A stretch of 35,922 nucleotides of DNA from Gemmatimonadaceae bacterium (GTDB lineage: Bacteria; Gemmatimonadota; Gemmatimonadetes; Gemmatimonadales; Gemmatimonadaceae). Below the pieces are notes generated by a model. That model searched no databases and was not told the origin of the DNA. It saw only the letters and a program-made list of their open reading frames with translations. Below are positions 1 through 35,922 of the stretch, piece after piece. Within the stretch, counting starts at the first letter, position 1. Each line of letters opens with the position of its first letter. The translations under genes were made by a program, and so were the position numbers. The stretch is from positions 1-35,922 of the forward strand of contig JADZDM010000022.1 of assembly GCA_020851035.1 (NCBI GenBank), given 5' to 3'.

Positions 1-32
1 GACCCGCTCCCTCCGTCAGCTGCGACCGCCGA

Positions 33-890
33 TCACACCTTGCGGCGCTTGGCCACGCCGGCCAGCGCCAGCAGACCGAAGCCCATCAGGCCGACCGTGG
101 CCGGCTCCGGAACCGGCGTGACCGAGACGATGATGTCGTTGTAGTCGCGGTCCGCGATCTCGCGGGGCTCGAGCTTCTCGAAGCCGCGGCCGCCGTTGAT
201 GTTGTCTTCCATCCCGACGAAGTACGAGGCGCCCACTCCAGCTGCGTTGATCAGTGTACCGTACAGGTCGGTGGACAGGCCGCCCAGGACACCCGTACCC
301 GGGCCGTCCGTGAACACCACCATCTGCTGGTAGGTCGTGGTGGCATTGGCGCCGATCGCGCCGGTGCCGGTCCGCATCGCCGACGAGTACGTCGTGCCGG
401 CACCCATGGTCGGGAGCGCCTGCGCGATCCAGACCGCGAAGTTGTCGGCCACGCTCACCGTGCCGCTCAGCGCAGCGCCGCTCATCACCACGCCGCCGTC
501 GGTGATGATGCCCCAGGCGGTGGTCGTCGAGCCGGCCACGCGACCCAGCAGGCTGATGTTGTACATGCCGGCCGAGAAGCGGAACGCGCCGGGGTTCGCG
601 CCGCCCAGTCCGCCGAGGAACTGGTTCGACGTGGTCAGCGGCGGCGAGGCGAGCGGGAGGTACACCGGCGCCTGGTTGTTGCACGACGTCGGCGACAGCG
701 CCGGCGTGTTCGTCAGGATCGCACCGGCGTTGCAGACGGCGCCGCCGGCGTTGTCGTCGGAGAAGTTGTTCCAGTACGCGCCGGTGCCGGTGTTGTCCGG
801 CGTGCCGATCGTCTGCCAGCTGGCCTGAGCGCCAAGCGGGGCAACGGCAAGAACTGCCGCGAGGGAGAGAAGGCTGGAGGACTTACGCAT
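33..890 (-). CDS. PEP-CTERM sorted exported protein
   Basis: Exported protein of 285 residues and unknown function. It has a signal peptide (MRKSSS, hydrophobic 7-20, cleavage near AQA-S at 23), a Ser/Thr/Gly/Asn-rich body typical of secreted beta proteins, and a C-terminal PEP-CTERM signal: VPEPAT at 260-265, a hydrophobic helix to about 280, and a KRRKV tail. Just before the signal, DRDYNDIIV (247-255) resembles the acidic DYND motif of DUF4114-type surface proteins. In known systems PEP-CTERM proteins are processed by an exosortase and linked to exopolysaccharide secretion; no exosortase gene lies in this window. The start at 890 is chosen because AGGA lies about 10 nt upstream and the signal peptide begins there; a longer reading to 962 adds 24 residues that spoil it. 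The gene is monocistronic as far as the window shows; positions 1-32 after its stop show nothing recognisable. Confidence 0.88.
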   Translation of the reverse strand: MRKSSSLLSLAAVLAVAPLGAQASWQTIGTPDNTGTGAYWNNFSDDNAGGAVCNAGAILTNTPALSPTSCNNQAPVYLPLASPPLTTSNQFLGGLGGANPGAFRFSAGMYNISLLGRVAGSTTTAWGIITDGGVVMSGAALSGTVSVADNFAVWIAQALPTMGAGTTYSSAMRTGTGAIGANATTTYQQMVVFTDGPGTGVLGGLSTDLYGTLINAAGVGASYFVGMEDNINGGRGFEKLEPREIADRDYNDIIVSVTPVPEPATVGLMGFGLLALAGVAKRRKV

Positions 891-1169
891 GATCGATATT
901 CCTGGAGCGTGGGGAGAGTTGGGTCTTCGCGTTGGCGATGCCACTTCCAGAAGCACGACCAATGCCGGACTCTGCCATTCTGATCCAGCACACGTAACTT
1001 TTCCATAAGTTCATGCACGGCAACGCTTTACTGAACACTCGACGGATTTGTTACCTCCGCGCGATCGCGAAATCCGCGCATTTGGCAGACTCGACAACAA
1101 CACTCTGTCGAGTCGACGCAACAGCCAGCCGCCGGGATATGCCGCGCTGAATTGTGTGGCAGCACGACA
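891..1169. other. Intergenic: upstream region of the PEP-CTERM gene
   Basis: Non-coding stretch between the metH terminator and the PEP-CTERM gene start. It holds a 9-bp inverted repeat (1088-1114), a palindrome CGCGATCGCG (1060-1069), and CGGATTT/AAATCCG (1043-1049 and 1070-1076) flanking that palindrome. I could not assign a convincing -35/-10 or sigma-54 type promoter by eye. Confidence 0.45.
1088..1114. repeat. 9-bp inverted repeat upstream of PEP-CTERM gene
   Basis: GACTCGACA (1088-1096) and TGTCGAGTC (1106-1114) are exact reverse complements separated by 9 nt. The repeat lies about 200 bp upstream of the PEP-CTERM start and just beyond the metH terminator. It could be an operator or an RNA hairpin; the sequence alone does not decide. 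Confidence 0.6.
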
Positions 1170-1235
1170 ACGCCCCGGAGGAGTGGCTCCCCCGGGGCGT
1201 CGCCCTCTCCCGTCACGGCCGAGCCGTCCCGTGAC
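1170..1235 (-). terminator. metH double-hairpin terminator
   Basis: Two stem-loops follow the metH stop codon on the minus strand. The first is GTCACGG/CCGTGAC (1212-1218 with 1229-1235), 6 nt after the stop. The second is stronger: ACGCCCCGG (1170-1178) pairs exactly with 1192-1200, and GGAG/CTCC pair inside. Only a short TTGT follows on the minus strand, so termination may be weak or Rho-assisted. Confidence 0.6.
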
Positions 1236-1241
1236 GCCCGC

Positions 1242-5044
<3,803 letters not shown>

Positions 5045-5048
<4 letters not shown>

Positions 5049-5950
5049 GCGGAGGCCTGTGCGGGCACGCGCGCGGCGCGCAGCCCGAGGATGTGACAGA
5101 TGGCGTAAGCCAGGTCGGCGCGATTGAGCGTGTAGAAGTGGAACTCGTCCACCCCCTCGTCGGCGAGCTGGGTGCACTGCTCGGCGGCAAGCGTGGCCGC
5201 GACCAGCTTGCGGGTGTCCGGATCGTCCTCCAGCCCGTCGAAATGGCGGGCCATCGAGTCCGGCACGGAGGCACCGGCCATGGCCGAGAACCGGCGCGTC
5301 TGCGCGAAGTGGGTCACCGGCATGATGCCGGGGACGATCGGGACGGTGATGCCGGCGGCGCGCGCGCGGTCGCGGTAGCGCAGGTAGATGGCGTTGTCGA
5401 AGAAGAACTGGGTGATGGCCCGGGTCGCGCCCGCGTCCACCTTGCGCTTCAGGTTGTCGATCTCGGCCTGCATGGAGCCGGCGGTGGGGTGCATCTCCGG
5501 ATAGGCGCTGACACTGAGCTCGAAGTCGAACGCACGTCGCAGCCCTGCCACGAGGTCGGACGCGTAGGCGAAGCCACCCGGATGCGGCTCGTAGGCGGTG
5601 CCGATGCCGGTGGCCGGGTCGCCGCGGAGCGCGACGAGATGGCGCACGCCCGTCTCCCAGTACTCGCGGGCCACCTCGAGGATCTCGTCCTTCGTGGCGG
5701 AGACGCAGGTGAGGTGTGCCGCCGGCCGCAGCGTGGTCTCGTGCAGCAGCCGCCGCACGGTCGCATGCGTGCGCTCGCGGGTGGAGCCGCCGGCACCGTA
5801 GGTGACCGACACGAAGCTCGGGGCCAGGGGCGCGAGCCGCTCGACGGCGCGCCAGAGCTGCGCCTCCATCTCCTCGTTCTTCGGCGGGAAGAACTCGAAG
5901 GACACGCCGAACGGTCGCGAGTCCGGGCGGTTGAGAATCGAAGGGCTCAT
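5045..5950 (-). CDS. metF: Methylenetetrahydrofolate reductase MetF
   Basis: FAD-dependent reduction of 5,10-methylene- to 5-methyl-tetrahydrofolate, the substrate of the MetH encoded next. The 301-residue TIM-barrel protein matches the bacterial MetF length. VSFEFFPPK near residue 16 carries the conserved active-site glutamate; [21 protein letters not shown] and PGIMP are further family motifs. The start ATG at 5950 overlaps the stop of the upstream regulator (ATGA), and its own stop overlaps the metH start in the same way, so the three genes are almost certainly co-transcribed and translationally coupled. No unusual residues are evident. Confidence 0.96.
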
Positions 5951-6936
5951 GTGACGGCAGGGGGGGAGGAAAGGGAACAGTCCCAGATGACGACCGTGAG
6001 GGGCGATCCGTCAAGTCGGGTCGCCTCACGGGCCTGCAGGCCGGCGCTGGCCGCGAGGTGCACGACTTCATCGGTCGAGAACCCGAGGCGGCGATGGGCA
6101 TGGCTCTCGCGGAGCGCCTCCTCGCGGTGCGGCGCGAAGTCCACCAGCAGCAGTCGCCCGCCGGGTCGCAGCACGCGCGCGACCTCGCGGAGCACGGCGG
6201 CAGGATCATCGGCGTAGTGCAGCACGAGGTGGAGCACCACCAGGTCGATGCTCGACGCCGCGACGGCCAGGTGGTACATGTCGCCGTGTCGGAGCTGGAC
6301 ATGGCGGGCATCGAGGCCGGCCATCGCCGCACGCGCCACGGCGAGCATGCCGTGCGAACGGTCGATGCCGAGCGCCCGGGTGGCGTGTGGCGCGAGGAGT
6401 CCGAGGATCCGCCCGGTGCCGGTGCCGATGTCGAGCAGGTCGCCCACCGGTCCGCGGCCCGCGAGGTCGAGCAGTGCCCGCTCGACCTGGTCCTCGGGGA
6501 CGTGCAGGGAGCGGATGTCGTTCCACTCGTGGGCGTGCGCCTCGAAGTAGCTGTCGGCCGCGGCCTGCCTTGCGCGCTGGACGGCGGCGAGGCGCTCACG
6601 ATCGCCGGCGAGCGCGGGATCATCGTCGCCGAGCAATTCCACGAACGCCCGCGCGATCCGGTGCTCCGCGAGGCGATAGAAGACCCAGCTCCCCTCGGGC
6701 ACGCGGTGCAGCAGGCCCGCGTCGCCGAGCACGCGGAGATGGCGTGAGACGCGCGGCTGGCTCTGGCCGAGCACCTGGGTGAGTTCGGTAACGGTCAGTT
6801 CGCCCCGGGCCAGGATGGCGAGGACCCGGAGCCTGGTGGGTTCCGCTGCCGCGCGGAACGCCTCGAGCAACGCGCGGTATCCCGCCGGCGTGGTCGCAGG
6901 GTCGAGGGCATCGAGGAGGAGCGGTGCGGCGGTCAT
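5947..6936 (-). CDS. ArsR-type regulator fused to SAM-methyltransferase-like domain
   Basis: Predicted metabolite-responsive transcription factor of 329 residues. Residues about 27-97 form an ArsR winged helix ([11 protein letters not shown], then [13 protein letters not shown] as recognition helix). The metal-binding ELCVC motif of metal-sensing ArsR proteins reads ELTVTEL here, so metal sensing is unlikely. Residues about 160-300 form a class I methyltransferase fold with motif [10 protein letters not shown] (169-177). Related ArsR-methyltransferase proteins beside met genes are known as SAH- or SAM-responsive regulators (SahR/SamR group in Proteobacteria). I infer that this one senses SAH or SAM and controls itself, metF and metH. 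An in-frame TAG two codons upstream excludes an earlier start. The dyad at 6941-6962 lies only 5 nt from the start codon. Whether the domain still has methyltransferase activity cannot be told. Confidence 0.9.
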
Positions 6937-6940
6937 GGCC

Positions 6941-6962
6941 TAAGGATATAAAGCTATCCTTA
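6941..6962. promoter_or_regulatory. Candidate operator of the met operon
   Basis: A perfect 8-bp inverted repeat TAAGGATA-N6-TATCCTTA in an AT-rich island within GC-rich DNA. It sits 5 bp before the start codon of the ArsR-methyltransferase gene and must overlap its promoter or very short leader; no purine-rich ribosome binding site fits between it and the ATG. Size and symmetry suit a dimeric ArsR-family protein, so autoregulation is the simplest reading. This is inference from position and symmetry. Confidence 0.72.
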
Positions 6963-6987
6963 TATGGCAACTGGCAAGCGACTCCTC

Positions 6988-7090
6988 GGCAAACGACTCT
7001 GAGTCATTGGTCCCGCTCAGTGGGACACTCGCTGCCGTTTGGCAAATGACTCTGAGTCCTATGTCCCGCCCAGTGGGACACTCGCCGCCG
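6988..7090. repeat. Tandem 50-bp repeat, each unit with two dyads
   Basis: Two imperfect direct copies (6988-7037 and 7041-7090) with a 53-bp period. Each contains the palindrome GACTCTGAGTC (6995-7005; 7048-7058) and a second dyad GTCCC-N7-GGGAC (7010-7026; 7063-7079). Dyad centres are 18 bp apart within a unit. The symmetric cores are conserved between copies, while differences fall mostly around or between them, suggesting that the dyads are the functional part. Confidence 0.85.
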
Positions 7091-7239
7091 GATATCTTCC
7101 GGCTCGCCAGATGGGGTTTTCGGCCGCCGCCCGTGCGATCTTTGTCCCGCGGCCGCCGGATGACCTGCCGTCGCTGCCGCTCGCCTCCGGTGCCGATCCG
7201 AACCCCGTCGCGGTCGTTCCGCCCTTCCGAATCTCCCCC

Positions 7240-8409
7240 ATGCCCACCTCCAGCAGCCCCGCGCCGCGCCCGGCGCTGACCCAGCTCTCCGATGACGAAG
7301 CCATGTTCCGCGATGCAGTGGCGGCGTTTGCGCGCGAGGACGTCCTGCCGCGGGTCCGTGAGATGGAGGCTGCCGGCCGCATCCATCCCGACGTGATCGC
7401 GAGATACTTCGAGCTCGGCCTCATGGGCATCGAGCTCCCCGAGGCGGCGGGGGGGGCCGGCGGCTCGGCGATGATGATCGCCATTGCCGTGGAGGAGATC
7501 AGCAAGGTGGATCCGGCCGCTGCGATCATGGTCGACGTGCAGAACACGCTGGTGAATTACCCGATCCATGCCTACGGCACCGAGGACCAGCACCGCCGGT
7601 ACCTGACCCGGCTGACCAGCGACACGATCGGCGCCTATGCACTCTCGGAGCCGGACTCCGGGTCGGATGCCTTCGCGCTGCGGTGCAGGGCGGAGCGCAC
7701 GGTCGGCGGGTGGCGGCTCACGGGCCGCAAGCTGTGGATCACGAACGGCGCGGAGGCGGAGATCTTCGTGGTGTTCGCGAACACCGACTTCGCGAAAGGC
7801 CACCGGGGCATCGCGGCCTTCATCGTGGAGAAGGGGTTCGCCGGCTTCTCCATCGGCAAGAAGGAGGACAAGCTGGGGATCCGGGCGAGCAGCACGTGCG
7901 AGTTGATCCTCGACGGCGTCGACGTGCCGGATGCGAACGTGCTCGGTCCGGTGGGCCAGGGATACAAGATCGCGATCGACACCCTTAACGGGGGCCGGAT
8001 CGGCATCGGGGCGCAGATGATCGGCGTCGCCGCCGGCGCGTTGCAGGCCGCGTGTGAATACCTGCGCGAGCGGAAGCAGTTCGGCAAGCCGCTGAGCGAG
8101 ATGCAGGGGATCCAGTTCCAGGTGGCGCAGGCGGCCACGGAGCTGGAAGCCGCGCGCCTGATGGTCTACAACGCGGCCCGGCTCAAGGATGCGGGCCAGG
8201 ACATCCAGCGTGAGGGCGCGATGGCGAAGCTCTTCTCGAGCCAGGTGGCCGAGCGGGTGACGAGTGTCTCGCTGGAACTGTTCGGTGGCTACGGGTACGT
8301 GAAGGACTACCCGGTGGAGAAGTTCTACCGCGACGCCAAGATCGGGGCGATCTACGAGGGGACGTCGAACATGCAGTTGCAGACGATCGGGCGCATGGTG
8401 CTGCGGTGA
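7240..8409 (+). CDS. Short/branched-chain acyl-CoA dehydrogenase
   Basis: FAD enzyme that introduces the alpha-beta double bond into acyl-CoA. At 389 residues it has the usual length. Visible motifs are ALSEPDSGSDAFAL (FAD/substrate region), KLWITNGAEAE, RKQFGKPLSEMQ, and IYEGTSNMQLQTI with the catalytic-base glutamate at about residue 373, the position used by short- and short/branched-chain enzymes. MVDVQNTLVNYPI also resembles the short/branched-chain (2-methylbutyryl) subgroup; the exact substrate is not determined. The start at 7240 gives the family length; an open frame continues upstream to 7039 but would run through the tandem repeat and encode a non-homologous leader. No good ribosome binding site is seen at 7240. 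Its stop overlaps the GTG of the next gene. Confidence 0.9.
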   Translation: MPTSSSPAPRPALTQLSDDEAMFRDAVAAFAREDVLPRVREMEAAGRIHPDVIARYFELGLMGIELPEAAGGAGGSAMMIAIAVEEISKVDPAAAIMVDVQNTLVNYPIHAYGTEDQHRRYLTRLTSDTIGAYALSEPDSGSDAFALRCRAERTVGGWRLTGRKLWITNGAEAEIFVVFANTDFAKGHRGIAAFIVEKGFAGFSIGKKEDKLGIRASSTCELILDGVDVPDANVLGPVGQGYKIAIDTLNGGRIGIGAQMIGVAAGALQAACEYLRERKQFGKPLSEMQGIQFQVAQAATELEAARLMVYNAARLKDAGQDIQREGAMAKLFSSQVAERVTSVSLELFGGYGYVKDYPVEKFYRDAKIGAIYEGTSNMQLQTIGRMVLR

Positions 8410-8846
8410 GCAGTCCGCGCGCGTGGCTGTTGCGGTGCGGGCTCTCGCTCGGCAGCCTCGTCGTCCCGTCCCTTCTGTCGGCGCAATCGACGGGGCGCGT
8501 GCCACCCGGCGCCGACCGGGGTGGGCAACGGATTTGTGACATGCGCTACAAGCTGCTGCGGCTGACGGTCGTGGACCGCGCCGGCGCCCCGGTGCCCGGG
8601 GTCACACTCACGATCGCCGGATTCCCGGCCACGTCGGAGGGTCCACCACGGATGGTCACCTCCGAGGCCGGCGTCGTGACGCTGGCGGAGGACAACGACC
8701 TGCAGCGCCTGCCGGCTGCCGGCGCCGAATACACCGTCACGCTGCGGAAGGGGCGAAAGGTGCGACACGTGAAGGTCCGACTGGGTCCGGATGCCGCAGG
8801 ATGTCATATCGCGCTGCTCGCCGGACCGACCGCGGTCACTTTTTGA
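8406..8846 (+). CDS. Small secreted protein, carboxypeptidase-regulatory-like fold
   Basis: A 146-residue protein with a GTG start overlapping the acyl-CoA dehydrogenase stop (GTGA). A signal peptide is likely (hydrophobic LLRCGLSLGSLVVPSLLSAQ, cleavage near residue 27). The mature part, LRLTVVDRAGAPVPGVTLTIAG..., reads like a Cna-B/carboxypeptidase regulatory beta-sandwich, in which a bacterial surface or periplasmic protein carries one Ig-like module. No catalytic motif is visible and I do not recognise a named family. Two cysteines (about 44 and 136) could form a disulfide. Translational coupling to a cytoplasmic dehydrogenase is odd functionally and may simply reflect gene packing. Its 3' end overlaps the convergent parvulin gene by 11 bp. 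Confidence 0.7.
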   Translation: MSSPRAWLLRCGLSLGSLVVPSLLSAQSTGRVPPGADRGGQRICDMRYKLLRLTVVDRAGAPVPGVTLTIAGFPATSEGPPRMVTSEAGVVTLAEDNDLQRLPAAGAEYTVTLRKGRKVRHVKVRLGPDAAGCHIALLAGPTAVTF

Positions 8847-10311
8847 GCGCAGGCCGCCGCGGCACCTTCGTCGTGTCGCGGGCGCCGGCGCTGTCCGGCT
8901 GCTTCCCGCTGTCTGCGGCATTGCGCGCCGAATCAGCCGACTGACGCACCCGGCGCCCGATCTCGAGCGCCCGATCGAGCCCAGCGGGCGAGATCGAGGC
9001 ATCGGGATAGCGCGAGCGCAGGAGCTGGCGGAGCGACAGCGAGATCGGCACCGTGGCCGCCGTGCCGCGGACCATGCCCGCATGCTGTGCCTGCACGCGG
9101 GCAGCGAAGATCGCACGCCGCGCGCCCACATCCAGCGCCCAGACGCTGTCGGGGATGGTGCGGCCGGCGAGCCCCAGGGTGCCGACAGCACTCTCGATCT
9201 GCGTGCGCAACTCGCCGCTGAACGCCGTCATTTCCGCAGGGGTGAGCCTGATGCGTGCACTGTCGGCCTGCCGCAGGAACAGCTCGTTGCGGATGATGCG
9301 GCGGAGCACCTGCGGCAGCAGGGTATCGGACGCGTTCGCGAGCCGCCCCGGCATGCCCTCGGCCGGCGGATAGGCGCGCAACCACCGCACGAGTGTCGCC
9401 GCCGTGAAGCTCTCACCCCGCGCGACGGTGGCGAGTGGGGTGGCGCTGTCGGCGTAGATGCCGGGATCGCGGACGACCGCACGCGTCAATGGCGCGACGT
9501 CGGGCACCAGTGTCACGCCGTGCGCCGTCTCCAGTGCGGCGAAGTACGTGCTCTCGGCGCGCAGCCGCGCGAGCTGCCGTGCCACCGGCACCACGCGTGA
9601 CTGCGCCTCGGCCCATGTCGGCCGATACACGAGATGGACACCGAAGCTCGTCACGATCACACCGGAGATGCCCCCCGGCTTGGTGGCCAGCACGCCGGCC
9701 TCGAACTCGGGGACCATGATGTCGCGACCCGCAGGCCAGGCCGGCAGACGGCCGCCCTGCCGGCGACTGGCCGAATCGGCACTGATCCGCGACGCGACGC
9801 GCGCGAAGTTCGCCGGCGTGAGCGTGCTGCGGAGCGAGTCCACCGCGGCGCGGATCTTCGCGCGCTGGAGCGGGAGGGCCACCTGGGGCACGTCGAGCAG
9901 GATCTGGCTCGCGGCGAGGACCTGGCCGCTGTCATAGAGTGCCTTCGGCGAACTGGTATCCGCCGGCCAGCCCAGGCTCACGACCTGGTACCACTGCCGC
10001 GCACGCGCGTTGGCCACCGGCCCCCAGAGCGCGGCCTCCACGAGCGTGGGGTCGTCGATCGTATCGCGGCCAGCCGCGGCGCGTGCGAGCAGCTGGTAGT
10101 CAACCCAGAGCTCGGCGGCGCTGCGCACGTCCTCGGTGCGAAGCGTGAGCCGCGACTGCCCGAACAGCGTGCCAAGGTCGGTGGCCGACAGCGACTGTCC
10201 ACCGGCAACGGCGGCGACATCGGTCGTGCCGGTGGCGGGGTCACCGCCGGAACAGGCGGCAGCGGCGAGGCAGAGGGCGACGAGTCGGAAGCGGGTCGGG
10301 TGTCTGGGCAT
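8836..10311 (-). CDS. Parvulin-type peptidyl-prolyl isomerase lipoprotein (SurA/PrsA-like)
   Basis: Predicted envelope chaperone of 491 residues. The N-terminus MPRHPTRFRLVALCLAAAAC ends in a lipobox-like cysteine (C20), though alanine at -3 is not the most usual residue. Residues about 133-231 form the rotamase domain (SQILLDVP, QGGRLPAWPAG, MVPEFEAGVLATKPGGISG, TSFGVHLVYRPT). Long helical stretches before and after it resemble SurA/PrsA chaperone arms. The tail has repeated Asp-Ser-Ala blocks and a basic end. The start at 10311 was chosen for the signal sequence; an open frame continues to 10443 but its translation is arginine-rich and not signal-like. There is no obvious ribosome binding site. 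It probably helps fold exported proteins such as the nearby protease. Confidence 0.85.
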   Translation of the reverse strand: MPRHPTRFRLVALCLAAAACSGGDPATGTTDVAAVAGGQSLSATDLGTLFGQSRLTLRTEDVRSAAELWVDYQLLARAAAGRDTIDDPTLVEAALWGPVANARARQWYQVVSLGWPADTSSPKALYDSGQVLAASQILLDVPQVALPLQRAKIRAAVDSLRSTLTPANFARVASRISADSASRRQGGRLPAWPAGRDIMVPEFEAGVLATKPGGISGVIVTSFGVHLVYRPTWAEAQSRVVPVARQLARLRAESTYFAALETAHGVTLVPDVAPLTRAVVRDPGIYADSATPLATVARGESFTAATLVRWLRAYPPAEGMPGRLANASDTLLPQVLRRIIRNELFLRQADSARIRLTPAEMTAFSGELRTQIESAVGTLGLAGRTIPDSVWALDVGARRAIFAARVQAQHAGMVRGTAATVPISLSLRQLLRSRYPDASISPAGLDRALEIGRRVRQSADSARNAADSGKQPDSAGARDTTKVPRRPALKK

Positions 10312-10400
10312 GCGGTGTTGCTGTGTGGACGGAGAACCTACATCGCGCGCGGACCACCCGGCATGCACCGGCGCGGAGCGGCGGGGGTGGCAGGAACGGC

Positions 10401-10436
10401 GGAGGGGCGCGACCGATGCTCCGGTCGCGCCCCTCC
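10401..10436 (-). terminator. Hairpin after the PEP-CTERM protease gene
   Basis: A perfect 15-bp stem (10401-10415 with 10422-10436) with a 6-nt loop lies about 25 nt after the protease stop on the minus strand. No T-run follows in that direction, so it may act as a weak or Rho-assisted terminator or as a 3'-end stabiliser. Confidence 0.6.
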
Positions 10437-10461
10437 CAACCACACCCGCCAGAGCCTGAAA

Positions 10462-11604
10462 TCAGGCCGAGCGGCGGCGGCGTGCCACGAGTCCGAGGAC
10501 GGCCAGGCCGGCGCCCATCAGGCCGAACGTCGCCGGCTCCGGGACCATGGTGGCGTCGATGAACTTCGCATGGATGTACACCGGCACGAAGCCATTCAGC
10601 TCGCCGAAGGAGCTGTTGAGGCGCGCGTCATAGTCACCGAAGGCCGGGCCGAAGGTCAGGCCGTACGACGTGACCGACGCCAGCTTGCCGCCGATGAACT
10701 GCGGACCACCCGAGTCGCCACCGGCAACGCTGACTTCGTCCAGGCCGGTGCCCAGGTCGCAGTACTTCGGGTCGGCGATGCCGAAGCCACCGACGGCGAG
10801 GCGGCAGGACTGGTCGTTCACCGCGAAGCCGCTGTCGAAGTCGGAGACGTACGAGTACTCGACTTCGGCCGTGCCGAAGAAGTTCTCGCCGGCCGCATCA
10901 CGATCGGTGAAGAAACCACCGAAGTCGCTGTCGCCGAAGCGGAAGTCGTACCGGTTCTGGCCCTGGCGGAGGCGACCCGTGCCGAGGTTGGCACCGACGG
11001 TGCCGCCGGCGTTGGAGCGACCGCCGTAGCCGGCGACGTTGAACACGCCACCCTCGATGTCAGACGCCGTGTACAGGTCGTACGCGGTGGCAGACGCCGG
11101 TGCCTCGGAATCCATCTGCAGCACGGCGATGTCATTCTGGTCGATGACTTCGCCCGTGTAGGCCCGGTTCACGTTGTAGACGGTGACCGTGCGGGAGGCG
11201 GTACGATCCGTGTCGAAGGCGTACGGCACACCATCGGCGTTGGCGTTCGGGAAGTACACCGTGGTGCGCAGGGGACGCGGCGAGTCCGGGCCGCTGGAGA
11301 CGCAGTGCGCCGCCGTCAGGATGGACTTGCGGTCAGGGAGCAGGCTGCCGCTGCAGATGAAAGCCCCACCGGGGTACTCCATGATCAGCGTGACGACGCC
11401 GCTGTAGGCCGGCTGCGCGGCGATGTAGCGCGGGTCACCGCCGGAGGCGATCGTCCCCGTCGAGTTCACGCCGACGATGTAGCTCTCGGCATGCCAGGTG
11501 GTGCCGTCACCCATCACTCCCGAAGCCGTCCGCTGTGCATCCGCAGTGGTGCTCAGCGCACCAAGTGCTGCGGCAACTGCAAATGCTGCCCGTGCTGTTC
11601 TCAT
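10462..11604 (-). CDS. Trypsin-like serine protease with PEP-CTERM sorting signal
   Basis: Exported S1-family protease of 380 residues. Signal peptide residues 1-23 (cleavage near ADA-Q). The catalytic triad is complete: His100 in TAAHC, Asp158 in QNDIAVL, Ser298 in GGDSGGP. Cysteine pairs around the histidine (C84/C101) and before the serine (C267/C282) could form the usual disulfides. The C-terminus has VPEPATFGLMGAG (from 354), a hydrophobic helix and an RRRRSA tail, i.e. a PEP-CTERM signal for exosortase processing. The start at 11604 is supported by GGAGAGG 7-13 nt upstream; an open frame continues to 11745 without a signal. Substrate specificity is unclear. It may act on surface or exopolysaccharide-associated proteins, by analogy with its sorting signal only. 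Confidence 0.92.
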   Translation of the reverse strand: MRTARAAFAVAAALGALSTTADAQRTASGVMGDGTTWHAESYIVGVNSTGTIASGGDPRYIAAQPAYSGVVTLIMEYPGGAFICSGSLLPDRKSILTAAHCVSSGPDSPRPLRTTVYFPNANADGVPYAFDTDRTASRTVTVYNVNRAYTGEVIDQNDIAVLQMDSEAPASATAYDLYTASDIEGGVFNVAGYGGRSNAGGTVGANLGTGRLRQGQNRYDFRFGDSDFGGFFTDRDAAGENFFGTAEVEYSYVSDFDSGFAVNDQSCRLAVGGFGIADPKYCDLGTGLDEVSVAGGDSGGPQFIGGKLASVTSYGLTFGPAFGDYDARLNSSFGELNGFVPVYIHAKFIDATMVPEPATFGLMGAGLAVLGLVARRRRSA

Positions 11605-12059
11605 TCTGTAGCCTCTCCAGGTGGTGATGTTGCTGCCCTTCGGCGGCAGTACGACACGGCCATGTCCGCATGCGCACCCAACATCTGCATAGCAAGCCGG
11701 GCAATTCGCATTCCGCCATGACGGTACGTGAGTCAGCGACGGCACTATGCGTGCTCGACCTGCCGGTGCCCAATGACAGGGGCGTGCCGAGACAACTGTA
11801 ATCCTTTCGCTGACAGTGTGTTAGCGGCATTCTTCGGTCAATCGAACCGGGCCGGGCGGTCGCGGGTGTCACACGGAAATTTCTACCGGCTGCGGGTGAG
11901 GTGACGTGGGTGTCGTTGGGTCCGTACAACACATCTGCTGCAGCGGACTCGTCCATTCCCTCCCCCGCGCGGGATCCGCTACACTGCCGAGCTCGCCGCT
12001 GGTGTCGCCTGCTACCGTTCTGATCGACACGCACCTTCGCCCACCCCGGACCGAACGCC
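11605..12059. other. Intergenic region between divergent genes
   Basis: 455 bp separating the minus-strand protease from the plus-strand membrane-protein operon. It should hold both promoters. Open frames here have no domain, signal or ribosome binding site that I can support. I see no RNA gene, long repeat or clear promoter motif in it. Confidence 0.5.
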
Positions 12060-12965
12060 GTGACCATCCCTGCCCTGCCGCCGCTGCCGCCGCGATCCGC
12101 CACCGAGATCATCGATGGCGCGGTCCAGCTCATCCGGCCGCAATACGCCTACTTCCTGCGCATCGCAGCCATCGGCGCGATCCCGGCGCTGGTGCAGGCG
12201 GTGATCACGCTGGTCGTCTTCCCGACGGCCAGCGCCGATCCGGCGGAGCTGATGCGCCAGCAGGTGAAGCTGCTGCCACTCACGCTGCTCTCGCTGACGT
12301 TCGCCTCGGCGCAGTCTGGCGCGATGATCAGCGGCGCGCTCGCGGTGCTGCGCGGGGAGGACCAGCCCACGGCGTGGGCCGTCTTCGTGGCGGCCTTCCG
12401 GCGCATCTTCGCACTGCTCGGTGCATACCTGCTGCTGATGGTCGCGTTCGTCGTCGCCCTGGTCCCCGTCTTCATCGTCGTCGGCATCCTCGCCGCCGCC
12501 ACCGGCATGCTTGGCGCGGGCCTCTTCTCGGGCACCGCCGGCGTCGTGATCGGTGCGGTGCTCGCGGTGCTGCTCCTGCTCGCGATGGTGTTCGTCACCG
12601 TCACCTTCTTCGCGCGCTGGTCGGTGATGATCGCGCTGGTGATGGCGGAGGGGCTCGGCCCCGTCGAGGCGTTCCGGCGCGCACACGCGCTCTCCAGCGG
12701 CAACTACCTGCTGCTGGCGAAGACCTACGGCCTGCTGTTCCTGATTGTCGGTGTCATGTACCTCGTGCTCGTGAGCCTCGCGCTGGCCTTCCGTGACCAG
12801 CAGCAGCTGCTGCAGGCGCTTTTCAGCGTGGTGATGATCCCGATCGTGCCGATCATCGGCAGCGTGATGCTGCTGACCTACGCCGACCTGCGCATCCGGC
12901 GCGAGGGCGCGGACCTGGACGCGGCACTCGATGCGCTGCCGCGCCCCGACCTGCCGCTGGCCTGA
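12060..12965 (+). CDS. Polytopic membrane protein, MoxR-cluster associated
   Basis: A 301-residue integral membrane protein. Hydrophobic segments lie at roughly 32-55, 72-95, 118-145, 150-180, 185-205, 225-250 and 255-280; a short cytoplasmic N-terminus (RSATEIIDGAVQLIRPQYAYFLRIAAI) and an acidic C-terminus flank them. The pattern resembles the glycerophosphodiester phosphodiesterase membrane-domain/DUF7847-like group, which also opens with 'elidgavqlyr' and a hydrophobic repeat; that assignment is by impression only. The GTG start at 12060 follows directly on the upstream region without a strong ribosome binding site. It is the first gene of an apparent operon with DUF4129, DUF4350, MoxR and DUF58 genes (8 bp to the next), so a role in that envelope-associated system is likely. 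The function is unknown. Confidence 0.8.
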   Translation: MTIPALPPLPPRSATEIIDGAVQLIRPQYAYFLRIAAIGAIPALVQAVITLVVFPTASADPAELMRQQVKLLPLTLLSLTFASAQSGAMISGALAVLRGEDQPTAWAVFVAAFRRIFALLGAYLLLMVAFVVALVPVFIVVGILAAATGMLGAGLFSGTAGVVIGAVLAVLLLLAMVFVTVTFFARWSVMIALVMAEGLGPVEAFRRAHALSSGNYLLLAKTYGLLFLIVGVMYLVLVSLALAFRDQQQLLQALFSVVMIPIVPIIGSVMLLTYADLRIRREGADLDAALDALPRPDLPLA

Positions 12966-12973
12966 ACCCGACC

Positions 12974-13612
12974 GTGCCCATGTTCCTGCTGGCGCTGCTG
13001 CAGGCCCCGGTCGCACCGGCGGCGGTGCGCGACACGATCGCGCGCATCGTGCAGGAGCGCGGCTACCAGCGCAGCCTCACGTCCACGCTCTTCTCGCGGC
13101 TCTGGAGCTGGTTCTGGGACCTGGTCGGCCGGCTGTTTCGCGAGGCCACGGCGAGCCGGGGCACCTACATCATCGCCCTCAGCCTGCTTGCGCTGCTGGT
13201 CGCGGCCGCGGTGGCGCGGGCCGTGATCACCGCGCGGGCCCGCCGGCTCGCGGCGGGGCGGGATTCGCCGCCGGCAACGGCGGGGGAGATCCTCGCCCAG
13301 GCGCGCGCGCTCGCCGTGCAGGGGGCGTTCGCCGAGGCCGCACACCGCCTCCATGCGGCCGTCGTGACCCAGCTCGCCGACGGGCGCCATGTGCGCCTGC
13401 ATCCCTCGAAGACGGTGGGGGACTACTGGCGTGAGCTGCGCGCCGGCGGTGACCCGCTCGCCGCCGCCTACCTGGCGTACTCGCGCACCTACGAGATCGT
13501 CGTCTACGGCGACGGGCGCTGCGACGCCGCACGCTATGCGCGCCTGGAGCAGCTGGCCGAGCCCATGCTGCCCCTCGTGGCCGCCCCGCGCAGCACGGTG
13601 CGCGCGGCGTGA
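12974..13612 (+). CDS. DUF4129-domain membrane protein
   Basis: A 212-residue protein with an N-terminal hydrophobic segment, an amphipathic Trp-rich stretch (LWSWFWDLVGRLF, about 43-55), a transmembrane helix at about 66-86, and a cytoplasmic C-terminal domain with the DUF4129 pattern (LHPSKTVGDYWRELRAGGDPLAAAYLAYSRTYEIVVYGDG). Proteins of this family accompany MoxR/DUF58 genes widely and their biochemical role is unknown. GTG at 12974 and ATG at 12980 are both possible starts. The stop overlaps the GTG of the next gene (GTGA), indicating tight coupling to the DUF4350 protein. Confidence 0.85.
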   Translation: MPMFLLALLQAPVAPAAVRDTIARIVQERGYQRSLTSTLFSRLWSWFWDLVGRLFREATASRGTYIIALSLLALLVAAAVARAVITARARRLAAGRDSPPATAGEILAQARALAVQGAFAEAAHRLHAAVVTQLADGRHVRLHPSKTVGDYWRELRAGGDPLAAAYLAYSRTYEIVVYGDGRCDAARYARLEQLAEPMLPLVAAPRSTVRAA

Positions 13613-14988
13613 CGGGCCCCCTCGCCGGCGCCGGGCGGGACACCGCGCACACGCAGCGTGCCAGCCGGCGGGCCACGCTGCTCACACTGGGTGTCCTGGC
13701 CGTGCTGGTCGCGCTGGTGGTGCTGCTCACGCCAATGTCAGATGATGGCGACGACACGCGCCTGACCACGCTGAAGTACGGCCCGGGCAACGCACGACTG
13801 GCGGCCGACCTGCTGCGGCGGCTGGGCTGGCGCACGCGCGTGTCGACTGCCCCGCTCCGCGGTCCGCTCGACACGACCGTGATCTATGCGGTGTTCGATG
13901 GCCCGACACCGATGCGCGGACCGGAACGGGCGGCGGTGCTGGCAGCGGTGCGGCGCGGCGCCGGACTGCTGGTGTCGAAGTCCGAGGGGGAATCGTTCGC
14001 ACTGCTCGACTCCCTCGGCCTCCGCACGCAGGCCGCGGGACTGGCGGAGGTGCATCCGCTGGGAAGCTGCCCGGTCGAGACCGATCCGCTGGCGGTGCTC
14101 CGCGTGCGCACGCGCATGATGACGTTCGACACCAGCCGCACGGTGCGTCGCGGCACGCGCACAGTGGTGCCGTATCCGTCGAACGCCACGCCACTGCTGT
14201 CGAGCGCCGTGGTGCATCGCGGTCCGTTCGATGCCGGCGATGAGACGGATGACGGCGCATCCGCGACGTCGGACGACCCGACGACGTCGGGCGCGGATCC
14301 GCGACCCGCCGCGCCGCGCTCCCCGATGCGGGAGCCGGCGCCCGACACGACGCTGCTGCCGACCGTGCTCGCGTTTCCCCTGGGCGCGGGGCGCGTGGTG
14401 GCGCTCGCCGATCCCGACGTGTTGCGCACCGATCAGGTGCGGAACTGCGCCAGCGGCGATGCCCTGGCCGTGGTGCGCGCCGCCGAGTACCTGTCTGCCG
14501 ACCGCCGGCGGGAGATCGTGTTCGTGGAGTACTACCAGTCCGAGAGCGGCGACGGGCCGGGCGTGGTGATGGGCGAATGGCTGCGCGGTGCTGCGGCCGG
14601 CCGGATGACGCTGACCCTGCTCGGTGCCTGCCTCGTGCTGCTGCTGGCCCGTGGCCGACGCACACTCGCCCCCGTCTACCGCGTGCGCGAGGAGCGACGC
14701 TCGGCACTCGAGCACGTGGATGCCCTCGCCACGGCCTGGCGGACGGTGCGCGGCACGCGGACGGTGGCGCGCATGCTGGCGCGCGGGATCCGTCGCCGGC
14801 ACGCCGCCGGCCGGTGGCGAATGCTCGACGACGCACAGTTCCTGTCCGCACTCGCTGAACGGCATCCATCGATCGCGGGCCAGACGGCGCAGCTCACCGC
14901 CGCCCTCGCCGTGCCACCGTCCCCCGCCGACCTGCCCGCGCTGCGCCGGGCGGCAGCGCAGATTGATGCCGAGTGTCTCGCGCCGTGA
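13609..14988 (+). CDS. DUF4350-domain membrane protein
   Basis: A 459-residue protein with two transmembrane helices, one at about 24-43 and one at about 333-348, leaving a roughly 290-residue exported domain between. The exported part begins TTLKYGPGNARLAADLLRRLGWRTRVSTAPL and has a Rossmann-like pattern seen in DUF4350/GATase-like proteins of MoxR clusters. A low-complexity Asp/Pro/Ser insert (about 205-245) may be a linker. The cytoplasmic tail (about 110 residues) is basic, then helical. The GTG start overlaps the DUF4129 stop; MoxR follows after 44 bp. Function is unknown; the context suggests a scaffold in the same membrane complex. Confidence 0.82.
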   Translation: MTGPLAGAGRDTAHTQRASRRATLLTLGVLAVLVALVVLLTPMSDDGDDTRLTTLKYGPGNARLAADLLRRLGWRTRVSTAPLRGPLDTTVIYAVFDGPTPMRGPERAAVLAAVRRGAGLLVSKSEGESFALLDSLGLRTQAAGLAEVHPLGSCPVETDPLAVLRVRTRMMTFDTSRTVRRGTRTVVPYPSNATPLLSSAVVHRGPFDAGDETDDGASATSDDPTTSGADPRPAAPRSPMREPAPDTTLLPTVLAFPLGAGRVVALADPDVLRTDQVRNCASGDALAVVRAAEYLSADRRREIVFVEYYQSESGDGPGVVMGEWLRGAAAGRMTLTLLGACLVLLLARGRRTLAPVYRVREERRSALEHVDALATAWRTVRGTRTVARMLARGIRRRHAAGRWRMLDDAQFLSALAERHPSIAGQTAQLTAALAVPPSPADLPALRRAAAQIDAECLAP

Positions 14989-15032
14989 CCTGCGACACGC
15001 GTGCCCCCCGCCCCCGCCCCTCCGCCTGAACC

Positions 15033-15998
<966 letters not shown>

Positions 15999-16001
15999 CC
16001 G

Positions 16002-17351
16002 GTGCTGCGCCGGCTGTTCGCCTTCCTCACCCGCTTCGTCCCGACGCCGCGGCTGGCGCTCTGGCTGGCGCTGGCGGCGCTCGCGTGGGTGCTGCCGCTG
16101 CCGGGCAGCCTTCCGGTCGTCAGCGCGGCGGCAGCGATCGCGCTGGTGCTCGGTGCGGCGCTGTGGGATGCAGTGCAGCTCCCCTCGGCACCGGCCCTGT
16201 CCGTGACGCGTGCGGCACCGGCGCACCTGGGGTCGGGTGACGACGACACCGTGACCTACACGCTCTCCTCGGCGTGGCCTCAGGCCGCGCGGGTGCAGCT
16301 GGCCGAGCGCGTGCCGGCTGCGCTGGGCGGTGACGGTGTCCGCACGCACGCGCTGGTGGTGCCTGCGCTGGGCGAGGTGACGACGGCCACCGCGATCCGG
16401 GGGCTGCGACGCGGTCCCGCGGCGCTGGGACCGATCGCGCTGCGGATACATGGTCCGCTGGGCCTGGTGGATGCCATTCGCGACATCCCGCTGGACGACG
16501 TGATCGAGGTGGTGCCGTCGCTGTCACAGGTGACGCGCTTCCGCCTGCTCGCCGTGCAGCGCCGCCTGAGGGACGCCGGCGTGCGGCAGGTGCGGCGCCG
16601 CGGCGGCGGGCTGTCGTTCGATGCGCTGCGCGAGTACGTGCCGGGCGACGACCCCCGGCACATCGACTGGAAGGCCACGGGGCGGCGCGGGGCGGCGCAG
16701 GTGCGCGAGTACACCGTGGAACAGGGCCAGAGCGTGATCATCGCGCTCGACGCCGGCCGGCTGATGACACAGATGGCCGGCGACCGCTCGCGCTTCGAGT
16801 ACGCCATCAACGCCTGCCTGGTGCTGGCCGACGTGGCAGTGCAGGGCAAGGACAAGGTCGGCCTGCTGGTCTTCGACGACCAGATCCGCGGCTGGGTGCC
16901 GCCGACGGCCGGCACGGCGGCGGTGCGTGCGATCCGGCACACCTTGGCCGGCAGCGAGGCGCGGCCGGTGGAGCCGGACTACGCGCTCGCGTTCCGCACG
17001 CTGGCGCAGCGCCAGCGGTCACGCGCGCTGGTGATCTGCCTCAGCGACGTGGTGGACGTGCGCGCGAGCCGCGCGGTGGTGACGCAGACGCGACACGCGG
17101 CGCTGCGCCACATCACGGTGTTCCTCGCGCTGCGCAACGATGCACTGGTGGCCGCAGCACAGCCGGCCGCAACGGGGGGAGAGGGCGAGGCGTGGCGCGG
17201 GGCCGCGGCCGAATCGCTGCTCGACGCACGCGCCGAGGCGCTGGTGCGGATGCGGCGGACCGGAGTGCAGGTGCTGGACGTGCCGCCGCAGGCGATGAGC
17301 GCCGCGCTGGTGAACCGCTACCTCTCGGTCAAGGCGCGCGGGGAGCTGTAG
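16002..17351 (+). CDS. DUF58 protein (von Willebrand A-like MoxR partner)
   Basis: A 449-residue protein with two hydrophobic helices near the N-terminus (about 12-55), an exported or membrane-proximal beta-rich middle, and the DUF58 signature YVPGDDPRHIDWKATGRRG (about 210-228), followed by a vWA-like fold (SVIIALDAGRLM about 246-257; LVFDDQIRGW; ALVICLSDVVD). The MIDAS-like position reads DAGRL rather than DxSxS, so metal binding may be weakened. The GTG start at 16002 is 3 bp after the MoxR stop. Its last 23 bp overlap the 3' end of the convergent RDD-SpoIIM gene. It probably works with the MoxR ATPase in membrane or envelope maintenance. Confidence 0.92.
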   Translation: MLRRLFAFLTRFVPTPRLALWLALAALAWVLPLPGSLPVVSAAAAIALVLGAALWDAVQLPSAPALSVTRAAPAHLGSGDDDTVTYTLSSAWPQAARVQLAERVPAALGGDGVRTHALVVPALGEVTTATAIRGLRRGPAALGPIALRIHGPLGLVDAIRDIPLDDVIEVVPSLSQVTRFRLLAVQRRLRDAGVRQVRRRGGGLSFDALREYVPGDDPRHIDWKATGRRGAAQVREYTVEQGQSVIIALDAGRLMTQMAGDRSRFEYAINACLVLADVAVQGKDKVGLLVFDDQIRGWVPPTAGTAAVRAIRHTLAGSEARPVEPDYALAFRTLAQRQRSRALVICLSDVVDVRASRAVVTQTRHAALRHITVFLALRNDALVAAAQPAATGGEGEAWRGAAAESLLDARAEALVRMRRTGVQVLDVPPQAMSAALVNRYLSVKARGEL

Positions 17352-19143
17352 CGGCGGGCGTACCGGCGGGCTCGCGGCCCCCCGAGAGGTACCAGGCCAT
17401 GCCGATCGCGGTGATCAGCGCCGTCGCGAACTTGGCGCTGTCGGGGAGGCGCGACGGCGAGATGTTCCCCTCGATGATGCCGGCGAGGATCAGGAAGAGC
17501 ACGACGCAGCTCACCAGGTGGAGCGAGCGCACGCCGTTGGCGGCGAGTGCCTCGCGCCGCGTCCGGTCACCCGGCACGAGGATCGCGGTGGCCAGCAGCA
17601 GGCCGGCGCCGCCGGCGAGGCAGATGGCACTGAGCTCCAGCACGCCGTGCGCGGCGACGAAGCCGAAGATCTGGCCGCCGATGCCCCGCGTGATGTAGAG
17701 GCCGACGCCGGCGCCGATGGCGGACACACCGTTGCTGACGAGGGCGAAGACGGTGAGCAGCCCCGCCGTGACGCCGCCGGCGAAGGCGATGAGCGCCACC
17801 TTGATGTTGTTCGTCATGAGGAACGCGGAGAGCACGGAGCCTTTCTGCTCCTCGCCGTCGGGGAGGTAGTCGGCCCCGGTGTTGCCGCGGCGCTGCCCTT
17901 CCTCGGCCCGCGCGATCATTCCCGGCGGGAGCATGCGCTCGGCGAGGGCCGGATTGCGGACGATCGCCACCACCGTGCCGACGGCGGGGACGAAGAGCAG
18001 CAGCGCCGCCACCAGCACGTGCCGCCAGCTGCGCCGCACCTCGCGCGGCACGTCGTGCGCGATGTAGCGCAGCAGGCGCTCGATGCCCTGCGACGGGCGG
18101 CGGTAGAGGAGGTTGTGTCCGGCCGAGACGAGCCGCGAGAGGGTGAACACCTCGTCGCCGCCGCGGCCGCGATCGGCGGTGCGCAAGCGGGCCAGGTCGG
18201 TGGCCACCTCGCGATACGACTCGACGAAGGCGGTGACCTCATCCTCGCCCATGTGGTGCAGCCCGCGGCTGCGGGCCTGCGTGATCGCGGTGGCGAAGGC
18301 CTCCCAACGCGGGCGTCCCTCGGCCACCACGGCCCATTCCTCGCGGCGCGTGCCGCCGGTGCTGGGCGCCGGCCCGATGCGCCGGCGTGCCGCCACCTCG
18401 CGCTGGTGCAGGATGCGCAGTGCGGCGACGGGATCGGTGCGGACCTCGACGCCGAGCCGCGCCACCAGTGCGGCAGACAGCCGGGCCCGCGAGGGATCGT
18501 CGAGCGTGGCTTCGCGGGCCACGAAGCGATCGAGGAGCGCGAACTGCTCGTCGTCGAGCGTCGCGGTCACGGCGGCGCCGTCGTCACCGACCGCCGTGGC
18601 CCGCGCGCGCGGGCGGGCGTGACGGAGGAGGCGTTCACGCACCACGATCGTGCCGGCCACGAGGTCGCCCAGGCGCTGGTTCCGCTGGTTGGCGATGATC
18701 GTGAGCATGCCGGCGAAGTAGCCGAACGGCAGGAAGTCGACGAAGCGCAGCAGGTTGCGCGCGGCACTCGGGCCAAGGTCGACCCCGCCGCCGCCATTGC
18801 GCACGACGCGCAAGCCGAGCAGGCGCTTGCCCGGCGTCTGGCCATCCCAGACCGCCTCGAAGACGACGAAGTAGCCCCAGATGATGCAGAACTGCGCGAG
18901 GATCGCGGCGGCACGCAGCCAGTTGTCGGCCAGCGCCGCCACGCCCGGGAAGAGCCGCGCGAGCGAGGCGGCGGCATACCATCCGGAGCCGCTCAGCAGC
19001 AGCATCAGGATCAGGTCCACGAGTGCGGCGGCGCCGCGGGTCCCGATGCCGGCCAGGGTGTACGAGACGACGACCTGCTCCGGCGTCTCGACCTCGACGG
19101 TGGCATCGAGCGCAGGGCGGGCGCGGGTCACGGCAGCAGGCAT
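17329..19143 (-). CDS. RDD domain - SpoIIM (DUF95) fusion membrane protein
   Basis: A 604-residue membrane protein. The N-terminal part (about 25-175) is an RDD domain: several helices, the motif VWDGQTPGKRLLGLRVVRNGGG, and RNLLRFVDFLPFGYFAGM. A soluble linker (about 175-265) with LDDEQFALLDRF leads into a SpoIIM/DUF95 domain (about 266-585): GRPRWEAFATAITQARSRG, a helical cytoplasmic segment, then five or six membrane helices including FLMTNNIKVALIAFAGGVTAG and AHGVLELSAICLAGGAG. RDD and SpoIIM genes usually lie as separate neighbours in MoxR/DUF58 clusters; here they are one chain in one frame. It converges on and overlaps the DUF58 gene by 23 bp. The function is unknown; some RDD proteins have been linked to cation transport. 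Confidence 0.88.
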   Translation of the reverse strand: MPAAVTRARPALDATVEVETPEQVVVSYTLAGIGTRGAAALVDLILMLLLSGSGWYAAASLARLFPGVAALADNWLRAAAILAQFCIIWGYFVVFEAVWDGQTPGKRLLGLRVVRNGGGGVDLGPSAARNLLRFVDFLPFGYFAGMLTIIANQRNQRLGDLVAGTIVVRERLLRHARPRARATAVGDDGAAVTATLDDEQFALLDRFVAREATLDDPSRARLSAALVARLGVEVRTDPVAALRILHQREVAARRRIGPAPSTGGTRREEWAVVAEGRPRWEAFATAITQARSRGLHHMGEDEVTAFVESYREVATDLARLRTADRGRGGDEVFTLSRLVSAGHNLLYRRPSQGIERLLRYIAHDVPREVRRSWRHVLVAALLLFVPAVGTVVAIVRNPALAERMLPPGMIARAEEGQRRGNTGADYLPDGEEQKGSVLSAFLMTNNIKVALIAFAGGVTAGLLTVFALVSNGVSAIGAGVGLYITRGIGGQIFGFVAAHGVLELSAICLAGGAGLLLATAILVPGDRTRREALAANGVRSLHLVSCVVLFLILAGIIEGNISPSRLPDSAKFATALITAIGMAWYLSGGREPAGTPAATAPRAP

Positions 19144-19170
19144 GCGCGGATTCTAGCAGGGGCAAAGGCA

Positions 19171-19207
19171 GGGCGGGGTGCCGACGCCTCGTGTCGACAC
19201 CCCGCCC
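19171..19207 (-). terminator. Terminator of the HU gene
   Basis: GGGCGGGGTG (19171-19180) pairs exactly with 19198-19207, extended by CGAC/GTCG (19182-19185 with 19193-19196) around a 7-nt loop. It lies about 37 nt after the HU stop on the minus strand. There is no T-run beyond TGCCTTTG, so it is a strong hairpin of uncertain efficiency. Confidence 0.65.
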
Positions 19208-19243
19208 GGGCCAGCCCGTCGCGCGAGGCGACGGCGCGCGTGA

Positions 19244-19621
19244 CTAGCGCTTCTTGGCCGCCTTCTTCGTGGCCTTCTTGGCCACCTTCTTGGTGACCTT
19301 CTTGGCGGCCTTCTTCGGCTTCGGGGCGGCGGTCTTGCCGTTCACGAAGCCCTTCAGGCTGGCCCCGGCCTTGAACTTCGGGGCCTTGCTGGCGGCGATC
19401 TTCACCTTCTCGCCGGTCTGCGGATTGCGGCCGACACGCGCATTGCGCTTGCCGAGGCTGAAGGTGCCGAAGCCGGTGATGCCGATCTTGTCGCCCTTCT
19501 TCAGCGACTTGGCAATGACCCCCTCGGTGGCGTCGAACAGCTCCTTGAGGACGCCGTTGGCCTGCTTCTTCGAGAGACCGACGTTGTCGACCAGCGCGGT
19601 CACCATCGCTACTCTGCTCAT
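19244..19621 (-). CDS. hup: HU-family nucleoid protein with lysine-rich H1-like tail
   Basis: DNA-binding, DNA-bending nucleoid protein of 125 residues. Residues 1-98 are a standard HU fold: helical dimerisation part (MVTALVDNVGLSKKQANGVL), GFGTFSLGKR, the DNA-inserting arm signature RNPQTGE (65-71), and PKFKAGASLK. Residues 99-125 are a tail of Ala/Lys/Pro repeats (PKPKKAAKKVTKKVAKKATK) like eukaryotic histone H1 and the HU of actinobacteria. The start at 19621 has GAGGAG and AAGGG upstream; the upstream open frame to 19753 is not HU-like. Likely abundant and growth-regulated. It is transcribed divergently from the SIMPL gene. Confidence 0.95.
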   Translation of the reverse strand: MSRVAMVTALVDNVGLSKKQANGVLKELFDATEGVIAKSLKKGDKIGITGFGTFSLGKRNARVGRNPQTGEKVKIAASKAPKFKAGASLKGFVNGKTAAPKPKKAAKKVTKKVAKKATKKAAKKR

Positions 19622-19938
19622 ATCCCTTATCTCCTCTGTCGGATGACACGTGATTCCGCGCCAATGGCGCAGGGGGAAGCTGGCAAAGCGTGCAACTTTC
19701 TGCAAGCGGGGTAAGGGTTTCTCGTGATTCCGCGCGCGGGCGGCGCTGGACACGGCCGGGCGCCGGCGTCCGGAAACCCTTGCGCCGACTGGGCTGGAGC
19801 CGTTTCACGACCTGCAGGTCGGGTGGGCACGACCGGCCCGCCGGCGGGTATCTTCGCCGGTGTGCATCCGGCGATCCCGGACGCATCTCGCTGCTGTCGC
19901 GCCCCGACGGGCGCGACGTGACCCATGCCGGAGTCGAA
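19622..19938. other. Divergent promoter region (HU / SIMPL protein)
   Basis: 317 bp without a gene. It contains a 13-bp direct repeat CGTGATTCCGCGC (19649-19661 and 19723-19735, 74 bp apart) and two TGCAA motifs (19691 and 19701). It should hold the HU promoter in one direction and the SIMPL-gene promoter in the other; I could not fix either by eye. Confidence 0.45.
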
Positions 19939-20688
19939 ATGAAGAACAGGAACCGTCGCACCTCGCACGCGTCGTCGCTGCTGCTCAGCGCGCTCATGTC
20001 GGCCCCGCTGCTCGGGCAGCAGGGGACCACGCCACCGGCCCCGCCCACGATCGAGGTGACCGGCAACGGCGAGGCGAAGGCGACCCCCGACCGGGCGCTG
20101 GTGATGGTCGGCGTCCAGACGCGCGGCCGCACCGCCGCCATCGCCGGCCAGGAGAACGCGCGCGTGGCGACGGCGATCCTCGAGGCCGTGCGCGCCGCCG
20201 GCATCGCCCGCGAGCAGGTCAGCACGCTGAACTACCACGTGGCGCCGTCGTACCGGTACTACCCCGATGGCCGCAAGCCCGAACTCACCGGCTACGATGC
20301 CTCGAACACGGTGCGCGTCGAGGTCCGCTCGCTGGACCTCGTCGGCAAGGTGATCGATGCCTCGCTGGCGGCCGGCGCCACGAACATCAACGGCGTCTCG
20401 TTCTACGCGTCGCAGCTGGACGCGGTGAAGCGCGACGCGATGGCGCGCGCGACCACCGATGCGCGGCTGACGGCGGAGGTGATCGCCAAGGCGGCGGGGG
20501 GCACCCTGGGTCCGCTCCAGTCCGTGACGAGCCAGATGGGTGAAGCGCCGCGGCCGTACCCGATGATGGCGATGGCGGCACGGGCCGCCAGTGATGCCCC
20601 CACGCCGATCGAGGCCCCGACCGAGCAGACGGTGCAGGCGACCGTCGTCGCGCGGTTCACGTTCATTCCCGCCGCCCCGCCCCGCTGA
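19939..20688 (+). CDS. Exported SIMPL-domain (DUF541) protein
   Basis: A 249-residue exported protein: signal peptide (KNRNRR, then LLLSALMSAPLLG, cleavage near residue 28), followed by one SIMPL/DUF541 domain (IEVTGNGEAKATPDRALVMVGVQT, then LNYHVAPSYRYYPDGRKPELTGYDASNTVRV and SFYASQLDAVKRDAMARAT). Family members are periplasmic or outer-membrane-associated and have been linked to oxidative-stress tolerance; the molecular role is unknown. The start at 19939 is supported by GGAG 5-6 nt upstream. Its stop shares one base with the start of the aminopeptidase gene (TGATG), so the two are translationally coupled. Confidence 0.9.
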   Translation: MKNRNRRTSHASSLLLSALMSAPLLGQQGTTPPAPPTIEVTGNGEAKATPDRALVMVGVQTRGRTAAIAGQENARVATAILEAVRAAGIAREQVSTLNYHVAPSYRYYPDGRKPELTGYDASNTVRVEVRSLDLVGKVIDASLAAGATNINGVSFYASQLDAVKRDAMARATTDARLTAEVIAKAAGGTLGPLQSVTSQMGEAPRPYPMMAMAARAASDAPTPIEAPTEQTVQATVVARFTFIPAAPPR

Positions 20689-22175
20689 TGCGCCGCCGTG
20701 CTCCCGTCATCGTCCTGGGCGCCCTGCTGCTGGCCGGCCGCTCGCTGCCGGGCCAGGTCCCGGTCGCCGAATACGCCGCGCGGCGCGCCGCACTCGGTGC
20801 GATGACGGGGGACGGGGTGACCGTGGTGCTCGGCCGCGGCGAGCCGGCCCACGACTTCGAGACCTTCTCGCAGTCACCCGACCTGCGCTACCTGACCGGC
20901 TGGACACAACCGAACGCCGCCCTGGTGCTGGTCCGCACGAACGGCGCGCAGCGTGAGCTGCTCTTCGTGGCACCGCGCAGTGCCGCCGAGGAAGTGTGGA
21001 CCGGGCCGCGACCGTCGCTCGCCGATGCCGCCCGGATGGCCGGCCTGCCGGTGCGGGACGTGCGCGAGTTCACCGCCACCTGCGATTCCCTGCTGGCGGC
21101 AGGCAATGCGATGCGCATCGTGGGCGAGTTCCGCGGCGCGGCGACGGCGGCCGGCGAGTCCGTCACGAACGACCGCGTCTTCCTCGACGCACTCGCGCAG
21201 CGGCACCCGGGCGCGCGCGTGTCGCAGGACGAGCGCAGCCTGCTGCTGCTCCGGGCACGGAAGAGCGCGGCGGAGATCGCCCTGCTGCGCTCGGCGATCG
21301 CCATCACCGTCCAGGCCCACGAGGACGTGATGCGCATGGTGACACCGGGCTGGAACGAATTCGAGGTGCAGGCGCTGGTGGAGTACACCTTCCGGCGCAA
21401 CGGCGCCGAGCGCCCGGGGTTCACGAGCATCACGGGATCGGCCGACAACACCACCACCCTGCACTACTGGCAGAACGACCGGCCGATGCGCGACGGCGAG
21501 TTGCTGCTGATGGACATCGGCGCGAGCTACGCCGGCTACAGCGCCGACGTCACCCGCACCGTCCCGCTGAGCGGACGGTTCACGGCCCCGCAGCGGGCGA
21601 TCTACGAGCTCGTCCGCCGTGCGCAGGTGGCGGGTGAGCAGGCGACGAAGATCGGCGCACCGCTGAACGCGCCGAACGAGGCGGCGTCCGAGGTGCTCGC
21701 GCGCGGGCTGGTTTCGCTTGGCCTGATGGAGTCCCCGACGGCGACCTACGACTGTGACAGCACCGGCCAGCGCACCTGCCGGCAGCTCGGCCTCTACTAC
21801 ATGCACGGGCTCGGGCACGGTATCGGGCTCGAGGTGCACGACCCCGACATCGCCTACTTCAGCACCTGGAGCGAGGGCAGCGTGATGACCATCGAGCCGG
21901 GGATCTACGTTCGCCGGAACCTGGCCGAGGTGCTCCCGGACACGCCACGGAACCGGGCGCTGCTGGCTCGCCTCCAACCCGCGCTGGCGACGTACGCCGG
22001 GATCGGCGTGCGGATCGAGGATGACTACCTGCTCACCGCCGCGGGGCTGGAGTGGTTGTCGAAGGCGCCCCGTGAGGTGGCGGAGGTGGAGGCGGCGATG
22101 CAGGCACCGCGTGCGAGCGCGCCGCGGCCCCGCGATCCCGCGCTGGTCGAGCGATACCGCCGCGCGCTGCCGTGA
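20688..22175 (+). CDS. Secreted Xaa-Pro aminopeptidase (M24 family)
   Basis: A 495-residue pita-bread metallopeptidase that removes N-terminal residues preceding proline. Signal peptide 1-22 (LGALLLAGRSLPG). An N-terminal creatinase-like domain (about 25-180) precedes the catalytic domain. All five metal ligands are recognisable: Asp276 (LMDIGA), Asp287 (SADVTRTVP), His377 (HGLGHGIGLEVHD), Glu403 (TIEPGIY) and Glu444 (RIEDDYLLT). Two cysteines in YDCDSTGQRTCR (about 350-360) may form a disulfide, in keeping with export. Translationally coupled to the SIMPL gene. Likely scavenges proline-containing peptides outside the cytoplasm. Confidence 0.92.
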   Translation: MRRRAPVIVLGALLLAGRSLPGQVPVAEYAARRAALGAMTGDGVTVVLGRGEPAHDFETFSQSPDLRYLTGWTQPNAALVLVRTNGAQRELLFVAPRSAAEEVWTGPRPSLADAARMAGLPVRDVREFTATCDSLLAAGNAMRIVGEFRGAATAAGESVTNDRVFLDALAQRHPGARVSQDERSLLLLRARKSAAEIALLRSAIAITVQAHEDVMRMVTPGWNEFEVQALVEYTFRRNGAERPGFTSITGSADNTTTLHYWQNDRPMRDGELLLMDIGASYAGYSADVTRTVPLSGRFTAPQRAIYELVRRAQVAGEQATKIGAPLNAPNEAASEVLARGLVSLGLMESPTATYDCDSTGQRTCRQLGLYYMHGLGHGIGLEVHDPDIAYFSTWSEGSVMTIEPGIYVRRNLAEVLPDTPRNRALLARLQPALATYAGIGVRIEDDYLLTAAGLEWLSKAPREVAEVEAAMQAPRASAPRPRDPALVERYRRALP

Positions 22176-22228
22176 ACGGGGGCGGGGGCCCGCCGCACCC
22201 GGGACGTCGCGCAACGCGGCGTTCACGG
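22170..22228 (+). terminator. Possible large hairpin after the aminopeptidase gene
   Basis: CCGTGAACG (22170-22178, containing the stop codon) is the exact reverse complement of CGTTCACGG (22220-22228), with a GC-rich 41-nt interior that can pair further (GGCGGG/CCCGCC). No T-run follows. It could end transcription weakly or be coincidental. Confidence 0.35.
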
Positions 22229-22289
22229 GTAGCGTAGCACCACGCGCCGGCCCGGGGCCGGACTGCGTCCACGCCTGCCTCACCCGCCC

Positions 22290-23987
22290 ATGACCGCACC
22301 CAGGTTCCTGCTCGCCGTCGTCGCCACCGTCGCGGTGGCCCTGCCCACTGCGGCGCAGGCTCCCGTCCGCGCCACACCGGCGCGCCCCGACCTGATCGTC
22401 ACCAACGCGCGCATCTACACGGCGGACGACGCCGCCCCGATGGCCGAGGCGATGGCGATCGGCGGCGGGCGGCTGCTGTTCGTGGGCAGCGCCCTGGAGG
22501 CGATGGCGCTGAAGGGACCGGCCACCACGGTCGTGGATGCCGCCGGCCGCACGGTCATTCCCGGCATGACCGACGCCCACGCCCACCTCTTCGGGCTCGG
22601 GGTGACGCTCCGCCAGGTGGACCTCACCGGCACGCGTTCCTTCGCCGAGGTCATCGCGCGCGTGTCGGCACGCGCCGCCACGCTGCCGAAGGGCACACCC
22701 GTGCTCGGCCGCGGCTGGGACCAGAACGACTGGAGCGACACGCGACTCCCCCTGCACGCCGCACTGAGTGCCGCCACGCCGGACCATCCGGTGGTGCTGG
22801 AGCGCGTGGACGGACACGCCGTGATCGCGAACGCGGTGGCGATGGCGAAGGCGGGGATCACCGCCGCGAGCCGCGATCCCGAGGGTGGCCGCGTACTCCG
22901 GGACGCGCAGGGTGCGCCCACCGGCGTGCTGGTGGACAACGCACAGGAGCTCATCGAACCCGCGACGCGGGGCGCGGATGCCGGCAATCCCCGCGAGATC
23001 CTCAGGAATGCCGTGCGCGAGGCGAACCGGTGGGGGCTGACCGGCGTGCACGAGATGGGCGTGTCGCCGGCGGTGGTGGGCACGTACGAGGCGGCGGCGC
23101 AGGCGGGCGAGCTCACGCTGCGCGCCTACGTGCTGCTGTCGGGTGACAGCGCCACACTGGCCTGGGCGTGGGCGAAGGGGCCGCGGAGTGCGCTCCACGA
23201 CAGCCGGCTCTGGGTGCGCAGCATCAAGCTGTACGGCGACGGCGCGCTCGGCTCGCGCGGCGCGGCCCTGCTCGACCCGTATGCCGACGATGCGGCCAAC
23301 AACGGCCTGCTGGTGATGCAGCCCGACTTCATCCGCGGCGTGAGCGAGCGCGCCCTGCGCACGGGATGGCAGGTGGCCACGCACGCCATCGGCGACCGCG
23401 CCAACCGGCTGGCGCTCGACGCCTACTCCGCGGCGCTGAAGGCCGTGCCGACGGCCGACCACCGTTTCCGGATCGAGCACTCGCAGATCATCCACCACGA
23501 CGACATCGGGCGCTTCGCGACGCTGGGCGTGATCCCGAGCATGCAGGCCAGCCACCAGACGAGTGACATGTACTGGGCCGGCAACCGTCTCGGCACCGAG
23601 CGGCTGCGCGGCGCCTATGCCTGGCGCTCGCTGCTGGCCACCGGCGTGATCATCCCGAACGGCAGCGACTTCCCGGTCGAGATGGTCAATCCCCTGATCA
23701 GCTTCCATGCCGCCGTCGCCCGGCAGGATGCCGACGACTTCCCGGTCGGGGGGTGGTACCCCGAGCAGCGCATGACGCGCGAGGAGGCGCTGCGCTCGAT
23801 GACGATCTGGCCCGCCCGGGCGGCGTTCCAGGAGGCGGTGCTCGGCTCGCTGACCGCGGGCAAGCTCGCGGACTTCGTTGTGCTGGACCAGGACATCATG
23901 CGCATTCCCGCGGAGCTGATCCTGCGCACCCGGGTGCTGCAGACCTGGGTGGGGGGGAGCAAGGTGTACGAGGCCGCGGCGCGCTGA
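22290..23987 (+). CDS. Secreted amidohydrolase (YtcJ/AepA-like)
   Basis: A 565-residue metal-dependent hydrolase of the amidohydrolase superfamily. Signal peptide 1-23 (LLAVVATVAVALPTAAQA). The N-terminal DLIVTNARIYTADD beta segment precedes the first metal site TDAHAHLFG (His97, His99). Further ligands are in SIKLYGDGALGSRG (likely carboxylated lysine), HAIGDRAN, IEHSQIIHHDD and NGSDFPVE. YtcJ/AepA-type enzymes act on N-acyl or formamide-like substrates, but the actual substrate of most is unknown. It follows the aminopeptidase gene by 114 bp and may belong to the same transcript. Nothing looks truncated. Confidence 0.9.
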   Translation: MTAPRFLLAVVATVAVALPTAAQAPVRATPARPDLIVTNARIYTADDAAPMAEAMAIGGGRLLFVGSALEAMALKGPATTVVDAAGRTVIPGMTDAHAHLFGLGVTLRQVDLTGTRSFAEVIARVSARAATLPKGTPVLGRGWDQNDWSDTRLPLHAALSAATPDHPVVLERVDGHAVIANAVAMAKAGITAASRDPEGGRVLRDAQGAPTGVLVDNAQELIEPATRGADAGNPREILRNAVREANRWGLTGVHEMGVSPAVVGTYEAAAQAGELTLRAYVLLSGDSATLAWAWAKGPRSALHDSRLWVRSIKLYGDGALGSRGAALLDPYADDAANNGLLVMQPDFIRGVSERALRTGWQVATHAIGDRANRLALDAYSAALKAVPTADHRFRIEHSQIIHHDDIGRFATLGVIPSMQASHQTSDMYWAGNRLGTERLRGAYAWRSLLATGVIIPNGSDFPVEMVNPLISFHAAVARQDADDFPVGGWYPEQRMTREEALRSMTIWPARAAFQEAVLGSLTAGKLADFVVLDQDIMRIPAELILRTRVLQTWVGGSKVYEAAAR

Positions 23988-24059
23988 ACGTCACCCCGGG
24001 CGGGGCTCACGCGTCCTCTCCGGCACCCGATGGTTCCCACCCGCAACTAGCTTGACGTC

Positions 24060-25127
24060 ATGCTCAACGATTCCTCCATCGCGTTCCTCAAGACGCTGCT
24101 CGACACCCCTGGCCCGTCGGGCTTCGAATCCGCGCCGGCGAAGGTCTGGCGCGCCGAGGCGGCGGGGTTCGCCAGCGTCCGCGCGGATGTCATCGGCAAC
24201 TCGATTGCCGAAGTGGCCGGCAGTGGCGGCCCGACGATCCTGCTCGCCGGCCACATCGACGAGATCGGGGTGATCGTCACCTGGATCGATGACAACGGCT
24301 TTGCCTACATCGAGGGGATCGGCGGTTGGGACACGCAGGTCCTGGTGGGTCAGCGCATCCGCTTCCTCGGCCGCGCGGGCGAGGTGTACGGGGTGGTCGG
24401 GAAGAAGCCGATCCACCTGATGAAGCCGGAGGAACGCGAGAAGGTCACCAAGTTCGCGGACATGTGGGTGGACATCGGCGCGACGACACGCGACGAGGCC
24501 GCCGCCCGCCTCTCGGTGGGTGACTGCGGCGTGCTGGACGCGAAGGTCACCGACATGCCGAACAACCGCATCGTGTCGCGCAGCATCGACGACCGGATCG
24601 GGGCGTTCATCGTGCTGGAGGCATTGCGCCGGTACGCGGCGCAGCCGGGGGCGGCGCGGGTGGTGGCGGTGGCGACCTGCCAGGAGGAGATCGGCTACTC
24701 CGGTGGTGGCGCGCGCGTGGCCGCGCAGGCCATCGGGCCGCAGATGGCAATCGCGGTGGACGTGACCTTCGCCACCGACCATCCCGGGATCGAGAAGAAG
24801 GAGGTGGGTGAGCACAAGCTGGGGGGCGGGCCGGTGCTGACGCGCGGCAGCGTCACCAGCCCGGTGGTGTTCCGACTGATGCGCGACACGGCCGACGCCC
24901 TCGGCATTCCCTACTCGCTGCACGCCGCGGGACGGGCGACCAGCACCGACGCCGACGCGATCCAGCTCGCACGGGATGGCGTCGCGACGGGCCTGGTGTC
25001 GATCCCGAACCGCTACATGCACTCACCGAACGAGATGGTGAGCCTGGACGACCTGGACCGCGCGGCGACGCTGATCGCCGAGGTCTGCCGCCGGGTGACC
25101 CACGAGACGGACTTCACCGACCGGTGA
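24060..25127 (+). CDS. M42-family aminopeptidase (TET-like)
   Basis: A 355-residue cytoplasmic di-zinc aminopeptidase; family members form tetrahedral dodecamers and digest short peptides. Visible residues: His65 and Asp67 (AGHIDEIG), the bridging Asp in SIDDRIG (177 or 178), Glu209/Glu210 ([11 protein letters not shown], one catalytic and one metal-binding), Asp234 ([12 protein letters not shown]) and His321 (YMHSPNE). No signal peptide. The ATG at 24060 follows TTGACGTC and lacks a clear ribosome binding site. Completes a run of peptide-hydrolysing genes with the secreted aminopeptidase upstream. Confidence 0.95.
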
Positions 25128-25137
25128 CACGCGCCAG

Positions 25138-25161
25138 CCCGCTGCGCCACGGCGCGGCGGG
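25138..25161 (+). terminator. Stem-loop between M42 peptidase and deacylase genes
   Basis: A 10-bp stem (25138-25147 with 25152-25161, one G-T pair) and a 4-nt loop lie 11 nt after the M42 stop. No T-run follows. The downstream gene starts 25 nt later, so it may be an intra-operon 3'-end stabiliser rather than a full terminator. Confidence 0.4.
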
Positions 25162-25185
25162 TCGCGCCATTCCCGCCTGAACCGC

Positions 25186-26091
25186 ATGCCGCTGCACTGC
25201 TGGTCGTCGCCGCGCTATGCGATCACGCTGCCTGACGGCCACCGCTTCCCGATGGCGAAGTACGCGCTGCTCCGCGAGGGCGCGCTGGCGCAGGGGCTGG
25301 TGTCGGCCCACCGCCTGCACGAACCGGCGCGCGTGGCACACGAGGACCTGCTCCGCGTGCACACCGGCGCCTACGTGGCGGGCGTGGAGCATGGCACCCT
25401 CGATCCCGCACACCAGCGCCGCATCGGGTTGCCGTGGAGTGCGGCGTTCGTGGAGCGCGCCTTCCGCGTGGTGCAGGGCACGGCAGAGGCGTGCGCACAT
25501 GCCGTCCGGCACGGCATCGCGATGAACCTGGCCGGTGGCACGCACCACGCCTTTCCCGACCGCGGCGAGGGATTCTGCGTGTTCAACGACGTGGCCGTGG
25601 GCATTCGCCGGCTGCAGGCGCAGGGCGTGATCCGCCGCGCCTGCGTGGTGGACCTGGACGTGCACCAGGGCAACGGCACGAACGCGGTGTTCACCGACGA
25701 CGCCACGGTGTACACCTTCGACATGCACGGCGCGCGGAACTTCCCGTTCCACAAGGTGCCGGCGTCACGGGACGAGCCGCTGGACGACGGCACGGACGAC
25801 GCGGCGTACCTCGCGCGCCTGGGCGCGGCGCTCCCGGACGTACTGCGCGAGTCGCGCCCCGACCTGGTGGTGTACCTGGCTGGCGCCGACCCGCACGAGG
25901 GCGACCGGCTGGGACGGCTCCGCCTCACGTTCGAGGGGCTCGCCCAGCGCGACGAGCTGGTGCTGCGCACCTGCCGCGAGATCGGCCTGCCAGTCTGCGT
26001 CACGATCGCCGGCGGATACGGGCGCGACATCACCGACACCGTGCGCGTGCACCTGCAGACCGTCGCCATCGCGTCCAGGTTCGCTGACTGA
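25186..26091 (+). CDS. Histone-deacetylase-like (AcuC/HDAC family) deacylase
   Basis: A 301-residue zinc hydrolase of the arginase/deacetylase fold that removes acyl groups from protein lysines or small amines. The catalytic His pair is in GGTHHA (120-121); zinc ligands are Asp158 and His160 ([10 protein letters not shown]) and Asp235 ([10 protein letters not shown]); the transition-state tyrosine is in GGYGRD (278). CVFNDVAVG is also typical. The true substrate is unknown; bacterial members deacylate acetyl-CoA synthetase or polyamines. Its TGA stop lies exactly at the left edge of the inverted-repeat element at 26090-26344, so that element may have supplied the stop. Confidence 0.93.
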
Positions 26092-26344
26092 ACTGCAACT
26101 GCGTAAACGCAAAGTCGCAAAGCGGCCTGCGGCCGCCGCAAAGGAACAGGGCGCCCTGCGCGCGACTCGCGACGTCTGCGTGGGCTCGTGTTGAACTGCC
26201 GAGGGAACTTCGGTGGCAGTTGCAGTTCCCTCAGCCATCCCGACGCCCCTCGTTGCGCAGAGTCCCGCTCCCGGCGCAGAAGGCCGGCCCCTTTGCGGCG
26301 GCCGCAGGCCGCTCTGCGACTTTGCGTTGAGGCAGTTGCAGTTC
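26090..26344. repeat. 255-bp inverted-repeat element with 55-bp arms
   Basis: Arms 26090-26144 and 26290-26344 are reverse complements with 3 mismatches in 55. Each contains CGCAA/GAG-type modules (CGCAAAG twice, 8 bp apart) and the palindromic GCGGCCTGCGGCCGC core. The centre (26145-26289) has its own dyad GAGGGAAC/GTTCCCTC (26201-26208, 26225-26232) and extra copies of the terminal motif: GGCAGTTGCAGTTC at 26215-26228 as well as 26331-26344. There is no open frame of a transposase and no clear target duplication. It resembles a non-autonomous palindromic (MITE- or REP-like) element. It fills nearly the whole gap between the deacylase and S33 genes. Confidence 0.85.
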
Positions 26345-26358
26345 GGGTAGATTGCAGA

Positions 26359-27246
26359 ATGCCGATCACCATCCCGGAGCCGCGTGAGAGCGGCATGACA
26401 CGCACCACCGACGTGCCGCTGTACTGGTGCCGCCACGGGCGCGCGGGTGCGACCCCGATGGTCGTGCTGCATGGCGGGCCGGGGGCGAGCCACGACTACC
26501 TGCTGCCGCAGTTGCTGATGCTGGCCACGCTGGGCGACGGCTTCGACCTGGTGTTCTACGACCAGCGCGGCGGAGGGCGGTCGAAGACCGACGACCCGAC
26601 GCCGGTGACGGTGGACACGCACGTGGCAGACTTTGCGGCGGTGTGCGCGGAACTCGGCGTGACGGGAGCACCGGTCGTCGGCTATTCGTGGGGGGCGCTG
26701 CTGGCACTGCACGTGCTGGTTGCCGCACGGGAGACGGCTGCGACGCTGCCGCCATGGCACGTGCTGATCTCGCCGGCACCGTTCCTCCCCGCCGATCGCG
26801 CCGCGTTCGACGCCGAGTTCCAGCGCCGGCAGCTCTCGCCTGCCGTGGCCGGCCTGCGGACCGCGCTGCAAGCATCGGGACTGCGCGAGGCGGATCCGGA
26901 GGCGTACCGGCAGCGGGCGTTCGAGCTGAGCGTGGCAGGCTACTTCGCGCACCCCGAGCGCTCGTCCAACCTGACGCCGTTCCGGGTGCAGGGCCGGGTG
27001 CAGCAATCCACCTGGGCGAGTGTGGATGGGGTGGCGCTGCTCCCCGCCCTGGCCGGGATCGGCCTGCCGGCACTGGTGGTGCACGGCACCCGTGACCCGA
27101 TCCCGCTGTCGAGTGCGCGCGCCACCGCGGCCGCGCTCGGCGCCACCTTCGTCGAACTGGACGACTGCGGTCACGTCCCGTACGTCGAGCAGCCCGCGGC
27201 GCTCCGCGCGGCGCTCGAGGGCTTCGTGGCAACCCGGAGCGCCTGA
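26359..27246 (+). CDS. Alpha/beta hydrolase, prolyl iminopeptidase-like (S33)
   Basis: A 295-residue cytoplasmic serine hydrolase. The oxyanion motif is VVLHGGPGASHDY (about 36-47), YDQRGGGRS (67-75) is typical of proline iminopeptidases, and the nucleophile is Ser110 in GYSWG. Asp246 (HGTRDPIP) and His272 (CGHVPYVEQP) complete the triad. Family members cleave N-terminal proline or related substrates. Starts at 26359 (chosen) and 26395 are both possible; a longer frame to 26188 is read through the inverted-repeat element and is not homologous. The promoter must lie in or next to that element, or transcription continues from the deacylase gene. Confidence 0.9.
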   Translation: MPITIPEPRESGMTRTTDVPLYWCRHGRAGATPMVVLHGGPGASHDYLLPQLLMLATLGDGFDLVFYDQRGGGRSKTDDPTPVTVDTHVADFAAVCAELGVTGAPVVGYSWGALLALHVLVAARETAATLPPWHVLISPAPFLPADRAAFDAEFQRRQLSPAVAGLRTALQASGLREADPEAYRQRAFELSVAGYFAHPERSSNLTPFRVQGRVQQSTWASVDGVALLPALAGIGLPALVVHGTRDPIPLSSARATAAALGATFVELDDCGHVPYVEQPAALRAALEGFVATRSA

Positions 27247-27298
27247 GGCGCGCACGCGGCGGGAAGGAATCGTGAGGGGCCGGCTGTAGATTGCCGGC

Positions 27299-29026
27299 AT
27301 GGAAGCCCGCGCCGCTGCCCACGTGCTCGCCGAGATCGCGACCCTGCGCCAGCTCCGCGGCGAGGCGGCGGAGGGCGCCGCACGGTTCGACGCCGCCTCG
27401 CGCCTGCTGGGAACGCACCCGACGCGTGCGCTGGCCGACGTGATCGCGGAGGGCGACTTCCCGCCGGACGTGCTCGACGTGCTCCGGGAGCTGGCCGCCG
27501 ACGGCGATTCATCCCTGCTGGACGACCTGCGCGAAGACACGCCGGAAGGGCTGCAGGAGATGCTCCGCGTGCCGGGCCTGGGCCCGACGACGATCCAGCG
27601 CGTGCATGCCGCGCTGAGCATCGAGACGCTGCAGGAACTGGAAGACGCGGTGCGCGATGGTCGGCTCGGCGCCCTGCCGCGCTTCGGGCCGCGGCTCGTG
27701 GAACGGGTGCGGAACGGCATCGCTCAGTTGCGCGCGACCGGCGCCCCCGTGCTGCTGCCGCACGCCGATGCGGAAGCCGCGCGCCTGCGCCAGGAGGTTG
27801 CGGCGACACCGGGCGTGTCGCGCGTGGCGGTCAGCGGCGCGCTCCGGCGACGCGCCGAGACCGTGACGGAGCTGGTGCTGGTGGTGGAGTGCAGCGGGCA
27901 GCCGCGTGACGTCGCGGCGCGGCTGGCAGCGCTGCGCGGCGTGCAGCGGGTGGTGGGCGGCGGCACGCGCACCGTCACCCTGCACCTCGCCGACAGCACG
28001 GCGGCCACGCTGCACTGCGTGCACCCGGCACAGTTCGCGCTGGCCCTGCTGCGCACTACCGGCAGCGATGCCCATGTGCGCGCCGTGCTGCAGCGCCTGG
28101 CGGACCGTCGGTTCCGCATCGCGGACGACGAGCTGCGCGACGCCGGCGGTGCGCTGCTCCCCGTGCCCGATGAAGCGGCGGTGTATGCGCTTGCCGGCCT
28201 GCCCTGCATCGCCCCCGAACTGCGGGAGCACATGGGTGAGATCGCCGCCGGCGAGGCCAACGCGCTGCCGGCGCTGCTGCAGGGCAGCGACCTGCAGGGG
28301 GTGCTGCACTGCCACAGCCTGTACTCTGACGGCGGCTTCGGCATCCACGACCTTGCCCAGGCGGCGATGGCGCGCGGCTGGCGCTACCTCGGCATCAGCG
28401 ACCATTCACGATCGGCGCTGAATGCCCATGGGATGACCGCCGATGCCGTGCAGCAGCAGCACGAGGAGATCGACGCCGTGAACGCCGCACTCGACGGACG
28501 GTTCCGGGTGCTCAAGGGGGTGGAGGCCGACATCCTGCCCTGCGGCACGGTGGATTTCGGCGCACCCCTGCTGGACCGGTTCGAGTACGTGATCGCCTCG
28601 GTGCACACACGGTTCGGGCTGAGCGAGACGCAGATGACGGACCGCGTGCTCAAGGCCATGACCGACCCGCACGTGACCATCATCGGGCACCCGACCGGTC
28701 GGCTCCTGCTGACGCGGGAACCGTTCGCGATCGACCTCGACGCCGTGCTGGCCGAGGCGGCGCGGCTGGGTGTTGCCGTGGAGCTGAACGCGGACCCGCA
28801 CCGGCTGGACCTCGACTGGCGCTGGTGCCGGAAGGCGCGTGACGCCGGCGTGGCGGTGGAGATCGGGCCTGACGCACACTCGATCGCGGGGCTGGACCAC
28901 GTCGGGCTTGGCGTGTCGATGGCCCGCAAAGCGTGGCTGTCGGCGCCGGACGTGCTGAACACCCGCGGCGCGGACGAGGTGCTGGCGTTCGCCCGCCGCC
29001 GCCGCGTGGCGCTCACCGCCGCATGA
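27299..29026 (+). CDS. polX: PolX-like protein: degenerate polymerase domain, intact PHP domain
   Basis: A 575-residue protein with PolX architecture: N-terminal helix-hairpin-helix region (PGLGP at 92-96), a nucleotidyltransferase-like palm (about 145-320) and a C-terminal PHP phosphoesterase. In the palm, SGALRRRAETVTELVLVV (179-196) aligns with the family motif G-S-x-R-R-x-x-E-T-V-G-D-L-D; the two catalytic aspartates are Glu191 and Val193, and the third (usually in VDLRV) is Thr237. Polymerase activity is therefore probably lost. The PHP metal site is complete: His337, His339, His369, Glu409, His436, His464, Asp525, His527. It likely acts as a nuclease or scaffold in base-excision repair. 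The stop overlaps the endonuclease III start by ATGA, supporting a repair role. Confidence 0.88.
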   Translation: MEARAAAHVLAEIATLRQLRGEAAEGAARFDAASRLLGTHPTRALADVIAEGDFPPDVLDVLRELAADGDSSLLDDLREDTPEGLQEMLRVPGLGPTTIQRVHAALSIETLQELEDAVRDGRLGALPRFGPRLVERVRNGIAQLRATGAPVLLPHADAEAARLRQEVAATPGVSRVAVSGALRRRAETVTELVLVVECSGQPRDVAARLAALRGVQRVVGGGTRTVTLHLADSTAATLHCVHPAQFALALLRTTGSDAHVRAVLQRLADRRFRIADDELRDAGGALLPVPDEAAVYALAGLPCIAPELREHMGEIAAGEANALPALLQGSDLQGVLHCHSLYSDGGFGIHDLAQAAMARGWRYLGISDHSRSALNAHGMTADAVQQQHEEIDAVNAALDGRFRVLKGVEADILPCGTVDFGAPLLDRFEYVIASVHTRFGLSETQMTDRVLKAMTDPHVTIIGHPTGRLLLTREPFAIDLDAVLAEAARLGVAVELNADPHRLDLDWRWCRKARDAGVAVEIGPDAHSIAGLDHVGLGVSMARKAWLSAPDVLNTRGADEVLAFARRRRVALTAA

Positions 29027-29796
29027 GCCCCGCCCGAAAGGCTGCGGTGTCGACGAAGGCCACGCCGGGGGTGTCGCGGCCGGGCAAGGCGGCGCACGCT
29101 GCGCCGAAACCGGCGCGGCGGATCGTGCTCCGCACACGGTTCCCGCAGCGCAGGGGCGCCGCGCTCAGGTCGCACGCAGCCGCCGTGTACGCGGAGCTGG
29201 CGCGCCTGTATCCCGCGGCGCATTGCGAACTGGATTTCCGCAACGCGTACGAGCTGACCGTGGCCACGATCCTGAGCGCACAGTGCACCGACAAGCGCGT
29301 GAACATGGTGACACCGGCGCTGTTCGCCGCCTGCCCCGATGCCGCGACGCTCGCCACGGCGGTGCCCGGGCAGGTCGAGACACTCGTGAAATCGACCGGC
29401 TTCTTCCGTGCGAAGACGAAGAGCCTGCTTGGCATGGCGGCGCGCGTGGTGGAGCGGCACGGCGGCGAGATCCCGCACACGATGGCCGAACTCGTGGTGC
29501 TGCCCGGGGTGGGCCGGAAGACGGCCAATGTGGTGCTGGGCAACGCCTTCGGGATCAACGATGGGGTGGTGGTGGATACCCATGTCGGCCGTCTCGCCAG
29601 CCGGCTCGGGCTGACGAAGGCCACTGACCCGGTGAAGGTGGAACAGGCCCTGATGCCCCTCTTTCCCCGCGAGAACTGGGCGATGCTGTCCCACCTGCTG
29701 ATCTGGCACGGCCGCCAGGTGTGCGATGCCCGTGCGCCGCGCTGCGGTGCCTGCACGTTGCGGCCGGTCTGTCCGTCGGCGCCGCTGGATCAGTAG
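29023..29796 (+). CDS. nth: Endonuclease III (Nth)
   Basis: DNA glycosylase/AP-lyase that removes oxidised pyrimidines, 257 residues. The helix-hairpin-helix LPGVGRKTANVV carries the catalytic lysine (Lys166); the catalytic Asp185 is in VVVDTHVGRLASRLG. The 4Fe-4S cluster motif C-x6-C-x2-C-x5-C (CDARAPRCGACTLRPVC) is intact. A basic, Ala/Pro/Lys-rich N-terminal extension of about 45 residues precedes the usual start and may bind DNA or be disordered. ATG at 29023 overlaps the PolX-like stop, so the two are co-translated. Confidence 0.96.
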   Translation: MSPARKAAVSTKATPGVSRPGKAAHAAPKPARRIVLRTRFPQRRGAALRSHAAAVYAELARLYPAAHCELDFRNAYELTVATILSAQCTDKRVNMVTPALFAACPDAATLATAVPGQVETLVKSTGFFRAKTKSLLGMAARVVERHGGEIPHTMAELVVLPGVGRKTANVVLGNAFGINDGVVVDTHVGRLASRLGLTKATDPVKVEQALMPLFPRENWAMLSHLLIWHGRQVCDARAPRCGACTLRPVCPSAPLDQ

Positions 29797-29897
29797 GGCG
29801 GGCGGGTCCCCTGGCCCGGCAAAGCTGGTAGATTCGGGGCTGCGCGACGCCGGGCTTGCCGCCCGCGGATGCCATCACAACGGATACCGGAGACACC

Positions 29898-30359
29898 GTG
29901 GCCAAGATCGTCACGTTCGAAACCAACAAGGGCACCATCACGGCGGAGCTGTTCGAGGGCGAGGCACCGATCGCCGCCGCCAATTTCGAGAAGCTCGCCA
30001 ACGAGAAGTTCTACGACGGCGTGAAGTTCCACCGCGTGATCCCCGACTTCGTCGTGCAGGGCGGCGACCCGAAGTCGCGCGACCTCCCGAACGGCCATCC
30101 GCAGGTGGGCACCGGTGGACCCGGCTACACGATCAAGTGCGAGACGGCCGGCAATCCCCACAAGCACAAGCCGGGCGCCCTCTCGATGGCGCATGCCGGC
30201 AAGGACACCGGCGGCAGTCAGTTCTTCATCGTGCTGAACGAGCGCAACACGCAGCACCTGAACGGCGTGCACACGGTGTTCGGGCAGGTGACGGCAGGGA
30301 TGGACGTGGTGAACAAGATCGTCGGCAACGATGTGATGAACACGGTCCGGGTGGCCTGA
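29898..30359 (+). CDS. Cyclophilin-type peptidyl-prolyl isomerase
   Basis: Cytoplasmic cyclophilin of 153 residues catalysing proline cis-trans isomerisation. Active-site features: [15 protein letters not shown] (catalytic arginine), [16 protein letters not shown], and HTVFGQV. No signal peptide. The GTG at 29898 is preferred because GGAG lies 6 nt upstream and the protein then starts at the domain; an ATG in frame at 29856 would add 14 residues lacking homology and has no ribosome binding site. A hairpin follows the stop at 30374. Confidence 0.95.
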
Positions 30360-30373
30360 TTCGTCGCGTGTGA

Positions 30374-30409
30374 CCGCGCGGGCAGGGTGCCTGCGCGGCT
30401 GACTCTTTT
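30374..30409 (+). terminator. Terminator-like hairpin with T-run before small membrane protein
   Basis: CCGCGC (30374-30379) pairs with 30393-30398, extended by four more pairs (one G-T) around a 5-nt loop, and a TTTT run lies at 30406-30409. It follows the cyclophilin stop by 14 nt. The next gene's ribosome binding site (AGGA, 30411-30414) starts 2 nt later, so no promoter fits between them; read-through or attenuation is implied if that gene is expressed. Confidence 0.7.
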
Positions 30410-30421
30410 CAGGACCTTTCG

Positions 30422-30592
30422 ATGAGCTCGTCCCATTCAGCGGGAGAAAGTGATCGTTCGGCCGCATTCACCGGACTCGGCCTTGGCGCCATCCTGGTGG
30501 CCGCCATCCTGTTCGCGGTCGTGAAGGTCACGAACAACAGCGCCGCGCACGCCGAGGGCGGCGCGAAGGAAGCGGCCGAGTCGACGAAGTAG
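30422..30592 (+). CDS. 56-residue single-pass membrane protein
   Basis: A short frame encoding 56 residues: a polar N-terminus (MSSSHSAGESDRS), one transmembrane helix at about 16-36 (LGLGAILVAAILFAVVKV), and a charged Ala/Glu/Lys C-terminus (HAEGGAKEAAESTK). AGGA is 7 nt before the ATG, an ideal spacing. I recognise no family. It lies between cyclophilin and the sigma-factor gene and just after a terminator-like hairpin. Supported by ribosome binding site, hydrophobic profile and coding-like composition, but no homology could be checked. Confidence 0.7.
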   Translation: MSSSHSAGESDRSAAFTGLGLGAILVAAILFAVVKVTNNSAAHAEGGAKEAAESTK

Positions 30593-30605
30593 CGTGACGA
30601 TTTCG

Positions 30606-30665
30606 CCCCGGGTTCCCGGCGCCGGCGGCGCCATGCGGCCAGTCCGCAACGTTGCGAACCCGGGG
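30606..30665. promoter_or_regulatory. Nested palindromes upstream of the sigma factor
   Basis: CCCCGGGTTC (30606-30615) and GAACCCGGGG (30656-30665) are exact 10-bp inverted repeats. Between them lie GGCGCC-GGC-GGCGCC (30618-30632) and the perfect 12-bp palindrome CGCAACGTTGCG (30645-30656). The array begins 13 bp after the small membrane-protein stop and ends 31 bp before the sigma-factor ATG. It could be a regulatory dyad for the sigma operon or a strong terminator structure. Confidence 0.55.
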
Positions 30666-30696
30666 TGCGTACCCATGGCAACCCAGACCCGGTGCC

Positions 30697-31374
30697 ATGG
30701 CCAGCCAGCCGCTCTCGCTCGTGACTTTCGATTCCCCCGCCGTGCCGCGTGTGCGGCGGGGCGTCGTGGCGCGTAAGTCGATCCGGGCGAGCACCGGGGG
30801 TGCCGAGAGCGCGAAGGCCGCCGAGGCGCTGGTCCGCGCGCGGGAAGAGGAGCGTGGGTTCGTGCTGGCCGCGCAGGAGGGAGATACGGGGGCCTTCGCC
30901 CAGCTCGTGCGCCGCCACCAGCAGCGGGCCTACGCCGTGGCCCGCGCCGTGCTCCTGTCGCACGAGGATGCCGAGGACGCCGTGCAGGAGGGGTTCCTGC
31001 ACGCGCACCGGGCGCTGGCACGATTCCGGCCGGACCAGCCCTTCGGCGCCTGGCTGCACCGGATCATCAGCAATGCGGCGCTGGACCTGGCGCGGCGCCG
31101 GAAGGTGCGCGACACGGACGAGCTGGTCGACACTCACGCGAGTCCCTTCCGCGATCCTGCTGAAGCGGATGAACTGCACGATCGTCTGCGGAGTGCGCTG
31201 ACCCAGCTGCCCGACCGGCAGCGGTCGGTGCTGGTCCTGCACGACGTGGAGGGGTACAAGCACGCCGAGATCGGCGCGATGCTCGGAATTCCCGAGGGCA
31301 CCGCCCGCTCCGACCTGCACCATGCCAGGGCGGCCATGCGCACCATCCTGGGCGCGCTCCGTCGCCTGGCCTGA
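30697..31374 (+). CDS. ECF-type RNA polymerase sigma factor
   Basis: Group 4 sigma factor of 225 residues. Region 2 spans about 66-135 (LVRRHQQRAYAVARAVLLSHEDAEDAVQEGFLHAHRALARF, then GAWLHRIISNAALDLARRR) and region 4 about 162-215 (LTQLPDRQRSVLVLHDVEGYKHAEIGAMLGIPEGTARSDLHHA). The roughly 50-residue N-terminal extension before region 2 is longer than usual. The start at 30697 is the first ATG in frame after the palindromes; upstream non-ATG starts exist. It is co-directional with a likely anti-sigma protein (8 bp) and a Spy/CpxP-like protein, suggesting a surface-stress response. Confidence 0.93.
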   Translation: MASQPLSLVTFDSPAVPRVRRGVVARKSIRASTGGAESAKAAEALVRAREEERGFVLAAQEGDTGAFAQLVRRHQQRAYAVARAVLLSHEDAEDAVQEGFLHAHRALARFRPDQPFGAWLHRIISNAALDLARRRKVRDTDELVDTHASPFRDPAEADELHDRLRSALTQLPDRQRSVLVLHDVEGYKHAEIGAMLGIPEGTARSDLHHARAAMRTILGALRRLA

Positions 31375-31382
31375 GACACACC

Positions 31383-31787
31383 ATGGACACTGAAGATTTC
31401 GACCGCGATCCCGCAGTGACACTGCAGCTTCGATCGTTGATGCGTCCCCCGGCAGACCCGGCGTACTGGGACGGGCTCGAGGCACGGATCATGGCACAGG
31501 TGCTCGCCGACGAGAAGCCGGTGGCCCGGGCGCGGCGCACCTCGGGTGCGTTCGCGGTGATCGGGGGCTGGTGGGAGCCGTTCGCACAGTGGCGCCGGAT
31601 CGGCGGCATGGCCGCGGCGGCCGCGCTGTTGCTGACGGTCTGGGGGTTGTGGAAGACCTCCAGCGACGAGCGCCGGCTGGCGGACGAGGCGGCGGTGGAG
31701 GCCCTCTCGATCCCGCTGGATTCCACCGGCCGGCCGCTGAGCGACGCGCCGCGCGAAAAGACCGTGCCTGACCTGTTCCGCTACTGA
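31383..31787 (+). CDS. Putative membrane anti-sigma factor
   Basis: A 134-residue single-pass membrane protein encoded 8 bp after the sigma factor. It has a cytoplasmic N-terminus of about 72 residues with helical segments (PAYWDGLEARIMAQVLADE), one transmembrane helix at about 73-90 (GGMAAAAALLLTVWGLW), and a 44-residue exported tail. The zinc anti-sigma motif HxxxCxxC is absent. The placement and topology, with the sigma-binding part inside, suit an anti-sigma factor; sequence alone does not prove it. Confidence 0.7.
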   Translation: MDTEDFDRDPAVTLQLRSLMRPPADPAYWDGLEARIMAQVLADEKPVARARRTSGAFAVIGGWWEPFAQWRRIGGMAAAAALLLTVWGLWKTSSDERRLADEAAVEALSIPLDSTGRPLSDAPREKTVPDLFRY

Positions 31788-31792
31788 GCCGG

Positions 31793-32179
31793 ATGTCGAA
31801 TACGATCCAGCGCACCAAGGCGCAGGCGATCTTCTTCCTGCTCGGTGCGGTGCTGGTGGGCGGCGCGCTTGGCTTCACGGCCAACCGGGCCATCGAGCAC
31901 CGTCCGGGGGTGCCGAAGAACCAGCGTGGCTCCCGGGACGAGCTGGCGCGCCGGCTGGCGCTGGATGCCTCGCAGCGGGTGATGATGGACTCGGTGCTGG
32001 ATGCCCGGAACGAGACGATGAAGGCGCTGCTGGCCCCGATCCAGCCCCGCCTGGACTCGGTGCGCCTGGCGGCCCGGGCGGTGATCCGTTCCCGGCTGAC
32101 CGCGGACCAGCAGCGGCGCCTCGACGCGGTGCTGCTGGAGGCGAGCAAGGACGACAGTTCGCAGAGCGCGAAGCGCTGA
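31793..32179 (+). CDS. Spy/CpxP-like (LTxxQ) membrane-anchored protein
   Basis: A 128-residue protein encoded 5 bp after the putative anti-sigma gene. An N-terminal membrane anchor (AIFFLLGAVLVGGALGF, about 12-28) is followed by a helical exported domain with a degenerate LTxxQ motif (LALDASQ, about 55-61) and a clear one, LTADQQ (102-107). This pattern is seen in Spy/CpxP/ZraP-type periplasmic stress chaperones and sensors. It may report unfolded protein or metal stress to the upstream anti-sigma/sigma pair. Function is inferred from motif and context. Confidence 0.75.
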   Translation: MSNTIQRTKAQAIFFLLGAVLVGGALGFTANRAIEHRPGVPKNQRGSRDELARRLALDASQRVMMDSVLDARNETMKALLAPIQPRLDSVRLAARAVIRSRLTADQQRRLDAVLLEASKDDSSQSAKR

Positions 32180-32310
32180 GGTTCAGCGGACCCGTCCATG
32201 ACCACTACCCCGGCCGGACGACCCGAATAGCTTCCAGCGATTCGGCAGTTTCGGAGAGTGCTTGACGCCGCCTGGTCCGGTTCGAGGGCGGCGTTGCCTG
32301 TTGGGGCGGT

Positions 32311-32328
32311 GTGCTGCGTCCGCAGCAC
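32311..32328. promoter_or_regulatory. Perfect dyad upstream of kup
   Basis: GTGCTGCG-TC-CGCAGCAC: 8-bp arms with only 2 nt between, too tight for an RNA hairpin with full pairing and therefore operator-like. A separate 8-bp inverted repeat (ACGCCGCC 32265-32272 with 32287-32294) lies just upstream. Both fall in the gap before kup. No c-di-AMP riboswitch pattern was seen. Confidence 0.5.
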
Positions 32329-32379
32329 CACGCCATTTCCGTCTCGCTGCGTCCCGCCCTGCGGTGCGCGGCACATCGC

Positions 32380-34458
32380 ATGACTGATCCGCAAATTCCG
32401 CCTTCGGAGCCGCCAGAGCCGGACAGGTCGGGCTCCCCTGCCGACCCGGTGCCGCCTGCCGGTCCCGCCCCGATCGCCGGCGCAGCGGCTGCGCCGCCGG
32501 CGCCGCAGCCCGGGCTCACGATGACGACGGGGTCCCATCCCGCGTTCGTGGCCGACAGCAACCACCACCACGTCGGTGACCCGGCCACGGGCAAGAAGCT
32601 GGCGCTGCTGACGCTGACCGCGCTCGGCGTGGTGTACGGCGACATCGGCACCAGCCCGCTCTACGCGCTCAAGGAGTGCTTCAACGGGCCGCACGGCGTG
32701 GAGCCGACGCCGGAGAACGTCATCGGCGTGCTGTCGCTGATCGTCTGGTCGCTGATCAGCGTCGTGACGGTGAAGTACGTCGGCTTCATCCTGCGCGCCG
32801 ACAACCGCGGTGAGGGCGGGACGCTCGCGCTGCTCGCGCTGCTGCTGCAGAAGGTAGGCGGGGTTGCGATCAGCGAGAGCAAGAAGAAGCGTGTGGTGGT
32901 GCTGGCGCTCTTCGGTGCGGCGTTGATGTACGGCGATGGCATCATCACACCGGCGATGTCGGTGCTGTCCGCGGTGGAGGGTCTCGAGGTGATCGCGCCG
33001 GCCCTCAACCGGTACATCGTGCCTGTCACCCTGGCGCTCCTCGTCGCGTTCTTCGGTGCGCAGCGTTTCGGCACGGACCGCGTGGGCAAGGCCTTCGGGC
33101 CGCTCATGCTGCTCTGGTTCACGGGGATTGCGGCACTGGGCGTTCCGCACATCCTCGCCCAGCCGGCGGTGCTGACCGCGATTGCGCCGTGGCACGCCGT
33201 GCGTTTCTTCATGTCGCATGGCTGGCATGGCTTCGTGCTGCTCGGCGCCGTCGTGCTCTCGGTCACCGGCGCGGAGGCGCTGTATGCCGACATGGGCCAC
33301 TTCGGGAAGCGCCCGATCCGCCTCGCCTGGCTGCTGCTGGTCTTTCCCTGCCTCCTGCTCAACTATTTCGGCCAGGGCGCGGCGCTCATCAGCCATGCCG
33401 CGGCACGCGCGAACCCGTTCTACTTCCTCGCGCCCGGCATGCTGCAGATCCCGCTGCTCATCCTGGCCACGATGGCCGCGATCATCGCCAGCCAGGCCAT
33501 GGTCTCCGGTGCCTTCTCGCTCACGCAACAGAGCGTGCAGCTCGGCTACACGCCACGTGTCACGATCATCCACACCTCCTCGACGCAGTCGGGGCAGATC
33601 TACATCCCGGAGATCAACACCCTGATCGCCTTCGGCACGATGCTGGTCGTGCTTGGGTTCCGGTCGTCCAGTGCGCTCGGTGCAGCCTACGGCATCGCCG
33701 TCACAGGCACGATGACGATCACGTCGCTGCTGTTCTACGAACTGTGCACGACGCGCTGGAACTGGCCACGCTGGCGTGCGCTGGCTGTGACCGGCGTCTT
33801 CCTGACGGTTGACGCCGCGTTCCTCGGCTCCAACGTGCTCAAGGTGCTGCAGGGCGGCTGGGTGCCGCTGATGGTGGGTGCCGGGATCTTCACGCTGATG
33901 AGCACGTGGAAGCGCGGTCGCGAGGCGCTCGGACAGTTGCTGCGGCGCAGCACGCTGCCCACCGAGCTGTTCCTCTCGGACATCAAGCGCAAGGAGCCCA
34001 CGCGGGTGACCGGCACGGCGGTCTTCATGACATCCGACGCCGACGGCATTCCGCCGGTGCTCCTGCACCACCTCAAGCACAACAAGGTCTTGCACGAGCA
34101 GGTCGTCCTGCTGAGCGTGGTCTCGAAGCCGGTGCCGTACATCGACGGGGCACGGCGCGTGTCGGTGACGTCGCTCGGCGCCGGCTTCTGGCGCGTGACG
34201 GCCGCGTACGGCTTCATGCAGACGCCCGAGATGCGCGACATCATGGCGAGCGCCCGCAGTTGCGGGCTCGTCTGCTCGAGCGGCTCGACGAGCTACTTCC
34301 TCGGCCGCGAGCAGCTTCTGCCGAACGGCCCGTCGCGCATGGCCACCTGGCGGAAGAAGCTGTTCATCCTGATGATGCGGAACGCCCGGTCCGCCACCGC
34401 GTTCTTCGGCATCCCGCCCGGCCGCGTCGTGGAACTCGGGACGCAGATCGAACTCTGA
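32380..34458 (+). CDS. kup: Low-affinity potassium transporter Kup
   Basis: Proton-coupled K+ importer of the KUP/HAK/KT family, with 12 membrane helices. The family start motif KKLALLTLTALGVVYGDIGTSPLYAL is intact, as are the GDG (LMYGDGIITPAMSVLSAVEG) motif and the TGAEALYADMGHFGKRPI segment. The C-terminal soluble domain (about 480-692) ends RVVELGTQIEL. The first 65-70 residues are a Pro/Ala-rich extension not found in standard Kup. Starts at 32380 (692 residues, chosen), 32521 (645 residues) and 32311 are all possible; none has a strong ribosome binding site. The gene is probably its own unit, with a hairpin after its stop. Confidence 0.93.
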   Translation: MTDPQIPPSEPPEPDRSGSPADPVPPAGPAPIAGAAAAPPAPQPGLTMTTGSHPAFVADSNHHHVGDPATGKKLALLTLTALGVVYGDIGTSPLYALKECFNGPHGVEPTPENVIGVLSLIVWSLISVVTVKYVGFILRADNRGEGGTLALLALLLQKVGGVAISESKKKRVVVLALFGAALMYGDGIITPAMSVLSAVEGLEVIAPALNRYIVPVTLALLVAFFGAQRFGTDRVGKAFGPLMLLWFTGIAALGVPHILAQPAVLTAIAPWHAVRFFMSHGWHGFVLLGAVVLSVTGAEALYADMGHFGKRPIRLAWLLLVFPCLLLNYFGQGAALISHAAARANPFYFLAPGMLQIPLLILATMAAIIASQAMVSGAFSLTQQSVQLGYTPRVTIIHTSSTQSGQIYIPEINTLIAFGTMLVVLGFRSSSALGAAYGIAVTGTMTITSLLFYELCTTRWNWPRWRALAVTGVFLTVDAAFLGSNVLKVLQGGWVPLMVGAGIFTLMSTWKRGREALGQLLRRSTLPTELFLSDIKRKEPTRVTGTAVFMTSDADGIPPVLLHHLKHNKVLHEQVVLLSVVSKPVPYIDGARRVSVTSLGAGFWRVTAAYGFMQTPEMRDIMASARSCGLVCSSGSTSYFLGREQLLPNGPSRMATWRKKLFILMMRNARSATAFFGIPPGRVVELGTQIEL

Positions 34459-34467
34459 GTGAGTGCA

Positions 34468-34507
34468 GGGCAGCGCGCGCAGCGGCCGGCCGCCGCGCGC
34501 GCTGCCC
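34468..34507 (+). terminator. Hairpin after kup
   Basis: GGGCAGCGCGCGC (34468-34480) pairs perfectly with 34495-34507 over 13 bp; the loop itself contains the palindrome GCGGCCGGCCGC (34482-34493). It begins 9 nt after the kup stop. No T-run follows, so termination may need Rho or the hairpin may stabilise the 3' end. Confidence 0.6.
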
Positions 34508-34559
34508 ATCGGTGCAAACTTATCCGCCGTCCCGTCACCCCTCATTCCTGAGGCTTCCG

Positions 34560-35729
34560 ATGCGTGTGCTGTTGCTGTCCCTCACGGTGCTTGGCACCGC
34601 CGCCTGCAGCGCGTCCGGCGCCACGGCGCAGTCGGGCCCGAGCGCCTCGATCGACACCACGCCGAGCCGCCTGGTGCCGGCACGTGCCACCGCGCTCGAC
34701 GGCCGCCTGCGGGTGCCCGCTGGCTTCGCGGTGACGAAGTTCGCCACCGTCAACGGCGCACGCGCGCTGGCGCTGGCACCGGACGGGAGCGTGTACGTCA
34801 GCATCCCGAACCGTGGCACCATCATGCGCGTCGTGGACCGCAATGCCGATGGCGTCGCCGATTCCACGTCGGTGGTGCTGACCGGCCTCGACCGGCCGCA
34901 TGGCATGGCGTTCCACAAGGGGAAGTTCTACGTGGCCAACACCGGCGGCGTGGTGCGCTTCGCGCTGACGGCCGCCGGCGTGCCGAGCGGCGCCCCGGAG
35001 CAGCTCAACCGCTACGACGGCGGGAAGGGGCACATCACCCGCACGATCGTCTTCGGCGCCGACGGCCGCATGTACGTCTCGATCGGCAGCAGCTGCAACC
35101 TCTGCGTCGAGTCGGCACCGGAGCGCGCAACGGTGATGCAGTACGACGAGAACGGGCAGAACGGGCGCATCTACAGCAGCGGCCTGCGCAACGCGGTGGG
35201 CGTGGCCGTGCACCCCGTCACGAAGCAGCTCTGGGTGACGCAGCACGAGCGCGACAACCTCGCCCCGGACCACCAGGACCTGCCGACCGAGGAGCTGAAC
35301 CTGCTGCAGGACGGGAAGGACTACGGCTGGCCGTACTGCCATGGACCGCGGATCCCGAACCCGGAATACAACGACCAGGCGCGCTGTGACCGCACCGAGG
35401 CACCGGCGCTCCGCATGCAGGCGCACTCGGCCCCCCTCGGCATCGTCTTCCTGGACCGGGCGACGGCCTTCCCGGCAGACTACCGCGGCGACGCACTGGT
35501 GGCGTTCCACGGCAGCTGGAACCGCGACACGCCGACCGGGGCCAAGGTGGTCCGCGTCCGCATCCGCAACGGCCGCCCGGTGAGCTACGAGGACTTCATC
35601 ACCGGCTGGCAGAACGACGCCGGTGCGCGCTGGGGGCGACCGGTGGACTTCGCGGTGCTCCGCGACGGGTCCGTGCTCGTCAGCGATGACGCCGGCAACT
35701 CGATCTATCGCGTGACTGGGAGCCGGTAG
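34560..35729 (+). CDS. Exported sorbosone/PQQ-glucose-dehydrogenase-like beta-propeller
   Basis: A 389-residue exported protein. The N-terminus (MRVLLLSLTVLGTAACS) is a signal peptide, with a possible but atypical lipobox at Cys16 (threonine at -3); cleavage after ATA-Q is the alternative. The rest is a six-bladed propeller of the L-sorbosone/soluble glucose dehydrogenase type: PDGSVYVSIPNRGTIMRV, DRPHGMAFHKGKFYVANT, YSSGLRNAVGVAVHP, DLPTEELNLLQDGKDYGWPYCHGP, and HGSWNRDTPTGAKVVRVRI. Family enzymes oxidise sugars with PQQ in the periplasm. The start at 34560 is set by the signal peptide; an open frame continues far upstream inside kup. Ends before a strong terminator. Confidence 0.88.
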   Translation: MRVLLLSLTVLGTAACSASGATAQSGPSASIDTTPSRLVPARATALDGRLRVPAGFAVTKFATVNGARALALAPDGSVYVSIPNRGTIMRVVDRNADGVADSTSVVLTGLDRPHGMAFHKGKFYVANTGGVVRFALTAAGVPSGAPEQLNRYDGGKGHITRTIVFGADGRMYVSIGSSCNLCVESAPERATVMQYDENGQNGRIYSSGLRNAVGVAVHPVTKQLWVTQHERDNLAPDHQDLPTEELNLLQDGKDYGWPYCHGPRIPNPEYNDQARCDRTEAPALRMQAHSAPLGIVFLDRATAFPADYRGDALVAFHGSWNRDTPTGAKVVRVRIRNGRPVSYEDFITGWQNDAGARWGRPVDFAVLRDGSVLVSDDAGNSIYRVTGSR

Positions 35730-35749
35730 CGGCAACAGCGAACGGCTTT

Positions 35750-35786
35750 GACGCAAAGGCGCAAAGGGCGCGAAGGACGCAAAGAA
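35750..35786. repeat. GCAAAG-module intergenic repeat
   Basis: A run of GCAAAG/GCGAAG modules (CGCAAAG at 35752 and 35760, then GCGCGAAGG and CGCAAAG) at about 8-9 bp spacing, shared with the arms of the element at 26090-26344. Such modules occur as dispersed intergenic repeats in many large bacterial genomes. Here a single-sided copy sits between the propeller gene and its terminator. Confidence 0.6.
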
Positions 35787-35796
35787 CTGCATGGTG

Positions 35797-35853
35797 ATCG
35801 GGGCCCCGGTGCGCGGAGTGAATCTCCAGGCGCATCGGGGCCCCGATTTTTTT
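35797..35853 (+). terminator. Strong intrinsic terminator after propeller gene
   Basis: ATCGGGGCCCCG (35797-35808) pairs perfectly with CGGGGCCCCGAT (35836-35847), extended inward by GTGCGC/GCGCAT-type pairs and GGAG/CTCC (35815-35818 with 35824-35827), then a run of seven Ts (35847-35853). Each outer arm is itself palindromic. This is the only hairpin in the window with a long T-run in the right place. Confidence 0.9.
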
Positions 35854-35859
35854 GGAAAG

Positions 35860-35907
<48 letters not shown>

Positions 35908-35922
35908 TGCCGCGCATTTGCC

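What the first reader, a model, noticed from the sequence alone, without database searches (positions are those of the whole stretch)
26090..26344. Palindromic mobile-like element capping the deacylase gene
Nearly perfect 55-bp arms enclose a 145-bp centre that has its own dyad and additional copies of the terminal motif, as if two palindromic units had merged or been nested. The left boundary falls exactly on the TGA stop of the deacylase. CGCAAAG modules are shared with 35750-35786. A non-autonomous element moved by a transposase elsewhere is plausible, and it could also act as a bidirectional terminator or carry the S33 gene promoter.
Basis: partly seen in the sequence, partly recalled or inferred. 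Interest (0 to 1): 0.6.

Follow-up and report, generated by a model that had tools for sequence, protein, structure and literature searches.

The report
Dispersed palindromic repeats at gene ends
The 255-bp palindrome after the deacetylase gene is one of about a hundred related copies scattered through this bacterial genome, nearly all sitting just behind the ends of genes, so it is a copied, mobile-looking repeat that probably forms a hairpin at the end of the transcript, with no identified enzyme to move it.

Summary
In detail: 55-nt arms at 26090-26144 and 26290-26344, 95% complementary, with a nested dyad in between and a 14-nt end motif repeated inside. It is not unique. In 2.01 Mb of the same genome I found 43 arm pairs, about 106 per genome. 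They share one layout: AACNGC, then a tandem CGCAAAG arm, a GGGAACTGC..GCAGTTCCC dyad, and the inverted arm. Two copies 280 kb apart are 92% identical over exactly the element, in unrelated flanks, so it is a discrete copied unit. No target duplications were found. The three RAYT genes lack these arms, and a relative with its own palindrome set has no RAYT. Placement is sharply non-random: 21 convergent, 19 co-directional and 1 divergent gap; 40 of 41 lie beside a gene's 3' end. At the deacetylase/hydrolase gap, two congeners have unrelated spacer sequence, partly palindromic. Within its order the repeat is patchy, but CGCAAAG arrays, often palindromic, occur in many phyla. Best reading: a non-autonomous, mobile nested palindrome with REP-like location, unknown mover and unproven 3'-hairpin role. 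The mover, termination activity and a promoter role remain unshown.

The parts
26090..26144 (+). left arm: GAACTGCAACTGC end motif, then CGCAAAG modules and a CGGCCTGCGGCCG insert
26290..26344 (-). right arm, 95% complementary to the left arm
26198..26235 (.). central dyad (GCCGAGGGAACT / AGTTCCCTCAGC), equivalent to the family's GGGAACTGC..GCAGTTCCC centre
   Evidence: family alignment
26215..26228 (-). internal exact copy of the terminal motif (GGCAGTTGCAGTTC)
25186..26091 (+). upstream gene, histone-deacetylase-like deacylase (PF00850); its stop codon touches the left arm
26359..27246 (+). downstream gene, alpha/beta hydrolase (PF00561; weaker S33 match PF12146); start 14 bp after the right arm
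35742..35791 (+). left arm of a second family member, truncated by the contig end
35796..35855 (+). GC-rich hairpin followed by seven T inside that second member; a related GGCCCCGATGCGC module occurs in C5:121, C5:20790, C5:185826, C5:465621 and C21:592621

Best explanation
The element is one copy of a dispersed, non-autonomous palindromic repeat. Shown: it is a discrete unit of roughly 200-260 bp with an AACNGC motif at each end, tandem CGCAAAG arms and a nested central hairpin. It has been copied to about a hundred places, nearly all directly behind gene ends, and it is absent or replaced by other sequence at the few equivalent sites checked in two congeners. Inferred: an unidentified machinery that makes no target duplication moves or copies it, perhaps an enzyme acting on single-stranded hairpins or a recombination/repair route. 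It settles or is tolerated behind stop codons because a hairpin there does little harm and may stabilise the 3' end of the mRNA or block read-through from either side.
For: 43 unique elements in 2.01 Mb; 46 (+,-) arm pairings against 0 (-,+); reversed-sequence control gave only hits of E >= 0.26. C5:185826 and C5:465621 are 92% identical over 239 bp, which is exactly the element, with unrelated flanks. The copy closest to the window element is C20:83436-83690, 81%. Orientation: 21 convergent, 19 co-directional, 1 divergent, against 59/204/132 gaps of 200 bp or more (p 6e-8 for convergent excess, 1e-6 for divergent deficit). 18 of 19 co-directional copies lie nearer the 3' end than the next 5' end (read). 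Fold z -11. Distribution: the CGCARAGNCGCARAG pattern scores 75 in this genome, 31 in G085 and 0 in the congeners of G085 sampled in the same search.
Against: No target duplication, no mover found, and no clean empty site with both neighbours kept and a short gap. The best two copies of the window's own subtype are only 81% alike, so there is no recent burst there. Right and left arms of one copy are more alike than chance (z 6-7.5), but a copy's own arm is rarely the single closest. There is no G-U over A-C bias in co-directional copies (51 vs 52), so nothing yet ties the pairing to the sense RNA.
Confidence: 0.6

Rival explanations
1. A host-maintained bidirectional transcription terminator or mRNA 3' stabiliser, kept by selection, that only looks repetitive because the same solution is used at many gene ends.
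For: 40 of 41 copies abut a gene 3' end, about half between convergent genes. At the deacylase gap congener G001 has another palindrome (fold z -3.1). At C5:138 kb congener G002 has a different palindrome (TGAATCGCA..TGCGATTCA) behind the orthologous gene.
Against: No U-tract: 2 of 61 element-bearing 3' ends against 16 of 639 others. The G002 deacylase gap folds no better than shuffles (z -0.1). Sequence-level copying to unrelated flanks and species-level patchiness are hard to explain by selection alone. Several downstream genes start within 20-40 bp, leaving no room for a new promoter if transcription stopped.
Confidence: 0.3
2. A REP/REPIN mobilised by a RAYT (Y1 tyrosine transposase).
For: Copy number, palindromy, extragenic 3' location and absence of target duplications match REPs as described in PMC3733652 and PMC2817692; the genome has three Y1_Tnp genes.
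Against: No CGCAAAG arms near the three RAYT genes; the one read in full (L041) is flanked by a different repeat, GGTTCAAGGGGACGGAGATCTTGAAC. Relative G085, with 31 array matches and clear palindromes, has no Y1_Tnp. The ends are AACNGC, not GTAG or CGTC. Length 200-260 bp against 20-40 bp.
Confidence: 0.05
3. Paired arrays of binding sites for a DNA-binding protein (global regulator or nucleoid protein), as proposed for inverted pairs of tandem octamer or heptamer arrays in Geobacter metallireducens.
For: Same architecture: pairs of sites on opposite strands, each of about four tandem 7-8-mers, with IS elements at a fixed distance (PMC2700814). CGCAAAG arrays recur in many phyla.
Against: Congeners and most of the order lack them, the unit sequence differs between relatives (CGCAAAG, CGCAGAG, CACAGAG), and promoter regions are avoided.
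Confidence: 0.12
4. A promoter or regulatory leader of the downstream hydrolase gene.
For: Only 14 bp separate the right arm from the start codon.
Against: No promoter-like site found; the family avoids divergent gaps; congeners keep the gene pair with unrelated spacers.
Confidence: 0.05

Closest known systems
REP / BIME / REPIN palindromes with RAYT transposases (PMC2817692, PMC3116915, PMC3733652)
   Same: About 100 or more copies, extragenic, palindromic, between co-directional and convergent genes, downstream of coding regions
   Different: 200-260 bp nested palindromes with heptamer arms, no GTAG/CGTC head, not linked to the genome's RAYT genes, present in a relative without any RAYT
Predicted global-regulator sites class 1-3 of Geobacter metallireducens (PMC2700814)
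   Same: Inverted pairs of four to five tandem 7- or 8-mers, multicopy; IS elements near them
   Different: Different unit sequences (GTTGCTYN, MTYCTGA); no nested centre described there; function proposed as protein binding; gene-end preference not stated in the passages read
MITEs
   Same: Short non-autonomous units with long terminal inverted repeats, dispersed copies, unrelated flanks
   Different: No target duplications, no partner transposon with these ends found in the 2.0 Mb examined, whole-length palindromy
Heptameric intergenic repeats of Xanthomonas and Nostoc (GGGAATC, GGGGATT; PMC4692102)
   Same: Degenerate tandem heptamers in intergenic regions, many copies
   Different: Those are G-rich and G-quadruplex forming, described as arrays on one strand, not as palindromic pairs

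Membership tests
REP / REPIN with RAYT | High copy number, extragenic palindrome near gene 3' ends | tested here: met
REP / REPIN with RAYT | GTAG or CGTC head next to a 20-40 bp palindrome | tested here: not met
   ends aligned on the AC.GC anchor read AACNGC with no GTAG (76 ends); length 200-260 bp
REP / REPIN with RAYT | A RAYT gene flanked by the same repeat | tested here: not met
   no Y1_Tnp in G085
MITE of a DDE transposon | Terminal inverted repeats and dispersed copies | tested here: met
MITE of a DDE transposon | Target site duplication | tested here: not met
   35 copies, k = 2 to 10, offsets 0 to 4, no consistent excess over mis-paired flanks
MITE of a DDE transposon | Autonomous partner with the same ends | tested here: inconclusive
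   the four unpaired strong arms inside contigs (C21:466075, C21:481030, C23:247973, C5:566615) flank no inserted gene; 60% of the genome was not read
Intrinsic (U-tract) terminator | Hairpin followed at once by a T-rich tail | tested here: not met
   2 of 61 element-bearing 3' ends with a strict T-tract hairpin, 1 of 61 after shuffling; the window element has only weak matches with tail ACTTTGCGTT
Known structured RNA (Rfam) | Match to a covariance model | tested here: not met
   one chance-level hit, 19.7 bits against a cut-off of 137
Geobacter paired tandem-array sites | Inverted pairs of tandem 7-8-mers in many copies | tested here: met
   description in PMC2700814
Geobacter paired tandem-array sites | Bound by a nucleoid or regulatory protein | not testable with these tools
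   proposed in that paper, not shown

The most novel reading that the evidence does not exclude
A widespread class of mobile nested palindromes whose arms are tandem CGC(A/G)AAG-type heptamers, found in many bacterial phyla, spreading patchily to gene 3' ends by a machinery that is neither RAYT nor a duplication-making transposase.
Probability: 0.3. Interest if true: 0.75.

Novelty: new variant of a known kind. Interest (0 to 1): 0.5.

Why it matters
Dispersed bacterial palindromes are usually explained by RAYT transposases or called regulatory sites. Here is a family of about a hundred copies per genome with strict gene-end placement and clear copying, without a link to that enzyme, whose building block recurs in Chloroflexi, Verrucomicrobia, Planctomycetes, Cyanobacteria and Proteobacteria. 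It gives a testable case for how such repeats spread and whether they shape mRNA ends. It also has a practical effect: the window itself ends inside a second copy, and two other contigs (C5, C26) begin next to copies.

Tried and rejected
RAYT linkage: rejected. Target duplications: none. Rfam: none. RNA-strand selection through G-U bias in co-directional copies (51 G-U against 52 A-C): no signal. U-tract terminators: rare in the whole genome, so not informative for this family. Arm homogenisation within a copy: significant but modest, explainable by subfamilies. Exact search of genome contigs with the 35-mer arm consensus: no hit. Viral contigs: 13 hits, several of them matches inside a coding sequence, a few real heptamer arrays; no evidence that viruses carry the family. 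Literature search for the unit sequence: no description found, which says only that the held library has none.

Full report
What is there. The inverted repeat at 26090-26344 is real and strong: 55-nt arms, 95% complementary, 145 nt apart, with an inner dyad and exact internal copies of the end motif. As RNA the whole gap folds into one long nested stem, z = -11, and its self-complementarity score of 147 compares with at most 36 in 200 shuffles. It starts at the second base of the stop codon of a histone-deacetylase-like deacylase (PF00850) and ends 14 bp before an alpha/beta hydrolase gene (PF00561).

It belongs to a family. A blastn of the own genome gave one 81% full-length copy (C20:83436-83690), others at about 70%, and many partial ones. 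Reading these showed one layout: an AACNGC end motif, an arm with consensus TTTGACGCAAAGGCGCAAAGGGCGCGAAGGACGCAAAG, a spacer, a GGGAACTGC..GCAGTTCCC dyad, a spacer, and the inverted arm. A profile of the arm was run over 2.01 Mb of the genome (C21, C5 and C25 complete, most of C23, about half of C1, the window). It gave 85 strong hits, nearly all of them in (+,-) pairs, against none in (-,+) order. The pairs reduce to 43 unique elements, about 106 per genome; the reversed-sequence control had no hit better than E 0.26. The window element belongs to a subfamily with a CGGCCTGCGGCCG insert in each arm. The CGCAAAG modules at 35750-35786 are the left arm of another copy, cut by the end of the contig.

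It is a discrete copied unit. The copies at C5:185826 and C5:465621 are 92% identical over 239 bp, which is exactly the element; their flanks are unrelated. Most other top pairs also end at or near the arms. Flanks show no target duplication at any length from 2 to 10. The outer ends come in two flavours, RGCATCNTGAACNGC and multiples of AACNGC.

Placement. 21 copies lie in convergent gaps, 19 in co-directional gaps, 1 in a divergent gap, 2 at contig edges; gaps of at least 200 bp in the same sequence are 59/204/132. The excess in convergent gaps has p = 6e-8 and the deficit in divergent gaps p = 1e-6. In 18 of 19 co-directional cases the element is nearer to the 3' end of one gene than to the 5' end of the next (read). 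In about half of the co-directional cases on the + strand the next gene begins within about 40 bp, as in the window, so a complete terminator would leave no room for a promoter.

Comparison with congeners. At the deacylase/hydrolase gap, congeners G001 and G002 keep both genes and the position of the deacylase stop, but their spacers (about 320 and 190 bp) are not homologous to ours. G001 has a palindrome built on CTTTGACGCAGGA (fold z -3.1; its best self-alignment score is within the range of shuffles). G002 has only a weak one (z -0.1), with AACTGC-type ends. At C5:138 kb G002 has a different palindrome behind the orthologous gene. At C21:309 kb, 313 kb and 476 kb the congeners that could be examined have no such element, but there one neighbour gene differs. 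None of the five sites has the same CGCAAAG arms in a congener. This is turnover, not strict conservation; a clean empty site was not obtained.

Distribution. The pattern CGCARAGNCGCARAG occurs 75 times here, 12 and 2 times in the two congeners, 31 times in G085 of another genus whose sampled congeners have none, and hardly elsewhere among 119 relatives (G086 has 23, but its control pattern has 18). G085 carries nested palindromes of the same grammar with CGCAGAG and CACAGAG units and a GGGGGTCCGCACCG hairpin in the middle. Outside this group, GACGCAAAGGCGCAAAGG occurs in genomes of Chloroflexi, Verrucomicrobia, Planctomycetes, Cyanobacteria, Geobacterales and others. In those 80 loci 38 pairs of arrays are palindromic and 94 arrays are single, and gene orientation is not enriched for convergent gaps, so the strict gene-end rule is shown only for this genome.

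Mechanism. The best reading is a non-autonomous mobile palindrome with a REP-like location. Copying and absence at other species' sites are shown; the agent is not. The three Y1 transposase genes have no CGCAAAG arms, and the one read in full has its own unrelated repeats; G085 has no Y1 transposase. Effects on RNA are plausible from structure and placement but untested. Mismatches in the stems show no G-U preference in the sense direction (51 against 52), and strict T-tract terminators are rare both with and without the element.

Comparison with the literature. REPs are reported to lie between co-directional and convergent genes, downstream of coding regions (PMC3733652), and RAYT-linked REPs carry a GT(A/G)G head (PMC2817692). 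The location matches, the head and the enzyme do not. The nearest described architecture is the paired, opposite-strand tandem octamer or heptamer arrays of Geobacter metallireducens, proposed as protein sites (PMC2700814). No paper in the library that concerns such a repeat holds the unit sequence.

Noticed in passing
G000 C5:1-120 and C26:1-120 (L017, L006): Identical 120 bp at two contig starts, each running directly into the arm of a different family member; looks like an insertion-sequence end or other repeat inserted into the element. It occurs at no other place in the assembly.
   Followed up: partly
L041 (G000 C25:163197-163523): A RAYT-like Y1 transposase flanked by its own repeats (GGTTCAAGGGGACGGAGATCTTGAAC), a separate repeat family of this genome.
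   Followed up: partly
window 35859-35910 and C5:465600: Hexamer arrays (AACAGC)n directly at family members, as if the end motif expands as a microsatellite.
   Followed up: no
L309-L320 (relative G085): Nested palindromes CACCACAGAGGGCACAGAG / CGCAGAG / TTTTTTGGGGGTCCGCACCG..CGGTGCGGACCCCCAAAAA, with the T-run before and the A-run after the inner stem, the opposite of an intrinsic terminator.
   Followed up: partly
L094 (Geomonas propionica) and several Nostoc/Anabaena loci: Single-sided CGCAAAG arrays, in Geomonas just upstream of a likely start codon rather than behind a gene.
   Followed up: no
window 26188-27246: An ORF with a GTG start at 26188 would extend the hydrolase through half of the element; automatic annotation could choose this false start.
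   Followed up: no
L343, L345, L347-L351 (viral contigs): A few IMG/VR contigs carry heptamer arrays of the same style (for example ACCGCGAAGGCGCGAAGGACGCAAAGG), some palindromic.
   Followed up: no
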